64,000 bases of DNA from assembly GCF_001425055.1 (NCBI RefSeq), contig NZ_LMDK01000002.1:62001-126000 (forward strand). Direction: 5' to 3'. The notes under the pieces were generated by a model that saw only the letters and a program-made list of their open reading frames with translations, was not told the DNA's origin and made no database searches. This DNA is from Pelomonas sp. Root1237 (GTDB lineage: Bacteria; Pseudomonadota; Gammaproteobacteria; Burkholderiales; Burkholderiaceae_C). This document shows, piece after piece, positions 1 to 64,000 of this stretch; position 1 is the first letter of the stretch, and each line of letters begins with the position of its first letter. Made by a program: the position numbers and the translations under genes.

Positions 1-488
1 AGGTCGAGCTGGGCGAGCTGCCCAACTTCCGCCGCCAGTCGCAGTACTCGGTCTTCAGCGAGGGCTGGGCGCTGTATGCCGAGACGCTGGGCCCGCAGAT
101 CGGCCTGTTCCGCGACCCCTACGCGCGCTTTGGCCACTTGCAGGCGCAGATGTTCCGCGCCGCGCGCCTGGTCGTCGACACCGGCCTGCATGCGCTGGGT
201 TGGAACCGCGACAAGGCCATCGCCTACATGATCGAGCAGACCGGCCACGACGCCACCTTCATGACGGCTGAGGTCGACCGCTACCTGTCCCAGCCCGGCC
301 AGGCGCTGAGCTACATGATGGGCGAACTGAAGATCAAGGAACTGCGCGCCCGGGCTGAAACCGCCTTGGGGGCCAAGTTCGACCAGCGCCGCTTCCACAT
401 GGCCGTCATCGACCAGGGCGCCATGCCGCTGCCACTGCTGGAGCAGCGCCTCAATGCCTGGATCTTGAGCGAAAAGGCACGGCCATGA
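1..488 (+). CDS. DUF885 family protein, C-terminal part
   Basis: The gene enters from the left edge, so only about 161 C-terminal residues are present, read in the frame that starts at base 3. The segment EGWALYAETLG followed by an all-helical tail is the typical C-terminal signature of DUF885 proteins. These are predicted zinc peptidase-like proteins, often secreted; their metal-binding HExxH motif would lie upstream of the window. The stop codon overlaps the start of the next gene (ATGA), which suggests translational coupling with the M14-type peptidase downstream. Substrate is unknown. The first ATG inside the window (138) is internal, because the family match continues upstream of it. Confidence 0.8.
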   Translation, partial: VELGELPNFRRQSQYSVFSEGWALYAETLGPQIGLFRDPYARFGHLQAQMFRAARLVVDTGLHALGWNRDKAIAYMIEQTGHDATFMTAEVDRYLSQPGQALSYMMGELKIKELRARAETALGAKFDQRRFHMAVIDQGAMPLPLLEQRLNAWILSEKARP

Positions 489-1396
489 ACTACGCAATCG
501 GCATTCCCGGCCAGCCCTGGGGCCCGGGCGAGGTCGCCGCCTGGCGCGGGCGCCTCGTCAAGCAGCGCAGCTTTGCGGCTGACGTGCTCGCCACCATCGA
601 GCCTCTGAAGCAGGATTTCGACGTCAGCGAATACGGCGCCGTGGTCTGCGACGGCGAACGCTTCCCGCTGCTGGCCATCCGCAGCCGCGGCTGGCGCGAC
701 GACCTGCCCATCTTCGTCGTGACCGGCGGCGTGCATGGCTACGAGACCAGCGGCGTGCATGGTGCGCTGCAGTTCGTCCGCGAGCATGGGCAGGAAGCTG
801 CCGGCCAGGCCAACCTGCTGGTGGTGCCCTGCGTCAGCCCCTGGGCCTATGAGCGCATCCAGCGCTGGAACTTCGATGCAATCGACCCCAACCGCAACTT
901 CCGCGAAGGCAGCCCCGTGGCCGAGTCCGCGGCCCTGGTGGCCTTGCTCGCACCGCTGCGCGGCCGCGTGCTGATGCACATCGACCTGCACGAGACCACC
1001 GACACGGACGAATCAGAGTTCCGCCCTGCCCTGGCGGCGCGCGATGGCGAGGTGTTCGAGCCCGGGCTGATTCCCGATGGCTTCTACCTCGTCGACGACG
1101 CCGAACACCCGCAACCCGAATTCCAGCGGGCCGTCATCGCCGCGGTGGCCCAGGTCACCCACATCGCCGAGCCCGATGCCAACGGCCAGATCATCGGCTG
1201 CCCGCTGCAGTCGCCCGGCGTCATCAGCTTCGCAGTGCGCAGCCGCAACCTGTGCGCCGCCATCACCGGCGCCCGCTTCAGCACGACGACCGAGGTCTAC
1301 CCGGACAGCGCGCGCGCCACGCCCGAGCAATGCAATGCGGCGCAGGTCGCGGCCACCCGTGCCGCGATCGGCTACGCGCTGGCGGCCGAGATCTGA
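485..1396 (+). CDS. M14-family zinc metallopeptidase (carboxypeptidase / succinylglutamate desuccinylase-like)
   Basis: 303 residues without a signal peptide, so probably cytoplasmic. GGVHGYETSG near residue 84 supplies the HxxE zinc ligands, DPNRNF matches the substrate-carboxylate-binding Asn-Arg of M14 enzymes, and HIDLHE supplies the third zinc ligand. An acidic residue in TEVYP near the C terminus may be the catalytic Glu. The family removes a C-terminal residue or an N-acyl group; which one cannot be read from the sequence. Its start overlaps the stop of the DUF885 gene by 4 bases, so the two probably form a peptide-processing pair. Confidence 0.75.
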   Translation: MNYAIGIPGQPWGPGEVAAWRGRLVKQRSFAADVLATIEPLKQDFDVSEYGAVVCDGERFPLLAIRSRGWRDDLPIFVVTGGVHGYETSGVHGALQFVREHGQEAAGQANLLVVPCVSPWAYERIQRWNFDAIDPNRNFREGSPVAESAALVALLAPLRGRVLMHIDLHETTDTDESEFRPALAARDGEVFEPGLIPDGFYLVDDAEHPQPEFQRAVIAAVAQVTHIAEPDANGQIIGCPLQSPGVISFAVRSRNLCAAITGARFSTTTEVYPDSARATPEQCNAAQVAATRAAIGYALAAEI

Positions 1397-1409
1397 ACCT
1401 CAGGCGGCG

Positions 1410-2036
1410 TCATTCGCAGACCAGCAGGCCTCTGGCACCCACCCCATGCGTGGACTGCAGCAAAGAGGTGGCATTTACCAGCCGCCCCATCCGGCGCCGC
1501 ACGACGCCCTCGGCATCACGCTCGAGCTTGACGCAGAGGTCGGGGTCCAGCCCCATCGCGATGCGCTCCTCGAAGGTAGGCCTGGGTGAATTGCTGCGCG
1601 GGTCGGTTGTGGCCGGGTTGGCCAGGGCGCCGCGCAGGATTTCGGGGCTGGGCCTCAGGTTCAGCGCGCCGGGTGCAGACGCCGCCGCACCGGGCGACAG
1701 GGCCGCACCCGTCGCCGCGACCACGGGCGCGCCCTCGCCGTCCGGTGCGCCCGGCAGGGTTGGCGTGGGTCTTGGGCTGATGCCCGGTGATGGGGCGGTG
1801 GGCTGCCGCGCCTGCACGCGCGCCGCACGCTGGTGCAACTGCGGCGGCGGGGGCAGCAGGCGCAGCACCACTGAACGCCGCGCTTCTTCGCCTGCCGCTG
1901 GCCACCGCCGCGCCTGCCAGATGAGCAGCAGCAACGCCGCATGCCCCAACAGCACGGCCCAGACCGCCATCTGCCGACGCCGGGACGAAGCCAGGCGCCA
2001 GCGGCCTGGCCGCGTGACGGCCTCCGCGGCCTTCAC
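1410..2036 (-). CDS. Proline-rich single-pass membrane protein, TonB-like layout
   Basis: About 208 residues. A basic N-terminal tail (SSRRRQ) is followed by one hydrophobic segment (AVWAVLLGHAALLLLIW), a long Pro/Ala-rich periplasmic linker, and a short C-terminal block containing LDPDLCVKLERDAEG. The arrangement resembles a TonB energy transducer or another periplasm-spanning anchor, but the C-terminal block is shorter than a TonB domain and is not recognised. The start is uncertain. A GTG at 2036 is used here; an ATG at 1970 begins just before the membrane segment, a TTG at 2096 is also open, and none has a clear ribosome-binding site. Confidence 0.5.
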   Translation of the reverse strand: MKAAEAVTRPGRWRLASSRRRQMAVWAVLLGHAALLLLIWQARRWPAAGEEARRSVVLRLLPPPPQLHQRAARVQARQPTAPSPGISPRPTPTLPGAPDGEGAPVVAATGAALSPGAAASAPGALNLRPSPEILRGALANPATTDPRSNSPRPTFEERIAMGLDPDLCVKLERDAEGVVRRRMGRLVNATSLLQSTHGVGARGLLVCE

Positions 2037-2162
2037 GCGCCGGCCAGATGAAGGCCAAGCATCCCAAGGACACGAGTGGGCGAGAGGGCAACGCAATAGC
2101 AGCAGGAAGGCATGCCGGATGCTAGGAGCCGCGGCCCCGCGCCGGGTTACGCCAGGGTTAGG

Positions 2163-2909
2163 TCAGGCCGGGTTGTCCACGTCGATGAACTGCCAGGTGA
2201 GGCCCAGATCCTGCGCGACCTGGGCACCGACGCCCTGCACGCCGTAGCGCTCCGTAGCATGGTGGCCGGCCGCGATGAAGGCGACGCCGGTCTCACGGGC
2301 GTAATGGGCCTGGGGCTCGGAGATCTCGCCGGTGATGAAGACATCGGCGCCCGCCGCGATGGCTGGCTCGAAATAGCTCTGGGCGCCGCCGGTGCACCAG
2401 GCGACGCGGCGCAGCGGGCGGCCGTCGCCCGGCACGGCGGTCACGTTGCGGCCCAGCGCATCGCGAAGCCTCACCGTCAGCGCGGCAAGGTCGGTGGGCT
2501 CGATGGCCGCGCCGAAACCGAGATCCTGCTCGCCGAAGCGGCTGTCCGCAGTCCAGCCGAATTGCGCGCCAAGCTGCGCGTTGTTGCCCAATGTCGGGTG
2601 GGCGTCCAGCGGCAGGTGATAGGCGAAGAGGTTGATGTCATGCTGGATCAACCGCGCCAGGCGCTGCTTCATCCAGCCCGTGATGCGCCCATCCTGGCCA
2701 CGCCAGAACAGGCCGTGGTGGACCAGGATGGCACCCGCCCCGGCGGCAATGGCCGCGTCGATCAGGGCCAGGCTGGCCGTGACGCCGCAGACGAGATGAC
2801 CCACCTCGGCGCGCCCCTCGACCTGCAGACCGTTCGGCCCATAATCCTTGAAGCGCGCGGGCTCCAGCAGCTGGTTCAGGCGGAGTTCCAGCGCGGCGCG
2901 ATCGGTCAT
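2163..2909 (-). CDS. Nif3-like dinuclear metal center protein
   Basis: 248 residues of the Nif3/DUF34 family, which forms hexameric toroids with a two-metal site. Some members have been linked to GTP cyclohydrolase type 1-like activity, but the physiological role is open. Visible metal-site motifs are LVHHGLFW near residue 65 and AGHHATER near the C terminus. The open frame runs further upstream, but MTDRAALELRLNQLLEP is the usual family N terminus, so 2909 is chosen. It is divergent from the DegS-like gene with only 18 bases between the starts, an arrangement common in Burkholderiales. Confidence 0.9.
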   Translation of the reverse strand: MTDRAALELRLNQLLEPARFKDYGPNGLQVEGRAEVGHLVCGVTASLALIDAAIAAGAGAILVHHGLFWRGQDGRITGWMKQRLARLIQHDINLFAYHLPLDAHPTLGNNAQLGAQFGWTADSRFGEQDLGFGAAIEPTDLAALTVRLRDALGRNVTAVPGDGRPLRRVAWCTGGAQSYFEPAIAAGADVFITGEISEPQAHYARETGVAFIAAGHHATERYGVQGVGAQVAQDLGLTWQFIDVDNPA

Positions 2910-2927
2910 GGCTTGATGGGGATGTAG

Positions 2928-4081
<1,154 letters not shown>

Positions 4082-4094
<13 letters not shown>

Positions 4095-4885
4095 TCGGGG
4101 GTGGTCTGCTCGGCCTCGTCGGGCGCCTTGGTATGGCGCACGAAGTAGGTGGACGCAAACAGCCCCACCTCATAGAGCAGGCACATCGGGATCGCCAGTG
4201 CGAGCTGTGAAACGATGTCGGGCGGCGTGATGACGGCCGCAACGATGAAGGCCACGACGATGAAATAGCCGCGCCATTCGCGCAGCTTCTCCACCGACAC
4301 GATGCCCATGCGCACCAGCACGACAACGACGATGGGCACCTCGAAGGCCGCACCAAAGGCGATGAACATGTTCATCACGAAGCCGAGATAAGCCTCGATG
4401 TCCGGCGCCGCCGTGATGCTCTTGGGCGCGAAGCTCTGGATGAAGGCGAAGACCTTCTTGAAGACGAAGAAGTAGCAGAAGGCCACGCCGCCGAAGAACA
4501 GCAGCGTGCTCGACACGACCAGCGGCATCACCAGGCGCTTCTCGTGCGAGTACAGGCCCGGGGCGACGAAAGCCCAGGCCTGGTAGAGCACGATGGGCAA
4601 AGCCAGCATGAAGGCGGCCAGCATGGTGATCTTGATCGGCACGAAGAAGGGCGCGATGACGTTGGTCGCGATCATCTTGGTGCCTTCGGGCAGGTTGGCC
4701 ACGAGCGGCGCCGCCAGCCAGTCGTAAAGCTGGCTCGGCCCGGGGTAGAGGCACAGCACGCCGAAGCAGACCGCGATGGCGATGACGGCGCGCAGCAGCC
4801 GGTCGCGCAGCTCCATCAGGTGGGTGACGAAGGGCTGTTCGGTACCGGCCAGTTCGTCGTGGTCGGGGTTCTGGAAGGAGCTCAT
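4082..4885 (-). CDS. tatC: Sec-independent protein translocase TatC
   Basis: 267 residues with six hydrophobic segments and the conserved N-terminal sequence FVTHLMELRDRLL, which helps bind the twin-arginine signal. TatC is the receptor of the Tat pathway, which exports folded proteins across the inner membrane. It is the last gene of the run hisI-hisE-DUF4870-hinT-tatA-tatB-tatC. It is separated from tatB by a 75-base GC-rich repeat. Several likely Tat substrates lie in the same window, in the sugar locus at 17.7-26.4 kb. Confidence 0.97.
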
Positions 4886-4895
4886 CTCAGTGCGT

Positions 4896-4959
4896 GCCGG
4901 GCCGCCCCAAGCGCACTGACGCCCCCTCGGGGGGCAGTGAGCGAAGCGAGTGTGGGGGC
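4896..4959. repeat. GC-rich intergenic repeat between tatB and tatC
   Basis: Two adjoining modules. The 17-mer GCCGGGCCGCCCCAAGC (4896-4912) recurs exactly, inverted, at 38708-38724. The hairpin-forming block GCCCCCTCGGGGGGCAG (4921-4937), followed by CGAAG-GAG and TGGGGGC (4953-4959), recurs at 7276-7314. Such dispersed elements are common between genes in Burkholderiales. Here it sits inside an operon, where it may act as an RNA processing or stability hairpin. Confidence 0.75.
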
Positions 4960-4960
4960 T

Positions 4961-5440
4961 TCATGTCTTGAGGCCTGGTGGGCGGAATCGCGCCACGCGG
5001 GCAGCTCCCGATTGGGTATGACGCTTCACACCGGCCTTCTGCTTGAACCACATCGGCGTCGACCCGCGCTTGAGGCGCCAGTTTTTCTTGGGGTGGCGGT
5101 ACTCGAGCGGCGGTGGCGCGATCGTCGTGCCGGCTTCGTAGGACGAATCGCTGGTCACGTCCTGCCAGGTCTGATTCATCGCCTGCGTCGCGGTGTCCAC
5201 CTCCTGGCGCACGCTCTGCTCGACGTCCTGGACCGCCGTCTGGAACTGGGTCTTCATCTTCTGAAGCTCCTCCAGTTCGATGGAGCGGTTGACCTCGGCC
5301 TTCACGTCCGCCACATAGCGCTGTGCCTTGCCCAGCAAGGTGCCCACCGTGCGGGCCACGCGCGGCAGCTTCTCGGGGCCGATGACGATCAAGGCCACCG
5401 CGCCGATCAGCGCGATCTTGTCGAAGCCGAAGTCAAGCAC
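4961..5440 (-). CDS. tatB: Sec-independent protein translocase TatB
   Basis: 159 residues. The N-terminal membrane helix FDKIALIGAVALIVIGPEKLP with the GPEKLP hinge is the TatB signature, followed by an amphipathic helix and a long charged, variable tail. TatB with TatC forms the signal-peptide-binding complex. The start is GTG (5440-5438), placed directly after the tatA stop codon. The tail ends in a basic, proline-containing stretch without family conservation. Confidence 0.93.
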   Translation of the reverse strand: MLDFGFDKIALIGAVALIVIGPEKLPRVARTVGTLLGKAQRYVADVKAEVNRSIELEELQKMKTQFQTAVQDVEQSVRQEVDTATQAMNQTWQDVTSDSSYEAGTTIAPPPLEYRHPKKNWRLKRGSTPMWFKQKAGVKRHTQSGAARVARFRPPGLKT

Positions 5441-5677
5441 TTAGGACTTGGTCTTCGCGTCGACGTCGACCGTGTTCGGGTCATTGACCTTGCGGGCGGT
5501 GACCTGTTGGGGCGCAGCGGCTTGCTCTTCGGAAGTCGTGCCGTCCTTCACCCCATCCTTGAACCCCTTGACGGCAGCGCCGAGGTCGGAACCGACATTG
5601 CGCAGCTTCTTGGTGCCGAAGATGGCGATGACGACGACGAGGACGATCAGCCAGTGCCAAATACTGAATGAACCCAT
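5441..5677 (-). CDS. tatA: Sec-independent protein translocase TatA
   Basis: 78 residues. One N-terminal membrane helix ([14 protein letters not shown]) with the [14 protein letters not shown] hinge and amphipathic helix typical of TatA, which oligomerises into the translocation pore. AAGGAG lies 10 bases before the ATG. It abuts tatB without a gap. The 122 bases up to hinT could hold a tat-specific promoter, but no clear one was recognised. Confidence 0.95.
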
Positions 5678-5799
5678 GATGTTGACTCCTTGTGGACTGG
5701 CTCAAATTCTAGGTGAGGGATGACCCTAGCATCCTGGGTCATTTCGAGGTCGATCGCGTTCCGGTGCGATCGTGCTCAGCCCTTAGGTTTGGTCACAAC

Positions 5800-6147
5800 T
5801 CAGCCTTTCAACCACGGCCGAGGCCCGCCCATCACATGCAGATGCAGGTGCAACACCTCCTGACCGCCGTCCGGACCCGTGTTGATGACGTGGCGGAAGC
5901 CGTTGGTGACGCCCAGTTCCTTCATCAGCTTCGGGCCCAGCGCCGTCATTTTGCCCAGCAATGCGACCTCGGCCTCGGTCACGTCCGCCATGGAGGCGAT
6001 GTGGCGCTTGGGGATGATGAGCACGTGGACCGGCGCCCACGGGTGGATGTCATGGAAGGCGAGGATGTCCTCGTCCTCATAGACCTTCTTGCTCGGGATC
6101 TGGCCGGCGACGATCTTGCAGAACAGGCAATTGGGGTCGTGAGTCAT
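5800..6147 (-). CDS. hinT: HIT-family purine nucleoside phosphoramidase HinT
   Basis: 115 residues, full length for the family. CLFCKIVAGQIPSKKVYED at the N terminus and the histidine triad HLHLHVMGG near the C terminus are diagnostic. HinT hydrolyses adenosine phosphoramidates and aminoacyl-adenylates in the cytoplasm. It lies 12 bases after the DUF4870 gene, in the usual betaproteobacterial his-tat gene string. Confidence 0.95.
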   Translation of the reverse strand: MTHDPNCLFCKIVAGQIPSKKVYEDEDILAFHDIHPWAPVHVLIIPKRHIASMADVTEAEVALLGKMTALGPKLMKELGVTNGFRHVINTGPDGGQEVLHLHLHVMGGPRPWLKG

Positions 6148-6159
6148 CTTTTGCTCGCT

Positions 6160-6528
6160 TCAGACCGGCATGGGCTTGCCGTCGTTCCAGTTCAAGAAGC
6201 CTTTGATGAGGCGATAGAGGAACCAGATGCCGTCCACGGCGAGGATCACGAAGCCCACGCCCAGCAGCAAGGTGGCAAAGCCCAGGATGCCCCATACCAG
6301 GCTCCACCAGAAGGTACGGATCTGCCAAGTGAAATGGCTGGCGTAAAGGGTGCCCGCGGCGTCCTCGCGCTTGATGTAGTTGATGATGATGGCCACGATG
6401 CCGGTGAAGCCGGTGAAGGCACTCAGCGCATAGAGGACATAGATCACCATCGTCAGCTGCTTGAGGCTGGCCAGCTTCTCGGCCGGCGCCGCGACATCCA
6501 GCACCACCGGGCTCGGATCGTTGTTCAT
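6160..6528 (-). CDS. DUF4870-type small membrane protein
   Basis: 122 residues with three hydrophobic segments and the motif [27 protein letters not shown], typical of DUF4870/YccF-like small membrane proteins of unknown function. The start overlaps the stop of hisE by 4 bases, so it is translationally coupled. Its constant place between hisE and hinT in Burkholderiales suggests co-transcription rather than a role in histidine synthesis. Confidence 0.85.
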
Positions 6529-6863
6529 GGAGCTTCCTTCGTCGGCTTGTTGCGGGACGCAAATTCTTCCAGGCCGGACAAGCCCTCGCGACGCGCAAGT
6601 TCCCTGAGCACATCCTCAGGCTTCAGCCCGAAATGAGCCAGCGCGACCATGCTGTGAAACCACAGGTCGGCCACCTCGTACACCACCTTCTGGGCGTCGC
6701 CATCCTTGGCGGCCATGACGGTCTCGGTGGCCTCCTCGCCGACCTTCTTCAGGATGGCGTCCAGGCCCTTGTCGAAGAGCTTGGCAACATAGCTGGTGCC
6801 GGGATCAGCGCCCTTGCGAGAGGCTATGACCGCGCCGACGCGAGAAAGGATGTCGTCACTCAT
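6525..6863 (-). CDS. hisE: Phosphoribosyl-ATP diphosphatase
   Basis: 112 residues of the all-helical MazG-like HisE fold. [34 protein letters not shown] carries the conserved EE-x-ET and K motifs that bind magnesium pyrophosphate. It carries out the second step of histidine biosynthesis, PR-ATP to PR-AMP. It overlaps hisI by 8 bases and the DUF4870 gene by 4. Confidence 0.97.
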
Positions 6864-7245
6864 AAATCTTGCTCGGGTCCTTCAAGACCGGCTCAGTGGC
6901 GCTCCAGACGCCGTTCTCCAGCTTCTGGAAAAAGCAGCTGTGGCGGCCGGTGTGACAGGCAATGCCGGGCTCATGGCCAAGTTGGGTGATGGTCAGCAGC
7001 ACGACGTCGTTGTCGCAGTCCATGCGGATGGCATGCACCTGCTGGAAGTGCCCGCTCTCCTCACCCTTGTGCCACAGCTTGCTGCGCGAGCGGCTCCAGT
7101 AGACGGCCTGGCCGCGCTCGGCCGTCAGGGCCAGGGCCTCGCGGTTCATCCAGGCGAACATCAGCACGTCGCCCGTGCCCTGCTCCTGGGCGATGACGGG
7201 CACCAGACCCTTGTCGTCCCATTTGATTTCGTCCAGCCAGTTCAT
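6856..7245 (-). CDS. hisI: Phosphoribosyl-AMP cyclohydrolase
   Basis: 129 residues, a stand-alone cyclohydrolase not fused to His[28 protein letters not shown] and the zinc site DCDND with [10 protein letters not shown] are all present. It carries out the third step of histidine biosynthesis, PR-AMP to ProFAR. The usual upstream partner hisF is absent: a dispersed repeat and a Nudix gene come first, so transcription here probably starts in or beyond the 84-base gap at 7246-7329. Confidence 0.97.
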
Positions 7246-7275
7246 TGCCCGCCCGGCCGCCCGAAGGGCAATGGC

Positions 7276-7314
7276 GCCCCCTCGGGGGGCAGAGAACGAA
7301 GTGAGCGTGGGGGC
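7276..7314. repeat. GC-rich intergenic repeat upstream of hisI
   Basis: Second copy of the hairpin block found between tatB and tatC. GCCCCCTCGGGGGGCAG (7276-7292) and TGGGGGC (7308-7314) are identical to the first copy and the 15 bases between them are similar. Another small inverted repeat (ATTGCCC with GGGCAAT) lies just beside it on the hisI side. It occupies the place where hisF normally abuts hisI. Confidence 0.75.
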
Positions 7315-7329
7315 AGCGTTTCCATGGTT

Positions 7330-7755
7330 TCAGTCTAGGTGAGTCGGACCGACGTGCCGGCGCTCTTCAGCGAACCACTCCAGCACCGGGATCGTCCCAG
7401 GCAGCACCGGCCGGACCTGCGCCGGCAGGCCGGACCAGGCCATCTGCTGGCCTTCCAGCATCTGGAAATCGCCCTGCCAGTCGTACACCTTGCAGAAGTT
7501 CAGCCGCACGCGGGCGTGCGGGTAGTCCATGACCAGCATCTTCCACGGATGGGCTGCGCCGATCTGCACACCCAGTTCCTCGCGCAGCTCACGCGCCAGC
7601 GCCTGCTCGATGCTTTCGCCCGGCTCGACCTTGCCGCCCGGGAATTCCCAGTAGCCGGCGTAGACCTTGCCCTCGGGGCGCGAGGTCAGCAAGAACTGGC
7701 CGTCAGGCGCGACGAGAACGCCAACCGCCACTTCGGTGATGGGACGTTCAGTCAT
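7330..7755 (-). CDS. mutT: Nudix hydrolase, MutT-like (8-oxo-dGTP diphosphatase family)
   Basis: 141 residues. The Nudix box GGKVEPGESIEQALARELREELGV is intact (Gx5Ex7REUxEExGU). The N-terminal strand EVAVGVLVAPDGQFLLTSRPEGKVYAGYWEFPGGK fits MutT enzymes that sanitise oxidised dGTP, but close relatives can have other nucleotide substrates. The start overlaps the stop of the DUF815 ATPase by 4 bases. In Burkholderiales the ATPase-MutT pair is often found near cell-division and secretion genes. Confidence 0.85.
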   Translation of the reverse strand: MTERPITEVAVGVLVAPDGQFLLTSRPEGKVYAGYWEFPGGKVEPGESIEQALARELREELGVQIGAAHPWKMLVMDYPHARVRLNFCKVYDWQGDFQMLEGQQMAWSGLPAQVRPVLPGTIPVLEWFAEERRHVGPTHLD

Positions 7756-8618
7756 TCGGCACGCCCTGCCATGTCGCGCGCAAACTGGTAAGCCACACGG
7801 CCCGAGCGGGAACCGCGCTCCAGCGCCCAGATCAGCGCCGGCTGGCGTGCCCCTTCAATGGCGGCATCGTCCACGCCAAAGTGACGCAACCACTGCGCCA
7901 CGATGGCCAGGTATTCGTTCTGGCTGAAGGGATAGAAGCTGATCCACAGGCCGAAGCGCTCGGACAGGGAGATCTTTTCCTCCACGGCCTCGCCGGGATG
8001 GATTTCGCCATGCTCGCCATGGGTGCCCGCAAGGTTGTCGACCATCTTCTCGGGCAGCAGGTGGCGGCGGTTGCTGGTGGCGTAGATCAGCACGTTGTCG
8101 GTGGCGGCAGCGACGGAGCCGTCGAGCACGCTCTTCAGCGCCTTGTAGCTGGCCTCGCCTTCGTCGAAGCTCAAGTCATCGCAGAAAACCACGAAGCGCT
8201 CCGGGCGGGCCGCGACCTGTTCGACCAGGTCCGGCAGGTCCACCAAGTCGGCCTTGTCGACCTCGATGAGGCGCAGGCCCTGGCTCGAAAACTCGTTGAG
8301 CACGGCCTTGATCAGCGAACTCTTGCCCGTGCCCTTGGCGCCCGTCAGGAGCACGTTGTTGGCCGGCTTGCCGGCGACGAACTGGGCGGTATTGCGCAGC
8401 AGCCGCTCCTTCTGCGGCTCGACTTCCTGCAGGTCTGACAGGCGGATGCGGCTGACGGCGCGCACCGGCTCAAGCACCAGGGCGCCATGGCGCCGGCGGG
8501 CGCGAAAGGCGGTGGAAGCAGCCCAGTCGGGCGGCGTGGCGGCGTGGGGCAGAACGGCTTCGAGCCGGGTCAGCAGGCCCTCGGCGCGGGTGAGGAAGGA
8601 ATCCAGAGCGGCAGACAT
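7752..8618 (-). CDS. DUF815-type P-loop ATPase
   Basis: 288 residues. Walker A is GAKGTGKSS at about 91-99 and a Walker B-like strand is RFVVFCDDLSF. A sensor-like segment NVLIYATSNRRHLLPE follows. These match DUF815, an AAA-related family of unknown function. It is cytoplasmic, with no membrane segment, and overlaps the Nudix gene by 4 bases. Confidence 0.85.
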   Translation of the reverse strand: MSAALDSFLTRAEGLLTRLEAVLPHAATPPDWAASTAFRARRRHGALVLEPVRAVSRIRLSDLQEVEPQKERLLRNTAQFVAGKPANNVLLTGAKGTGKSSLIKAVLNEFSSQGLRLIEVDKADLVDLPDLVEQVAARPERFVVFCDDLSFDEGEASYKALKSVLDGSVAAATDNVLIYATSNRRHLLPEKMVDNLAGTHGEHGEIHPGEAVEEKISLSERFGLWISFYPFSQNEYLAIVAQWLRHFGVDDAAIEGARQPALIWALERGSRSGRVAYQFARDMAGRAE

Positions 8619-8641
8619 CGCCGCAGTTTAGGCGGGCAGGC

Positions 8642-9271
8642 TCAGGCGATCGCCTTGAGCGAGGCTTCGAGCTGCTCCGTCGGCAGCCGCTTGAAGCCCG
8701 AGCGGGCATAGCGCTGCAGCCGGCCAATGATGAAGCTGACCCAGACCGAGGCCTGTGCATTGGCCTGCACGGTCGGCGTCAGTGAACCCTGCGCCTCGGC
8801 TGCGGCGCGCAGTACCTGGCGCAGCGAGGATTCGATGCGGTCGAAGAACTGGTTCATGCGGGCCACCAGCCGCTCGTTCTCGTAGACCAGGGCGTCGCCC
8901 ACCATCACCCGCGCCATGCCGGGATTCTTTTCGCCGAACTGCAGGATGACGCTGGCGATGCGCGCGGCCTTGCCAGGCGGCGGCAGGGGATGCGGCGAGT
9001 CGGCGATCTGGTTGACCAGGCCGAAGACGCTGCTCTCGATGAAATCGATCAGCGCCTCGAACATCTGCGCCTTGCTTGCGAAGTGGCGGTACAGGGCCGC
9101 CTCGCTGACGTCGAGCTTGGCTGCCAGCGCCGCCGTCGTGATGCGGTCGGCGCCCGGCTGCTCCAGCATGCCGGCCAGCACCTGCAGGATCTGCGTGCGG
9201 CGCTCGCCGGGCTTGGGGCGCTTCTTGGGGTTGGCAGCGGGGCTGTCGGCGGCGGGCTGGTCGGCGTCCAT
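8642..9271 (-). CDS. slmA: Nucleoid occlusion factor SlmA, TetR family
   Basis: 209 residues. An N-terminal TetR helix-turn-helix (ITTAALAAKLDVSEAALYRHFASKAQMFEALIDFIE) and a helical ligand/FtsZ-binding domain ending in QRYARSGFKRLPTEQLE match SlmA. SlmA binds sites on the chromosome and blocks FtsZ assembly over the nucleoid. The argB-nucleotidase-slmA order is conserved in this order of bacteria and supports the call; here an extra response regulator gene separates slmA from the nucleotidase. Confidence 0.88.
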   Translation of the reverse strand: MDADQPAADSPAANPKKRPKPGERRTQILQVLAGMLEQPGADRITTAALAAKLDVSEAALYRHFASKAQMFEALIDFIESSVFGLVNQIADSPHPLPPPGKAARIASVILQFGEKNPGMARVMVGDALVYENERLVARMNQFFDRIESSLRQVLRAAAEAQGSLTPTVQANAQASVWVSFIIGRLQRYARSGFKRLPTEQLEASLKAIA

Positions 9272-9299
9272 GCCGGCGATGTTAGGGCCTGTTACAGCC

Positions 9300-9986
9300 C
9301 TAGTCGCGCAGCCAGCCCAGGCGGCGAGCTTCGTAGATCGCTTCCACTTTGGAGCGCACGTGCAGCTTGCGGTAGACCCGCTTGACGTAGGTCATCACCG
9401 TGTGCGGCGAGACCTGCATGAACTGCGCGATCTCATCGAAGGTGAAACCCTTGGCCGCCAGGTGCAGCACGCGCGATTCCTGCTCGGACAGGGCGACAAC
9501 TTCCTCGTCGGCCATCGTCGCGGCCATGGCCTCCGGCGAGGGGCCGGTCGAGTTCTGCGACCCGGGGGCCAGACGCACCAGCAGGCGGCGGGCGATGACG
9601 GGGCTGATGGGGCTGCCGCCGGCGCGCAGAGAGCGCAGCTGGCCGGGCAGGTCCAGCGCCAGGCTGTCTTTCAGCAGATAGCCGGTGGCGCCAGCCTCGA
9701 TGCTGGCGACCACATGCTGCTCATCGCCGAAGACGGAAATGACCATGACCTCGCACTGCGGCCGGGTCTGGGCCGCATGGCGGATCAGCTCGATGCCGCT
9801 GCCGCCAGGCAAGTCCAGGTCAACGAGCAGGACGTCGGGCTGCAACTGATCGAACATGCGCCGGCCCTGGGGCAGGTCGGGCGCGATGCCCAGCAGCTCG
9901 ATGTCGGGCACGCTGCCCAGAGCGTGAGTGAAAGCCTCGCGGAAGCGGGCTTGGTCTTCGACGATCAGGACCGAGAACGGGGACAT
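9300..9986 (-). CDS. NarL/FixJ-type response regulator without adjacent kinase
   Basis: 228 residues. The receiver domain (about 1-120) has the acidic pair ED at 10-11, phospho-acceptor Asp56 (VDLDLPGGSG) and the conserved Lys in LLKDS. A LuxR-type helix-turn-helix follows at about 165-225 (LSEQESRVLHLAAKGFTFDEIAQFMQVSPHTVMTYVKRVYRKL). No histidine kinase gene lies nearby, so it is an orphan regulator. It interrupts the usual slmA-nucleotidase adjacency. Target genes are unknown. Confidence 0.9.
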   Translation of the reverse strand: MSPFSVLIVEDQARFREAFTHALGSVPDIELLGIAPDLPQGRRMFDQLQPDVLLVDLDLPGGSGIELIRHAAQTRPQCEVMVISVFGDEQHVVASIEAGATGYLLKDSLALDLPGQLRSLRAGGSPISPVIARRLLVRLAPGSQNSTGPSPEAMAATMADEEVVALSEQESRVLHLAAKGFTFDEIAQFMQVSPHTVMTYVKRVYRKLHVRSKVEAIYEARRLGWLRD

Positions 9987-10063
9987 GGACTCTGTGGACT
10001 TTCCAAACGCGCGGAAGCCGCATTGTCAGGTGAGGATACCCCCTCATCCATGAGCGTCTTCCT

Positions 10064-10750
10064 TCAGAACAGGGGGTAGCGTAACAAGGCTGCCAGGGAA
10101 CGCACCCGCTGGGTCACGTAGGCCGGGCGGTGCTGCAGGCGCCGGCCATCGGCCGCCTTGCGCAGCCAGCGCTGCATCCAGACGGTGCGCAGCCCCAGGC
10201 TGCGGGCCGATTTCTGGTGGATCAGCGTGTCTTCAACGAGGATGCAGCGTTCCGGCTTCAGCTTCAGGCGTGCCAGCACGATACGGAACATGCGCGTATC
10301 GGGCTTGGGGCGGGAGTGGCCGAAGATGATCATGTCCTCGACGCAGATCAGGCGCTCGAAGACGCCGGACAGCCCGATGGCCGCCAGCACGCGCTCGGCA
10401 TAGCTGCGCGGCGCATTGGTCATCAGCAGCTTGCGCCCCGGCAGGCGGCGCAGCGCGGCCAGGTCATGGCCGTGGCCATGCAGATGGGCTTCCAGCCCGG
10501 GCAGGCGATGGGTCTCGCTGAGGAAATGCGCCGGCTTCACGCCATGGTGGCGCTGCAGCCCCGTCAGCGTTGCGCCATAGCGCTGCCAGTAGCGATTGCG
10601 CAGCGCCGCGGCCTGCTCTTCCGTCAGGCCGAGGTAGGTGACCATATAGGCCGCCATCGACGCATTCAACTCGGTGAACGCCCGATGCGAAGCGTTGTGC
10701 AGGGTGTCGTCGAGGTCGAACAGCCAGACCGGGTCGCGAGATTTCGTCAC
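10064..10750 (-). CDS. HAD-superfamily pyrimidine 5'-nucleotidase
   Basis: About 228 residues. Motif I FDLDDTLHNAS gives the nucleophile Asp and acid/base Asp; LLMTNAPRSYAERVL is motif II; KPDTRMF and ILVEDTLIHQKSARSLG are motifs III and IV. HAD enzymes of this subgroup dephosphorylate pyrimidine nucleoside monophosphates. An ATG at 10810 overlapping the argB stop is also open, but the extra 20 residues are unlike the family and begin inside a strong hairpin, so the GTG at 10750 (VTKSRDPVWLFDLDDT) is preferred. Confidence 0.82.
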   Translation of the reverse strand: MTKSRDPVWLFDLDDTLHNASHRAFTELNASMAAYMVTYLGLTEEQAAALRNRYWQRYGATLTGLQRHHGVKPAHFLSETHRLPGLEAHLHGHGHDLAALRRLPGRKLLMTNAPRSYAERVLAAIGLSGVFERLICVEDMIIFGHSRPKPDTRMFRIVLARLKLKPERCILVEDTLIHQKSARSLGLRTVWMQRWLRKAADGRRLQHRPAYVTQRVRSLAALLRYPLF

Positions 10751-10790
10751 CCACCGATCATCGCAAGTCCTCGCCTTCGGCTCAGACGCG

Positions 10791-10829
10791 GCACGAGCAT
10801 TTCGTCTCATCGAGACGAAATCATCGTGC
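10791..10829. other. Strong stem-loop spanning the argB stop codon
   Basis: ATTTCGTCTC (10799-10808) and GAGACGAAAT (10812-10821) form a perfect 10-bp stem with a 3-base loop. It is extended after a 2-base internal loop by GCACGA (10791-10796) with TCGTGC (10824-10829). The argB stop codon lies within the stem. There is no T-run, so it is not a standard terminator; mRNA end protection or partial termination is possible. Confidence 0.7.
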
Positions 10830-11712
10830 CGTAGGCCTGATCGGTCAGTATCTCCAGCAGCATCGCGTGCGGCACGCGGCCGTCGATGATGTGCACGGCA
10901 TTGACACCGCTCTTGGCCGCGTCAATGGCGCCGGCGATCTTGGGGATCATGCCGCCACTGATGGTGCCGTCGGCCACCAGCTCGTCGATGCGGCGCGGCG
11001 TCAGCTCGGTCAGCAGCTCGCCGTTCTTGTCCAGCACGCCGCGGATGTTGGTCAGCATCAGCAGCTTCTCGGCCTGCAGCACCGTGGCCAGCTTGGCGGC
11101 GACGACGTCGGCGTTGATGTTGTAGCTCTCGTTGTGCTCGCCAAAGCCGATGGGGCTGACGACGGGGATGAACTGGTCGTCCTGCAGGGCCTTCACGACG
11201 CTGGGGTCGATGGCGACGATGTCGCCGACCTGGCCGACGTCGTGCTCCTTGGCCGGATCGTCCTTGTCCATCATCTTGAGCTTCTTCGCGCGGATCATGC
11301 CGCCGTCGCGGCCCGTGAGGCCCACGGCCTTGCCGCCGGCGGCATTGATGAGGCCGACGATGTCCTGCTGCACCTGGCCGGCCAGCACCCACTCGACGAC
11401 TTCCATCGTCTCCTCGTCGGTGACGCGCATGCCCTGCACGAACTCGCCCTTCTTGCCCAGGCGGCTCAAGGCGCCTTCGATCTGCGGCCCGCCACCGTGC
11501 ACGACGATGGGGTTCAGGCCCACGAGCTTGAGCAGCACCACGTCCTCGGCGAAGTCCTGCTGCAGGGCCGGGTCGGTCATGGCATTGCCGCCGTACTTGA
11601 TGACGATGGTCTTGCCGTGGAACTTGCGGATGTAGGGCAAGGCCTGGGAAAGGATCTCGGCCTTCTCGCGCGGGGCGATGTGGGAGACGTCGGTGGTGTG
11701 GGGGGTGGTCAT
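10807..11712 (-). CDS. argB: N-acetylglutamate kinase
   Basis: 301 residues of the amino acid kinase fold. [12 protein letters not shown] binds phosphate, [10 protein letters not shown] binds acetylglutamate, and [12 protein letters not shown] completes the active site. It phosphorylates N-acetyl-L-glutamate in arginine biosynthesis. The length and N-terminal helix are compatible with the arginine-sensitive, hexameric type. An ATG at 11712 fits the family N terminus. It stands alone from other arg genes, as is usual in Burkholderiales. Confidence 0.97.
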
Positions 11713-11815
11713 GCAGCGGACTCCGGAAAGCAGCAGGCGGATTCTAGGGACGACGCCATGGCGGTTGCTCCCATGACCCGCCAGCTTGAGGATGCATCCG
11801 GCGCATGCCCGCGGG

Positions 11816-12838
11816 TCACTTGCCGGCGAAAAACACCTGCCGCACGAAGGCCTTCACATCCGCTCGCGATTGCCGGAAGGCCGATTCGTTGCGCCCGACA
11901 TGCACGCCCCGGATGACGCAGCTGTCGAAGAACTCCCCAAGCCTCGCCGCGTCGATGGTCGCGCCGGTTCGCTCGGCCGTGATCTTCCACGCCTCGATGT
12001 CCCAGCGCAGCACGCCGCAGGGCGCTGCCGACGTGGCCCCCTCCAGCAGGAAGGGCTGGTACATGGCGTCCCAGGAATGCGGCGCCCCGGCGTAGTTGAT
12101 GGTGCGAGCCGGCGTGCCCGCCTCGGCGTAGCGCTCGGCCAACTGCTCGCAGGGCCGCGCCGTGGCGTAGTCGTCTTCAGCGCCGACGAGGTTGAGCAGC
12201 GGCGCCTTCGTCACTCGCGGCGACCAGTAGACCTGGTTGCATCCCGCGTACACCGGGATGTGCAGGGCGAAGCTCAGGTCACTCTTCACCACGGCACGGC
12301 GCAGCGGTTCGATGGCGGTCTGGAAGGCCACGCTTCCGCCGCGCGAGAAGCCCATGATGCCGATACGGGAAGCATCGATGCGTGGATGACCGGCGAGCAG
12401 CATCAGCGCCTGGAAGGCGTCCATCAGGTCGGCCGAGTAGGGAACAAGCGTCTGGTTCTCCGCCGTGCGCTTGACGCCGCGCGCCTCAAAGACGTGGACG
12501 ACGAAGGTAGCGACGCCGATGTCGTTCAAGGCGTCGACCCATTGCGACATGCTGCTCTCCACGCCGGCGCTGCCATGCATCAGCACCATGGCCGGGACCT
12601 TGTCGCCGGCGCCCCTGGGCAGGCTCAGTTCGCCCCAGACGCGCTGCGCCGCCCAGTTCTGGCGGCGCTCGCGGGCGAGGTCGAACATGGTCTTGGGCGT
12701 GAAGCTGTCGAAGTCGATGCGCCCCTGCGTATCGGGTTTCAGGTCCTGGGCCGGCGTCGCGAACGGCAACGCCAGCAACAGCATGGCCAGCAGGCTGGCC
12801 GCAACGCGTATCAAAGCGGCATTCATCATGGCACCCAT
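11816..12838 (-). CDS. Secreted dienelactone hydrolase-like alpha/beta hydrolase
   Basis: 340 residues with a cleavable signal peptide (to about ATPAQA). [15 protein letters not shown] is the oxyanion region, [12 protein letters not shown] carries the nucleophile Ser in G-x-S-x-G, GAEDDY probably supplies the catalytic Asp and APHSWDAMY the His. This is a dienelactone hydrolase-like esterase exported to the periplasm; substrate unknown. An ATG at 12826, in the MMN pair, is an alternative start. It is divergent from the cation exporter gene with 38 bases between starts. Confidence 0.75.
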
Positions 12839-12876
12839 TCTGCGGGGGCCTGCTGCGCGCCGCTGACAATGCCGCC

Positions 12877-13770
12877 ATGCAAGCCAGCGCCTATCTCAAG
12901 CTCTCGGTCGCAGTCGCCCTCGTGACCATTGCGCTGAAGACCGCCGCCTGGTGGTGGACGGGCTCGGTCAGCCTGGCGGCCGACGCGTTGGAGTCCCTCG
13001 TCAACCTGGCCGGCGCCGTGTTCGCCCTGGCCATGGTGACGCTGGCCGCCCAGCCACCGGATGAAGGCCACCCCTATGGTCACCACAAGGCCGAATACTT
13101 CTCCAGCGGGTTCGAGGGCATCCTCATCATCGCGGCCGGCCTGGGCATCCTGTGGGGCGCTGCAGACCGCTGGCAACACCCCCAGGCTCTGGAAGCCATC
13201 GGCGTCGGCGTCACGCTGGCCGTCGTCAGCTCGGCGTTGAACGGTGCCATGGCCTGGGCCATGCTGCGCAAGGCACGCGAGGTGCGCTCGGTGGCACTGG
13301 AGGGCGATGCGCGCCACCTGATCACCGACGTCTGGACCTCGGCCGGTGTCGTGGCCGGGCTGCTGGGTGTCATGGCCACCGGCTGGCAATGGCTGGACCC
13401 GTTGCTGGCCATCATCGTGGCGCTGAACATCCTGCGCGAAGGCGTGCATCTGATGCGCGAGTCCACCGGTGGCCTGATGGACCAGGCCCTGGACGCCGAA
13501 TCCATGACTCAGGTGATGGCGGTGCTGGACGGCTTTATCCATCCGCACGCCATCCGCTTCGACCACATCGCCAGCCGCGTGGCCGGCCAGCGTCGCTTCA
13601 TCGACCTGCACATGCACATGCCGGCCAGCTGGACGCTGGGCCGCGCCGCGGCGCTGCGCGTGGACGTCGAGCAGGCGCTGATGAGTGCCGTGCCCGGGCT
13701 GCGCGCCAGCATCCAGCTGCTGCCCATGGACGTCGAGGCGCACAACATGGACGAGGAGGACCTGGTTTGA
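12877..13770 (+). CDS. Cation diffusion facilitator family divalent metal exporter
   Basis: 297 residues. Several membrane segments come first, with metal-site motif [12 protein letters not shown] in the second helix, [18 protein letters not shown] after the third, and [13 protein letters not shown] in the fifth. A cytoplasmic ferredoxin-like domain follows (about 205-290, [28 protein letters not shown]). It fits FieF/CzcD-type proton-coupled exporters of Zn, Fe or similar metals. The stop codon overlaps the TTG start of dtd, so the two genes are coupled. Confidence 0.92.
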
Positions 13771-14207
13771 TCGCGGTATTGCAACGGGTGCGCGAGGCAC
13801 GCGTCGAAGTGGGCGGTGCTGTTGTCGGCGCCATCGGCCCGGGCTTGCTGATGCTGGTCTGCGCCGAACCCACCGACAGCGAGGCGACCGCCGAGAAGCT
13901 GATCACCAAGGTGCTGAAGCTGCGCGTCTTCAGCGACGACGCCGGCAAGATGAACCGCAGCCTGCAGGACGTGGCCGGCGGCCTGCTCATCGTCAGCCAG
14001 TTCACGCTGGCGGCCGACACGAGTGCCGGCAACCGGCCGAGCTTCACGGGCGCTGCTCCGGCGGAGCCGGGACGCCGGCTCTACGAGCACGCGCTGGCGT
14101 TTGCACGAAGCCAGCACCCTGTCGTCGCCAATGGCGAGTTCGGTGCCGACATGCAGGTCCACCTCATCAACGACGGCCCCGTCACCATCCCGATACGGAT
14201 GGTTTAG
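13767..14207 (+). CDS. dtd: D-aminoacyl-tRNA deacylase
   Basis: 146 residues, standard for DTD. The family N terminus (M)[14 protein letters not shown] begins at a TTG (13767-13769) that overlaps the TGA of the exporter gene. GAGGAGGA at 13753-13760 gives an excellent ribosome-binding site 6 bases upstream, which decides this non-ATG start. Motifs [17 protein letters not shown] and [10 protein letters not shown], which form the cross-subunit active site, are both present. It removes D-amino acids mischarged on tRNA. Confidence 0.95.
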
Positions 14208-14425
14208 GGATCCTTGAAGACGAGTTTGCACTGGCGCTTGTAGGCCCACCAGGCCGAGACCGTCGCCGTCATCAACGCCGTGAGCGCCGCCCAGGTCAGC
14301 ACGGACCGGTAGGACGCCTCCTGTCCGCCATGCTGCAGGGCTTCGATGCCGCCCAGCACGGCGCATGCCAGCACGAACACCTGCAGGAAGCGCAAGAGCC
14401 AGAACTTCGCAAGGATCTTCACCAC
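14204..14425 (-). CDS. Small two-helix membrane protein
   Basis: 73 residues with two hydrophobic segments ([21 protein letters not shown] and [21 protein letters not shown]) and a basic C terminus. The start is GTG at 14425, supported by AGGAG 8 bases upstream. It begins 9 bases after the stop of the GH94 gene, so it is probably the last gene of the sugar operon, and it overlaps dtd tail-to-tail by 4 bases. Not recognised; no function proposed. Confidence 0.6.
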
Positions 14426-14434
14426 GAGGATCTC

Positions 14435-17400
14435 CTACCCGATCTCTATCGTCAGCCGCGACAGGCTGCCTGGCACAGGCCGCGCCAGCGCCAGTCCAGC
14501 CATGCGGTAGGCGTTCGCGCGCCGCATGGCCGGCAGCTCGGCGCCCGCCTCGTCCCGCACCCGCTCCACACCATATCCGCGCGAGCCGACGCGGTAGGTC
14601 AGCTCGAAGCGCAAGTCCGCCAGCACCAGCTGCACGGTGAGCCCGTCCAGCAACGGCGGCATGACAGGATCGACGACGAGGGCGCCCTGCTCCAGCCGCA
14701 GGCCGAGCAGCGAGTTGATGACCAGACCCAGCGCGATGCCCGGGCCGCTGGAATAGATGCGCCAGCCGCCGTCCAGCGCCACCTCGCCGGCCAGCGCTCG
14801 GCCGTAATGGGCCTGGGCCTCGTAGCGGTCGGGGAAGGCGGCATCGGAGCTGGAGTAGTAGCAATTGGCCTGGCGCCGGCTCGCGCTGGGCACGCGGTCG
14901 GTCAGTGCAATCGGGTGGGCCAGCGCGAGCGCCTGCAGGAAGGCTTCGGCGTGACCGAGATGGGCCAGCATCTGGGCATAGCGCAGATGGGCGTGCATGT
15001 ACATGATGCCGATCTCGCGGCCGAAGAAGGTGCTGGTCTCGGCGCGCTGGAACAGCTGCGACGGGCCGCCGCGATAGGGTAGCGGCGCGTCGAACAGGCG
15101 GGCACCATCGGGGCCCTTCAGATGCTGCTCGATCAGCGCGGCCTGGATGGCGGCCTGTTCAGGGGTGAAGAGCTCGTCGATGACGGCATGCATCATCGGC
15201 AGCAGGCTGTAGCGCAGGCCGGTGCGGGTGTCCTGCGGGTGGATCCACAGCTCGCGCTCGCCCTGCTCAGGGAAAAGTGCATAGCCAGCGACGACATCGT
15301 TCTGCACCAGCAGGCGCTGGAACTCGGCGCGCACGCCCATGGCCTCGGCGGTCAGCGCGGCGGCGTCGTGGGCTCGGCCGATCTGCGTGAAGGCCGTCGC
15401 CAGCGTGTGCAGCATCTGGTGGTGCAGCGTGACCGTCCAGGCGCTGCACAGGCGCTCTCGCAGTGCCGGGTCGGCCGGCTGCAGCGAGTCGTTCCAGTCG
15501 CCATGCCAGTAGGCGGCCAGCCCCGTGCCGGGTACGACGCGCTGGCGGATCAGCGCCAGCGCCCGCTCCACATGCGCCGCCAGTGTGGCCGGCTCGCCGT
15601 CATGGAAGGGCAGCACCTCGTCGAGCAGGCCGGCGTCGCCGCTGGCGATGAGGTATTGCGCCAGGCCCAGCAGCGGCCAGAAGACGATGTCGCCATGCGA
15701 GTCGCCGGCACGGATCTTGGCCTCGCGCTCGAAGAACATGAACCACTGCGGCCAATCGCCATCCGGGTTCTGGTTGCTGAAGACACGCAGCAGCAGATCG
15801 CGCACCGGTGCGGTCTGGCCCAGGGCCAAAAGCATTTCCAGCGGCCCCTGGCAGACATCGCGCGTGCCCCAGCCACCGCCGGAGTACTGCTCCAGGCCAC
15901 GCGGTGACAGGTAGTGCACCAGGGCGTTGTGGGCATACCAGGGCAGGATGTCGCTCAGCTGCACCAGGGCCGGGTGCTGCCAATGCGGCAGCGTCAGTGG
16001 CTGGGCGGGTGGCGGCGCGGTGTCGAGCAGCTCGCCGCGCAGCGTCAGCGAAAACGCCGACGTCGGCGAGAAGTCGAGGCAGACCAGCGGCTCGCCGCGG
16101 CTGACACCGTCGTCGAACAGCCGGCCGTCGTCGCCCACGATGGCCAGGCCCGGCGCGTCGATGACGAGGCCGCCACCGGGAAAGCGCTCCGCCAGCTCGC
16201 TGCCTTCGGGCGGCGTGATGCGCAGCCGGCTGCCACTGTGCTCCCACACGGGCTTGAATGGCGCGGCGCCATCGTCACCGCCCACGGCCAGGTTGAGGCT
16301 GGCCCGCAGGCGCAGCGCCCGGCCCTTGAGCATGCGCACGCTCAGCGCCATCGCATCCGGCGTGGCGGCGGCCGACGCGACGACCTCGATGACGCCGGCA
16401 TCAAAGGCATACAGCCAGCGGCAACGCTGCGGCTGGATCTCGAAAGCCGACGGCAGGCCGAGCAGCAGCCAGTCGCTCACCTGTGGCTGCACGAACAGCC
16501 GCAAACCGGCCGTGCCGAACAGGCCGAGCAGGCTGCGCTGCGTGGACAGCAGGCGGTTGATGCTGACATGGCCCTGGGTCAGCATGGAATGGAAGACGCC
16601 GCCCATCCAGCAGGTGGACGTCAGCGCGCCCTCGTCGGGCACGAGATGGTCGCCGCTGCGCAGGATGTGGCCGTGGGGCCGCTGCACCAGCAGTTCCTTG
16701 GCGCGCAACACGACGTGGGTCGCCTCGCCGGTGAAGAAACTCAAGCGCTGGTTGCCCTGCCATTCCTCATGGCGACGCTCGCCGGGGATGTAGGCGGCCA
16801 GGTCCTCGTCGCTGAAGTCCCGGCTGGCCAGCATCGATGCGCTGGCGAACAGGCTGGGCGCCGGCAAGAGGCCCGGCGCGTCCAGCATGTTGGATGGCTG
16901 GGCCTCGGGCAGCGCCAGCAGCGTGGGCAGCCGGGCCAGGTCGGCGTCGCTGCTGGCCCCGGGATGATGGGCTTGCAGCGCCAGGAAAAAGCCCGCCGCC
17001 GCGCGCTCACCGGGCGCGAGCGGCAGGGCCTCATCCTGCAACCCGACCAGGGCGTGCTCGTGCTGCAGGCGCTGACCCGGCAGGCCGCTCAACAGCCCCG
17101 GCGGCAAGGCGCCCTCACGCGCGGCATGGCCCCAGACCTGGCTGGCATCGGTCGCAAAACTCTCCGCGCGGCGCAACGAGCCGGCCAGCAGCCAGGGGTG
17201 CTTGCCGCCCTGCGCCTGGTTCTGGCGCGCGGCCAGCAGCACGCCGTGGCCGGGGTGCTGCAGCGGCTGCAGGTCGATGTAGTGGCTGACGTAGAACTCG
17301 TTGGTGCGCGCGGCGCCATAGTCGGCCAGGCCCACGTCCTGCACCAGCACGGGTGCAATCTCGCAGGCGGTGTCGCTAACGTTCGCGGCCTGCAGATGCC

Positions 17401-17716
17401 AGAACAGCACGGGCTCATCTGCGGCCAGGCGCAGTTGCAGGCGCAGGGCCAGGCCGTCCCACTCACCGCGCATCTCGAAGGCACCTTCGTCGGTGTGCGC
17501 GCTCAGCGGCGAGAGCGGCCCCAGCAGCGCTGCGATGCGCCAATTGCCGCCCGCATCGCGCCGGCGCAGCCAGACATTGGCCGGCCCGCCTTCCAGCTCG
17601 TTGCCGGGGAAGAGGTTGAGCATCAGCGCCGGCCCGAACATCAGGCGGCGCAGCGCGCCATGGGACAGCAGCTCGGCCTCGAGGCCGACTTTGTTGCCAA
17701 GGGAGTGAACGGTCAT
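14435..17716 (-). CDS. GH94-family phosphorylase, probable 1,2-beta-oligoglucan phosphorylase
   Basis: 1,093 residues without a signal peptide, so cytoplasmic. The N-terminal half is beta-sandwich-like, then an (alpha/alpha)6 domain (about 600-1010) carries GGGWGTRDVCQGPLEML, RAGDSHGDIVFWPLLGLAQYL and HGDWNDSLQ. Asp743 in WND aligns with the general acid of GH94 phosphorylases. The size is close to that of known 1,2-beta-oligoglucan phosphorylases and well above that of cellobiose phosphorylases (about 800). Such enzymes split beta-1,2-glucan oligosaccharides with phosphate, releasing glucose 1-phosphate. It overlaps the esterase gene by 4 bases and shares the locus with a GH144-like glucanase, which supports the specificity. 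The exact linkage is inferred. Confidence 0.8.
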   Translation of the reverse strand: MTVHSLGNKVGLEAELLSHGALRRLMFGPALMLNLFPGNELEGGPANVWLRRRDAGGNWRIAALLGPLSPLSAHTDEGAFEMRGEWDGLALRLQLRLAADEPVLFWHLQAANVSDTACEIAPVLVQDVGLADYGAARTNEFYVSHYIDLQPLQHPGHGVLLAARQNQAQGGKHPWLLAGSLRRAESFATDASQVWGHAAREGALPPGLLSGLPGQRLQHEHALVGLQDEALPLAPGERAAAGFFLALQAHHPGASSDADLARLPTLLALPEAQPSNMLDAPGLLPAPSLFASASMLASRDFSDEDLAAYIPGERRHEEWQGNQRLSFFTGEATHVVLRAKELLVQRPHGHILRSGDHLVPDEGALTSTCWMGGVFHSMLTQGHVSINRLLSTQRSLLGLFGTAGLRLFVQPQVSDWLLLGLPSAFEIQPQRCRWLYAFDAGVIEVVASAAATPDAMALSVRMLKGRALRLRASLNLAVGGDDGAAPFKPVWEHSGSRLRITPPEGSELAERFPGGGLVIDAPGLAIVGDDGRLFDDGVSRGEPLVCLDFSPTSAFSLTLRGELLDTAPPPAQPLTLPHWQHPALVQLSDILPWYAHNALVHYLSPRGLEQYSGGGWGTRDVCQGPLEMLLALGQTAPVRDLLLRVFSNQNPDGDWPQWFMFFEREAKIRAGDSHGDIVFWPLLGLAQYLIASGDAGLLDEVLPFHDGEPATLAAHVERALALIRQRVVPGTGLAAYWHGDWNDSLQPADPALRERLCSAWTVTLHHQMLHTLATAFTQIGRAHDAAALTAEAMGVRAEFQRLLVQNDVVAGYALFPEQGERELWIHPQDTRTGLRYSLLPMMHAVIDELFTPEQAAIQAALIEQHLKGPDGARLFDAPLPYRGGPSQLFQRAETSTFFGREIGIMYMHAHLRYAQMLAHLGHAEAFLQALALAHPIALTDRVPSASRRQANCYYSSSDAAFPDRYEAQAHYGRALAGEVALDGGWRIYSSGPGIALGLVINSLLGLRLEQGALVVDPVMPPLLDGLTVQLVLADLRFELTYRVGSRGYGVERVRDEAGAELPAMRRANAYRMAGLALARPVPGSLSRLTIEIG

Positions 17717-18432
17717 GTTTGTCGCTGCGCCAACAGCCAGGGCAGCAGTCCAGGATCTTGATAGGCCGGCGTCCAGGAGTCGTGGCCGACACCGGGGTAA
17801 ATGGTCAGTGATGCAGTGCCACCGGCCGCGCGCAGCGCCTCGACACAGGCGATGTGCGGCGCCAGCGGCACGACTTGGTCCTGCTCGCCGTGATAGCCGC
17901 GCACCGGCACGCTACGCATGGCGGAAACCTTGGCCGGATCGCCAAAGCCGCAGACAGGTGCGATGGCCGCGAGGTCGCGCGGGAAGGCCGTGGCCCAGTG
18001 CCACACGCCGAAGCCGCCGAGGGACAGGCCGGTACCGACGCAGCGCTGCGGATCGATATTGAGCCTGGCCTTGAGGGCGCCGAGCAGCTTGTGCAAGCGC
18101 TCGGGGTCCCAACGCAGGTTGTCCTCGAGCTGCGGGCTGACAACGATGCACGGATAGTCGGCGCCGACGGCGACCAGCTTGGGCGGGCCGTGGACCTTGA
18201 CCTTCTCCAGGTCGGTGCCACGCTCGCCCGAGCCGTGCAGAAAGACAACCAGCGGCCAGGCTTCGGTGCGTTGGCTGTATTCGCGCGGCAGCCAGATCCA
18301 GAAGCGCTGGCCTTCGAGCTCCCAGGCGCGCTGCTCGCCGGCGGCCAGGCCGGCAGGCGTGGGCGGCAAGGCCGTGCAGGCGCTGAGCAGAGCCGGCGTC
18401 GTCAACAGCAACTGGCGGCGGTTCATCGTCAT
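17713..18432 (-). CDS. Secreted CE1-like esterase / alpha-beta hydrolase lipoprotein
   Basis: 239 residues. MTMNRRQLLLTTPALLSACTA is a twin-arginine-like signal ending in a possible lipobox (LLSAC). VVFLHGSGERGTD forms the oxyanion region, GTGLSLGGFGVWHWA carries the nucleophile Ser, GEQDQVVP the Asp and GVGHDSW the His. The closest recognisable group is the PHB depolymerase/feruloyl esterase-like (CE1) set. It sits between the unassigned glycosidase and the GH94 gene with 4-base overlaps on both sides. A plausible job is to remove acyl substituents from an imported glucan; this is inference from position. Confidence 0.75.
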   Translation of the reverse strand: MTMNRRQLLLTTPALLSACTALPPTPAGLAAGEQRAWELEGQRFWIWLPREYSQRTEAWPLVVFLHGSGERGTDLEKVKVHGPPKLVAVGADYPCIVVSPQLEDNLRWDPERLHKLLGALKARLNIDPQRCVGTGLSLGGFGVWHWATAFPRDLAAIAPVCGFGDPAKVSAMRSVPVRGYHGEQDQVVPLAPHIACVEALRAAGGTASLTIYPGVGHDSWTPAYQDPGLLPWLLAQRQT

Positions 18433-21395
18433 GGCGTGGGCTCCAGCTGGATGGTGGTGGCGTTGGCGGGCAGGGGCAGTTCGCGATCCTGCCAGCTCAG
18501 GCCCTGAGTCTCGACGTTAGCGCGCGGCAACCGCTCCGTACCCGGCCAGGCCAGGCGCAAATCACCAGGCAGTCGTTCGGGCCGGCGGTCGATATGCAGC
18601 GTCCAGCCGCCATCGGCGCGCCTGAGCAACCGGTAGTCGAGGCGGCCCCAGGCGGTGGACAGGCCAGCCACGCCGATGTCACCGGCCGCACGCCAGGCTG
18701 GCGACAAGCCAGCGCCGAGCACGAGGCTGCCAGTGGCTTCGCGCTCGTAGGCCAGCAGGTCCAGGGCCGCGCGCAGGTAGTCGGACGAGATCCAGGCATG
18801 CGGCATGTCGCCCAGGAAGCGGGCCTCGCGCGCATCGGGCCGCACCACCTCGGCCCACTGGTTCCAGCCCATCGGGCGCTGGTGCGTGAAGAACCAGGCC
18901 AGCAGCCGGTGCGCTTCATCCACCCGACCCAGGCGCACCAGGGCGCTGACATTGCGCAGTTCGTAGGGCGTGTAGTCCGCCCAGGCCTTGCGACCCGTGA
19001 TGCGGGCCTCGGCTTCCGACACATAGCGGTCGAAGGTGCCGCGCAACAGCTCGGGTGGCAGCTTGTCGGCCTGGGCCGGGTTGAGGGCCATGGTCGTCGA
19101 CGTCGCGTCGAAGTCGCCGCGGTCGGCGGCGCCGGCGATGTGGTCCAGCTGGTAGTGCCGGGCGGTCGCAGTGATGGAGGCGCCCAGTTCGGCCTCGAAC
19201 TCGTCACGCGACACCGCCCAGCGCACGGCCTGCGCGGTGTCACCCAGGGCCTGGGCAATCTGCACCGCGTCCTTGTAGCCGCGCAAGGCCCAGAAGTCGT
19301 CCCAATAGGAATAGGCCGGCTTGTCGCTGTAGCCCTCGTGGCTGATGGACGGCGGCATCAGCCCCTTGAAGCGCGGGTCGGCACCCGGCTTGCGTTCACT
19401 CTGGCGCAGGGCCTCCATCCACGCCACGACGCGCTGCACCTTGGGCCAGTGGCGCTCCAGCAGCGCGCGATCCTGGGTGTGACGCCAGAGCTCGGCGACG
19501 GCAAACAGGTATTGGCCGTGGCTGTCGTTCTCGACGACGGGGTCGGCGCCGCGCTGGTCGACGCAGCAGGGCACCTTGCCCGACTCGAAGATATAGCCGC
19601 CATACCAGTCGACGAACTCGCGCGCGGCCTGGGCCTCACCCATGCGCACGAGGCCGGCCACCATCATGGCGCCATCGCGCACCCACGAGCGGGCATAGGA
19701 GCGCGTGCCGGGGCGCAGTGCGGGGCCGTCGCGGGACACGAGGATCTGCGCCAGCGCGCTGCGCATGGTGTCGGCGATGGGCTGGGCCTGGGGCGGCAGG
19801 TTCAGTTCCAGCACGCCGAGGCGGTCGCGCCATTGCGCGGCGGCGACGGCCAGGCGGGTGTCGAGGGCCCCCGCATCACCGCCCGTCACCCAGCCCAGGC
19901 TGCGTGCCTCGCCCGGTGCGAGTTCGATGTCGAAGCGCATCAGCGCGGAGGGCAGTAGCTCGGCGTCCGCCAGTTGCGTGAGGGGCGGCGCCTGCAGCAG
20001 CGTGGCGAAGCCGGGGCCGGCGCTCCACGACGCGGCGCGCACTTCGGCCGGCGTCTCGCGTGGCTGGATGGCCAGGCCGGCAGCAGTCAACTTGCCATCG
20101 GCCCAGGCCACGGTGGGCAGAGGACTGATGCCTCCTTGTGTCGACAGGAATTGCTGCGGCGGGTTGACCTGCCAGGGGCGCAATGCCAGCAGCAGCGAGT
20201 AGCGCTGCGGTTTGCTGGTCGGGTTGCGCAGCGTGTAGCGGGCCAGCAGCTGCGGCGCCTTGGCCGGGCCGTCGGCGCCGGCTTCGACGCGCAACTCGAC
20301 GTCTGCATGCTGCCACCGCACGACGGGCAAGGCGTGCTCGATGAGACTGTGCCCCGTGCGCACCTGAGCCCAAGTGACGAGACGACCATCAGCCAGGCGC
20401 ACGGTCGGCTCGATGCTGGGACCGCCGCGGGTCAGCTCGATGGCGCCGTCCTCGCTGACCAGGCCCGAGCGCTGGGCACCGCCATCCACGCCGACGACGG
20501 TCCAGTAGTTCTGCTCGCCAAGAAAGGCGCGCGGCAGCTCGCCGCGCGGCAGGGCCTTGGCCAGTTCGGCAACGGCGGCGTTGCCGTCGGGCCAGCGGGC
20601 CGCGTCACGCAACTCGACCTCAGGCGGCTTTTTTCCTTCGTAACGCAGGCGCAGCCAGCGCCATTCCTGCTCGCCGAGGAACAGCGCGCGGCCGGGCTGG
20701 GTGGACAGCGTCTTCCAGCGCCGGTTGTCGTCGGAGACCTCGATGCGCATGGCCGCGCCGCTGGCAAACCACAGGCCGTTGAACTCCCGCAAGGACTGGA
20801 AGTCCAGCGTCATCTCGCTGGCGCCCATCCTGCGACGCGGCGCAGGCCAGGCCTTGGGCGCGGGCTCGCGCGGCTCCAGGCCCAGGGCGCCGACGCACAG
20901 GGCGCCTGCCCCGCCGCCTTGCTGGCCGGCGACGACGACAAATTCGATGAACTGGCTGCGCTTGAGCACGCGGTCCTCGGTCGGCCCCCAGGCGAAGGCG
21001 ACGTGGCGGCGCTTGAAGCGCGTCTCGGTCAACGTTTCTGGCAATGCGAGCGCGGGGCGATTGATCCACCAGACGTTGTCGCCGCTGGCGTCGACGAACT
21101 TGATCTGCACGTCGTTGCCGGTGGTCTTGCCCTTGAGCTGGGTGGTCAGCGCGAAGTCGGCCGGCCAGTCCAGCGGCAGTTCGCGGCGCAGCACGGCATA
21201 GCCGGAGACGCCGGCAAAGTCGTAGTCGAGGCAGAGGGAGTCGTCGCGAGAGTCTTGTCGAAGGGTAGCCTTGACCTGGTCGGAGGCGGTGGCTTTCCAG
21301 CGGGTGGCGTCCTTCATGTCATCGAGGATGGCGGCGTGAGACGCAAGGCACGCGAGCAGGGTGCAAGTCAGCAAGACGTAGAGAAACCTTCTCAT
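18429..21395 (-). CDS. Large secreted six-hairpin glycosidase-like protein with N-terminal beta domains, family unassigned
   Basis: 988 residues. A signal peptide (MRRFLYVLLTCTLLACLASHA) fixes the start; the open frame upstream runs into a repeat. Two beta-sandwich-like regions follow: about 25-165 (ILDDMKDATRWKATASDQ to VKFVDASGDNVWWI) and about 195-260, which resembles discoidin (RIEVSDDNRRWKTL). After a beta-rich linker comes a helical-repeat domain from about 550, with RSYARSWVRDGAMM (Asp574), PSISHEGYSDKPAYSYWDDFW (Asp699, Asp700) and MPHAWISSDYLRAALDLL. The acidic motifs fit an (alpha/alpha)6 glycosidase of GH15/GH144-like fold, but I cannot place it in a named family. It is coupled to the esterase and GH94 genes by a 4-base overlap. 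Confidence 0.75.
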   Translation of the reverse strand: MRRFLYVLLTCTLLACLASHAAILDDMKDATRWKATASDQVKATLRQDSRDDSLCLDYDFAGVSGYAVLRRELPLDWPADFALTTQLKGKTTGNDVQIKFVDASGDNVWWINRPALALPETLTETRFKRRHVAFAWGPTEDRVLKRSQFIEFVVVAGQQGGGAGALCVGALGLEPREPAPKAWPAPRRRMGASEMTLDFQSLREFNGLWFASGAAMRIEVSDDNRRWKTLSTQPGRALFLGEQEWRWLRLRYEGKKPPEVELRDAARWPDGNAAVAELAKALPRGELPRAFLGEQNYWTVVGVDGGAQRSGLVSEDGAIELTRGGPSIEPTVRLADGRLVTWAQVRTGHSLIEHALPVVRWQHADVELRVEAGADGPAKAPQLLARYTLRNPTSKPQRYSLLLALRPWQVNPPQQFLSTQGGISPLPTVAWADGKLTAAGLAIQPRETPAEVRAASWSAGPGFATLLQAPPLTQLADAELLPSALMRFDIELAPGEARSLGWVTGGDAGALDTRLAVAAAQWRDRLGVLELNLPPQAQPIADTMRSALAQILVSRDGPALRPGTRSYARSWVRDGAMMVAGLVRMGEAQAAREFVDWYGGYIFESGKVPCCVDQRGADPVVENDSHGQYLFAVAELWRHTQDRALLERHWPKVQRVVAWMEALRQSERKPGADPRFKGLMPPSISHEGYSDKPAYSYWDDFWALRGYKDAVQIAQALGDTAQAVRWAVSRDEFEAELGASITATARHYQLDHIAGAADRGDFDATSTTMALNPAQADKLPPELLRGTFDRYVSEAEARITGRKAWADYTPYELRNVSALVRLGRVDEAHRLLAWFFTHQRPMGWNQWAEVVRPDAREARFLGDMPHAWISSDYLRAALDLLAYEREATGSLVLGAGLSPAWRAAGDIGVAGLSTAWGRLDYRLLRRADGGWTLHIDRRPERLPGDLRLAWPGTERLPRANVETQGLSWQDRELPLPANATTIQLEPTP

Positions 21396-21430
21396 GGCTT
21401 GGCGGCTGCAGGTTGAGAGGTAAGGCCCAT

Positions 21431-21972
21431 GCCGGGAGTTCGCCCCGGCGGGCGACCTACTTTCTTGTGCGAACAAGAAAGTAGGCAAAGAAGTCGCCCC
21501 CGAACCGCCCGCCCCTTTGCTTCGCAGCGGGGTGCCCTGCGGTACTCAGCCCTTGAGGCCCCGCGCAAAACTCCCTTCGCTACGCTGCGGTCAAACAGTT
21601 GCGCGGAGTCAGTTCTTGAGGCGCGCTGCGCGCGCGGCCTCAAGGTCTTGCGTTCCTCGGCGGGCTCAAAGGGGGGGAGAAAACCACCTCGGTGCGAACG
21701 GCTTTCGGGTTTGGCTGTTGGCTGTTCGGCTGTTTCGAGAACTCCCCTTCTAAACCGCCGAGAAGCGCAGGAGCCCGGGGCGCGAGCGCAGCGAGCCTCA
21801 AGCTCTGACTTCGCGCCCCTTTGTTTGAACGCAGCGTAGCGAAGTGAGTTGGGCGCGGCCCCGGGTTCAGAGCATCGCAGGGAACCCCGCAGGGGCGGTT
21901 TCGCAGGGGCGACTTTTTGCCTTCTTTTTGGTCGCTCAAAAAGAAGGTCGCCCGCCGGGGCGAACTCCCGGC
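21431..21972. repeat. 542-bp imperfect palindromic repeat element
   Basis: Fills the 610-base gap between the second permease gene and the large glycosidase gene. The outer 28 bases are perfect inverted repeats (21431-21458 and 21945-21972). Next to each end lies a long hairpin: 13-bp arms at 21456-21485 and 11-bp arms at 21920-21947. Further in, the arms stay alignable, for example TTCGCTACGCTGCG at 21576-21589 against its complement at 21830-21843, up to a centre near 21705. Short open frames in it are by-products of the repeat. It resembles the large palindromes scattered in Burkholderiales genomes; no transposase is present. Confidence 0.85.
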
Positions 21973-22005
21973 TGGGCATAGGCACAAAGCCACTGCAACG
22001 GGCCG

Positions 22006-22818
22006 TCATTTCACACTCCCCATCAACAGCCCCTGCATGTAATACCTCTGCAGCGCCACAAACAACCCCAGCACCGGCAGCACGGTGATCACCGCCCCCG
22101 CCATCATCAGCTCGCTGTCGTTCACATGCTCCCGCGACAACGCAGCCAATGCGACTGGCAGCGTGTGCATCTCGCCATCCGTCAACACGATCAACGGCCA
22201 CATGAAGTCGTTCCAACTTCCTAAAAAGGCAAACACCGCTAGCGTCACCAACACCGGCTTCAACGTCGGCAGCACGATGTTCCAGAAGATGCGCCCCTCC
22301 CCTGCCCCATCCAACCGAGCCGCCTCCAGCAATTCATCCGGCACCCCTCGCGCGTACTGCCGCACAAGGAAGATGCCAAAGATCCCCGCCATGCTGGGAA
22401 TCAGCACGCCCATCCATGTGTTCACCAGGCCCATGCCCTTGAGCATCAGGAACAGCGGCAGCATCGCCACCTGCCCCGGGATGACAAGCGCCGCGATCAG
22501 CAGCCCGAACACCCGCTCGCGGTGGCGAAAGCGCAGCTTGGCGAACGAGTAGCCCGCCAGCGTATTGAAGCTCACCGACATCAACGTGCTCACCACGGCC
22601 AGCCCCAGGCTGTTGACGAAGGCTCGCTTCAAGCCACCGTCGCCGAGCAACTGGCGGTAGTGCACCAGCGTCGGGTCGTGCGGGACCAGCGGCGGCGGCA
22701 GGCTGGAGGCGCTGCCGGCCGGCATCAGCGACACACACACCATCCACACCAGCGGGAAGGCCGCCAGCGCCGCAAAGGCCCACAGCAGGCCATTGACCAG
22801 AAGGGTCCTGGGCTTCAT
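22006..22818 (-). CDS. CUT1 sugar ABC transporter permease, MalG type
   Basis: 270 residues with about six membrane segments. The EAA loop EAARLDGAGEGRIFWNIVLPTLKPVL identifies it as the inner-membrane permease that contacts the ATPase. It starts at MKPRTLLVNGLLWAF and overlaps the first permease by 4 bases. With the adjacent permease and binding protein it forms a CUT1 importer for oligosaccharides. No ATPase gene is present in the locus. The 3' end lies 33 bases from the large palindromic repeat. Confidence 0.92.
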   Translation of the reverse strand: MKPRTLLVNGLLWAFAALAAFPLVWMVCVSLMPAGSASSLPPPLVPHDPTLVHYRQLLGDGGLKRAFVNSLGLAVVSTLMSVSFNTLAGYSFAKLRFRHRERVFGLLIAALVIPGQVAMLPLFLMLKGMGLVNTWMGVLIPSMAGIFGIFLVRQYARGVPDELLEAARLDGAGEGRIFWNIVLPTLKPVLVTLAVFAFLGSWNDFMWPLIVLTDGEMHTLPVALAALSREHVNDSELMMAGAVITVLPVLGLFVALQRYYMQGLLMGSVK

Positions 22819-23711
22819 GCGCCCTCCCCCGTCAGCCGCCGCTGCACGGCGATCAGGCCCTTGCTGACCACCACGATGATGACAAAGAGCACAAAGGCCA
22901 CGGCCGAGGCCAGGCCCAGGTTCCACCACTTGAAGCCTTCTTCGTACATCAGGTAGAGCACGCTGACCGTGCTCTGCAGCGGGCCGCCCTGGGTCATCAC
23001 ATAGGGCTCGGCAAAAAGCTGGAAGTACCCGGCCGTCGTCAGGATGGTGACCATCAGCAGGGTCGGCGCGATGCTGGCCAGCGTGATGTAGCGGAACTGC
23101 GCCCAGCTGCGCGCGCCGTCCAGCCGCGCGGCCTCGTACAGGTCATGCGGCACGGCCTGCAGCGCCGCGATGAAGATGATCATGTTGCCGCCGAAGTTCT
23201 TCCAGGCGGCGAACAGGATGATGGTGGGCATGGACCAGTGCGGGTCGCCCAGCCAGTCGACGGGGTCCAGGCCCAGGGACTGCAGCGTGTAGTTCACCAG
23301 ACCGTATTTGACGTGGAAGAGATAGCGCCAGATGACGGCGACGGCCACCAGCGTGGTCACCACGGGGGCGAACAAGGCGGTGCGCAGCAGCGGCTTGAAA
23401 CGCACCAGCTTCGACTGCAGCAGCACGGCCGCGGCCAGCGACACGCCGATCGACAGCGGCACGCCGAGCACGACGAAGTAGAGGGTATTGCCCAGCGCCT
23501 TCCAGAACAGCGGCAGGCTCAACACGTGCACATAGTTGTCCCAGCCTTGCCAGCGCAGGTTGCGCAGGTCGGCCAGCGCATAGATGTCGAAATCGGTGAG
23601 GCTCAACGCAAGGCCGGCGAAGACGGGCACGCCAAAGAACAGCGCGATGACGATCAGCGCCGGGGCGGCGAAGGCCCAGGCGGCGAGGGATTCGCGACCA
23701 CTGTGCTTCAT
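22815..23711 (-). CDS. CUT1 sugar ABC transporter permease, MalF type
   Basis: 298 residues, six hydrophobic segments. The EAA loop YEAARLDGARSWAQFRYITLASIAPTLL is intact, and PYVMTQGGPLQSTVSVLYLMYEEGFKWWNLG is typical of MalF/LacF-type subunits. The start MKHSGRESLAAWAF (23711) overlaps the stop of the binding-protein gene by 4 bases. The open frame upstream of this lies inside the binding-protein gene and is not coding. Confidence 0.92.
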   Translation of the reverse strand: MKHSGRESLAAWAFAAPALIVIALFFGVPVFAGLALSLTDFDIYALADLRNLRWQGWDNYVHVLSLPLFWKALGNTLYFVVLGVPLSIGVSLAAAVLLQSKLVRFKPLLRTALFAPVVTTLVAVAVIWRYLFHVKYGLVNYTLQSLGLDPVDWLGDPHWSMPTIILFAAWKNFGGNMIIFIAALQAVPHDLYEAARLDGARSWAQFRYITLASIAPTLLMVTILTTAGYFQLFAEPYVMTQGGPLQSTVSVLYLMYEEGFKWWNLGLASAVAFVLFVIIVVVSKGLIAVQRRLTGEGA

Positions 23712-24979
23712 GCGGCGGTCTTTCGGTCCAGCATCCAGCGGCGCTTTTCCAGGATGCCGTCGACGAGGGCATCCAGCGAACGCACCGTCGTGTCGAGGTC
23801 GGTCACGCCGTGCACCGCGCGCGTGGCCGCGAGCTGCATCTCCTTCTCGATGCGCTCCCATTCCGGCACGGCCGGCGCCGCGCGCACGCGCTCGAGCTGG
23901 CGGCGGAAGGCGGCGGCGTGGCGGTCCTCGGCCAGCGTGGCGCCATTCAAAGGCAGGGCCCAGGCACTGCGCCGCGCCGGCAGGTCGCCCGTCAGGCGGT
24001 AGAACTCGAGCTGCACGTCGGGCCGGCTCAGGTAGCTGATCAGCGCCCAGACTTCGGGCTTGTGGCGCGAACGCTTGAACATGGCAAGGCTGGCACCACC
24101 GGCGATGGAGACGCCGGGGCCGTCCGGGCCAGGCAACTCGGCGGTGATCCAGGCATTGGCCAGTTCGGCCGGCAGGCGGCGCTTGAACTCGCCGATGTCC
24201 CAGGGCCCCGACATGTAGAAGGCGAAGTTGCCGCGGCCGAACTCCTGCCAGAGGTTACCGATCTGCACCTCGCTGACGCCGGGCGCCTCGCCGCGCTGGA
24301 AGCGCTCCAGGTAGAAGGACAAAGCCTTGCGAAAGCCCGGGCCTGAGAAGTTGCCATAGCGGCCGCCGTCACGCAGCAGCTCGCCCGGCTGCTGCATCGC
24401 CAACGCCAGCAGCGGTGCGGACTCGTTGGTCGGCAGCAGGATGGGTTTGTCCATGCCCTGCTCGCGCAGCCGGGCCAGCGCGGCGCGCCAGTCATCCCAA
24501 CTCACAGGCATGGACGGGATGCCGGCCTTGGCCAGCAGATCCTGGCGCACAAACATCAGCCGCGTGTCGACATACCAGGGCAGGCCCACGCGCTGGCCGC
24601 CGGCCAGGTTGGTGGCCCAGATGCCTTCGAAATAGTCCGTCACCTGCAGCGACGGCGTGCGCGCCAGCCAGGGCTCCAGCGGCTCCAGCGCGCCCAGGGC
24701 CTGCATCTCGGGTAGCCAAGTGTTGCCGACCTGGGCCAGATCGGGCGTGGCGTCGCCGGCAAAGGCCGTCAGCAGCTTCTCATGCGCGGCCGTCCAGGGG
24801 AGTTGCTCGACCTTGACGCGCACGCCGGGGTGTTCACGTTCGAAGCCTGGCATCAACTCGGCCACGACCTCGCTCTCGCGGCCCATGGCCCAGAAGCGCA
24901 GTGTCGTCGTGCCATCGTGACGCGCACAGCCGGTCAGGGCCGCGGCGGCGGAAGCGCTGAGCAGGTCACGGCGGCGCAT
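23708..24979 (-). CDS. CUT1 extracellular sugar-binding protein
   Basis: 423 residues. The N terminus MRRRDLLSASAAAALTGC has a twin-arginine-like motif and a possible lipobox Cys, so the protein is exported and may be lipid-anchored. TTLRFWAMGRE, FEREHPGVRVKVEQLPWTAAHEKLLTAFAG and PDLAQVGNTWLPEMQALGAL are characteristic of solute-binding family 1 proteins. It delivers oligosaccharides to the two permeases downstream. In the Listeria beta-1,2-glucan locus an equivalent protein binds sophorooligosaccharides; the same ligand is proposed here from context only. Confidence 0.88.
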   Translation of the reverse strand: MRRRDLLSASAAAALTGCARHDGTTTLRFWAMGRESEVVAELMPGFEREHPGVRVKVEQLPWTAAHEKLLTAFAGDATPDLAQVGNTWLPEMQALGALEPLEPWLARTPSLQVTDYFEGIWATNLAGGQRVGLPWYVDTRLMFVRQDLLAKAGIPSMPVSWDDWRAALARLREQGMDKPILLPTNESAPLLALAMQQPGELLRDGGRYGNFSGPGFRKALSFYLERFQRGEAPGVSEVQIGNLWQEFGRGNFAFYMSGPWDIGEFKRRLPAELANAWITAELPGPDGPGVSIAGGASLAMFKRSRHKPEVWALISYLSRPDVQLEFYRLTGDLPARRSAWALPLNGATLAEDRHAAAFRRQLERVRAAPAVPEWERIEKEMQLAATRAVHGVTDLDTTVRSLDALVDGILEKRRWMLDRKTAA

Positions 24980-24980
24980 G

Positions 24981-26402
24981 TCAGCCGAGCCAGCCTCCGG
25001 TGAAGCCAGCCCGCTTCAAGCCCTTGATGAGGTGGGCGTTCTTGCGCATCGCCTGCCACACCAGCTCGCCGCGATGGTTGCCCATCATCGCGAGCAGCGG
25101 GCCCTGGTCGATGCCCAGCATGTCGGTGTCCACCCATCCCTTGCCGGGCTCGATGCGGCCATGCGTGAGGCGCACGTCGGGGAAGTTGAAGCTGGGGTTG
25201 AAGGCATCCCAGAAGCCGTAGCGGCCCCAGGTGTGCGGGTAGCGCTCCTTGATGGCCATCAGCGCCGGGATGACGATCTCGGGCGCGAAAGCAATGGAGC
25301 CGCCGGCCGCATAGGGCGCCAGCGTGCCGTCGTCATGCAGGCCCATGCCGCGGCCGGCATAGCTGATGAAGCGGCGCTTCACGGTCTTGCCAGCGGTGGT
25401 GGTGTATTGAAGCGAGATGTCGGCCGGGCCGTCGCTGGCGCTGACGCCCCAGACCTCGGCGCTGTAGCCCTGCCAGCCGAGCGGGTTGTCCTGGGCATAG
25501 GCCTGCTGCACATAGGTGGCGCGACGCGAGTTCTCGAAATAGTCCAAGCCCTTGTCACGCATGTAGGCGTCGCGAATACCGCGGAAGTCCACCCAGCAGT
25601 GCGTGAACTGGTGACCGAACAGCGGCGGGAAGCGCAGCAGCGTCTGCCCGTAGCTATCGCCCCAGCTCTGCTGGTCGTAGGTGCTGGTCCAGGCGTCCCA
25701 GGCCTCGGGCTTGACCGAACGGGTCGGCGAACCGAGTGCCAGCAGATAGACCAGCATGGCCTCGTTGTAGCCCTTCCAGTCGCTGCGGATGAAGCCCTTC
25801 TCGGGCGACCAGCCGTGGCTGATGGAGGGCGGGCGCACCTGGGCCCAGGCCCAGTCGACGCGGCCATAGAGCTCGTCCGCCAGTTTGCGGATGGCGACCT
25901 CGTCGGCATGCTCGCCATCAAAGAAGCTCTGAGCATGCAGGGCGCCCATCAGCAGCAGAGCCGTGTCGACGGTGGAGAGCTCGCAGCGGTCGAAGCGCAG
26001 GCCCTCCTTCATGTCGAGGAAGTGATAGAAAAAGCCCTTGTGGCCCGCCACGCCGGTCTTGCCCGGGCCTTGGGGCAGGCCGGCGAAGAAGCGCAGCGTC
26101 GTCAACGTGCGCTGGGCAGCCTGCGCTCGCGTGATGTAGCCACGCGCCACGCCGACGGGATAGGCGCTCAGCGCAAAACCGACGGCCGCGATGCTGGCGA
26201 ATGACGGTGTGGGCCAGCGGTCGGGTGCGAGGCCGGTGCGGGCGTCGGTCGTCTCCCAGAAGAAGTCGAAGGTGCGCCGCTCAAGGTCGGCGAGGAAGGT
26301 GTCGGCGGCCTGCGCCGGCGCCTCGGCCCAGCTGGGCAGGTTGGCGGCCAGGGCAAGGCCGGCGCCGTGGGCCAGGACGGCGCGTCGGGTCAGCAAACTC
26401 AT
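24981..26402 (-). CDS. GH144-like secreted glucanase (glycoamylase family), probable endo-beta-1,2-glucanase
   Basis: 473 residues. MSLLTRRAVLAHGAGLALAANL is a twin-arginine-like signal peptide. The rest is one (alpha/alpha)6 barrel: DTFLADLERRTFDFFWETTDARTGL at the start, then SISHGWSPEKGFIRSDWKGYNEAMLVYLLALGSPT, GHQFTHCWVDFRGIRDAYMRDKGLDYFENSRRAT and GFWDAFNPSF. This is the glycoamylase (PF10091) pattern that contains the GH144 endo-beta-1,2-glucanases. Length and motifs match GH144. It would cut polymer in the periplasm or outside the cell into sophorooligosaccharides for the ABC importer whose binding-protein gene follows after 1 base. Confidence 0.82.
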   Translation of the reverse strand: MSLLTRRAVLAHGAGLALAANLPSWAEAPAQAADTFLADLERRTFDFFWETTDARTGLAPDRWPTPSFASIAAVGFALSAYPVGVARGYITRAQAAQRTLTTLRFFAGLPQGPGKTGVAGHKGFFYHFLDMKEGLRFDRCELSTVDTALLLMGALHAQSFFDGEHADEVAIRKLADELYGRVDWAWAQVRPPSISHGWSPEKGFIRSDWKGYNEAMLVYLLALGSPTRSVKPEAWDAWTSTYDQQSWGDSYGQTLLRFPPLFGHQFTHCWVDFRGIRDAYMRDKGLDYFENSRRATYVQQAYAQDNPLGWQGYSAEVWGVSASDGPADISLQYTTTAGKTVKRRFISYAGRGMGLHDDGTLAPYAAGGSIAFAPEIVIPALMAIKERYPHTWGRYGFWDAFNPSFNFPDVRLTHGRIEPGKGWVDTDMLGIDQGPLLAMMGNHRGELVWQAMRKNAHLIKGLKRAGFTGGWLG

Positions 26403-26463
26403 GATGGGGGTGATTGTGGGAGCCGGCCGCGCGTTCGGCGCGGCCGGCTTCCGGTCTTCAGGA

Positions 26464-29412
26464 TCAGAACGAGTAGCTCACGCCCAGCTTGAACTGCCGC
26501 ATCGAGCCGCGCACGCCGGTGCGGGTGTCGAAGTGGTCGTTATCGCCACCCAGCGCGTTCTTGGGCGGGGTGGAGGGGCCGCCGACCCAGTCGTCGTAGT
26601 AGCCCCAGTTGGCGGTGTTGAACAGGTTGAGCACGTCGGCACGGATCTGCAGCTCGCCGCCGTAGACCTTGAAGTTCTTGGCCAGCGCCATGTCGAGCTG
26701 CTTGAAGGTGTCGGAGCCGCGCGGCACGGCACGGCAGCCCGTCGGCCCGAAGCCGGTGTGGCAGTCGAGCACCCGGCGTGGCTGGCCGTCGCCCACGGTC
26801 AGCTTGCCGGACAGCTGCATGCCCCACGGCAGGCGGTCCATCAAGCCGCCAACGACGAGACGGTTCTTCTCCGCATCCAGGGTGGGGTTGAAGCCGTGAG
26901 TGGACTTGCCATAGGTCCAGTCGAAGATGCTATCCGACCATTCGTGGCTCGTGGTCTTTGCATCCGTGTGGGTGTAGGCAATCGTCATGCTCCACCCGCT
27001 GGCCTGGGTGTAGGGCTTCTCCAGCGATAGGAAGACGCTGGTGGCCTTGTTCTCGCCAACAAAATCACCCAACACGATGGTGCCGTAGTTGCGCGGAGCG
27101 CCGCCCCACAAGGGGTCCAGCGAGTTCGTATTGCCGAAGCCCCCGTTGGGGTCGCGGTTGCCGTTGAACCAGATGAACTGGTTCTTCGCATGAATGTTGG
27201 AGACCGCGATGTCCATGTTCCAGCTGCCGAGGGCCTGGCGCACGCCAAGGCTCATCTGGTCGGCAAACGGCATCTTGAAGTCGTTCTTGATCATCCAGAT
27301 CTCGCCGTTGGGCGCTGCGTTCTTCTGCAGCTCGTCCAGCGAGTTGTTGGCCATGCGGCGGTCATAGCTGCGGCCCCAGCCGCCGTAGACGACCGTGGCC
27401 TTGTCGCTGAACACGTCGAAAGACGCACCCAGTCTCGGCGCGAAAGCTCCCTTGAAGGCCTTACGCGAGTTGCCAGTGGAGATGTAGTCGGCAATGTTGA
27501 TGCCGCCCTTGGCCAGCGACTGGGCATAGGTCTGGCCCGCGGGTGCGGTGATGCCGTCGACGGTGCGGCCGTCCAGCGCGTTCAGCGCGGCGATGCGGTC
27601 GGCCGGCGTCACGTAGCTGTTGTTGAGCATGTTGTCTTCATAGTCCCAGCGCGCGCCGATGTTGAGCTCCAGCTGCTTGGTGAGCTTCCAGTCGTCCTGC
27701 AGATAGATGCCGTACTGGTTGTTTTTTAAGTTCGCCGACGCGGTGGCGATGGGCAGCCTGATGTTGCACTGGTCGCTGGACAAACCGCTGCTGCTGACGT
27801 TGGTGCCGGTGCAGGCCAGGCCGTTGAAGTAGGGCTGACCGGTGGTCGTGTTCAGTACGGTGTCGATCGCCGCGACCCGGAAGGCGGTGCCGCTGAGGTC
27901 GTACTTCATGGCCTTGAACTGGACGCCGCCCTTGATGACATGGCCGGCAAGGCCCGTGTAGCTGAGGTCGTCCTTCAGGTAGATGCCGCTCTGGCGGCGG
28001 TCCTGCGCATTGGGCGAGCCGCCGGTAAAGAAGACGTCCTGGACGTTGTTGATCGCGTTGGTGGGCGAGTACTTGTAGCGCACCAGCGGATCGGTGGAGT
28101 CCGACTGCGGGTTCCACTTCGAGCTTTCCCAGCCGACGCGCGCCTCGTTGAGCCAGGTGTCACCGGTGTATTCGTGGCTGAGGTCGACGCGGTACTCGTT
28201 GTTGTTGTTGTTGATGGCCGTGCTCGGCGCGAAGCGGTCACCGTCGACCGAGTAGCTGGTCTCCTTGCGCAGCGTGGTGGACAGGTCCAGCCGCTGGCGG
28301 TCATCGATCTCGGCCGAAAGCTTGCCGAACAGCAGATGCTCCTTGAACTGGCCCTTGAACGAGCCCTGCTGCGCAGCGATGGCGGGGACGATGCCGGGGC
28401 TGTTGGGGTACTTTTCCAGGTTCATCGCAGTCAACTGACGCGGCTTGTCGATGGACTTGCCGTCGTAGGCGACGAAGTAGTGCAGCGTGTCGGGCTTGAT
28501 GGCGCCACCGATGCTGAAGCCGCCTTCGATCTGCTTGTACGAGGGGGGATCAATGTGATTCGCCTTGTCCCTCTCCTGGATGGGGCTCAGCGACGTCCAG
28601 TTGCTCCCGGTGCGGTTGACGTAGACGCTGCCATGGGTCTCGTTGCCGCCGGACTTGGTGACGGCGGAAATGGCGACGCTGGAGACCTGGTCGAACTCGG
28701 CCTTGTAGTTCTGCGTCAGCACGCGGTACTCGGCGATGGCCGTCTGCGGGAAGGGGTTGCCCTGGCTGGTGTCCTGACCGGTGAGGCCGCCGCGCAGGAT
28801 GTTGTTCTTGTGGCCGACGCCGTCGATGAAAACGTTTACAGCGTCAATGTTTTGCGAGCCACCGCGCAGACGCGTATTGCCGCTGGCGTCGGTGTCGAAG
28901 CGCACGCCGGGAGCGAAGTCCGCGGCCGACAGGAAGTTGCGCGTGGCCTGCGGGATGGCCTCGATCATCTTGTTAGACACCGTGGTGCCGACCTGCGAAT
29001 CGATGACGCCCTGGCGCTGCGCGCTGCCCTGGATCACGACGGTGCCGAGCTTGGCGTCCGTGCTGCCGAGGTCCAGCGTCGCGTTCTGGCCGACGGACAG
29101 CGTAACCACACTGCCGGTGGCAGCACCGGCCACCCGGACCTCGTAGTTGCCGGGGTTCAGGCCGACGAGTACATAGCTGCCGTCGGGCAGGGTCTTGGTC
29201 CGGTAGGTATTGCCGTTGGCCTTGTTGACGGCGACGACATCAGTGCCTGCCGGCGCCGTGGCGCCAGCCGCTGTGATGGTGCCGCGCACGGTGGCGCTGG
29301 CGCTCTGCGCCTGCGCGGGCAGGGCCGCCATCAGCAGCCCGCCGATCAGGCCGGCGGCGCAGAGATGGCGGGTGAGAAGCCTGGGTTTGGTGCGGGGGGT
29401 CGGGGTGCTCAT
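26464..29412 (-). CDS. TonB-dependent outer membrane receptor, Oar-like, with carboxypeptidase-regulatory domain
   Basis: 982 residues from the ATG at 29412 (AGGAG 10 bases upstream). A signal peptide ends near ALPAQA, followed by a carboxypeptidase-regulatory-like beta domain (about 38-120, ATVRGTITAAGAT to LNPGNYEVRVAG). The plug (about 130-240) contains ETGGS-like segments and NIDAVNVFIDGVGHKNNILRGG. The long barrel ends in MRQFKLGVSYSF with the terminal Phe needed for outer-membrane insertion. Receptors of this kind import oligosaccharides in many proteobacterial carbohydrate loci. Its place between LacI and the GH144-like enzyme suggests uptake of glucan fragments. Confidence 0.9.
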   Translation of the reverse strand: MSTPTPRTKPRLLTRHLCAAGLIGGLLMAALPAQAQSASATVRGTITAAGATAPAGTDVVAVNKANGNTYRTKTLPDGSYVLVGLNPGNYEVRVAGAATGSVVTLSVGQNATLDLGSTDAKLGTVVIQGSAQRQGVIDSQVGTTVSNKMIEAIPQATRNFLSAADFAPGVRFDTDASGNTRLRGGSQNIDAVNVFIDGVGHKNNILRGGLTGQDTSQGNPFPQTAIAEYRVLTQNYKAEFDQVSSVAISAVTKSGGNETHGSVYVNRTGSNWTSLSPIQERDKANHIDPPSYKQIEGGFSIGGAIKPDTLHYFVAYDGKSIDKPRQLTAMNLEKYPNSPGIVPAIAAQQGSFKGQFKEHLLFGKLSAEIDDRQRLDLSTTLRKETSYSVDGDRFAPSTAINNNNNEYRVDLSHEYTGDTWLNEARVGWESSKWNPQSDSTDPLVRYKYSPTNAINNVQDVFFTGGSPNAQDRRQSGIYLKDDLSYTGLAGHVIKGGVQFKAMKYDLSGTAFRVAAIDTVLNTTTGQPYFNGLACTGTNVSSSGLSSDQCNIRLPIATASANLKNNQYGIYLQDDWKLTKQLELNIGARWDYEDNMLNNSYVTPADRIAALNALDGRTVDGITAPAGQTYAQSLAKGGINIADYISTGNSRKAFKGAFAPRLGASFDVFSDKATVVYGGWGRSYDRRMANNSLDELQKNAAPNGEIWMIKNDFKMPFADQMSLGVRQALGSWNMDIAVSNIHAKNQFIWFNGNRDPNGGFGNTNSLDPLWGGAPRNYGTIVLGDFVGENKATSVFLSLEKPYTQASGWSMTIAYTHTDAKTTSHEWSDSIFDWTYGKSTHGFNPTLDAEKNRLVVGGLMDRLPWGMQLSGKLTVGDGQPRRVLDCHTGFGPTGCRAVPRGSDTFKQLDMALAKNFKVYGGELQIRADVLNLFNTANWGYYDDWVGGPSTPPKNALGGDNDHFDTRTGVRGSMRQFKLGVSYSF

Positions 29413-29453
29413 GATGTCCTTGTCTCCTGTGTTGTGCTGTGGTTTGGACGGGA

Positions 29454-30461
29454 TCAGGTCTTGGCGCTGCCGCACGACTGCCGCACAACGAGCTGTACCG
29501 GCATCACGGTGGCGCCGGCGTCGGTGGCGTTGCGCTCCAGGGTGTCGGCCAGCGCATCGAGTGCCTGGCCGCCCAGCGCGGCAATGGGCACGTGCATGGT
29601 CGTCAGCGCCGGGCTGACGTAGCGGGCGATGGGGATGTCGTCGAAGCCGGCAAGCGCGATGTCCTCGGGCAGGTGCACACCGCCGGCCTGCAGCGCACCC
29701 AGCAGGCCGATGGCCATGATGTCGTTGGCGGCGAAGACGGCATCGGGCCGCTGGCCCGCCGGCAGGGCCAGCAGCTCGGCCGCGGCGCGCTGGCCGCCTG
29801 CTTCGGAGAAGTCGCCCTCCAGCAGCCATGCCTCGGCCCCCACGGCCAAGCCGGCACGGTAGCCGCGCTCGCGTTCGCGCGCCTCGAAGTTGGCCTGCGG
29901 GCCGCCGAGAAAAGCGATGCGTCGCCGGCCGCTGCGCACCAGGTGCTCGGTCATCGCGCGCGCACCGCCGAAGTTGTCGACGGCGAAGACCCGCTGGCTC
30001 GCGCCCCGCACGCCGGAGTTCAGCAGCACGGCCGGCAGGGCAGGCGGCAGGTTCTGCGACAGGAAATCGTCGTCGGCGTGCGGCGACATGACGATGAGGC
30101 CGTCAACGCGGCCGTTCATCGCGCGCAGCGCGGCCGCGGCCTCGTTGGCATCGTCGTGGGAGCTCGACAGCAGCAGATGCAGGCCGCGCGCCCGGGCGGC
30201 CTGGTCGATGCCGCGGATCAGCTCGGAGAAGAACTCGCCATGCAGATCGGGCAGCAGGGCGCCGATGGTGTCGGTGCGTCGCGTGATGAGGCTGCGCGCC
30301 GCCCCCGACGGCGAATAGCGCAATTCGCGGGCGACCTCGACGATGCGCTGGCGCGTGTGCGGCAGCACGTTCTCGGCGCCGTTGAGCGCGCGCGAAACGG
30401 TGGCGACCGACACACCGGCAACGCGGGCGACGTCCTTGATCGTGGCGGGGGTGACCGTCAT
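29454..30461 (-). CDS. LacI-family transcriptional regulator of the glucan locus
   Basis: 335 residues. The helix-turn-helix TIKDVARVAGVSVATVSRALNGAENVLPHTRQRIVEVARELRY fills the first 55 residues, followed by a periplasmic-binding-protein-like sensor domain (IGALLPDLHGEFFSELIRGIDQAA to FDDIPIARYVSPALTTMHVP). It is inside the operon, 7 bases after the GH1 gene. The hinge contains the usual PSGAARSL helix, and a perfect palindromic LacI-type site lies at the promoter upstream of GH1, so it most likely represses its own operon until a sugar ligand is present. Confidence 0.92.
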   Translation of the reverse strand: MTVTPATIKDVARVAGVSVATVSRALNGAENVLPHTRQRIVEVARELRYSPSGAARSLITRRTDTIGALLPDLHGEFFSELIRGIDQAARARGLHLLLSSSHDDANEAAAALRAMNGRVDGLIVMSPHADDDFLSQNLPPALPAVLLNSGVRGASQRVFAVDNFGGARAMTEHLVRSGRRRIAFLGGPQANFEARERERGYRAGLAVGAEAWLLEGDFSEAGGQRAAAELLALPAGQRPDAVFAANDIMAIGLLGALQAGGVHLPEDIALAGFDDIPIARYVSPALTTMHVPIAALGGQALDALADTLERNATDAGATVMPVQLVVRQSCGSAKT

Positions 30462-30468
30462 CTTGTTG

Positions 30469-31812
30469 TCAGAGGTTGGCGCCGTGGGAAGCGATGACTT
30501 CAGCATAGAAGCGCGCACTGGCCTTGGGGGTGCGCTGCTGTGTCTGAAAGTCCACATGCACGAGACCGAAGCGCTTGGCAAAGCCGAGCGCCCATTCGAG
30601 GTTGTCGAACAGCGACCAGGCGCAGTAGCCGCGCACGTCAGCGCCCCTTTGAATAGCGTCCTGCACGGCGGCGATGTGGGTGCGCAGATAGTGCACGCGC
30701 AGCGGATCGTCGACACGCCCATCGATGGCCGTCGGTGGGTCATAGAACGCGGCGCCGTTCTCGGTCACATACAGCGGCAGGCCGCCGTAGCGCTCGTGCA
30801 TCCACACGAGGGTGTCGGCCAGGCTCTGTGGGTGCAGCTCCCAGCCGGTCTCGGTGTAGATGCCGCCGGGCTGGCGCTGCGGCACCGCCGGCACCGGCCA
30901 GGCCTTGGGATCAAAGCGCACGACGGCGCGGGTGTAGTAGTTCAGGCCGAGGAAGTCGACGGGGACTTTGAGTGCCTCGACCTCGGCGGCCGGCCAGTCG
31001 GGCCAGGCTTCACCAAAGACCTCGCGCAACTCGGCCGGGTAGCTGCCAAGCAGGGCCGGGTCGAGGTATTGCCGGTTCATGTAGGCGTCGGCGAGCCCGG
31101 CGGCGTGGCGGTCGTACTCGCTGGCGTCGGCCGGCAGGTGCTTGGGCTCGATGTTGACGACCAGGCCGATCCTGTTCTTTCCGGTCGCGCGGTAGGCCTG
31201 CACACCCTTGGCGTGTGACTGCATCAGCCGGTGGGCGACGATGGCCGCCTCGAAGGCGCTCTTGTGACCGGGCGCCAGCGCGCCATGCATGAAGCCGCCG
31301 TCGGCCACGACCCAGGGTTCGTTCAGCGTGACCCACATCGGCACGCGGTCGTCCAGCGCCTTGAAGCAGACCTGCGCGTAATCGGCAAACCAGTCGGGCA
31401 TGTCGGGGTTGAGCCAGCCGCCACGGTCGTCCAGCGCCGCGGGCAGGTCCCAGTGGTGCAGCGTCACCATCGGCTGGATGCCAGCGGCCAGCAGTTCGTC
31501 GACAAGGCGCTCGTAGAAGCCCAGGCCGGCCGCATTCACGGCGCCGCGACCTTCAGGCAACACGCGGTTCCAGGCAATGCTGAAGCGATAGGCCGTGAGG
31601 CCGAGCTCGCGCATCAGCGCGACGTCGTCCTTCATGCGGCGGTAGTGGTCGCAGGCAATGTCGCCGGTATCGCCGCCGAGCACGCGGCCCGGCGTGCGCA
31701 CGAAGCGATGCCAGTTGCTGACGCCGGCCCCATCGGCCAGCGGCGAGCCTTCGATCTGATAGGCGGAAGTCGCACAGCCCCAAAGGAAGCCGGGCGGGAA
31801 CGGTTGTCTCAT
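30469..31812 (-). CDS. GH1 beta-glucosidase
   Basis: 447 residues, no signal peptide, so cytoplasmic. The acid/base Glu165 lies in TLNEPWV and the nucleophile Glu351 in YVTENGAA; PPGFLWGCATSAYQIEGS is the family N terminus. GH1 enzymes release glucose from the non-reducing end of beta-gluco-oligosaccharides such as sophorose. An ATG at 31857 is also open, but it lies inside the operator at the predicted transcription start, so 31812, with GGAG 11 bases upstream, is chosen. It is the first gene of the minus-strand locus. Confidence 0.93.
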   Translation of the reverse strand: MRQPFPPGFLWGCATSAYQIEGSPLADGAGVSNWHRFVRTPGRVLGGDTGDIACDHYRRMKDDVALMRELGLTAYRFSIAWNRVLPEGRGAVNAAGLGFYERLVDELLAAGIQPMVTLHHWDLPAALDDRGGWLNPDMPDWFADYAQVCFKALDDRVPMWVTLNEPWVVADGGFMHGALAPGHKSAFEAAIVAHRLMQSHAKGVQAYRATGKNRIGLVVNIEPKHLPADASEYDRHAAGLADAYMNRQYLDPALLGSYPAELREVFGEAWPDWPAAEVEALKVPVDFLGLNYYTRAVVRFDPKAWPVPAVPQRQPGGIYTETGWELHPQSLADTLVWMHERYGGLPLYVTENGAAFYDPPTAIDGRVDDPLRVHYLRTHIAAVQDAIQRGADVRGYCAWSLFDNLEWALGFAKRFGLVHVDFQTQQRTPKASARFYAEVIASHGANL

Positions 31813-31854
31813 CCGTGTGCCAACTCCGCTTGCGCGGGTCGGTCGTTGTGTCGT

Positions 31855-31872
31855 CATGTAAACGTTTACATG
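31855..31872. promoter_or_regulatory. LacI-type operator
   Basis: CATGTAAACGTTTACATG is a perfect 18-bp palindrome with the central CG of LacI/GalR-family operators. It covers the predicted +1 of the GH1 promoter. It is the only perfect site seen in the locus, and the LacI gene is the second gene downstream. Confidence 0.85.
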
Positions 31873-31873
31873 C

Positions 31874-31902
31874 ATTCTTTCCGTGATTACTTGACGAGTC
31901 AA
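31874..31902 (-). promoter_or_regulatory. Predicted promoter of the glucan locus
   Basis: On the minus strand TTGACT (31902-31897) and AAGAAT (31879-31874) are separated by 17 bases, a good sigma-70 layout. The predicted start of transcription falls near 31867, inside the palindromic operator, giving an untranslated leader of about 55 bases before GH1. Confidence 0.6.
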
Positions 31903-31980
31903 CAGCGTGTTTACCCCGGAGCGTCGCGCTCGCACCTCAGACTCCGCCGCTTCGCCCGCCACCAGAAGCAGAGGCAAGGG

Positions 31981-33603
31981 ATGGATCAAGCACAGATCGA
32001 CGCCACGCTGGCCCAAGCCAGGGCCCATGCCGATGCCGGCAGCGCCGAGGCCGCGCTGGATGCAGCGCGCCGCGCCCACCACGCCGCGCTTGAACGGGGA
32101 AGCGTGGCCGCCCAGGCGGAAGCCACGCACTGCATTGCCAGCGTTGAGCTGCGCCTGCTGGGTCATTTCGCTGCGGCGCTGGAATCCGCACGCCAGGCGG
32201 CATTCCAGTTCCAGCAGGCCGAGATGCCCGAGGGCGAATGCCGCGCACTCGCCACCCAAGCCATGGCCGCTGCACGCCTGGGCTACTACGAAACCTCGGT
32301 CGATTGCGCCCTGCTGGCGGTCAAGCTGTGTGCCGGCACGTCGGGCGACGGAGCCAGCGTGGAGCAGGTCGTGGCCCACCACGCACTGGGTGTCGCCATG
32401 TTCATCGGCCGCTCCTACGCCGAGGCCAGCGAGGCTTCACAGCGCGCCATCGAGTTGGCCTACCAGTGCGATCCCCCGGTTGACACCTATGTGCTGCATG
32501 CCGACCTGGGGTCCACCGAGGTCATGCGCACGCTCAGCGCACGCAGCGCCACCACGGCAGGCACGACCAGCCTGGAACTGCTGCGCGAACACCTGCGCCG
32601 TTGCGACGAACTGCTGCACGATGCAGCGCCATTGGCCAGCATCGGCATTGGCAGCCGCAGCAGCAGCGCCCTCACCCATGCCTTCAACAAGGCCATGCTG
32701 CTGATCTGGCAGGCCGACCTTGTGGGTGCCGCGGCGCAGGTGCGCCGGCTGCGCGAGGCGGTGGAATCTTCCCGCCGGCCCTGGCTGCAAGCCCTCGTGC
32801 TTTGGGCCGGGTCCGAACTGGCCTTGGCCGAAGATGACCTGCCGTTGGCCCGCAATCACGCCGAGCAGATGATTCGCATCGCCCTGGCGCAGAACCATGA
32901 AGGGCTGGTCAGCATTGGCCTGGGCCAGTTGGCTTATCTGGCGTCCACCGCGGGCGACCACGCCGCAGCCGCGCAGGCCCTGCGCGAGCTGGCCGAGCGC
33001 GAGCAGTTGGCCCGGTCTGCCAGCCTGCGCGGCCGCGTCGCCGACGTGGAGCGGCAACTGGAACTGCGCAGCCGGACCCGGCAGTTGCACGCCTCCGAGG
33101 CCGGGCGCGCGCACTTCCAGCAACTGGCGCTCGAGGATGGCCTGACCGGCCTGCCGAACCGGCGCCATTTCGAACTCCAGCTGCAAGGCCTGCTGGAGGA
33201 GGTGCGCACCCAGGGCAGCACGGCCTGCCTCGTCATGATCGACGTCGACAAGTTCAAGCAGATCAACGACGGCCATTCGCACAACGCGGGCGACGCGGTG
33301 CTGCGGGCCATCGCGGCGCAGATCCGAAGATGCGTGCGCGACAAGGACTTTCCCGCGCGGCTGGCCGGCGACGAGTTCGTCATCATCCTGCGCGATACCG
33401 GCGCGCAGGCAGCCCAAGCGCTGACCGAGCGGATCGCCGACGCGGTGTCCCGCCATGCATGGGGCGGCATCGCTGCCGGCCTGTCGGTCTCGGTGAGCCT
33501 GGGGCTCGCCGAAGTCCTGCCGACCGACACCTTGCGCACCGTGCTCAGCCGCAGTGACCAGGGCATGTACGCGAACAAGCGCGAAAAGGCCCGCCCCCAC
33601 TGA
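31981..33603 (+). CDS. Diguanylate cyclase with N-terminal TPR-like helical repeats
   Basis: 540 residues, no membrane segment. Residues about 1-365 are helical repeats rich in Ala and Leu (TPR-like), followed by a short coiled coil (LRGRVADVERQLELRSRTRQ) and a GGDEF domain (about 380-538). The active-site motif reads AGDEF, a variant found in active cyclases. RDKD lies exactly five residues before it, so the product-binding inhibitory site is present. MIDVDKFKQINDGHSHNAGDAVL is intact. It makes cyclic di-GMP, probably under control of a partner bound to the repeats. It is divergent from the glucan locus and shares its 168-base intergenic region. Confidence 0.9.
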   Translation: MDQAQIDATLAQARAHADAGSAEAALDAARRAHHAALERGSVAAQAEATHCIASVELRLLGHFAAALESARQAAFQFQQAEMPEGECRALATQAMAAARLGYYETSVDCALLAVKLCAGTSGDGASVEQVVAHHALGVAMFIGRSYAEASEASQRAIELAYQCDPPVDTYVLHADLGSTEVMRTLSARSATTAGTTSLELLREHLRRCDELLHDAAPLASIGIGSRSSSALTHAFNKAMLLIWQADLVGAAAQVRRLREAVESSRRPWLQALVLWAGSELALAEDDLPLARNHAEQMIRIALAQNHEGLVSIGLGQLAYLASTAGDHAAAAQALRELAEREQLARSASLRGRVADVERQLELRSRTRQLHASEAGRAHFQQLALEDGLTGLPNRRHFELQLQGLLEEVRTQGSTACLVMIDVDKFKQINDGHSHNAGDAVLRAIAAQIRRCVRDKDFPARLAGDEFVIILRDTGAQAAQALTERIADAVSRHAWGGIAAGLSVSVSLGLAEVLPTDTLRTVLSRSDQGMYANKREKARPH

Positions 33604-33725
33604 CGGCCAAGCGGCGTGCACGCCCGCACACAAGGCTGAGCGCCGCCCCGGCCGACGTTCGAAACAACGCTTGCTTGCTGGCTTGCGGGCCGAGCGCCGG
33701 GCCGCTCCCAAGCAGGCCCGCCTTT

Positions 33726-33777
33726 GGCGATGTGCTTGCTGGTCAATCCGGCAAGCATCGCCGTCCCCCAGGGGGAC
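33726..33777. terminator. Tandem hairpins between convergent genes
   Basis: A stem GGCGAT(GT)GCTTGC with GCAAGCATCGCC spans 33726-33762, and a perfect 7-bp stem GTCCCCC-A-GGGGGAC follows at 33763-33777. They lie between the convergent GGDEF and tricarboxylate-binding-protein genes. There is no long T-run, so termination is likely but not certain. The rest of the 226-base gap holds nothing recognisable. Confidence 0.5.
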
Positions 33778-33829
33778 CGGCTGGACTCGCCTGCGTTCAG
33801 CATGGCGAGACCAGACGAGGGGCTCCATT

Positions 33830-34798
33830 TCAGTCGGCGTAGACCCCTGCCGCCTTGATGACCGGGGTGAGTTTGTTGATCTCGGCCTCGACAAACTTCT
33901 TGTGCTCTGCCGGCGCAAGGCGCGCGTCACTGATGATGACCGCACCCAGGGCCTCCTGGCGCTTGTGGAAGTCGGCGTCCTTCAGGGCTGCGCGCAGCGC
34001 CGTGTTGACCTTGTCGATGACGGCCTTGGGCGTGCCCTTGGGTGCATACATGCCGTGCCAGACGGCCAGGTTGAAGCCCTTCAGCCCTGATTCGTCGGCC
34101 GTCGGCAGCTTGGCCAGCGGGCCGCTGGGCAGGCGCTTGGCCGACATCACCGCATAGGCCTTGACCTTGCCGGCCTCGATCTGTCCGGTGGTGTTGGTGG
34201 TCTGGTCGCACATGATGTCGACCTGGCCGCCGAGCAGGTCGTTCATGGCCGGCGCGGTGCCCTTGTAGGGCACGGTCGTCATGTCGATCTTGATGGCCGA
34301 CTGATACAGCAGGCCGCACAGATGGGAGGCCGAGCCGACCCCGGCGTGGGCGAGGTTGATGTTGCCCTTGTTGGACTCCAGCCACTTGGCCAGTTCGGCA
34401 TAGTTGGCCGCCGGCAGATTGGGGCGGCCGATCAGCGTCATCGGCACCTCGTTGACCATGCCCAGGTATTCGAAGTCTTCCAGCGTCTTGTAGGGCAGCG
34501 TGCGGTACAGGGCCGTCGCGCTGGCGATGCCGATGTGGTGCAGCAGCAGCGTGTAGCCATCCGGCGCGGCCTTGGCCACCTTGTTGGCGCCCAGCGTGCC
34601 GCCGACACCGCCGACGTTCTCGACAATGACGGTGGCACCCAGGGGCTTGCGCAACGCCTCGGCGAGGTCGCGAGCGACCTTGTCGGTCGGCCCGCCGGCT
34701 GCAAACGGCACGATCACGGTGACCGGCTTGTCGGGATAGTCGGCGGCAGCGGTGCCGGCGGCCAGCAGGGCCGCCAGGGCAATCAGGGTCGTGCGCAT
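33830..34798 (-). CDS. Tripartite tricarboxylate transporter binding protein (Bug/TctC family)
   Basis: 322 residues. A signal peptide (MRTTLIALAALLAAGTAAA) is followed by YPDKPVTVIVPFAAGGPTDKVARDLAEALRKPLGATVIVENVGGVGGTLGANKVAKAAPDGYTLL, the standard Bug N-lobe. The VPFAAGGPTD loop binds the carboxylate of the ligand. Bug proteins are very numerous in Burkholderiales and often stand apart from their TctAB membrane partners, as here. The ligand is unknown. Start at 34798 with GGAG upstream; the frame before it is not coding. Confidence 0.92.
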   Translation of the reverse strand: MRTTLIALAALLAAGTAAADYPDKPVTVIVPFAAGGPTDKVARDLAEALRKPLGATVIVENVGGVGGTLGANKVAKAAPDGYTLLLHHIGIASATALYRTLPYKTLEDFEYLGMVNEVPMTLIGRPNLPAANYAELAKWLESNKGNINLAHAGVGSASHLCGLLYQSAIKIDMTTVPYKGTAPAMNDLLGGQVDIMCDQTTNTTGQIEAGKVKAYAVMSAKRLPSGPLAKLPTADESGLKGFNLAVWHGMYAPKGTPKAVIDKVNTALRAALKDADFHKRQEALGAVIISDARLAPAEHKKFVEAEINKLTPVIKAAGVYAD

Positions 34799-34881
34799 GG
34801 GCTTGTCTCCAGGATGTGTGCGCACGATCTTAGGCAGAGTACCGCCCCCGGCGTCTCCGGGATGGCCCCAAGCCAGCGCCA

Positions 34882-37290
34882 TCAGGGGTAGCTCAGCGTC
34901 AGCGCATAGCCCTGGGTGCCGCTGCTGCCTGAGTAGGCCCCCACGCGGATGTAGACCGCCAGCGCCGAGCTGCCGGTGTTCTTGTAGCTCAGGGACTCGG
35001 TGCAGGTGGCGCTCTCCGACGAGGTCAGCGTCGTGCCGCTGGCGTTGTGCAAGTAGATGTCGTAGTCATAGGCCGCCGGGCAGCTCATGTCGACACGCAG
35101 CGTCTTGCCTGCGGCCAGCGTGACCTTGAAGTAGTCCTTGTCGCTCGTGGTGGCCATGGTGCCGCTGATCGTCGTCTGGTTGGTGACGACGTTGGCAGTG
35201 GCGATGGTGCCGTTGGACTCGGTCTCGTTCAGCGCCGCGCTGGCATTGCTGATGCTGAAGTTGACGGCCGACGAGGCGCCCGAGTTGCCGGCGGCGTCGT
35301 AGGCGCGGGCGACCAGGCTGTGGCTGCCGTTGGCAAGCGTCGTCGAGTCCAGCGACAGCGAATAGGGCGCGCTGCTGTCGCTGCCCTTCACCGTGCCATC
35401 AACGACGAAGTCCACGCGCGCCACGCCGATGTTGTCGCTCGCCGTGGCCGACAGCGTGACGGTGCCGGACGTGCCGCTCTCGCTGGCCGTCGCGGTCGGC
35501 GGCGTGGTGTCCACCGGCCCGTTGGACTGCGTGACCCAGACGGGCGCTGTCCACAGCATCTTGCCGTCGTTCTGCGTGATCTTGGCGTAATAGAAGTGCT
35601 CGCCGATGGCCGGCGTGGTGCTGGCCGTGCCGCTGCTGGCCAGCAGTGTGACGGTGCCGTTGCGCTTGGGCACGCCTTCGTAGATCTGCACGCTGGTGGC
35701 CGTCTTGCCGCTGTTGCTGGCATAACCGACGCTCAAGGACAGCGTGCCGCTGTTGGTGAAGCGCTCACCCATGACGTGGCCGTTGGCCGTCAGCGCGATC
35801 TGCGCCGTCTTGTCCATCGTCGCGAAGACGCGGCGGGCCTTGATGGCATCGATGAAACTGGCCTTGCTGAGCGCAGTGCCATTCGGGATCAGCACGCCGG
35901 TGCGGTTGGTGTACGACTTGCCCCAGTTGGCGCAGTGGTTGTCCTGGTTGCTGGCGGGCGCCACGTGAAAGCCGCGCTCCAGCATCTTGTTGAAGGCGTC
36001 TTCAAAGTTGCTGAGGCCCGTCTCGGTCTCGGTCGTGTTGGACGAGAACGCCGAGCTGTTCAGGATCTCGCTCAGCACCATGACCTCGTCGCCATCGGCG
36101 CTGTAGCCCAGCGCTGTGCCACCGACAAGGAACTGGCCGGTCGTGTCGGGATGGTTGAACTGGCCGACAAGGCCGAGCTGGCGCATCGTCGCGTACAAGG
36201 CCGCGTAGTCGCTCTTGGCCGTGAAGCGGTCGCCAAAAAGCTGGTTGCTGCTGTTGTATTCCCAGGCGAACAACTCCGTGCTGTTGAAGATGTTCATGTG
36301 GCCGCCATTGCTGATGACGCCCCACTCCATGCCGTAGATCGCGAGGTAGTTCGATGTCGTCGCGGCGGTGGCGGCTACCAGGCCGGCCTGGTAGCGGCTC
36401 TTGGCGGTGGCGGCGCTGCCGCTGGCGTTGGTGCTCGAGGAGCCGTCGAAGTAGTGGTTGTGCTCGGACGACATCAGGATGTCCAGGCCGGCCGTCTTGC
36501 CATAGGCGAAGGCGTCGGCCGGGCCGAAGGCGCCGGTCTGCGCGGGCTGCGAAGACGAGCAGCTGCCCAGTGCCCCGCCGCCGTCGGAGTCATTCGTCTG
36601 GCTGTGCAGATTGGCGTAGTAGACCGTGTAGGGTAGGCTGTTGATGGCCGGTGCCGATTGCGCCTTGACGAGGCCGCGGCCGGCGGCCGTGGGCATGGCC
36701 GCATAGGGCGGCAGGTCGACGCTGGCCGGCTGGCCGAGGGCAACCGGCCATTGCTGCTCGGCATGGTCCAGCGGCGCGGCAGCGGCCAGCAGGCGCTCGG
36801 CGCGGCCGGTGGTCGCACCCTGGCTCAGCGCGGTGGCGGCGTCGAGGCTCGCGGCTTCGAGCTTGAGCTGGTAGAGGCCATCGGCCAGTGCCGTGCCGCC
36901 GGTGCCGCGGCCGGCCCAGCGCACGCTGGCCACCACCGGCGCACCGGCATAGCGCGATTCGCCGCTCCAGCGCTGCAGCACGTGGCCCTGCGCGTCGACG
37001 AGGCTGAGCGCCCACGCAAAGACCTGGCCGTCGGCAATGCCGGGGTGGTCCATCTGCACGCTGAACACGCGCTCGCCGCTGGCGGCCGTGACCGCGAAAG
37101 GCGCGGACAGCGTGGCCGAGAACTCGTGGTGGTCCGGGTCCTTGGCGCGCGGGCGCGCGGCGGCGGCTTTGGCCAGCTCGCTTTCGGCCTGGGAAGCTTG
37201 GGAAGAGACTTGGGGGTCGTTGCTGCCACCACCGCAGGCTGCAAGCAGCAGCACGAGCAGGGTGGGCGGAAGATGGCGGGCAAGGGTCAT
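34882..37290 (-). CDS. PHP-domain lipoprotein with Ig-like and PPC domains
   Basis: 802 residues. MTLARHLPPTLLVLLLAAC is a lipoprotein signal with lipobox LAAC. After a beta-rich region, a PHP-like metal phosphoesterase fold starts near residue 205: YYANLHSQTNDSDGG, SSEHNHYFDG, GMEWGVISNGGHMNIF, QFNHPDTTG and SNQDNHCANWG keep the His/Asp/Glu metal ligands. An Ig-like domain (about 590-680, DTTPPTATASESG to ARAYDAAGNSG) and a pre-peptidase C-terminal domain (about 690-800, ALNETESNGTIATANVV to YALTLSYP) follow. It is probably an exported, surface-exposed phosphoesterase or hydrolase. Substrate unknown; no neighbour explains it. Confidence 0.75.
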   Translation of the reverse strand: MTLARHLPPTLLVLLLAACGGGSNDPQVSSQASQAESELAKAAAARPRAKDPDHHEFSATLSAPFAVTAASGERVFSVQMDHPGIADGQVFAWALSLVDAQGHVLQRWSGESRYAGAPVVASVRWAGRGTGGTALADGLYQLKLEAASLDAATALSQGATTGRAERLLAAAAPLDHAEQQWPVALGQPASVDLPPYAAMPTAAGRGLVKAQSAPAINSLPYTVYYANLHSQTNDSDGGGALGSCSSSQPAQTGAFGPADAFAYGKTAGLDILMSSEHNHYFDGSSSTNASGSAATAKSRYQAGLVAATAATTSNYLAIYGMEWGVISNGGHMNIFNSTELFAWEYNSSNQLFGDRFTAKSDYAALYATMRQLGLVGQFNHPDTTGQFLVGGTALGYSADGDEVMVLSEILNSSAFSSNTTETETGLSNFEDAFNKMLERGFHVAPASNQDNHCANWGKSYTNRTGVLIPNGTALSKASFIDAIKARRVFATMDKTAQIALTANGHVMGERFTNSGTLSLSVGYASNSGKTATSVQIYEGVPKRNGTVTLLASSGTASTTPAIGEHFYYAKITQNDGKMLWTAPVWVTQSNGPVDTTPPTATASESGTSGTVTLSATASDNIGVARVDFVVDGTVKGSDSSAPYSLSLDSTTLANGSHSLVARAYDAAGNSGASSAVNFSISNASAALNETESNGTIATANVVTNQTTISGTMATTSDKDYFKVTLAAGKTLRVDMSCPAAYDYDIYLHNASGTTLTSSESATCTESLSYKNTGSSALAVYIRVGAYSGSSGTQGYALTLSYP

Positions 37291-37422
37291 GTCGCGTCCT
37301 CGGCTGGTGCCAGCGGTGGCCGGCAAAGCGGCGGACTGTGGTGGCGCCGCCAAGCCGAGTCCATGCGGGCCTTCCTGTCACCGATTCAGGCTCAGGTCGG
37401 CCCCGAGGTCTTCAAACGCGCG

Positions 37423-38658
37423 TCACACGGGGCGGCGATCCTCGATGACCCGGCCGTCGTTGGGCAGGCTGCCCGCCGCCAGCAGCTCGACCTCGCCCCG
37501 CAGCTTGGTGATGTCGCGCAGCGCCGTCTGCAGCTGCTCCACCAGGCCCTCGGCCGGCGCGGCCTCAAGCTGCAGGCACATGCGGTCATTGGCCAGCTCG
37601 CCGTCGACGATGAGGCGCGCCCGGCCGCGCTGGCCACAGCGCGCCAGCACCTCGGCCACTTGGCCCGCGTGCACGAACATGCCACGCACCTTGGCCGACT
37701 GGTCCGCCCGGCCCAGCCAGCCGCGCAGGCGCTGGTTGGTGCGGCCACAAGGACTGGCACCGGCCAGCACGGCAGAGAGGTCGCCGGTGGCAAAGCGGAT
37801 CAGCGGGTAGCCGGCGCTCAGCGTCGTCACGATGACTTCGCCGACCTCGCCGTCCGGCACAGGCTCAGCAGAGCCGGGCCGCACGATCTCGACGATGACG
37901 CCTTCGTCGACGACCAGGCCTTCACGCGCCGTGGTCTGGTAGGCGATGAGGCCGAGGTCGGCCGTCGCATAGCACTGGTAGGCATCGACGCCGCGTGCGG
38001 AAAACCATGCAACGAGCGCCGGCGGGCAGGCCTCACCGCTGACCAGGGCACACTGCAGATAAGGCAGCACGTGCCCGCCCTCGGCCGCCTTCTCGAGCAA
38101 GATGCGCAGCAGGCTGGGCGTGCCGGCATAGGCCTCGGGCTGCAGGTCCAGGAGGGCCTGCAGCTGCAATTCGGTATTGCCAATGCCGCCGGGAAAGCTG
38201 GCAGCACCGATGGCGCGCAGGCCCGCTTCCATCATGGCGCCAGCCGGGGTCAGGTGATAGCTGAAGCCCACATGCGCGAGCTGGCCGGCGCGGATGCCCG
38301 CCGCATGCAGTGCGCGGGCGACGCGCCAGGGGTCGGCGCCGTCGGCATCGGGCTCGGGTTCGTAGAGCGGCCCGGGCGACTGGAAGATGCGCCGCGGCAT
38401 GCCGGCCGCAAATCCGCCCAAGCGCAGTGCGCGCCGAGCGGCCTGGGCGGCGGCGAGGCTGCTCTTGCGCGTCAGCGGCAACGTGGCCAGCGCGGCCCGC
38501 GACGTGATCGCGTTCGCATCGACGCCGACCAACAGCTCGGTGTAGGCCGGACTGCTGGATTGGGCATGCGCGATCTGTTCCGGCAGCGCAGCCATCAGCG
38601 CGGCCTCACGCGCGGCCGGGTCGCGCGTCTCCAGCGCGTCGAAGAACTCCGAGCTCAT
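37423..38658 (-). CDS. PaaK-like AMP-binding acyl-CoA ligase
   Basis: 411 residues, similar in length to phenylacetate-CoA ligases (about 430). SSPAYTELL near the N terminus, HVGFSYHLTPAGAMMEAGLRAIGA, VSGEACPPALVAWFSARGVDAYQCYATADLGLIAY (adenine-binding motif with ATAD in place of YG.TE) and GEVIVTTLSAGYPLIRFATGDLS match PaaK. Such enzymes activate aromatic or related acids to CoA thioesters. It is the last gene of the liv-type cluster, so its substrate is probably what that transporter imports. A repeat element separates it from the 99-residue gene. Confidence 0.82.
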   Translation of the reverse strand: MSSEFFDALETRDPAAREAALMAALPEQIAHAQSSSPAYTELLVGVDANAITSRAALATLPLTRKSSLAAAQAARRALRLGGFAAGMPRRIFQSPGPLYEPEPDADGADPWRVARALHAAGIRAGQLAHVGFSYHLTPAGAMMEAGLRAIGAASFPGGIGNTELQLQALLDLQPEAYAGTPSLLRILLEKAAEGGHVLPYLQCALVSGEACPPALVAWFSARGVDAYQCYATADLGLIAYQTTAREGLVVDEGVIVEIVRPGSAEPVPDGEVGEVIVTTLSAGYPLIRFATGDLSAVLAGASPCGRTNQRLRGWLGRADQSAKVRGMFVHAGQVAEVLARCGQRGRARLIVDGELANDRMCLQLEAAPAEGLVEQLQTALRDITKLRGEVELLAAGSLPNDGRVIEDRRPV

Positions 38659-38686
38659 TGGTGCACCCTTCGGCCTACGGTCTGTC

Positions 38687-38724
38687 CCGCCAAGCGGGAG
38701 CGAGCTTGCTTGGGGCGGCCCGGC
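38687..38724. repeat. GC-rich intergenic repeat upstream of the PaaK-like gene
   Basis: CCGCCAAGC (38687-38695) and GCTTGGGGCGG (38708-38718) form a stem. GCTTGGGGCGGCCCGGC (38708-38724) is the exact inverse of the 17-mer found between tatB and tatC, so it belongs to the same dispersed repeat family. Confidence 0.65.
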
Positions 38725-38731
38725 GCGGCGC

Positions 38732-39031
38732 TCACTCCTCGTCCTTCCAACGCGTGAGCCGGCGCTTGATCTCGTCCTGCAACTTGCGCAGCTCGGTCGC
38801 GGACTTCAGCGTGAAGGTGTCCCACTCGGGCGTGCGCGCCGGGCGCTTGGTGAGCTGGACCTTGACGGTCGCACCCTCCACCGCCAGCTTGAGCACCACG
38901 TCGGCGCCCAGCATCCAGCCTTCGCCCCGCTCGGCCAGCACGCGTTGGTCGCGCGCGAAGCGCTTCATCGTCAGCAGCGCCGAATCCGCATCAAAAGGTG
39001 GCGGCGCCATCTCCCAGTTGTCGTCACTCAT
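38732..39031 (-). CDS. Conserved small protein between livF and the PaaK-like ligase
   Basis: 99 residues, acidic N terminus (MSDDNWEMAPPPFDADSALL) and basic C terminus (KLQDEIKRRLTRWKDEE). No signal peptide or membrane segment. Its start overlaps the livF stop by 4 bases, so it is translated with the transporter ATPase. The C-terminal helix could be a short coiled coil. Not recognised; function unknown. Confidence 0.7.
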   Translation of the reverse strand: MSDDNWEMAPPPFDADSALLTMKRFARDQRVLAERGEGWMLGADVVLKLAVEGATVKVQLTKRPARTPEWDTFTLKSATELRKLQDEIKRRLTRWKDEE

Positions 39032-39834
39032 GCCAGCCACCTCTTCCTTCGCTTGTAGCTCTTCACGTCCTTGAAACTGCGTCGCCCTTCCCCGCCCACG
39101 CCGAGATAGAACTCCTTGACGTCCTCGTTCTCGCGCAATGCGCTGGCAGCGCCGTCCATGACGACGCGGCCGTTCTCCAGGATGTAGCCGTAGTCGGCAT
39201 AACGCAGCGCCATGCTGGTGTTCTGCTCGGCCAGCAGGAAGGTCGTCCTCTCCTTGGTGTTGAGGTCGCGCACGATCTCGAACACCTCCTCGACGATCTG
39301 CGGCGCCAGGCCCATGGACGGCTCGTCCAGCAACACCATCTTGGGGTTGGCCATCAGCGCGCGGCCGATGGCGCACATCTGCTGCTCGCCGCCCGACGTG
39401 TAGGCCGCCTGGCTGGTGCGGCGCGTCTTCAGGCGCGGGAAGTAGGTGTAGACCTTGTCCAGCGTCGCCGCCACGGCCCCACGCCCGTCCTTGCGCGTGT
39501 AGGCGCCGGTCATCAGGTTCTCCTCGATGGTCAGGTGGGCGAAGCAGTGCCGGCCCTCCATGACCTGCACCACCCCGCGCTCCACCATGGCCGAGGTGGA
39601 CAGCTTCTCGATGCGCTCGCCGCGCAGCTCGATGCTGCCCTTAGTGACCTCGCCGCGCTCGCCTTCCAGCAGGTTGGACACCGCGCGCAGCGTGGTGGTC
39701 TTGCCGGCGCCATTGCCCCCCAGCAAGGCCACCACCTGGCCCTCGGCTACCTGCAGGGACACGCCCTTGAGCACGAGGATGACGTGGTTGTAGATGACTT
39801 CGATGCCGTTGACGTTCAGGAGGGGGGCTGTCAT
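39028..39834 (-). CDS. livF: Branched-chain-type ABC transporter ATPase (LivF-like)
   Basis: 268 residues. Walker A GGNGAGKTT, Walker B MVLLDEPSMGLAP and a signature motif that reads YTSGGEQQ instead of the usual LSGGEQQ. A basic C-terminal extension (RRSFKDVKSYKRRKRWLA) is longer than in amino acid LivF proteins and is typical of a Burkholderiales subgroup located next to acyl-CoA ligases. With LivG, LivH, LivM and the binding protein it forms a HAAT-type importer. Confidence 0.9.
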   Translation of the reverse strand: MTAPLLNVNGIEVIYNHVILVLKGVSLQVAEGQVVALLGGNGAGKTTTLRAVSNLLEGERGEVTKGSIELRGERIEKLSTSAMVERGVVQVMEGRHCFAHLTIEENLMTGAYTRKDGRGAVAATLDKVYTYFPRLKTRRTSQAAYTSGGEQQMCAIGRALMANPKMVLLDEPSMGLAPQIVEEVFEIVRDLNTKERTTFLLAEQNTSMALRYADYGYILENGRVVMDGAASALRENEDVKEFYLGVGGEGRRSFKDVKSYKRRKRWLA

Positions 39835-39874
39835 CGCAACTCTTTCCTCAGCATGGATGCTCTCGCGGGTGGCG

Positions 39875-39938
39875 CCCCTCCCCGTGGGGGAGGGGACAGG
39901 GGTGGGGCCTCAGCACCCCGCCCTCACGGAGGGCGGGG
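39875..39938. repeat. Tandem GC-rich hairpins between binding-protein gene and livF
   Basis: CCCCTCCCC-GTG-GGGGAGGGG (39875-39895) and CCCCGCCCTC-ACG-GAGGGCGGGG (39916-39938) are perfect stems with 3-base loops in a 156-base gap. This is a known style of Burkholderiales intergenic repeat. In an operon they may shield the upstream binding-protein mRNA from decay. Confidence 0.7.
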
Positions 39939-39970
39939 AAGGGGTGGGAGCGGGGCATTGCCAGCTCGAA

Positions 39971-39997
39971 GAGCTGAGCCGCCGCGCGGCTCAGCTC
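39971..39997. other. Perfect 12-bp stem-loop across the stop codon of the binding-protein gene
   Basis: GAGCTGAGCCGC (39971-39982) and GCGGCTCAGCTC (39986-39997) form a perfect stem with loop CGC. The stop codon of the substrate-binding-protein gene (39993-39991) is inside the stem. No T-run follows on the minus strand. Confidence 0.75.
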
Positions 39998-41307
39998 TGG
40001 CACTCAGCAGGCGTCCGCCGAGTAAGCTTCTTCTCTCCCGCGTACTTGTCCGCCGCCGCCTTCACCATCGGCTTGATGATCTGTGCGTCCGCCTCGTACC
40101 AATCGCTGCTGAAGCTCCACTTCGCGCCGTCCCAGGTGTGGATGCGCGCCCAGGTCGAACCCTGGTGGTCATAGCAGCTGGTGCTGATCGGGCGGATCAC
40201 GCCGTTCAGGCCCAGCGAGGCCAGCTTCTTGTCGTCCAGCGCCAGGTTCTCCAGGCCCCAGCGCACTTGCTCGCCGGTCATGACCTTGCCCTTGCCGAAA
40301 CGCTCCTGCGCACGCCGCACGGCCTCCACGCCGAGCGCCTGGATGACCAGGCCGCGCGTGTAGAGCACCGAGCCGACCTCGTCCTTCGGGCCCGTGCCCT
40401 GTCCCTTCTCATGCACGAGCTTGAGGATGTCCTGGATGACCTTCGGGGTCTGGCCGGAGGTGTTCAGGTTCAACGCGTTGTAGCCCTTGGCGCCCTCGCC
40501 CACGTCCTTCACATCGGGCTCGGCGCCCGACCACCAGACGCCATACATCTTGTCGCGCGGGTAGCCGGTGGCCTGGGCCTCTTTCAGCGCGGTGGAGTTC
40601 ATGACGCCCCAGCCCCACAGCAGCGTGTAGTCGGGCTTTTGCTGGCGCACCTGCAGCCAGGCGCTCTTCTGCTCCACGCCGGGCGCGGTGACCGGGATCT
40701 TCACCAGCTCGAAACCATGCATCTTGCTGCGCTCTTCCAGCAGCGGGATGGGCTCCTTGCCGAAAGGGCTGTCGTGATAGACCAGGGCGATCTTCTTGCC
40801 CTTGAGCTTGTCCAGGCCGCCTTCCTTCTTGGCGATGTGCTGGATGAGGATGTCGGCCGCCGTCCAGTAGCTGCCCATCAGCGGGAAGTTCCACGCGAAT
40901 ACGCCGCCATCGGCCGAAGCGGACAGGCCGTAGCCCAGCGTGATCAGCGGGATCTTGTCGTTGGGCACCTTGTCGGTCAGCGCAAAGGTGATGCCGGTGG
41001 CCTGCGGGTCGAACAGCGTCGCGCCCTTGCCCTTCAAGCGCTCATAGCACTCCACGCCCTTGTCGGTGGCATAGCCGGTCTCGCACTCCTCGAACGTGAG
41101 CTTCACGCCGTTGACGCCGCCATCGCGGGCGTTGATGAGCTTGATGTAGTCCTGCTTGCCATTGGCCCAGGGCGTGCCATTGGGTGAGTAAGGGCCCGTG
41201 CGATACACCAGCAACGGGAAGAACTGCTCCTTGGCTTGCGCCATAGCCGCGGGGGCCGCGAAGAGTTGCAGGGCGGCCAGGGCCGCGCAGGTGATGAGAG
41301 TCTTCAT
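39991..41307 (-). CDS. Branched-chain-type ABC transporter substrate-binding protein (LivK-like)
   Basis: 438 residues with a signal peptide (MKTLITCAALAALQLFAAPAAMAQ). The mature part is a type I periplasmic binding protein: FFPLLVYRTGPYSPNGTPWANGKQDYIKLINARDGGVNGVKLTFEECETGYATDKGVECYERLKGKG. It is about 60 residues longer than LivJ/LivK and belongs to the subgroup associated with acid-importing liv clusters in Burkholderiales. AAGGAG lies upstream of the ATG. Ligand unknown; an aromatic or aliphatic acid is inferred from the flanking CoA ligases. Confidence 0.88.
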   Translation of the reverse strand: MKTLITCAALAALQLFAAPAAMAQAKEQFFPLLVYRTGPYSPNGTPWANGKQDYIKLINARDGGVNGVKLTFEECETGYATDKGVECYERLKGKGATLFDPQATGITFALTDKVPNDKIPLITLGYGLSASADGGVFAWNFPLMGSYWTAADILIQHIAKKEGGLDKLKGKKIALVYHDSPFGKEPIPLLEERSKMHGFELVKIPVTAPGVEQKSAWLQVRQQKPDYTLLWGWGVMNSTALKEAQATGYPRDKMYGVWWSGAEPDVKDVGEGAKGYNALNLNTSGQTPKVIQDILKLVHEKGQGTGPKDEVGSVLYTRGLVIQALGVEAVRRAQERFGKGKVMTGEQVRWGLENLALDDKKLASLGLNGVIRPISTSCYDHQGSTWARIHTWDGAKWSFSSDWYEADAQIIKPMVKAAADKYAGEKKLTRRTPAECQS

Positions 41308-41334
41308 GGGGCTGTCTCCTTGTCGTTGTGGGTA

Positions 41335-42399
41335 TCAATGCGGGAAGGGCCAGAGTCTGAGCTTTTCCTTGGCGGTCGCCCAGAGTCGCGCGAGGCCGTG
41401 TGGTTCCTTGATCAGGAAGAACACGATGAGGGCGCCGAAGATCATCAGCGCGAGGTGCGAGGCGGTGGCGGTGTCGATCGGCAGGCCGGTCCAGTAGGGC
41501 AGCTTGTCCAGGATCAGCGGCAGCACGACGATGAAGGCCGCGCCGAAGAAGGCGCCCGAGATCGAACCCAGGCCGCCGATGATGACCATGAAGAGCAGGT
41601 CGAAGCTGCGGTTGATGCCGAAGGCGGCCGGCTCCCACGAACCCAGGTGCACGAAGCCCCACAGCGCACCGGCCACGCCGATGATGAAGCTGCTGACGGC
41701 AAAGGCGCTGAGCTTGGCCTGCATGGGGCGGATGCCGATGACGGCGGCCGCCACATCCATGTCGCGCATGGCCATCCACGACCGGCCGATGTGGCCGCGC
41801 ACGAGGTTCTTGGTTGCCAGCGAGAAGACGACGACGAAGGCCAGGCACAGCAAGTAGCGCGATGCCGGCGACTCGACGCTGAAGCCGAAGAGGCTCAGCC
41901 CCGCCACACTGACCGACCCTGAGGAAGAACCGTTGGTGACCCAGGGCAGGCGCAGGCAGGCCCAGTCGACAAAGAACTGCGCCGCCAAAGTTGCCACCGC
42001 GAGGTAGAGGCCCTTGATGCGCAGCGACGGCAGGCCAAAGGCCACGCCCAGCACGGTGGCACCCAAGCCGCCGGCCAACAGCGACACGATCAGCGGCATG
42101 CCCTCGAAGCGAGCCTGGCAGTTGTAGGCCACATAGGCGCCCACGGCCATGAAAGCGCCCGAGCCCAGCGAGATCTGTCCGCAGTAGCCGACCAGCACGT
42201 TCAGGCCTAAAGCGGCGAGGGACAGGATCAGGAAGGGGATGAAGATGGCGCGCAGCAGGTACTCGCTGGACACCAGCGGAACGACGACAAACGCAGCGAT
42301 CAGCATCAGCGCCATTGCGATGCGATCCTGCCGGATGGGCAGGATCTGGCTGTCCGCCGAGTAGCTGGTCTTGAACTGGCCGTTCTCTCTGTACAGCAT
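41335..42399 (-). CDS. livM: Branched-chain-type ABC transporter permease (LivM-like)
   Basis: 354 residues with about ten hydrophobic segments. GYCGQISLGSGAFMAVGAYVAY near residue 75 and IGRSWMAMRDMDVAAAVIGIRPMQAKLSAFAVSSF are the LivM-type motifs, the latter being the ATPase-contacting loop. It starts 3 bases after the livH stop. An N-terminal extension (YRENGQFKTSYSADSQILPIRQDR) precedes the first membrane helix. Confidence 0.92.
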   Translation of the reverse strand: MLYRENGQFKTSYSADSQILPIRQDRIAMALMLIAAFVVVPLVSSEYLLRAIFIPFLILSLAALGLNVLVGYCGQISLGSGAFMAVGAYVAYNCQARFEGMPLIVSLLAGGLGATVLGVAFGLPSLRIKGLYLAVATLAAQFFVDWACLRLPWVTNGSSSGSVSVAGLSLFGFSVESPASRYLLCLAFVVVFSLATKNLVRGHIGRSWMAMRDMDVAAAVIGIRPMQAKLSAFAVSSFIIGVAGALWGFVHLGSWEPAAFGINRSFDLLFMVIIGGLGSISGAFFGAAFIVVLPLILDKLPYWTGLPIDTATASHLALMIFGALIVFFLIKEPHGLARLWATAKEKLRLWPFPH

Positions 42400-42402
42400 G
42401 GT

Positions 42403-43332
42403 TCAAACCCGATCAATGATCTTCTCGCCAAACAGCCCTTGAGGCCTGACGAGCAGCACGACAAGAACCAGCACGTAACCGAACCAGTATTCGATGCCGC
42501 CGCCGAGCATGGGGCCCAGGTAAGCCTCGGACAACTTCTCGCCAACACCGATCAAGAGTCCGCCGACGATGGCACCCGGCACGCTGGTCAGCCCGCCGAG
42601 GATGACGACCGGCAACGCCTTCAGCGCGACAAGAGACAGCGAGAACTGCACCCCCAGCTTGCTGCCCCAGATCATCCCGGCCACCAGCGCGACGAAGCCG
42701 GCCACGCTCCAGACGATGACCCAGATGCGCGACAGCGGGATGCCGATGCTCTGTGCGGCCTGGTGGTCGTCAGCCACGGCGCGCAGCGCGCGGCCGGTGG
42801 CGGTCTTCTGGAAGAACAGCGACAGCCCCGCGACCAATGCTGCCGCGATCAGCGCGGCATAGAGGTCTTCCTTGCTGACGAGGATGCCGCCCTGAAAGAC
42901 GTCCTCGAACAGGAACATCGGGTCCTTGGGCAGGCCGATGTCGATCTTGTAGATGTCGTTGCCGAACAGCGTCTGGCCCAGGCCTTCAAGCAGGTAGGCG
43001 ATGCCGAGCGTGGCCATCAACAGCGTCACGCCTTCCTGGTTGACGAGCTTGGACAGCGCCAGCCTCTCCACCAGCCAGGCGACAACGACCATCACCGCAA
43101 GCGCGCCCACGAAGGCCAGCAGGTTGACGACGACCTTGCCGTCCAGGCCTGTGTATTTCTGAATCCACTCGGCAAAGCGCGCCATCGCCAGCGCTGCAAA
43201 CAACACCATCGCGCCCTGGGCGAAGTTGAAGACGCCGCTGGCCTTGAAGATCAGCACGAAGCCCAACGCAATCAGCGAATAGAGCATCCCGGCCATCAGG
43301 CCGCCGATCAGGGTTTCGAGGAAGGGTCCCAT
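42403..43332 (-). CDS. livH: Branched-chain-type ABC transporter permease (LivH-like)
   Basis: 309 residues, about eight hydrophobic segments. IGGLMAGMLYSLIALGFVLIFKASGVFNFAQGAMVLFAAL at the N terminus and GRALRAVADDHQAAQSIGIPLSRIWVIVWSVAGF are diagnostic for LivH. Its start coincides with the last base of the livG stop region, so the two are coupled. Confidence 0.93.
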   Translation of the reverse strand: MGPFLETLIGGLMAGMLYSLIALGFVLIFKASGVFNFAQGAMVLFAALAMARFAEWIQKYTGLDGKVVVNLLAFVGALAVMVVVAWLVERLALSKLVNQEGVTLLMATLGIAYLLEGLGQTLFGNDIYKIDIGLPKDPMFLFEDVFQGGILVSKEDLYAALIAAALVAGLSLFFQKTATGRALRAVADDHQAAQSIGIPLSRIWVIVWSVAGFVALVAGMIWGSKLGVQFSLSLVALKALPVVILGGLTSVPGAIVGGLLIGVGEKLSEAYLGPMLGGGIEYWFGYVLVLVVLLVRPQGLFGEKIIDRV

Positions 43333-44111
43333 CAGTGGCTCGCTCCGAGATAGGCCTTGATGACGTCTTCGTTCTTGCGCACCTCATCGGGCGCGCCATC
43401 GCCGATCTTCTTGCCGTAGTCCAGCACGACGACGCGGTCCGAGATGTCCATGACGACGCCCATGTCGTGCTCGATCAGCACGATGGTGGTGCCGAACTCG
43501 TTGTTCACGTCGAGGATGAAGCGGCACATGTCCTGCTTCTCTTCGACATTCATGCCGGCCATGGGCTCGTCCAGCAGTAAGAGGCTGGGCTCCATGGCCA
43601 GCGCGCGCCCCAGGTCGACGCGCTTTTGCAGGCCATAGGGCAGGCGGCCGACCGGCGTCTTGCGGTAGGCCTGGATCTCGAGGAAGTCGATGATGCGCTC
43701 CACCGCCTCGCGCTGTTCGCTTTCCTCGCGCCGCGCGGGGCCGAGGTGCAGGGCCTGCCAAAACAGGCCGCGCTTCATGCGCAGATTGCGGCCGGTCATG
43801 ATGTTGTCCAGCACGCTCATGCCCTTGAACAGGGCCAGATTCTGGAAGGTGCGCGCCACACCCATCTCGGCGACCTGGCGCGGGCTCATGCCCTTGAAGG
43901 TGCGGCCGCGCAAGGTGATGGCGCCCTGCTGGGGCTGGTAAACGCCATTGATGCAGTTCAGCATCGAGCTCTTGCCGGCGCCGTTGGGGCCGATGATGGC
44001 GCGCACCTCGTGCTCTCGCACGTCAAAGCTGATGTCGGTCAGCGCCTTCACGCCGCCAAAGGCCAGCGAGATGTTCTTCACCTCCAGGACGACGTCGCCG
44101 ATCTTCTTCAT
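43332..44111 (-). CDS. livG: Branched-chain-type ABC transporter ATPase (LivG-like)
   Basis: 259 residues. Walker A GPNGAGKSS, a signature region reading LPYGLQKRVDLGRAL, and Walker B LLLLDEPMAGM. The C-terminal IEHDMGVVMDISDRVVVLDYGKKIGDGAPDEVRKNEDVIKAYLG is typical of LivG. It overlaps the long-chain acyl-CoA ligase gene by 4 bases, tying import to CoA activation. Confidence 0.92.
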   Translation of the reverse strand: MKKIGDVVLEVKNISLAFGGVKALTDISFDVREHEVRAIIGPNGAGKSSMLNCINGVYQPQQGAITLRGRTFKGMSPRQVAEMGVARTFQNLALFKGMSVLDNIMTGRNLRMKRGLFWQALHLGPARREESEQREAVERIIDFLEIQAYRKTPVGRLPYGLQKRVDLGRALAMEPSLLLLDEPMAGMNVEEKQDMCRFILDVNNEFGTTIVLIEHDMGVVMDISDRVVVLDYGKKIGDGAPDEVRKNEDVIKAYLGASH

Positions 44112-46054
44112 GCGGCCTGGCCTTTCACGGCCGGAAAGGTGCGCGCCTCGACGATGCGCAGGTCGGCCGCGACCATGGAGGTGCGGCCGTCCTCGAACTT
44201 GACCTGGGTCTCGATGTACTGCGAGACCTTGCCGTCGTAGAGCGCATCGATCAACACGCCGTACTTCTCGGCGATGGCACCGCGGCGGACCTTGCGCGTG
44301 CGCGTCAGTTCGCCGTCGTCGGCGTCCAGCTCCTTGTGCAGCACCAGGAAGCGGCTGATCTGGCTGCCGGCCAGCAGCTCGTCCTGGGCCAGGTCGGCGT
44401 TGACCTTCTCGACGCAGTCGAGGATGAGTTCATAGACCTCTTGGCGCTGGGCCAGGTCCGTGTAGCCCGCATACGGCAGGTTGCGGCGCTCGGCCCAGTT
44501 GCCGACGGCCTCGAAGTCGATGTTGATGAAGGCGCAGACCTTGTCGCGCTTGTCGCCAAAGCAGACCGCCTCCTTGATGTGCGGGAAGAACTTCAGCTTG
44601 TTCTCGACATACTTGGGCGCAAACATGGCGCCGTCGAAGGCGCCGCCCATCAGGCGCCCGACATCCTTGGCGCGGTCGATGATCTTCAGGTGGCCGCCCG
44701 GCGTCAGGAAGCCGGCGTCGCCGGTGTGGAACCAGCCATCCGGCGTCAGCGCTTCGGCCGTGGCGGCGTCGTTCTTGTAATAGCCCTTGAGCAGGCCGGG
44801 CGAGCGCACCAGCAGTTCGCCGCTGTCGGTCAGCTTGATCTCCACGCCGTCGATGGGCACGCCCACCGTGTCGGAGCGCGCCTCGTGGTCGGGCTGCAGG
44901 CAGACAAACACGGCCGTCTCCGTCGAGCCGTAGAGCTGCTTCAAGTTGATGCCGATGGCGCGGTAGAAGCTGAACAGGTCGGGGCCGATGGCCTCGCCGG
45001 CTGTGTAGGCGACCCGCACGCGCGAGAAGCCCAGCGTGTTGCGCAGCGGGCCATAGATCAGCACATCGCCCAGCGCATAGGCGATGCGGTCCAGCAGGCC
45101 CACCGGCTGCTTGTCCATCAGCCGCGGGCCGACGCGGCGGGCCAGCGTCATGCAGCGCTCGAACAGCCAGCGCTTGATCGCCGACGCATCCTCCATGCGG
45201 ATCATGACCGTCGTCAGCAGACCTTCGAAGACCCGCGGCGGCGCGAAGTAGTAGGTCGGGCCGACTTCTTTCAGGTCGATGCTGACGGTGGACGCCGACT
45301 CCGGGCAGTTGACGACATAGCCCACGGCCAGCCACTGCGCATAGCTGAAGATGTTCTGGCCCACCCAGGCCGGCGGCAGATAGGCCAGCACCTCTTCGTC
45401 GGACGTCAGCTTGTCGAAGCGCTGGCCGGCCTGGGCGCGGTCGATCAGCGTCGCATGGGTGTGCATGACGCCCTTGGGGTTGCCCGTCGTGCCGGAGGTG
45501 AAGAACAGCGCCGCGACGTCACCGGGCAGGCAGGCCGCCACCTCGGCGGCGAAGAACTCGGGTCGCTCGGCCGCATAGGCGCGGCCCCGCGTAGCCAGCT
45601 CGTCCAGCGAAGCGAGACCCGGCTCGTCGTAGTTGCGCAGGCCGCGTGGGTCGTCGAACCAGATGCGCTTCAACTGGGGGCATTGCTCGCGCAGCTCCAG
45701 CAGCTTGTCGACCTGCTCCTGGTCCTCGACGATGGCAAACGCGATCTCCGCGTTGTTCAGCGGGAAGACGAATTCGGCGGCGACGGCGTCTTGATAAAGC
45801 GGCACTGGGATGGCGCCCAGGCATTGCGCGGCCAGCATGCTGGCGTACAGGCGCGGCCGGTTTTCGCCGACGACCACGAGATGCTCACCACGACGCAGGC
45901 CGGCGGCCGACAGCCCCAGAGCCAGCTCCTGCACCAATGCCGCCAGCCGCGCCCACGACAGCGTCTGCCACACGCCGTAAGCCTTCTCGCGCAACGCGGG
46001 CGCGTCTGGCCGCTGGGCGGCGTGGTCGAGCAAGAGCCGGGGGAAGGTCGTCAA
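44108..46054 (-). CDS. Long-chain-type AMP-binding acyl-CoA synthetase
   Basis: About 648 residues. The P-loop ALFFTSGTTGNPKGVMHTH, adenine motif QLYGSTETA and GWFHTGDAGF are intact in the usual order, and the C-terminal domain has GRLMGGAFDGAMFAPKYVENKL. It activates a carboxylic acid to its CoA ester through an acyl-AMP. The start is non-ATG: TTG at 46054 has GGAG 6 bases upstream; a TTG at 46066 is also open. First gene of the liv-type operon, divergent from the Crp/Fnr regulator gene, with about 124 bases between them. Confidence 0.9.
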   Translation of the reverse strand: MTTFPRLLLDHAAQRPDAPALREKAYGVWQTLSWARLAALVQELALGLSAAGLRRGEHLVVVGENRPRLYASMLAAQCLGAIPVPLYQDAVAAEFVFPLNNAEIAFAIVEDQEQVDKLLELREQCPQLKRIWFDDPRGLRNYDEPGLASLDELATRGRAYAAERPEFFAAEVAACLPGDVAALFFTSGTTGNPKGVMHTHATLIDRAQAGQRFDKLTSDEEVLAYLPPAWVGQNIFSYAQWLAVGYVVNCPESASTVSIDLKEVGPTYYFAPPRVFEGLLTTVMIRMEDASAIKRWLFERCMTLARRVGPRLMDKQPVGLLDRIAYALGDVLIYGPLRNTLGFSRVRVAYTAGEAIGPDLFSFYRAIGINLKQLYGSTETAVFVCLQPDHEARSDTVGVPIDGVEIKLTDSGELLVRSPGLLKGYYKNDAATAEALTPDGWFHTGDAGFLTPGGHLKIIDRAKDVGRLMGGAFDGAMFAPKYVENKLKFFPHIKEAVCFGDKRDKVCAFINIDFEAVGNWAERRNLPYAGYTDLAQRQEVYELILDCVEKVNADLAQDELLAGSQISRFLVLHKELDADDGELTRTRKVRRGAIAEKYGVLIDALYDGKVSQYIETQVKFEDGRTSMVAADLRIVEARTFPAVKGQAA

Positions 46055-46178
46055 GCCTGTCTCCAATGCGCGGGCTGGAGCCTGCGTCTGTGAGCCCCAT
46101 TCTGGTCAGTACTTTGACGCCCATCTGTCCGTACGACGACAATTTAGGGGTCTTCACGGCCCAGACTTTCCCGCCCCC

Positions 46179-46889
46179 ATGGCCAACACGCCGCTGCCGC
46201 TCAGACAACGCACACGCCGGCCAGCGCCGGCTGAGCTGGATGCCATCCCCTGGCTGAAGCTGCTCGACGGCCCGTTGCGCGAGCGCGCTCTCACGACGCT
46301 GGAGGTCGGCGATGCCGAGCCCGGCGAGCGGCTGTGCCGCATCGGCCGACCAGCCACCTTGTGGTTTGGCGTCGTCGAGGGCCTGCTGAAGATGAACAAC
46401 GACGACTCGCTGGGCGCAGCCGTCACCTTCACCGGCATCCCGCCGGGCGGCTGGTTTGGCGAGGGCACCCTGCTCAAGCGCGAGGTCTACCGCTACAACA
46501 TCCAGGCCCTGCGGCCCAGCGTCGTGGCCGGCCTGCCCATCGAGAGCTTCCATGCGCTGCTCGACGGCAGCATCGCCTTCAACCGCTTCGTGCTGGACCA
46601 GCTGAACGAACGCCTGGGCCAGTTCATCGCTGCGCGAGAGACCGACCGCATCCACGACCCCGACGTGCGCGTCGCCCGCAACCTCGCCGCCCTCTTCCAC
46701 CCGACCCTCTACCCAGGCGTGGGCAACTGGCTGCGCATCACGCAGCAGGAGCTGGGCTATCTGGTGGGGTTGTCGCGCCAGCGGGTGAACCAGGCGCTGC
46801 ACCGCTTGAGCGATGCCAACCTGATCCGCATCGAATATGGCGGCCTGCGGGTGCTGGACCTCGTCGGCCTGAGGCGGTTTGCGGGTTGA
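46179..46889 (+). CDS. Crp/Fnr-family transcriptional regulator
   Basis: 236 residues. A cyclic-nucleotide-binding-like beta-roll (about 25-145, ALTTLEVGDAEPGERLCRIGRPATLWFGVVEGLLKMNN) is followed by a winged helix (LRITQQELGYLVGLSRQRVNQALHRLSDANLIRIEYGGLRVLD). No N-terminal Cys cluster, so it is not an oxygen-sensing Fnr. Its divergent place next to the acyl-CoA ligase/liv operon suggests it controls that operon. No clear Crp/Fnr box was found in the intergenic region. Confidence 0.88.
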   Translation: MANTPLPLRQRTRRPAPAELDAIPWLKLLDGPLRERALTTLEVGDAEPGERLCRIGRPATLWFGVVEGLLKMNNDDSLGAAVTFTGIPPGGWFGEGTLLKREVYRYNIQALRPSVVAGLPIESFHALLDGSIAFNRFVLDQLNERLGQFIAARETDRIHDPDVRVARNLAALFHPTLYPGVGNWLRITQQELGYLVGLSRQRVNQALHRLSDANLIRIEYGGLRVLDLVGLRRFAG

Positions 46890-46898
46890 GTTTCAGGC

Positions 46899-47459
46899 TC
46901 AGGCCGCGAAGGCGATGGCTTCAGGTTCGACCTTGGGCAGGGCAGCCCAACGGTCGGCACCCAGCTCATAGAGCAGCGCAGCGGCGCTGCCGGGGCCATC
47001 GGCCAATGTGCCTTTCATGCGCAGGCCCAGACACTCCAGCGTCTTGCGCGTTGGCGCATTGCTGGGCAAAACGGCAGCGACGACGGTACTTTCGTGGTGC
47101 TGTTCGAAAGCCTGGCTCATCGCATGCTGGGCCATTTCCGATGCCAGGCCGCGGCCCCAGGCCTGGGGCGTGATGCGGTAGTAAAGGTAGAGGCCGGCGT
47201 GGCCGGCAACGCTGCGGTGCATCAGGCCGCCAAAGCCGATCAGCGTCTCAGGTTGTTCGCGCTCGGCGATGGCCCAGTGGCCGAAACCCCGCGTCTGCCA
47301 GTGAGCAAGCCAGGCCTGCAACTGGGTTTCGGTGGCCGCGCGGCCGTGCGGCGTCGCGGCGGCACAGAAACGGTTCACCGCCGGGTCGGCATGCAGCGCC
47401 GTCAGGGTATCCAGATCGCTTTCCCGCGGTGGCCTCAACACGAGGCGTCGGGTCACCAT
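46899..47459 (-). CDS. GNAT-family N-acetyltransferase (RimJ/RimL-like)
   Basis: About 186 residues from MVTRRLVLRPPRESDLDTLTALHADPAVNRFC, the standard N terminus of the RimJ/RimL-like group. The acetyl-CoA-binding region YYRITPQAWGRGLASEMAQHAMSQAFEQ shows the Q/R-x-x-G-x-G/A pattern as QAWGRGLA. Such enzymes acetylate protein N termini or small molecules; substrate unknown. An ATG at 47507 would add 16 residues; neither start has a clear ribosome-binding site. Confidence 0.8.
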   Translation of the reverse strand: MVTRRLVLRPPRESDLDTLTALHADPAVNRFCAAATPHGRAATETQLQAWLAHWQTRGFGHWAIAEREQPETLIGFGGLMHRSVAGHAGLYLYYRITPQAWGRGLASEMAQHAMSQAFEQHHESTVVAAVLPSNAPTRKTLECLGLRMKGTLADGPGSAAALLYELGADRWAALPKVEPEAIAFAA

Positions 47460-47719
47460 GGCCGCTGGCACGGCCGCAACAGAGGCGCAGAACTCACTCG
47501 GAACCATGTACGACGCAAACTCGGTGGAAACCCTAGGAGGGTAGCCGCGAGCCGGCCGAGGCGAAAGCCCGGGGGCACGGGACCTGTCGCAAAACCGTCA
47601 CAAAGCCACGTAAAGAGCGCAGAAGCAGGGCCGACTCGGCGGACCAGCAAGGCCGCCGGCGCCCAGACCGGCCCGGACTCAAGGACCGGGCCTGGCGCTG
47701 AACTACAGCGCCGCGACGG
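47460..47719. other. Intergenic region between GNAT gene and htpG
   Basis: No credible gene. A hairpin GGCCCGG (47670-47676) with CCGGGCC (47686-47692) lies just after the htpG stop on the minus strand and may assist termination, although no T-run follows. Nothing else was recognised. Confidence 0.4.
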
Positions 47720-49600
47720 TCAACCCGTCAGCAGCGCGTTGACGCGCTTCACATAGGCCGCCGGGTCTTCCAGGTGACCGCCTTCGGCCAGCACGGCCTG
47801 GTCGAACAGCACCTGGGCGAGGTCGTCGAAGTGATCGCTGCCATCCAGCTTCTTCACCAGTGCGTGCTCGGCGTTGATCTCCAGCGTTGGCTTGCTCTCA
47901 GGCGCGGTCTGGCCGGCCTGCTTCAACAGGCGCGCCAGATGGCCGCTCATGTCGCCCTCTTCCACGACGATGCAGGCGGGCGAGTCGACCAGGCGGGTTG
48001 TCACGCGCACGTCCTTGGCACGGTCCTTCAGCGCTTCTTTCAGCTTGTCCAGCAGCGGCTTCAGGCTCTCTGCCGTCTCGTCGGCCTTCTTCTTCTCGTC
48101 CTCGTCCAGCAGCTTGCCCAGGTCGACCGCGCCCTTGGCGACGGACTGCAGCGTCTTGCCTTCGAATTCATAGAGGTGGCTGAGCATCCACTCGTCGACG
48201 CGGTCGACCAACAGCAGCACCTCGATGCCCTTCTTGCGGAAGATCTCTAGCTGTGGGCTGTGCTTCGCAGCAGCGAGCGAATCGGCGGTGATGTAGTAGA
48301 TGACGTCCTGGCCGTCCTTCATGCGCGACACATAGTCGGCCAGGCTGACGTTGGCGTCCGCATGCGTCGAGGCAAAGCGGAACAGCTTGGCCAGGCGTTC
48401 CTGGTTCTGGTGGTCTTCGCCGATGCCTTCCTTGAGCACCTGGCCGAAGTCCTTCCAGAAGGCGGCGTACTTGTCCTTGTCGGCCTGCTCCTCGCTGTTG
48501 GCCAGGCTTTCCAGCATGCCCAGCACGCGCTTGGTGGAGCCCTCGCGGATGGCCTTCACGTCGCGGCTTTCCTGCAGCAGCTCACGGCTGACGTTCAGCG
48601 GCAGGTCGGCCGAGTCGATCACGCCCTTGACGAAGCGCAGGTAGACCGGCATCAGCGCCTCGGCGTCGTCCATGATGAAGACGCGCTTCACGTAGAGCTT
48701 CACGCCGCCGCGCTTGTCGCGGTTCCAAAGGTCGAAGGGCGCCTTCTGCGGGATGTAGAGCAGCTGGGTGTACTCGCTGCGGCCCTCGACGCGGTTGTGC
48801 GTGTAGGCCAGCGGCGCGTCGCTGTCGTGGCTGATCTGCTTGTAGAACTCTTCGTACTGTTCTTGCGTGACCTCGCTCTTGGAACGCGACCACAGCGCCG
48901 AAGCCTTGTTGACCGGCTCCCATTCGTCGAGCACGACCTGCTTGGCGTTGTCCGCGTCCCACTCTTCCTTCTTCATCAGGATGGGGAGCGAAATGTGGTC
49001 GCTGTACTTGCTGATGGTCGACTTGACGCGCCAGGTCTTCAGGAACTCTTCCTCGCCGTCGCGCAGGTGCAGGATGACGTCGGTGCCGCGGCCAGCCTTG
49101 GTGATGGTCTCCAGCTCGTACTCGCCGGTGCCTTCGCTGCTCCAGCGCACGGCCTGGTCCACCGGCAGACCGGCACGGCGGGTCTCGACGGTGATGCGGT
49201 CGGCGACGATGAAGCCGGAGTAGAAGCCCACGCCGAACTGGCCGATCAGCTGGGCGTCCTTCTTCTGGTCGCCTTCCAGCTTGGCCATGAACTCGCGCGT
49301 GCCGCTCTTGGCGATGGTGCCCAGATGCGAGGCAGCCTCGTCGGCGCTCATGCCGATGCCGTTGTCGCTGATGGTCAGCGTCTTGGCTTCCTCATCAAAG
49401 CTGACGCGCACCTCCAGGCTGGTCTGGTCTTCCCAGAGCGCCGCGTTGTCCAGCGCCTCGAAGCGCAACTTGTCGCAGGCGTCGCTGGCGTTGCTCACCA
49501 GCTCACGCAGGAAGATCTCCTTGTTGGAGTACAGCGAATGCGTGACGAGGTGCAGGATCTGCTTGACTTCGGCCTGGAAGGCGTGGGTTTGCTTGGTCAT
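47720..49600 (-). CDS. htpG: Molecular chaperone HtpG (Hsp90)
   Basis: 626 residues. The GHKL ATPase domain has [59 protein letters not shown] and [14 protein letters not shown]. The middle and dimerisation domains follow in the usual order to [22 protein letters not shown]-driven chaperone in the cytoplasm. The start [14 protein letters not shown] (49600) fits the family; the 20 residues of open frame upstream do not. A terminator for the preceding gene lies just upstream. Confidence 0.97.
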
Positions 49601-49610
49601 GGTGAGGTGT

Positions 49611-49646
49611 CCATCAAAACAAAACGCGGCCTCAGGTCGGGCCGCG
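49611..49646 (-). terminator. Rho-independent terminator upstream of htpG
   Basis: On the minus strand CGCGGCC (49646-49640) pairs with GGCCGCG (49631-49625), followed by TTTTGTTTT. It would end transcription of the 103-residue gene before htpG. Confidence 0.75.
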
Positions 49647-49669
49647 CGGCAGGAGTTCAAGTGGGGGCG

Positions 49670-49981
49670 TCAGTAGGAAACTGCAAGCCGTGGCACATCG
49701 ACTTTGATCAGCGCCTTGGACAGCGAACCAGCCGCCGCGCGGGCGTAGTCCAGCGCCCAGGCGGCATCGGCAAACGCGGCCGGCCCTGCGGCCAGCGCGA
49801 CGCCCACCAGCTTGTCGGCCAGCAGCACCTTGCCCGAGCCTCGCAGGGGCTCGCACTCCAGGCGGACGAAGTTCTCGTCCAGCCAGCGGCGGGCGGCCTC
49901 GAAGCCCAGCACCTCGGTGCCGTCGAGCTGGATGTCGACCGGCGCGCCGGTGGCGAAGATGACGGTGATCCGGGCTTGCAT
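49670..49981 (-). CDS. Small conserved-looking hypothetical protein
   Basis: 103 residues, no signal peptide or membrane helix, mixed alpha/beta character (MQARITVIFATGAPVDIQLDGTEVLGFEAARRWLDENFVRLECEPL). Alanine-rich helix in the second half. A terminator follows its stop codon, which supports a real, separately ended transcript. Not recognised. Confidence 0.55.
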   Translation of the reverse strand: MQARITVIFATGAPVDIQLDGTEVLGFEAARRWLDENFVRLECEPLRGSGKVLLADKLVGVALAAGPAAFADAAWALDYARAAAGSLSKALIKVDVPRLAVSY

Positions 49982-50043
49982 GGCCCGGATTGTGTCAGTG
50001 GACCGACGATCCGGGTCGAGGACGACTGCTGGAGGACCCGCGC

Positions 50044-50751
50044 TCAGTCACGCGACCGGGGCAGGGCTTGGCGCCGCCCCAGGACAGTCAGCGATGCAAG
50101 GCCGAGCATCAAGCTCAGCCAGGCTGCGGGCTCCGGCACGGGAGACTGCGGGTCGTTGGCGCCCAGGGTCAGGTCGTCCCACACCACCTTGCCCGGCTGC
50201 CCGGTAAACACCACCGACTTCGCCACGCCCGAGAAGGAGTACCCGCCCGGCCCGAAGGGGCACCGGCTGGCGTTGTAGGCCGCGCAACCTGGCGAGCCCG
50301 GCAGCAGCACCAGCGGCGGCGCCAACAGTGCACCGTTGCCGCCCAGGCCGCTGTAGGCAGAAATAGTTGCCACCGAGCCAGGCGCCACCGCGTAGCTGAA
50401 GCCGATCGCGAAGCTGAAGCCGCTGGGAAAGTCGAAATACGTTGAGGTGCCACTGCCGATGCCCATACCGCCCTGCGACGAGGTCACCGACAGGCCGCCG
50501 CGCGAGGCATTCGAGCAGCTTCCGCCCAGCGCATTCAGGCAAACCGCCACCGCGTTGCTCGCGAAGGTCGCGCCCAGATTGGCGCCCGTCGTGCCCTGGC
50601 TGCTGGTGCCGCCGCTGTAAAAGCTCAGGATGTCGGCGTAGCTGGTGCTGGGATAAGTGGCGTTCACGCCTTCGAACCCAATGACCACCACCGCCTGCGC
50701 GGGGGCGGCGAGCAGGGCAGAGAAAGCGGCCGCAAGCAGTAGATGTCGCAT
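50044..50751 (-). CDS. PEP-CTERM sorted exported protein
   Basis: 235 residues. Signal peptide MRHLLLAAAFSALLAAPAQA and a C-terminal sorting signal PVPEPAAWLSLMLGLASLTVLGRRQ: a VPEP motif, a membrane helix and a basic end. Exosortase EpsH-type systems recognise this signal and place such proteins at the cell surface or in biofilm matrix. The core is Gly/Ser-rich with four Cys residues. Its ligand or role is unknown. GAGGA lies upstream of this ATG. Confidence 0.82.
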   Translation of the reverse strand: MRHLLLAAAFSALLAAPAQAVVVIGFEGVNATYPSTSYADILSFYSGGTSSQGTTGANLGATFASNAVAVCLNALGGSCSNASRGGLSVTSSQGGMGIGSGTSTYFDFPSGFSFAIGFSYAVAPGSVATISAYSGLGGNGALLAPPLVLLPGSPGCAAYNASRCPFGPGGYSFSGVAKSVVFTGQPGKVVWDDLTLGANDPQSPVPEPAAWLSLMLGLASLTVLGRRQALPRSRD

Positions 50752-50867
50752 GGTGCTGATCCTCAGGATGCCCAAAGGCTCAGGCTACTCCCGGGCGCGC
50801 CGGGCCGCGCCCCCGACCCCTTGATTTACCCCTTGATTCGGGGGCCCGCACTCAAGCGCCAGTGCGA

Positions 50868-51995
50868 TCAGGCCCGTGTCGCGCGAACCGCCTCGGACAG
50901 CACGTCCAGCACGGCCAGGGAGTCGTCCCAGCCCAGGCAGGCATCGGTGATGCTCTTGCCGTATTCGAGTGCGGCCGGGTCGTCCTTGCCGGGCGTGAAC
51001 TTCTGGGCGCCGTCATGCAGGTGGCTTTCCACCATGACGCCGAAGATGCTCTTGCCGCCCTCGCGCATCTGGCCGGCAATGTCGCGCGCCACGTCCAGCT
51101 GGCGCTGGTGCTGCTTGCTGGAGTTGGCGTGCGAACAGTCCACCATCAGGCGCTGCGGCAGCTTGGACTTGGCCAGGTCAGCGCAGGCCTCGGCGACACT
51201 CTTGGCGTCGTAGTTGGGCGCCTTGCCGCCGCGCAGGATGACGTGGCAGTCGGCATTGCCGCGCGTCTCGACGATGGCGACCTGGCCGTTCTTGTGCACC
51301 GACAGGAAGTGGTGGCCGCGGGCGGCGGCCTGGATGGCATCGGTGGCGATCTTGATGTTGCCATCGGTGCCGTTCTTGAAGCCGATGGGCGCCGAGAGGC
51401 CCGAAGCCAGCTCGCGGTGCACCTGGCTTTCGGTCGTGCGCGCACCGATGGCGCCCCAGGCGATCAAGTCGCCGATGTACTGCGGCGAGATGACGTCAAG
51501 GAACTCGCTGCCGGCCGGCACGCCCAGGCGGTTGATCTCCAGCAGCAGCTGGCGGGCGATGCGCAGGCCTTCGTCGATGCGGTAGCTCTCGTCCAGGTAG
51601 GGGTCGTTGATCAGGCCCTTCCAGCCGACGGTGGTGCGTGGCTTCTCGAAGTAGACGCGCATGACGATCTCCAGCGTGCCGGCGTACTTCTCGCGCTGCT
51701 CCTTGAGCTTGCGGGCGTACTCGATGGCGGCCGTCGGGTCGTGGATGGAGCAGGGGCCGATGACGACGAGCAGCCGGTCGTCCTCGCCGCTCATGATCCT
51801 GCGGATGCGCTGGCGGGTCTGGCCGATCAGGTTCTCCATCGCCGTGCCGCGGATGGGGAAGAAGCGGATCAGATGTTCCGGCGGCGGCAGCGGCGTGACG
51901 TCGACGATGCGCTCGTCGTCGGTGGCACTGGTCTTGTCGTCCTGGGAGTACCAGCGCTGGGCTTCGGGTTCGACGGAGGAGACTTTGGCGTTCAT
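50868..51995 (-). CDS. aroG: 3-deoxy-7-phosphoheptulonate synthase (DAHP synthase), class I
   Basis: 375 residues. VVIGPCSIHDPTAAIEYARKL, RVYFEKPRTTVGWKGLINDPYLDESYRIDEGLRIAR, GFKNGTDGNI, HVILRGGKAPNYD and MVDCSHANSSK are the substrate and metal sites of AroFGH enzymes. It catalyses the first step of the shikimate pathway from PEP and erythrose 4-phosphate. The upstream region encodes a Tyr/Phe/Trp-rich leader peptide and a terminator, so expression is probably controlled by attenuation. Confidence 0.96.
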   Translation of the reverse strand: MNAKVSSVEPEAQRWYSQDDKTSATDDERIVDVTPLPPPEHLIRFFPIRGTAMENLIGQTRQRIRRIMSGEDDRLLVVIGPCSIHDPTAAIEYARKLKEQREKYAGTLEIVMRVYFEKPRTTVGWKGLINDPYLDESYRIDEGLRIARQLLLEINRLGVPAGSEFLDVISPQYIGDLIAWGAIGARTTESQVHRELASGLSAPIGFKNGTDGNIKIATDAIQAAARGHHFLSVHKNGQVAIVETRGNADCHVILRGGKAPNYDAKSVAEACADLAKSKLPQRLMVDCSHANSSKQHQRQLDVARDIAGQMREGGKSIFGVMVESHLHDGAQKFTPGKDDPAALEYGKSITDACLGWDDSLAVLDVLSEAVRATRA

Positions 51996-52009
51996 CGGAT
52001 CAGCCTTTC

Positions 52010-52050
52010 AGAAAACAAAAAACCGCCGGGCTTTGCGGGCCCGGCGGTTT
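52010..52050 (-). terminator. Intrinsic terminator in the aroG leader (attenuator)
   Basis: On the minus strand AAACCGCCGGGC (52050-52039) pairs perfectly with GCCCGGCGGTTT (52031-52020), then TTTGTTTT follows. It ends about 15 bases before the aroG start codon. Because aroG lies directly downstream with no other gene between, the hairpin acts on aroG itself. The left arm ACCGCCGGG (52048-52040) can alternatively pair with CCCGGCGGT (52099-52091) inside the leader peptide coding sequence, a competing antiterminator. Confidence 0.85.
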
Positions 52051-52078
52051 GTAGGGAGTCTGGGTTCAGCGCGCGCGC

Positions 52079-52141
52079 TCAGGACTCTCCACCGCCGGGG
52101 CGGGGAAAAAACCAAAAGCTAAAGTAAGCAGCGCGGGACAT
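52079..52141 (-). CDS. Aromatic-amino-acid leader peptide of aroG
   Basis: A 20-codon open frame, MSRAAYFSFWFFPRPGGGES, ends 28 bases before the attenuator stem. Six of seven residues 6-12 are aromatic (Tyr, Phe, Phe, Trp, Phe, Phe, with one Ser). Codons 15-17 (CCC GGC GGT) form the segment able to pair with the left arm of the terminator. Ribosome stalling on Phe/Tyr/Trp codons when charged tRNA is scarce would leave this segment free to pair as antiterminator and let aroG be transcribed. No strong ribosome-binding site precedes the ATG; a -10 box lies so close that the message may be leaderless. Confidence 0.8.
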   Translation of the reverse strand: MSRAAYFSFWFFPRPGGGES

Positions 52142-52149
52142 GGGAGCGG

Positions 52150-52155
52150 AATCTA
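52150..52155 (-). promoter_or_regulatory. Possible extended -10 promoter of aroG leader
   Basis: TGCTAGATT on the minus strand gives TAGATT preceded by TGn. Eight bases separate it from the leader ATG, so transcription could start at or next to the A of the ATG. No good -35 box at standard spacing was seen. Confidence 0.4.
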
Positions 52156-52200
52156 GCACGCTGGCCGGCGCAGTCGTTCGTGAAGCGCCAAGCCAGGCTT

Positions 52201-53664
52201 TCAAGCCGTGCCACCCACCGTCAATCCCTCGATCCGCAACGTCGGCTGCCCGACCCCCACCGGCACGCTCTGCCCTTCCTTGCCGCAGACGCCCACACCG
52301 GTGTCCAGCGCCATGTCATTGCCGATCATGCTGACGCGGGTCAGCGCGTCCGGGCCGTTGCCAATGATGGTGGCACCCTTGACCGGGTACTGGATCTTGC
52401 CGTTCTCGACCCAGTAGGCCTCGCTGGCCGAGAACACGAACTTGCCGCTGGTGATGTCGACCTGGCCGCCGCCGAAGTTGGTGGCGTACAGGCCCTTCTT
52501 GATCGACGCGACGATCTCCTTGGGATCGTCCTTGCCGCCCAGCATGTAGGTGTTGGTCATGCGCGGCATCGGCACATGGGCATAGCTCTCGCGGCGGCCG
52601 TTGCCGGTCGGGGCGACCTTCATCAGCCGCGCATTCATCGCGTCCTGGATATAGCCCTTCAGGATGCCGTCCTCGATCAGCACATTGCGCTGGCTGGCAC
52701 AGCCCTCGTCGTCGACGTTGAGCGAGCCGCGGCGGTCGGGGATGGTGCCGTCGTCCAGCACCGTCACGCCCTTGGAAGCCACGCGCTGGCCGATGCGGCC
52801 GGCAAAGGCGCTCGAGCCCTTGCGGTTGAAGTCGCCCTCCAGGCCGTGGCCAACAGCTTCATGCAGCAGCACACCGGGCCAGCCCGGGCCGACCACGACG
52901 ACCATCTCGCCGGCCGGCGCCGGGCGGCTTTCCAGATTCGTCAGCGCGGCGTGCACCGCCTGCTCGACATAGCTGGCGATCATCTCGTCAGTGAAATAGG
53001 CCAGGCCGAAGCGCCCACCGCCGCCGCCCGAGCCGACCTCGCGGCGGCCATTGCTCTCGGCGATGACGGTGATGGACAGGCGCACCAGCGGGCGCACGTC
53101 CGCTGCCAGCGTGCCGTCGGCACGCGCGATCAGCACCACCTCGTGCTCAGCGGCCAGGCCGGCCATGACCTGAGCGACGCGCGGGTCCTTGGCGCGGGCC
53201 ATCTTCTCGGCGCGCTCCAGCAGTGCGACCTTGGCGGCACTGTCGAGGCTGGCAATGGGGTCGGACACGCCGTACAGCTCGCGGCTGCCGGCCACGCGAC
53301 CCTGCGAAGGCACCTTGACCTTCTTGCTCTGCCCAGCCGCGGCGATGGTGCGCACGGTGCGCGCGGCATCCAGCAGCGAATCGAGCGAGATGTCGTCCGA
53401 GTAGGCGAATGCCGTCTTCTCGCCGGCCACGGCGCGCACGCCGACGCCTTGGTCGATGCTGAAGCTGCCGCTCTTGACGATACCCTCCTCCAGGCTCCAG
53501 CCCTCGGCGCGCGTGGTCTGGAAGTAGAGGTCGGCGTCGTCGACGCGATGCTCGGTGATGAGGCGCAACGCCTGCGAGAGCGAGGCCTCGGTCAGGCCGA
53601 AGGGCTCCAGCAGTTGCGAGCGGGCGGTGGCCAGGCGGGCCAGGGTGGGTTCGACGGCGATCAT
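52201..53664 (-). CDS. tldD: Metalloprotease TldD
   Basis: 487 residues. The zinc motif HEAVGHGLEGD (HExxxH), upstream DQGVGVRAVAGEKTAFAYSDD and C-terminal CGKEGQSVPVGVGQPTLRIEGLTVGG are diagnostic. TldD works with TldE/PmbA to degrade unfolded peptides and mature small peptides such as microcins. No tldE is adjacent. The gap to the aroG leader is only 59 bases, in which the aroG promoter must lie if it is separate. Confidence 0.96.
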   Translation of the reverse strand: MIAVEPTLARLATARSQLLEPFGLTEASLSQALRLITEHRVDDADLYFQTTRAEGWSLEEGIVKSGSFSIDQGVGVRAVAGEKTAFAYSDDISLDSLLDAARTVRTIAAAGQSKKVKVPSQGRVAGSRELYGVSDPIASLDSAAKVALLERAEKMARAKDPRVAQVMAGLAAEHEVVLIARADGTLAADVRPLVRLSITVIAESNGRREVGSGGGGGRFGLAYFTDEMIASYVEQAVHAALTNLESRPAPAGEMVVVVGPGWPGVLLHEAVGHGLEGDFNRKGSSAFAGRIGQRVASKGVTVLDDGTIPDRRGSLNVDDEGCASQRNVLIEDGILKGYIQDAMNARLMKVAPTGNGRRESYAHVPMPRMTNTYMLGGKDDPKEIVASIKKGLYATNFGGGQVDITSGKFVFSASEAYWVENGKIQYPVKGATIIGNGPDALTRVSMIGNDMALDTGVGVCGKEGQSVPVGVGQPTLRIEGLTVGGTA

Positions 53665-53799
53665 GGCTTGATTCTAGGAAGTCGGGCGTCAGGCATTGGA
53701 AGACATGGACATCCTTCTTTACCGGCAGGGTGTCAGCCGCGCGGAAAAAGGCGTCGTTGTGGACAGACCTTGCAACCCGACGTCCCCAAGGAGTCCCCG

Positions 53800-54126
53800 A
53801 TGAAGACCTTTCACAAAGCCCTGATTGCCCTGCTGACCCTCTCCGGTGCCAGCGCCTTCGCACAGACGCCCGGCACCAACACGCCTCGCATCGACCAGCG
53901 CGAGGCGAACCAGCAGGCCCGGATCGCGCAAGGCGCCGCCAGCGGCAGCCTGACGGCCCACGAGACCCAGCGCCTGGAGAAGGAACAGGCTCGCGTCGAC
54001 CACGCCGAGGCGAAGGCCAAGGCCGACGGCACCGTCACCGCCAAAGAGCGCCGCCGCCTGACCGCCATGCAAGACGGCGCCAGCCGCGACATCCACCGCA
54101 AGAAGCACAACGCCCGGGAGCAGTGA
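53800..54126 (+). CDS. Small exported helical protein
   Basis: 108 residues. Signal peptide MKTFHKALIALLTLSGASAFAQ, then a highly charged helical part with repeated Gln/Ala/Lys/Glu (QREANQQARIAQGAASGSLTAHETQRLEKEQARVDHAEAKAKADGTVTAKERRRLTAMQ). The two segments GSLTAHETQRLEKEQARV and GTVTAKERRRLTAMQD look like a duplicated unit. AAGGAG lies before the ATG. Found in many Burkholderiales as a hypothetical periplasmic protein; function unknown. Confidence 0.75.
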   Translation: MKTFHKALIALLTLSGASAFAQTPGTNTPRIDQREANQQARIAQGAASGSLTAHETQRLEKEQARVDHAEAKAKADGTVTAKERRRLTAMQDGASRDIHRKKHNAREQ

Positions 54127-54182
54127 CGCAACGCAGCCGCGTGTCGAGCCAGATGACCCATGCATTACGCCTGCTAACAAAT

Positions 54183-54212
54183 CCATCCCTGGCGGTGGCC
54201 TGCTAGGGATGG
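54183..54212. terminator. Hairpin after the small exported protein gene
   Basis: CCATCCCT (54183-54190) pairs with AGGGATGG (54205-54212), 8 bp perfect with a 14-base loop. No T-run follows, so it is a weak terminator candidate. Confidence 0.4.
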
Positions 54213-54275
54213 CCGGCGAGGCGAGGCCCCGCACAGCATGCGGCGTATCCGTCCTTCACGGATTTGGAGCGCCGC

Positions 54276-55463
54276 ATGAAGCTTTTCCCGCTCGCCACGC
54301 TGGCCCTGGCCGCTGCTGCCGGTCCTGCCTTCGCCGCCACCCTGGTCGGCTCGGGCTATGAGCAGCCCGTCTTCCTGACCGCCCCCAGCGGCGATTCGCG
54401 GCTCTTCATCGTTGAGAAGACCGGGCGCATCAAGGTGCAGGACAGCGGCGGCACTGTTTCGACCTGGCTCAACCTGTCTGGGCAGGTCGACACCGGCGGC
54501 GAGCGCGGCCTGCTGGGCCTGGCCTTCGACCCCGGCTTCGCGAACAACGGCCGCTTCTATGTCGACTACATCGACAAGACGACACTGAGCACCGTCGTCG
54601 CGAGCTACACCGTCAACGGCGCAGGTGCCGTGGACCTGGCCAGCGCCAAGACGGTCATCACGGTGGCCCAGCCGGCCGGGCGCAGCAACCACAAGGCGGG
54701 CTGGATCGGCTTCAGCGCCGCGGATCCTGGCCATCTCTACGTGGCCACCGGCGACGGCGGCAGCGGCAACGACCCCGACAACAACGCCCAGAACCTTTCC
54801 AGCAACCTCGGCAAGCTGCTGCGCATCACGCCCAACGCCGCGGGCGGCTACACGGTGCCAACGGACAACCCCTTTGTCGGCGTGGCCGGCAATGACGAGA
54901 TCTGGGCCTATGGCTTGCGCAACCCCTACCGCAACAGCTTCGACCGCCAGACGGGCGACCTGTGGATTGGCGACGTGGGCCAGGGCGCGCGGGAAGAAGT
55001 GGATTTCGCTTCCGCTGCCTCGGGCCTCGGCCGTGGCGCCAACTACGGCTGGCGCGTGCGCGAGGGCACGATCGCTACGCCCGGGATCAGCGACCCCACG
55101 CCGCCCAACCTGACCGAGCCTATCTACGACTACGGCCGCGCCAACGGCGATGCCACCGTCATTGGCGGCTATGTCTACCGTGGCGGCGCGGATGCCAGCC
55201 TTGAGGGCAAATACGTGTTCGGCGACTACATCTCCGGCCGCATCTGGACCCTGAACGGCGGTACCGCCACGCCACTGGCCTCGCCCTTCGGCGGCTCGAC
55301 GCTGACCAGCTTCGGCGAAGGAGGCAATGGCGCCCTCTATGCCGTCGGCATTGACGGCAATGTCTATCTGCTCGCTGCCGCGGTGCCCGAGCCCGCGCCC
55401 GCGCTGTTGCTGGCCCTGGGCCTGGCGGCCGGCAGCCTCTTCACTCGTCGCCGCCGCGCTTGA
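54276..55463 (+). CDS. Secreted PQQ-type sugar dehydrogenase-like beta-propeller with PEP-CTERM signal
   Basis: 395 residues from the ATG at 54276 (GGAG 6 bases upstream). Signal peptide MKLFPLATLALAAAAGPAFA. Propeller motifs of the glucose/sorbosone dehydrogenase family: SRLFIVEKTGRIKV, ERGLLGLAFDPGF, GRFYVDYID, NHKAGWIGFS, LYVATGDGGSGNDPDNNAQ and DEIWAYGLRNPYRNSFDRQTGDLWIGDVGQGAREEVDF. The C terminus AVPEPAPALLLALGLAAGSLFTRRRRA is a PEP-CTERM sorting signal. Probably a surface-located sugar or aldose oxidoreductase; whether it binds PQQ is not shown. The 3' end overlaps rsmI by 23 bases. Confidence 0.85.
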   Translation: MKLFPLATLALAAAAGPAFAATLVGSGYEQPVFLTAPSGDSRLFIVEKTGRIKVQDSGGTVSTWLNLSGQVDTGGERGLLGLAFDPGFANNGRFYVDYIDKTTLSTVVASYTVNGAGAVDLASAKTVITVAQPAGRSNHKAGWIGFSAADPGHLYVATGDGGSGNDPDNNAQNLSSNLGKLLRITPNAAGGYTVPTDNPFVGVAGNDEIWAYGLRNPYRNSFDRQTGDLWIGDVGQGAREEVDFASAASGLGRGANYGWRVREGTIATPGISDPTPPNLTEPIYDYGRANGDATVIGGYVYRGGADASLEGKYVFGDYISGRIWTLNGGTATPLASPFGGSTLTSFGEGGNGALYAVGIDGNVYLLAAAVPEPAPALLLALGLAAGSLFTRRRRA

Positions 55464-56361
55464 GGGCCAGACCGGCGTCGTAGAGGCGGTTGCGCGGCGC
55501 GCCGCTGATCTGCGCGGCCAGGGCGACGGCCTGCTTGAGCGGCAATTCGGCGACGAGCAGGGCCAGCACGCGCAGGGCCTCAGTGGGCAGTTCATCGTCC
55601 GCCGCGGCCTGCGGCGCCAAGGCATGCAGCACGAGGACGAACTCGCCACGCTGGCGCTGGGCGTCGGCCGCGAGCCAGGCCGGCAGCGTCGCAGCCTCGG
55701 CGGTGTGGATGCTCTCGAACTGCTTGGTCAGCTCGCGGCAGACCGTCACGCGGCGCGTCGGCGCCAGTTCGGCCAGCAGTGCAATCACCTCGACGATACG
55801 GTGCGGCGCCTCGAACACGACCTGGCTCTGGCCTTCCACAGCCAGCACCGCCTGCAGCGCCGTGCGGCGTTCGCCGGCCTTGGTCGGCAGGAAGCCGGCA
55901 AACGCAAAGCCCCGGGCCGCCGTGTCGCCAGCCACACTAAGGGCCGTCACCGCGCTGCTCGGCCCGGGCAGGGGCAGCACGCGGTAGCCGGCTGCGACCA
56001 CCTCCTGCACGAGCACGGCGCCGGGGTCCGAGATGGCCGGCGTGCCGGCGTCGGAGGCATAGGCCACGCGCTCACCAGCGGCCAGCCGTGCGAGGACAGT
56101 GGCGCTGGCCTCGCGCTCGTTGTGCTGGTGCAGCGCGATCAGCGGCTTGTGCAGGCCCAGATGGCGCAGCAACTGAGCTCCCTGGCGCGTGTCCTCGCAG
56201 GCCAGGGCATCGGCCAGGCTTAAGGCATGGATGGCGCGCAAAGAGATATCAGCCAGATTGCCGATCGGCGTCGCGACGAGATAGAGCGTGGCGGCCGGAT
56301 ACTGCTGGCCGCCGGCTGCGGCTTGTGCGGCCTGACGAAGCACAGAGGCATCAATGTTCAA
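55441..56361 (-). CDS. rsmI: 16S rRNA (cytidine(1402)-2'-O)-methyltransferase
   Basis: 306 residues. ATLYLVATPIGNLADISLRAIHAL, CEDTRQGAQLLRHLG, YASDAGTPAISDPGAVLV and PGPSSAVTALSVAG are RsmI motifs. It methylates C1402 in the ribosomal decoding centre with RsmH. The start is TTG (56361) or GTG (56343). The TTG would overlap the yraN start, which lies on the other strand, by 8 bases; the pair rsmI-yraN is classical. Confidence 0.95.
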   Translation of the reverse strand: MNIDASVLRQAAQAAAGGQQYPAATLYLVATPIGNLADISLRAIHALSLADALACEDTRQGAQLLRHLGLHKPLIALHQHNEREASATVLARLAAGERVAYASDAGTPAISDPGAVLVQEVVAAGYRVLPLPGPSSAVTALSVAGDTAARGFAFAGFLPTKAGERRTALQAVLAVEGQSQVVFEAPHRIVEVIALLAELAPTRRVTVCRELTKQFESIHTAEAATLPAWLAADAQRQRGEFVLVLHALAPQAAADDELPTEALRVLALLVAELPLKQAVALAAQISGAPRNRLYDAGLALKRGGDE

Positions 56362-56746
56362 GTGGGGCTCTCGTTCAAAACCTGACCGGGCCGAGATCGG
56401 CCTGGCGGGCGAGGACGCGGCGCTTGCGCATCTGCAGCGCGCCGGCCTGCGCCTGGTGGAGCGGAATTATCGAGTCGGCGGCGGCCCCAACCGCCGTGCC
56501 GGCGAAGTTGACCTGATCCTGCAGGACCGCGACGGCACCCTGGTCTTCGTCGAGGTGCGGGCAAGGGCGAGCGATTCGCATGGCGGGGCGGCCGCCAGCG
56601 TGACGGCCAGGAAGCAGCAGCGCCTGATCTACGCGGCCCAGCACTATCTGCTGCGCCACGCCAGCCCACCGCCCTGCCGTTTCGACGTCGTCGCCATCGA
56701 CGGCGCTGAACTCACCTGGCTGCAGGCCGCCTTCGATGCGGGTTGA
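56354..56746 (+). CDS. yraN: YraN family protein (UPF0102), endonuclease-like
   Basis: 130 residues. GLAGEDAALAHLQRAGLRLVERNYR and the restriction-endonuclease-like core GEVDLILQDRDGTLVFVEVRARAS (E-D-x9-ExR) are the UPF0102 signature. Role unknown in detail; possibly acts on branched DNA. Divergent from rsmI with overlapping starts. Confidence 0.92.
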   Translation: MFKWGSRSKPDRAEIGLAGEDAALAHLQRAGLRLVERNYRVGGGPNRRAGEVDLILQDRDGTLVFVEVRARASDSHGGAAASVTARKQQRLIYAAQHYLLRHASPPPCRFDVVAIDGAELTWLQAAFDAG

Positions 56747-56785
56747 TACCGACGCTGCTGCTGCGCTGACTATGATCCCGCCCCA

Positions 56786-57364
56786 ATGATCGAGCAACGC
56801 ATCCAGCAGCAATTCTTCGAGAGCGCCGACCTGCTCTACCAAGCCGCCGAGCAACTGGCGCGGCCCCTGGCGATGGCCGCGCAGATGGTGGTGGACGCCG
56901 TCACTGGCGGCAGCCGCATCCTGTGTGCCGGCCAGGGCCTGGCCAGCATGGACGCCGACTACCTGGCCGCCCGCCTGGCCGGCCGCTTCGAGCAGGAGAG
57001 GCCTGGCCTGGCCGCCTGGAGCCTGTCCGCCCAGGCCCGTGACGCCGCGGGCGTGGACCTGGCGCGCCTCCTGCAGGCCCATGGCCACCCGGGTGACGTC
57101 CTCGTCATGATCGAGCCCCTGCGCGAGCAGCGCGACGCCTGGCAGTCAGCCGTGGCCGTGGCCCATGCGCAGGAGATGAGCATCATCGCGTTGACCGCCC
57201 AGCCACCGGGCGCCGCCGACGAATGGCGCGGCCTGCTGCAGGACACCGATATCCAGATCCGCGTCAGCCACGGCCGCGAGCCACGCGTTGTGGAAGCCCA
57301 GCGCGTGCTGCTGCATGCGCTGGTCGACGCCGTCGACCTGCAACTGCTCGGCAGCGACGAATAA
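56786..57364 (+). CDS. SIS-domain protein, DiaA/GmhA-like
   Basis: 192 residues. An N-terminal helix (IEQRIQQQFFESADLLYQAAEQLARPLAMAAQMVVDAVTGG) precedes a phosphosugar-binding SIS fold (RILCAGQGLASMDADYLAARLAGRFEQERPGL). In this position, between yraN and dolP, Proteobacteria carry diaA, whose product binds DnaA and times replication initiation. The Ser/Thr residues that bind phosphosugar in GmhA are poorly conserved here, which fits a DiaA-like role more than an isomerase. Confidence 0.8.
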   Translation: MIEQRIQQQFFESADLLYQAAEQLARPLAMAAQMVVDAVTGGSRILCAGQGLASMDADYLAARLAGRFEQERPGLAAWSLSAQARDAAGVDLARLLQAHGHPGDVLVMIEPLREQRDAWQSAVAVAHAQEMSIIALTAQPPGAADEWRGLLQDTDIQIRVSHGREPRVVEAQRVLLHALVDAVDLQLLGSDE

Positions 57365-57383
57365 CCTTTTCGATGGAAGCCTG

Positions 57384-57995
57384 ATGAAAAAACTCACCCT
57401 GTCCCTGACCGCCGCCATCCTCGCCAGCACGCTTGCCACCGGGTGCGCACCACTGCTGATCGGCGGCGCGATGGTGGGTGGCGTCAGCGTCGCCACCGAC
57501 CGCCGCACCTCGGCCACCCAGCTCGAGGACGAGACCATCGAGATCAAGGCCGGCGCCCGCATCCGCGAGCAGCTGGGCGACAAGGTGCACATCAACGTCA
57601 ACAGCTACAACCGCGTCGCGCTGATCACCGGCGAGGCCCGCAACGAAGCCGACCAAGCTCAGGTGGAGCGCATCGTCGCCGGCGTCGAGAACGTCACCAA
57701 GGTGCTGAACGAGACTGCGGTCACGATGCACAGCGCACTGAGCGGTCGCTCCAACGACGTCGTCATCCAGGGCAAGGTCAAGGCCTCGTTCATCGACGCG
57801 CGCGACCTGCTGAGCAATGCCTTCTACGTTGTCGTCGAGCGCGGCCAGGTCTTCCTGATGGGCCGCGTGACCGAACGCGAGGCCAATCGCGCCACCGAGA
57901 TCGCGCGCCAGGTCGGCGGCGTCAAGAAAGTGATCCGGGCGTTCGAGATCATCAGCGAAGACGAACTCGCTCGCCTCACACCGAAAAAGCAGTAG
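57384..57995 (+). CDS. dolP: Outer membrane lipoprotein with two BON domains (DolP/YraP)
   Basis: 203 residues. MKKLTLSLTAAILASTLATGC is a lipoprotein signal with lipobox. RRTSATQLEDETIEIKAGARIREQLGDKVHINVNSYNRVALITGEARNEADQAQVERIVAGVENV is BON domain 1 and KVKASFIDARDLLSNAFYVVVERGQVFLMGRVTEREANRATEIARQVGGVKKVIRAFEII is BON domain 2. DolP supports outer-membrane integrity and BAM function at division sites. It follows the SIS gene in the usual order. Confidence 0.92.
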   Translation: MKKLTLSLTAAILASTLATGCAPLLIGGAMVGGVSVATDRRTSATQLEDETIEIKAGARIREQLGDKVHINVNSYNRVALITGEARNEADQAQVERIVAGVENVTKVLNETAVTMHSALSGRSNDVVIQGKVKASFIDARDLLSNAFYVVVERGQVFLMGRVTEREANRATEIARQVGGVKKVIRAFEIISEDELARLTPKKQ

Positions 57996-58008
57996 CTCTG
58001 AGCACAGC

Positions 58009-58063
58009 CACAGAGGCACGGAGACGCAGAGGAATTCGCTGAGGCTTTCTCCGTGCCTCTGTG
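58009..58063. terminator. Bidirectional hairpin between dolP and the dehydrogenase gene
   Basis: CACAGAGGCACGGAGA (58009-58024) pairs perfectly over 16 bp with TCTCCGTGCCTCTGTG (58048-58063). A further CCACAGAG/CTCTGTGG pair lies outside it. The genes on both sides converge on it. The loop is long (23 bases) and there is no T-run, so Rho-independent action is uncertain. Confidence 0.65.
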
Positions 58064-58082
58064 ACTCTGTGGCTTTGTTGGG

Positions 58083-58973
58083 TCAGAGACGCTTGATCAA
58101 GCTGGACGTGTCCCAGCGATTCCCGCCCATGGACTGGACGTCCGCATAGAACTGGTCCACCAGCGCCGTCACCGGCAGGCGTGAGCCATTGCGGCGCGCC
58201 TCGTCGAGCACGAGGCCCAAATCCTTGCGCATCCAGTCGACCGCGAAGCCGAAGTCGAACTTGCCTTCGACCATGGTCTTGCCGCGGTTGTCCATCTGCC
58301 AGCTTTGGGCCGCACCCTTGCCGATGACTTCGAGTACCTGGGTCATGTCCAGGCCGGCGTTCTGGCCAAAGCGCACGGCCTCGGACAGGCCCTGCACGAC
58401 ACCGGCGATGCAGATCTGGTTGACCATCTTGGCAAGCTGCCCCGAGCCCGGGCCGCCGAGCAGGGTCACGGCCTTGGCGAAGGCCAGGGCGATGGGTTTC
58501 ACCATGTCAAAAGGGGCCGCATCGCCGCCACACATGACGGTCAGGGCACCGTTGACCGCGCCGGCCTGGCCACCGGATACCGGCGCATCAACGAAGGCGA
58601 CGCCCCGCTTGGCTGCCTCGTCGTGCAGCTCGCGAGCCACGGCCGCCGAGGCTGTGGTGTGGTCCACGAAGACGGCTCCCGAGGTCATACCGGCGAGTGC
58701 ACCTTCGTCGCCGAGCGCCACCGAGCGCAGGTCATCGTCGTTGCCAACACAGCAGAACACGAACTCCGCGCCCCGGGCGGCCTCAGCTGGCGTGGCGGCA
58801 AAGGCACCTCCGTATTCCTTGACCCAGGCCTCGGCCTTGGACTGCGTGCGGTTGTAGACGGTGACCTGGTGGCCAGCGCGCGCCAGATGGCCGGCCATCG
58901 GATGGCCCATGACGCCCAGGCCCAGGAAGGCGACGCGGCGGGCGGGAACGGGGTCGTAGCTGCGGGTGGTCAT
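58083..58973 (-). CDS. NAD(P)-dependent 3-hydroxyisobutyrate dehydrogenase-family oxidoreductase
   Basis: 296 residues. The Rossmann motif VAFLGLGVMGHPMAGHL, DAPVSGGQAGAVNGALTVMCGG and the catalytic Lys in GSGQLAKMVNQ are all present. The C-terminal helical domain has DFGFAVDWMRKDLGLVLDEARRNGSRLP. The family includes tartronate semialdehyde reductase (GlxR) and 3-hydroxyisobutyrate dehydrogenase; the exact substrate is not decided. The ATG at 58973 is used; a TTG 6 bases earlier is also open. Confidence 0.88.
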   Translation of the reverse strand: MTTRSYDPVPARRVAFLGLGVMGHPMAGHLARAGHQVTVYNRTQSKAEAWVKEYGGAFAATPAEAARGAEFVFCCVGNDDDLRSVALGDEGALAGMTSGAVFVDHTTASAAVARELHDEAAKRGVAFVDAPVSGGQAGAVNGALTVMCGGDAAPFDMVKPIALAFAKAVTLLGGPGSGQLAKMVNQICIAGVVQGLSEAVRFGQNAGLDMTQVLEVIGKGAAQSWQMDNRGKTMVEGKFDFGFAVDWMRKDLGLVLDEARRNGSRLPVTALVDQFYADVQSMGGNRWDTSSLIKRL

Positions 58974-58983
58974 GAGCAATGGG

Positions 58984-60120
58984 TCAAAGGATGGTCAGGT
59001 GTTCGGTGCCGCTGGACAGGTCGCCGCTGCGGGCGCGCTCGCTGTTGAGCTTGATCTGCAGGCGCAGGTCGTTGACCGAATCAGCATTGCGCAGCGCGTC
59101 TTCGTAGGTGACCTTGCCGGCCTCGTAGAGGTCGAAGAGGGACTGGTCGAAGGTCTGCATACCTTGCTCGCGGGAGCGCTTCATCAGCTCCTTGATCTCG
59201 GTGATCTCGCCCTTGAAGATCAGGTCTGAGATCAGCGGCGAATTCAGCAGTATCTCGACCGCGGCGACGCGTCCCTTGCCTTCGCGGCGCGGCAGCAGGC
59301 GCTGGCTGATCAGTGCGCGCAGGTTCAGCGACAGGTCCATCAGCAACTGCTGGCGGCGGTCTTCGGGGAAGAAGTTGATGATGCGGTCCAGCGCCTGGTT
59401 GGCACTGTTGGCGTGCAGCGTCGCCATGCACAGGTGGCCGGTCTCGGCGAAGGCCACCGCGTGCTCCATGGTCTCGCGGTCACGCAGCTCGCCCATCAGG
59501 ATGACGTCGGGCGCCTGGCGCAGCGAGTTCTTCAGCGCGGCCTCCCAGCTGTCGGTGTCCAGGCCCAGCTCGCGCTGCGAAACGATGCAGTTCTTGTGCG
59601 GATGCACGAACTCGATCGGGTCCTCGATGGTGACGATGTGGCCGTAGGTCGTCTCGTTGCGCTCGTCGATCATCGCGGCCAGCGACGTGCTCTTGCCCGA
59701 GCCGGTGGCGCCGACGACGATGACCAGGCCGCGCTTGTGCTGCACCACCTCGCGCAGGATGACCGGCAGGTCCAGCGACTGGATGGTGGGCAGCGTCGAC
59801 GGAATCGTCCGCAGCACCAGGCCGACCTGGCCCTGCTGCAGGAAGGCGTTCACGCGAAAGCGCCCGACGCCATGCGGCGAGATCGCGAAGTTGCACTCCT
59901 TGGTGCGCTCGAACTCGGCCGCCTGCTTGTCGTTCATGATGGCCCGCGCCAGCTGCAGCGTGTGCTGGCCGGTCAAGGGCTGGGGCGAGACCTTGGTCAG
60001 CTTGCCGTCCACCTTGATGGCCGGCGGGAACTCGGCCGTCAGGAAGAGGTCGGAGCCCTTGCGCGACAGCATCAGCCGCAGCAGGTCGTTGATGAACTTG
60101 GAGGCCTGATCGCGTTCCAT
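58984..60120 (-). CDS. pilU: Type IV pilus ATPase PilU
   Basis: 378 residues. Walker A VGATGSGKSTS, the Asp box IVTIEDPIEFVHPHKNCIVSQRELG, and the His box ETGHLCMATLHANSANQALDRI. It starts at MERDQASKFINDLLRLMLSRKGSDLFLTAEFPPAIK. PilU is a retraction ATPase that assists PilT. It lies downstream of pilT, as in most pilus gene sets, separated by two hairpins. Confidence 0.95.
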   Translation of the reverse strand: MERDQASKFINDLLRLMLSRKGSDLFLTAEFPPAIKVDGKLTKVSPQPLTGQHTLQLARAIMNDKQAAEFERTKECNFAISPHGVGRFRVNAFLQQGQVGLVLRTIPSTLPTIQSLDLPVILREVVQHKRGLVIVVGATGSGKSTSLAAMIDERNETTYGHIVTIEDPIEFVHPHKNCIVSQRELGLDTDSWEAALKNSLRQAPDVILMGELRDRETMEHAVAFAETGHLCMATLHANSANQALDRIINFFPEDRRQQLLMDLSLNLRALISQRLLPRREGKGRVAAVEILLNSPLISDLIFKGEITEIKELMKRSREQGMQTFDQSLFDLYEAGKVTYEDALRNADSVNDLRLQIKLNSERARSGDLSSGTEHLTIL

Positions 60121-60151
60121 GAATGGCTTTCTATGCGTGCGGCGTTTTGCC

Positions 60152-60213
60152 GTCACTCACGTGGCGAGCCACATGAGTGACGTCAAATTTCCCGGGACTA
60201 GCCCGGGAAATTT
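60152..60213. other. Two stacked stem-loops between pilT and pilU
   Basis: AAATTTCCCGGG (60185-60196) and CCCGGGAAATTT (60202-60213) form a perfect 12-bp stem with a 5-base loop, and the pilT stop codon (60200-60198) lies in its loop and arm. Next to it GTCACTCACGTGG (60152-60164) pairs with CCACATGAGTGAC over 13 bases with one mismatch. Probably limits read-through from pilT into pilU. Confidence 0.7.
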
Positions 60214-61241
60214 TCCGGGAATTTCGCTTTCGAGCGAGCTTCGGCGGGCGAAATGATGTTGCGGCGGACGAGGTCGGTCAGGTTCTGGTCCAGCGTCTGC
60301 ATGCCCTGCGAGTTGCCCGTCTGGATGGACGAGTACATCTGCGCCACCTTGTTCTCGCGGATCAGGTTGCGGATGGCCGAGGTGCCCAGCATGATCTCGT
60401 GCGACGCGACGCGGCCGGTGCCGTCCTTCAGCTTGCACAGGCTCTGCGAGATGACGGCCACCAGCGATTCGGACACCATCGCCCGCACCATCTCCTTCTC
60501 GGCCGCGGGGAAGACGTCGACGATGCGGTCCACCGTCTTGGCGGCCGACGAGGTGTGCAGCGTGCCGAACACCAGGTGGCCCGTTTCCGCGGCGGTCAGC
60601 GCCAGCCGGATGGTTTCCAGGTCGCGCATTTCGCCCACCAGCACGCAGTCCGGGTCTTCGCGCAGCGCCGAGCGCAGCGCGTTCGCGAACGAGTGCGTGT
60701 GCGGGCCGACCTCGCGCTGGTTGATCAGGCTCTTCTTGGATTCGTGCACGAACTCGATCGGATCCTCGATGGTGAGGATGTGGCCGTACTCGTTCTCGTT
60801 GAGGTGGTTGACCATGGCGGCCAGCGTCGTGCTCTTGCCCGAGCCGGTCGGGCCGGTCACCAGCACCATGCCGCGCGGCTTGAGCGCCAGTTCGGCGAAG
60901 ACCTTGGGCGCGTTGAGCTGCTCCAGGCTGAGGATCTTGCTTGGAATGGTCCGGAATACGGCGCCCGCGCCACGGTTCTGGTTGAAGGCGTTGACGCGAA
61001 AGCGCGCCAGGCCCTGGATCTCGAAGGAAAAGTCGACTTCCAGCGTCTCCTCGTACATCTTGCGCTGGGAGTCGTTCATGATGTCGTAGACCATGTCGTG
61101 GACCGCGCGGTGGTCCAGGGCCTCGACATTGATGCGGCGCACGTCGCCATGCACCCGGATCATCGGCGGCAGGCCGGCCGAAAGGTGCAGGTCCGACGCC
61201 TTGTTCTTGACCGAAAATGCCAGCAGCTGAGTGATGTCCAT
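60198..61241 (-). CDS. pilT: Type IV pilus retraction ATPase PilT
   Basis: 347 residues. MDITQLLAFSVKNKASDLHLSAGLPPMIRVHGDVRRIN is the family start; Walker A is GPTGSGKSTT; the Asp box is ILTIEDPIEFVHESKKSLINQREVG; the C-terminal AIRNLIRENK motif needed for retraction is present. It is the motor that depolymerises pilin for twitching motility and DNA uptake. Divergent from yggS, the conserved neighbour. Confidence 0.97.
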   Translation of the reverse strand: MDITQLLAFSVKNKASDLHLSAGLPPMIRVHGDVRRINVEALDHRAVHDMVYDIMNDSQRKMYEETLEVDFSFEIQGLARFRVNAFNQNRGAGAVFRTIPSKILSLEQLNAPKVFAELALKPRGMVLVTGPTGSGKSTTLAAMVNHLNENEYGHILTIEDPIEFVHESKKSLINQREVGPHTHSFANALRSALREDPDCVLVGEMRDLETIRLALTAAETGHLVFGTLHTSSAAKTVDRIVDVFPAAEKEMVRAMVSESLVAVISQSLCKLKDGTGRVASHEIMLGTSAIRNLIRENKVAQMYSSIQTGNSQGMQTLDQNLTDLVRRNIISPAEARSKAKFPENFPG

Positions 61242-61268
61242 GATGATCTGTGGAGTGCTCGGACCATT

Positions 61269-61946
61269 ATGGCGATCTCCGACTCCCTCCAAGCCACCAA
61301 AAATCGCATCGCTGCGGCATGTGCCTCGGCCGGCCGCCCACCCCAGGCGGTCCGTCTGCTCGTCGTCAGCAAGACCTTCCCGGCCTACGCCGTGCGCGAG
61401 GCCTTTGAGGCCGGCGCCCGCGCCTTCGGGGAAAACTATGTGCAAGAAGGCCTGACCAAGGTCGGCGAGCTGAGCGATCTGCGCGGCCAGATCGAATGGC
61501 ATCTGATCGGCCCGCTGCAGTCCAACAAGACCAAGCCCGTGGCCGAACAGTTTGATTGGGTGCACAGCGTGGACCGGCTCAAGATCGCCCAGCGGCTGTC
61601 CGAGCAACGGCCGGCCGAGCTGGCGCCGCTCAATGTCTGCCTGCAAGTCAACATCAGCGGCGAGGCCAGCAAGAGCGGCCTGCTGCCCGATGACGTGGCG
61701 GCGCTGGCTCGCGAGGTCGCAACCTTGCCCCGGCTGCAGCTGCGTGGCCTGATGGCGGTGCCCGAACCCGGCCCCGAAGCGCTGGCGCAGCATCGGGCCA
61801 TGGCCGCGCTGTTCGAGACGTTGAAGCAGGCCGGCTTGGCCCTGGACACGCTGTCGCTGGGCATGAGCGCAGACCTTGAGGACGCCATCGCGGCCGGCTC
61901 GACGATGGTGCGCGTCGGCAGCGCCATTTTCGGAGCGCGGGGGTGA
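61269..61946 (+). CDS. yggS: PLP homeostasis protein YggS
   Basis: 225 residues of the alanine-racemase-like TIM barrel. LLVVSKTFPAYAVREAFEAGARAFGENYVQE carries the PLP-binding Lys near residue 35, followed by IEWHLIGPLQSNK and LSLGMSADLEDAIAAGSTMVRVGSAIFG, which bind the cofactor phosphate. Regulates free pyridoxal phosphate in the cytoplasm. Its 3' end overlaps the next gene by 4 bases. Confidence 0.96.
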   Translation: MAISDSLQATKNRIAAACASAGRPPQAVRLLVVSKTFPAYAVREAFEAGARAFGENYVQEGLTKVGELSDLRGQIEWHLIGPLQSNKTKPVAEQFDWVHSVDRLKIAQRLSEQRPAELAPLNVCLQVNISGEASKSGLLPDDVAALAREVATLPRLQLRGLMAVPEPGPEALAQHRAMAALFETLKQAGLALDTLSLGMSADLEDAIAAGSTMVRVGSAIFGARG

Positions 61947-62620
61947 AGGCCGCCTGGCTGCTGACCCTGACCGCGCTCGCGGCCCAGGCCCAGCCCGTCC
62001 CTGACACGCTCGCGCAGCGAGCGTTGGCCTGCACCGGCTGCCATGGCAAGGAGGGGCGCGCCGCACCCGACGGCTACTACCCCCGTCTGGCCGGCAAGCC
62101 GGCCGGCTATCTCTACAACCAGTTGCTGAACTTCCGCGACGGCCGGCGCGACTACGGTTTGATGAGCGAACTCATCGCGCCACTGTCCGACGCCTATTTG
62201 GAGGAGCTGGCCGGTCATTTCGCATCGCTGGACCTGCCCTATGCGCCACCGCAGAAGTCTGGCCTTCCGGCTACCGAGCTGGCCCGCGCCGAGGCGCTGG
62301 TCAACCGCGGCGACGCCGCCCGCCGCCTGCCGGCCTGCACCGCCTGCCATGGCGAGCGCCTGACGGGGACTCAGCCCGCCATACCGGGCCTGCTTGGTCT
62401 GTCACGCGACTATCTGAACGGCCAGCTCGGCGCCTGGCGCAGCGGACAGCGCCGCGCCCAGGCGCCGGATTGCATGGCGCATATCGCCAAGACCCTGACC
62501 GAGCCTGAGATCAACGCGATCACCCAATTCCTCGCCGGCCGGGCCCTGCCGGCCGACCCGCATCCCGCGCCCACCCTGGCTGCCCCGCCGCCGTTGCGCT
62601 GCGGCGGCCTGCCGCCATGA
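61943..62620 (+). CDS. Diheme cytochrome c (c4-like)
   Basis: 225 residues. GTG start (61943) overlapping the yggS stop. A short signal peptide (to about AAQAQ) and two heme sites, CTGCH near residue 30 and CTACH near residue 132, in a tandem two-domain layout like cytochrome c4. Met axial ligand candidates occur in each half (GLMSELIAPLSD; CMAHIAKTL). Periplasmic electron carrier. Coupled to the triheme cytochrome gene downstream by a 4-base overlap. Confidence 0.88.
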   Translation: MKAAWLLTLTALAAQAQPVPDTLAQRALACTGCHGKEGRAAPDGYYPRLAGKPAGYLYNQLLNFRDGRRDYGLMSELIAPLSDAYLEELAGHFASLDLPYAPPQKSGLPATELARAEALVNRGDAARRLPACTACHGERLTGTQPAIPGLLGLSRDYLNGQLGAWRSGQRRAQAPDCMAHIAKTLTEPEINAITQFLAGRALPADPHPAPTLAAPPPLRCGGLPP

Positions 62621-63894
62621 AGCGCCTCTTGATCGGCCTCGCGTTGCTGGCCCTGCTGGCCATTGCCACCGCTTTCGGGTTGCTGGCCTGGCAACGCGCC
62701 CTGGGCGACGCAACGCCGCCCTCCGCCGCACCCGTCAGCCTGGAACGCGGCGCCTACCTCGCTGCCGTGGGCAATTGCGCCGGCTGCCACACGGCCCGCG
62801 GTGGTGAACGCCTGGCCGGAGGCCGGGCGATCCCGACGCCTTTTGGCACCGCCTTCTCATCCAATCTGACGCCCGCCGCCACCGGCCTGGGTGGCTGGAC
62901 CAGCAACGACTTCTGGCAGGCGCTGCATTTCGGCCGCAGCCGCGACGGTCGGCTGTTGGTGCCGGCTCACCCGATCACCAACACCACCCTCGTCAACCGC
63001 GAGGACGCCGACGCCCTGTATGCCTGGCTTCAGGCCCAGCCGCCCGCGACCGCGCCACGCCGCGAGCATGAGCTGCGCTGGCCTTACGGGAGCCAGCTGG
63101 CCGTCGCCGTCTGGCGGACCTTGTACTTCCGGCCCGGGGTCTATCAATCCGACCCGGCCCGGGACGCGGCCTGGAACCGCGGCGCCTATCTCAGCCAGGG
63201 CCTGGCCCATTGCAGCGCCTGCCACGCCGGCCGCGATGCCCTGGGTGGCGACCGTGGTGCAGCGGATTTCCGCGGTGGCCTTCTGGCCGGCCTGGGCTGG
63301 GTGGCCCCTTCGCTGCATGACCCGGCCGAGGCCGGTGTGCAGCGTTGGCCGACTGAGGTGCTGCAACGCTGGTTGCGCGACGGCAAGGCGCAAGGTCATG
63401 TGGCGCTCGGGCCCATGGCCGAGGTCGTCATCGGCAGCACCGCGGCGCTGGACGATGCCGACCTCGCCGCCATGAGCAGCTATCTGCGTGCCTTGCCCGA
63501 GCAGGCCGTTGCCCGCTCCGAGCCGGCCGAGCCGGATGCGCGCCGCCGCAAGCGCGGCGCCGGCCTCTACCGCGAGCACTGCGCAGCCTGCCACGGCGAG
63601 CAGGGCCAGGGGCGGCGCGACGCGAGCGGTGCCCCCGCCTACCCTGCGCTGGCCGGCAGCCGCCTGGTCACCCAGGCCAGTGCCGCCAACCTGATCCGCC
63701 TCATCGAGCGCGGCGGCTTCGCGCCGGCGACGCCCGGCAACCCGCGCCCCTACGGCATGCCGCCCTTCGCGGGCGTGCTGGGCGCCGAAGACCTGGCCGC
63801 GCTGACCAGCCATCTGCGGGCATCCTTCGGCCACGCTGCCGGCGAAGTCGATGCCGTCGAGGTGCTGAGGCTGCGCGCCGTGGCGGCCCGTTGA
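62617..63894 (+). CDS. Membrane-anchored triheme cytochrome c, alcohol-dehydrogenase-subunit type
   Basis: 425 residues. An N-terminal hydrophobic segment (LLIGLALLALLAIATAFGLLAW) is the anchor. Three heme sites CAGCH, CSACH and CAACH lie at about 50, 200 and 323, with the usual spacing of the cytochrome subunit of membrane alcohol or gluconate dehydrogenases. RGAYLAAVGNCAGCHTARGG matches that group. No dehydrogenase subunit gene is inside the window; with the c4-like protein it probably passes electrons to a terminal oxidase. Confidence 0.88.
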   Translation: MKRLLIGLALLALLAIATAFGLLAWQRALGDATPPSAAPVSLERGAYLAAVGNCAGCHTARGGERLAGGRAIPTPFGTAFSSNLTPAATGLGGWTSNDFWQALHFGRSRDGRLLVPAHPITNTTLVNREDADALYAWLQAQPPATAPRREHELRWPYGSQLAVAVWRTLYFRPGVYQSDPARDAAWNRGAYLSQGLAHCSACHAGRDALGGDRGAADFRGGLLAGLGWVAPSLHDPAEAGVQRWPTEVLQRWLRDGKAQGHVALGPMAEVVIGSTAALDDADLAAMSSYLRALPEQAVARSEPAEPDARRRKRGAGLYREHCAACHGEQGQGRRDASGAPAYPALAGSRLVTQASAANLIRLIERGGFAPATPGNPRPYGMPPFAGVLGAEDLAALTSHLRASFGHAAGEVDAVEVLRLRAVAAR

Positions 63895-64000
63895 ACCCAC
63901 AAGCCCCTGGGCGCGGGGGGCCGACGTGAACGACTTCACGCAAGCCTGCCGCAGGCAGGTAGCAAATGGTCACAGGTCGCGACACACTGCGCGCGGCTCC
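63895..64000. other. Right-edge intergenic sequence
   Basis: 106 bases after the triheme cytochrome gene. A small inverted repeat CCTGCCGCAGGCAGG lies around 63943-63957; no gene or clear terminator is seen before the window ends. Confidence 0.4.

Follow-up and report, generated by a model that had tools for sequence, protein, structure and literature searches.

A putative ribosome-mediated attenuator with a mixed Phe/Tyr/Trp leader peptide upstream of the DAHP-synthase gene aroG of Pelomonas sp. Root1237 and related Burkholderiales

Introduction

The synthesis of all three aromatic amino acids begins with DAHP synthase. In E. coli, the attenuators pheL-pheA and trpL-trpEDCBA combine leader codons for the end product with a terminator and an antiterminator; each of them responds to one amino acid, and their targets are located downstream of chorismate and not at the pathway entry. 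These leaders start from Shine-Dalgarno sites, the trp model includes a 1:2 hairpin and, according to the same model, leaders left untranslated terminate.

Attenuation of a DAHP-synthase gene has been described for aroR-aroF of C. glutamicum (Neshat et al. 2014, as cited in PMC11802643; the leader is also found in PMC4046766), in which a short Phe-Tyr-Phe leader precedes the gene and expression increases under Phe limitation. The Acholeplasma uORFC-13-1 motif, a computational prediction (PMC8632094), consists of an upstream open reading frame (uORF) with at least one Phe codon and a terminator, and is found only upstream of the DAHP-synthase gene aroF; 24 representatives are given, only from Acholeplasma and environmental sequences, and an extra base-paired substructure is reported. 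Attenuators have also been predicted before the DAHP-synthase gene aroA-tyrA in Vibrio (Table 7 of PMC1173090) and before the DAHP-synthase genes aroF and aroH in Shewanella (PMC2659441), so that RNA-level control has been proposed at the same enzyme step, although in gammaproteobacteria. In the alphaproteobacterium S. meliloti the transcript of the trpL-trpE(G) attenuator begins with the ATG of the leader ORF, that is, it is leaderless; this system differs from the one described here in its Trp codons, in its target trpE(G) and in that its RNA and peptide also act in trans (PMC7298713).

No DAHP-synthase attenuator described for Burkholderiales was found in the open-access literature, to which the search was confined, and the portions consulted of PMC2965389, PMC4603805 and PMC5688073 make no mention of one; Table S3 of PMC5688073, which covers 82 short 5'UTRs of B. 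cenocepacia, may list an aroG-type leader. The initial annotation of this locus, made from the sequence, had noted no described case of attenuation of a DAHP-synthase gene in Burkholderiales, which holds within this literature, whereas attenuation of DAHP synthase as such is known from C. glutamicum, Acholeplasma and the Vibrio and Shewanella predictions.

Organization of the aroG leader region

The window, as the whole 64,000-nucleotide stretch of DNA analysed is called here, includes an aroG leader region between the end of tldD (52201) and the start of aroG (51995), with all elements on the minus strand. The features are the following:

52150-52158, minus strand: putative extended -10 promoter element TGC-TAGATT, with 8 nt between its last base and the leader ATG
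52079-52141, minus strand: leader ORF (uORF) of 20 codons plus TGA, from the ATG at 52141 to the TGA at 52079, encoding MSRAAYFSFWFFPRPGGGES
52106-52126, minus strand: control codons Tyr6-Phe7-Ser8-Phe9-Trp10-Phe11-Phe12 (TAC TTT AGC TTT TGG TTT TTT), read from the sequence
52091-52099, minus strand: 5' arm of the antiterminator, formed by codons 15-17 (CCCGGCGGT) and mimicking the terminator right arm, from complementarity and folds
52083-52087, minus strand: inner antiterminator part GAGTC, which pairs with GACTC at 52060-52056 in the fold
52056-52060, minus strand: inner antiterminator part GACTC, from the fold
52039-52050, minus strand: shared arm, both terminator left arm and antiterminator 3' arm, from folds and covariation
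52020-52031, minus strand: terminator right arm, from the hairpin and covariation
52011-52019, minus strand: T-rich tail of the terminator, from the sequence
50868-51995, minus strand: aroG, type I DAHP synthase (3-deoxy-7-phosphoheptulonate synthase), the putatively regulated gene (TIGR00034, Pfam DAHP_synth_1)

The 20-codon frame with a Tyr-Phe-Ser-Phe-Trp-Phe-Phe run noticed in the initial annotation was borne out at 52141-52079, with six F/Y/W residues within a seven-codon stretch. The 9-base match proposed between codons 15-17 (52099-52091) and the left arm of the terminator is likewise borne out by the sequence, complementarity to ACCGCCGGG (52048-52040) in that arm being perfect throughout the 9 nt. 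The terminator itself, described earlier as a 12-bp stem ending about 15 bases before aroG, was located at 52050-52020 and has 12 pairs (9 of them G-C) and a loop of 7 nt followed by TTTGTTTTCT; 25 nt separate its hairpin from aroG, and about 15 nt lie between the end of the T-rich tail and the aroG ATG at 51995. The assignment of aroG as a DAHP-synthase gene was confirmed with TIGR00034 (532 bits, cut-off 173) and with Pfam DAHP_synth_1.

This arrangement is interpreted as a ribosome-mediated transcription attenuator of aroG, with a probability of about 0.9 as judged from sequence analysis. In the mechanism proposed, transcription would start at or beside the leader ATG and a ribosome would load on the 5' end of the transcript without a Shine-Dalgarno site. 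When charged tRNA-Phe (and, by extension, tRNA-Tyr or tRNA-Trp) is scarce, the ribosome would stall in the run of Phe/Tyr/Trp codons, leaving codons 15-17 free to pair with the emerging left arm of the terminator, and RNA polymerase would read into aroG. With plentiful charged tRNA, the ribosome would cover codons 15-17 while the terminator forms, and most transcripts would end about 15 nt before aroG.

The tldD gene (52201-53664, minus strand) ends about 60 nt upstream of the leader ORF on the same strand, and its read-through would yield an aroG leader with a 5' UTR but without a Shine-Dalgarno site. In the relative L304, tldD is likewise located upstream of the leader, with one extra reading frame in between as seen by eye.

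Occurrence and distribution

Upstream regions of DAHP-synthase genes were collected from named genomes, from the genus and from 150 genomes spread over the order; 216 out of 219 loci were kept after dropping one with no recognisable aroG (L178) and two with less than 120 nt upstream. The threshold applied was the number of aromatic residues (F/Y/W) in 8 codons, which is 4-8 in the leaders found. A leader followed by a terminator was present at 115, 113 and 106 of the 216 regions at thresholds 4, 5 and 6, respectively; the controls gave 7, 1 and 0 cases in 2160 dinucleotide shuffles and 1, 1 and 0 in the 216 reverse-complemented regions. When both strands of the window were scanned, the aroG leader was the single place showing an ORF with at least 5 aromatic residues in 8 codons and then a terminator within 75 nt.

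The element was found in all 20 genus genomes, at 62 of the 80 named loci (one of which, L027, has almost no upstream sequence) and in 34 of the 97 order genomes read, corresponding to 13 of 32 families and 26 of 64 genera; these 97 upstream regions were read among the 115 order genomes with a DAHP synthase. The comparison of aroG upstream regions from relatives, suggested in the initial annotation as a check, has thus revealed that the frame, the aromatic run, the terminator and the antiterminator are kept across many genera. The outcome named there as refuting the proposal, a leader frame without conservation in close relatives, was therefore not observed.

The 101 loci that lack the leader are in part second paralogues (in the genus, none of 10 loci of the second DAHP synthase carries it) and otherwise belong to lineages such as the sampled Polynucleobacter and Methylotenera. 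Some Cupriavidus copies and Polynucleobacter (L029, L038, L032-L034) have a close DAHP synthase without leader. Outside the order, a leader was found at only one (L234) of the 29 loci read, from 55 genomes with a match. At this locus, an aromatic leader and a terminator like those within the order precede a DAHP-synthase gene; the enzyme falls with Oxalobacteraceae, on a long branch, and may be a transferred copy.

In a tree of the enzymes, which was a quick one rooted at the midpoint, all 89 leader-bearing rows fell in one group of 117 rows, and the second paralogue, whose long branch may be misplaced, fell in the other group together with leader-free enzymes from other orders of the class. 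The distribution of the leader needs at least 11 changes on this tree (6 of them forced by well-supported branches), versus 49 for shuffled labels. These data fit a putatively old element that would have been lost in some lineages, including the sampled Polynucleobacter, Methylotenera and some Cupriavidus copies.

Specificity for DAHP synthase

A covariance model (R1) was built on the leader tail and the terminator. In the genome of strain Root1237 it scored 72 bits at the aroG leader and 33 bits at the next-best place. The latter was rejected as a second copy: it is a simple terminator where two converging genes meet, and one of these genes was taken by eye for ribosomal protein L33. In the 150 order genomes, all 34 matches with E<1e-6 were just upstream of a DAHP synthase as compared by eye, 30 of these matches being part of the training alignment. 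A search of 100 family genomes from 99 genera, some of which repeat training species, was carried out with the stricter filters of Infernal, with which weak matches are lost, and gave a match at E up to 1e-6 in 95 genomes; the five genomes without a match consist of 210-700 contigs, with completeness values of 55-92. Ninety of the 96 family matches were read, and in 88 of them the gene that follows encodes a DAHP synthase. One of these 88 is the match in the window, and the other 87 all show an aromatic leader and a terminator. In the remaining two, one contig ends after an intact leader and the other match is a plain terminator.

Conservation of the uORF across the family could also be expected if the ORF encoded a small protein, or if the terminated RNA were a small RNA, acting in trans, with a terminator that merely ends this gene; both a trans-acting RNA and a trans-acting peptide are indeed derived from the trp attenuator of S. 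meliloti (PMC7298713). This explanation is considered extremely improbable, as what is conserved is aromaticity and the pairing nucleotides and not a fixed peptide, 88 of the 90 strong matches read adjoin a DAHP synthase located downstream of them, and one arm of the terminator covaries with the leader tail (see below); an action in trans would be conceivable in addition to attenuation, not instead of it.

In this genome, no aromatic uORF was found in the stretch read upstream of the prephenate dehydratase gene or of a second chorismate-binding gene. No TrpR match was obtained in it, and two matches to the TyrR-type DNA-binding domain were both below the curated cut-off. Comparison with NCBIfam and Pfam gave no family for 8 leader peptides at E up to 1, peptides so short being hard to match.

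A further explanation is that the terminator is controlled by a protein, a riboswitch ligand or Rho, the ORF being a passenger. Folding models give it some backing: in 69 of 97 loci, upstream pairing of the shared arm is predicted with no ribosome on the leader. However, no Rfam family reached its gathering score in the window or in 12 relatives, and the Trp, Phe, His, Leu and Thr leaders and the T-box were absent from the 13 weak Rfam matches obtained. The consensus fold consists of two alternative hairpins and little else, and the frame of the ORF, its aromatic codons and the spacing to the antiterminator are all conserved, so that control of this kind is regarded as just as improbable as a role in trans only.

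Codon choice and putative signals

The 115 leaders contain Phe in all cases, Tyr in 106 and Trp in 90. The codon TTT accounts for 302 of 455 Phe codons in the leaders (66%) versus 110 of 808 in aroG (14%) at the same 102 loci; near-copies from the genus were kept in the leader codon counts. Sixteen genus members have an ORF of equal length; among these, codon 6 reads TAC 11 times and TTT 5 times, and codon 12 reads TTT 15 times and TAT once. This exchange between Phe and Tyr suggests that selection keeps an aromatic residue rather than a given one.

These codon data also bear on the possibility that the leader product is an arrest peptide responding to a drug or to some free aromatic compound, in the way TnaC responds to free Trp, and not to uncharged tRNA. 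Arrest peptides that sense free Trp exist (PMC8429421), and the peptide parts FWF, PGGREA and PLADREG recur in related loci. Against this, Phe and Tyr are swapped within the genus at codons 6 (TAC/TTT) and 12 (TTT/TAT), the tails differ among clades (GGRE, PLADREG, KAVE) with the pairing nucleotides kept, and a sensor working at the peptide level has no need for the preference for TTT, the disfavoured Phe codon. Such a sensor is thus judged very unlikely, if marginally less so than the two explanations considered above.

In the attenuator reading, the presence of Phe in all leaders and the preference for TTT relative to aroG usage make Phe the safest assignment among the signals, with Tyr and Trp as likely further ones. 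The case of C. glutamicum aroR is a warning with respect to Tyr, since Tyr availability was reported to have no effect there (PMC11802643).

Promoter and start of the leader transcript

The extended -10 element of the window predicts a transcription start at the A of the leader ATG or within about 2 nt of it. Among 96 loci, comprising the window and 95 loci outside the genus, 55 have a -10 hexamer (TAnnnT, with at least 4 of 6 matches) placed 6-9 nt upstream of the leader start codon, and the extended -10 TG was present in 47 of these 55. The 19 near-copies from the genus, kept out of this count, all show the hexamer at this distance and all with the TG, and the hexamer was also found in 80 of the 87 further family loci. 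In the control, for which a wider range was allowed, it appeared in 8.4% of shuffles. The -35 element is weak, with a mean match of 2.6 out of 6 versus 2.2 in shuffles, and TTG at the -35 spacing was found in 18 of the 55 loci versus 4.4 expected. With a simple sigma-70 search, no promoter was detected in the window.

A uniform promoter for all leaders was considered and rejected, as the near -10 is present in 55 of 96 loci and a far element in part of the others. In Burkholderia, Oxalobacteraceae and some other relatives a -10-like element is found about 22-41 nt upstream, still without a Shine-Dalgarno site. This far element, present in part of the loci without a near -10, has the form TTGnCA-N17/18-TATAAA or TATAGT and variants, the Burkholderia motif having been recognised by eye.

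The leader start codon is ATG in 113 of 115 loci. A Shine-Dalgarno core precedes the leader ORF in 2 of 96 loci and in none of the 87 further family loci, versus 11 of 15 aroG genes with a clear start. The -10 box placed 6-9 nt before the start codon, together with the missing Shine-Dalgarno site, suggests that in the clade of the window the uORF is probably translated from a leaderless transcript. The aroR transcript of C. glutamicum is reportedly leaderless too, as predicted for the aroG leader.

Terminator and antiterminator

When the alignment was folded with the right arm the terminator was obtained, and without the right arm the antiterminator, with little else in the consensus. The first alignment (A1) had 101 rows, with the core off by one base in some of them, and a trimmed alignment (A2) of 93 rows was prepared. 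Eight A1 rows are absent from A2 (L005, L039, L050, L062, L120, L126, L136 and L205), mostly near-duplicates, and 14 of the 20 genus rows were omitted from both alignments as near-copies; 18 near-copies were likewise omitted from the 97-locus antiterminator and stall-fold analyses described below.

Compensatory changes, for which the initial annotation had proposed to search in the stems, were found mainly at one base triple, formed by the terminator pair 114-130 and the antiterminator pair 16-114. Among the 93 rows, pair 114-130 is GC in 53, AU in 36 and UA in 2, and pair 16-114 is CG in 43, UA in 26, UG in 4 and AU in 2, with 18 rows unpaired there; these pair counts would have been reduced by inclusion of L005 and L120, two of the omitted rows, which have an altered core. 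The covariation scores of terminator and antiterminator were reached by none of 500 shuffles, and they fell when the partners were slid (terminator 0.147 versus at most 0.074; antiterminator 0.104 versus at most 0.049). The number of double-change pairs is unexceptional, being matched by 17 of 500 shuffles for the terminator and by 385 of 500 for the antiterminator. Most of the covariation signal comes from a single base of the shared arm, which varies with both of its partners, the rest of the core being nearly invariant. In the Oxalobacteraceae relatives L078 and L081 the shared arm exists in a third version (CCGCCTC...GAGGCGG) and the leader tail carries the A that matches it, so that the compensatory change is a triple one.

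In all 97 loci the antiterminator helix begins inside the ORF; in 82 it does so 7-13 nt past the last aromatic codon, counted from the first base of that codon. In 63 of the 97 loci, none of 20 shuffles of the leader tail gave a helix as strong. In the window, the nascent antiterminator (transcript from 52104, right arm not yet made) has a predicted energy of -32 kcal/mol, with 3 of 200 shuffles doing as well. Folding of the complete leader minus the right arm gave no advantage over shuffled sequences, 35 of 200 of which did equally well. The calculated probability of the antiterminator is 0.98-1.0 for ribosomes stalled at codons 6-11 and 0.67 at codon 12. Once the complete terminator is present, it is favoured at equilibrium for every stall position in the window (probability 0.92-0.97). 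The decision would therefore have to be kinetic, with an antiterminator that persists kinetically.

In the folds without a ribosome, the upstream pairing of the shared arm in the 69 of 97 loci mentioned above has a probability greater than 0.5, so that an untranslated leader might be ON. The 1:2 (anti-antiterminator or pause) hairpin is at chance level, since 52 of 97 loci fold better than their own mean shuffle. It was rejected as unproven as a general feature of the family, and it is possible in Comamonadaceae and in a Polaromonas-Rhizobacter group, the two groups in which it is seen in the consensus without the right arm. The claim in the initial annotation that all elements of classical attenuation are present was accordingly sustained for the ORF, the aromatic run, the terminator and the antiterminator, but not for the 1:2 hairpin (52 of 97) or the Shine-Dalgarno site (2 of 96).

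Comparison with known systems and implications

Three features appear to set the aroG attenuator apart, namely how widely it is spread, the combination of three amino acids in its leader and a start that is probably leaderless. The near -10 box, the probably leaderless uORF, the preference for TTT, the interchange of Phe and Tyr and the lack of general support for the 1:2 hairpin are new here. C. glutamicum aroR differs in belonging to an actinobacterium and in having FYF only, versus 4-8 F/Y/W residues in 8 codons in the leaders analysed, a comparison made by description (PMC11802643).

A broader model can be offered tentatively, and it is held to be somewhat less probable than even. According to it, the element would be a leaderless two-state kinetic switch responding to all three aromatic amino acids, in which the stall would follow when just one of the charged tRNAs for Phe, Tyr and Trp is scarce, the 1:2 hairpin would not be obligatory and the untranslated leader would be ON. 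Across much of the betaproteobacteria, where TyrR/TrpR control of the gamma type is missing, it would be the main means of controlling DAHP synthase, and an ancestral one. In a comparative study of proteobacterial regulons, TrpR regulons are described for eight and TyrR regulons for six lineages of gammaproteobacteria (PMC5343134).

An RNA switch present in 95 of 100 family genomes would give a direct and testable answer to how aromatic flux is set. If the transcript is leaderless, this would be another case, beside S. meliloti trpL, of attenuation with the ribosome loading on a bare 5' AUG. In the metabolic engineering of aromatics, aroG carrying its native leader may be throttled by rich medium.

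Additional observations

A uORF with Trp codons, MFITRKYITGSSDRGAWPWRRWFTAD, was found upstream of trpE, the other chorismate-binding gene of this genome (520282-521763, minus strand; TIGR00564 531 bits, cut-off 518). The uORF has the extended -10 sequence TGA-TACACT 9 nt upstream of its ATG, and no Shine-Dalgarno site. A uORF with at least two Trp residues was present in all 30 relatives read (20 from the genus and 10 from the family), nearly always with the core RGAWPWR; a -10 element is located 6-10 nt upstream in 28 of them, a Shine-Dalgarno core in none, and a terminator follows the uORF in only two. No Rfam family matched six of these loci. This is probably a second leaderless uORF, and the fixed peptide and the missing terminator suggest a mechanism unlike that of the aroG leader, perhaps that of a Trp-linked arrest peptide.

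In the window, the products of the genes at 50044-50775 (minus strand) and 54264-55463 (plus strand) show PEP-CTERM-like tails by eye; the former has a weak match to a PEP-CTERM family, below the cut-off, and the latter contains a glucose/sorbosone dehydrogenase domain.
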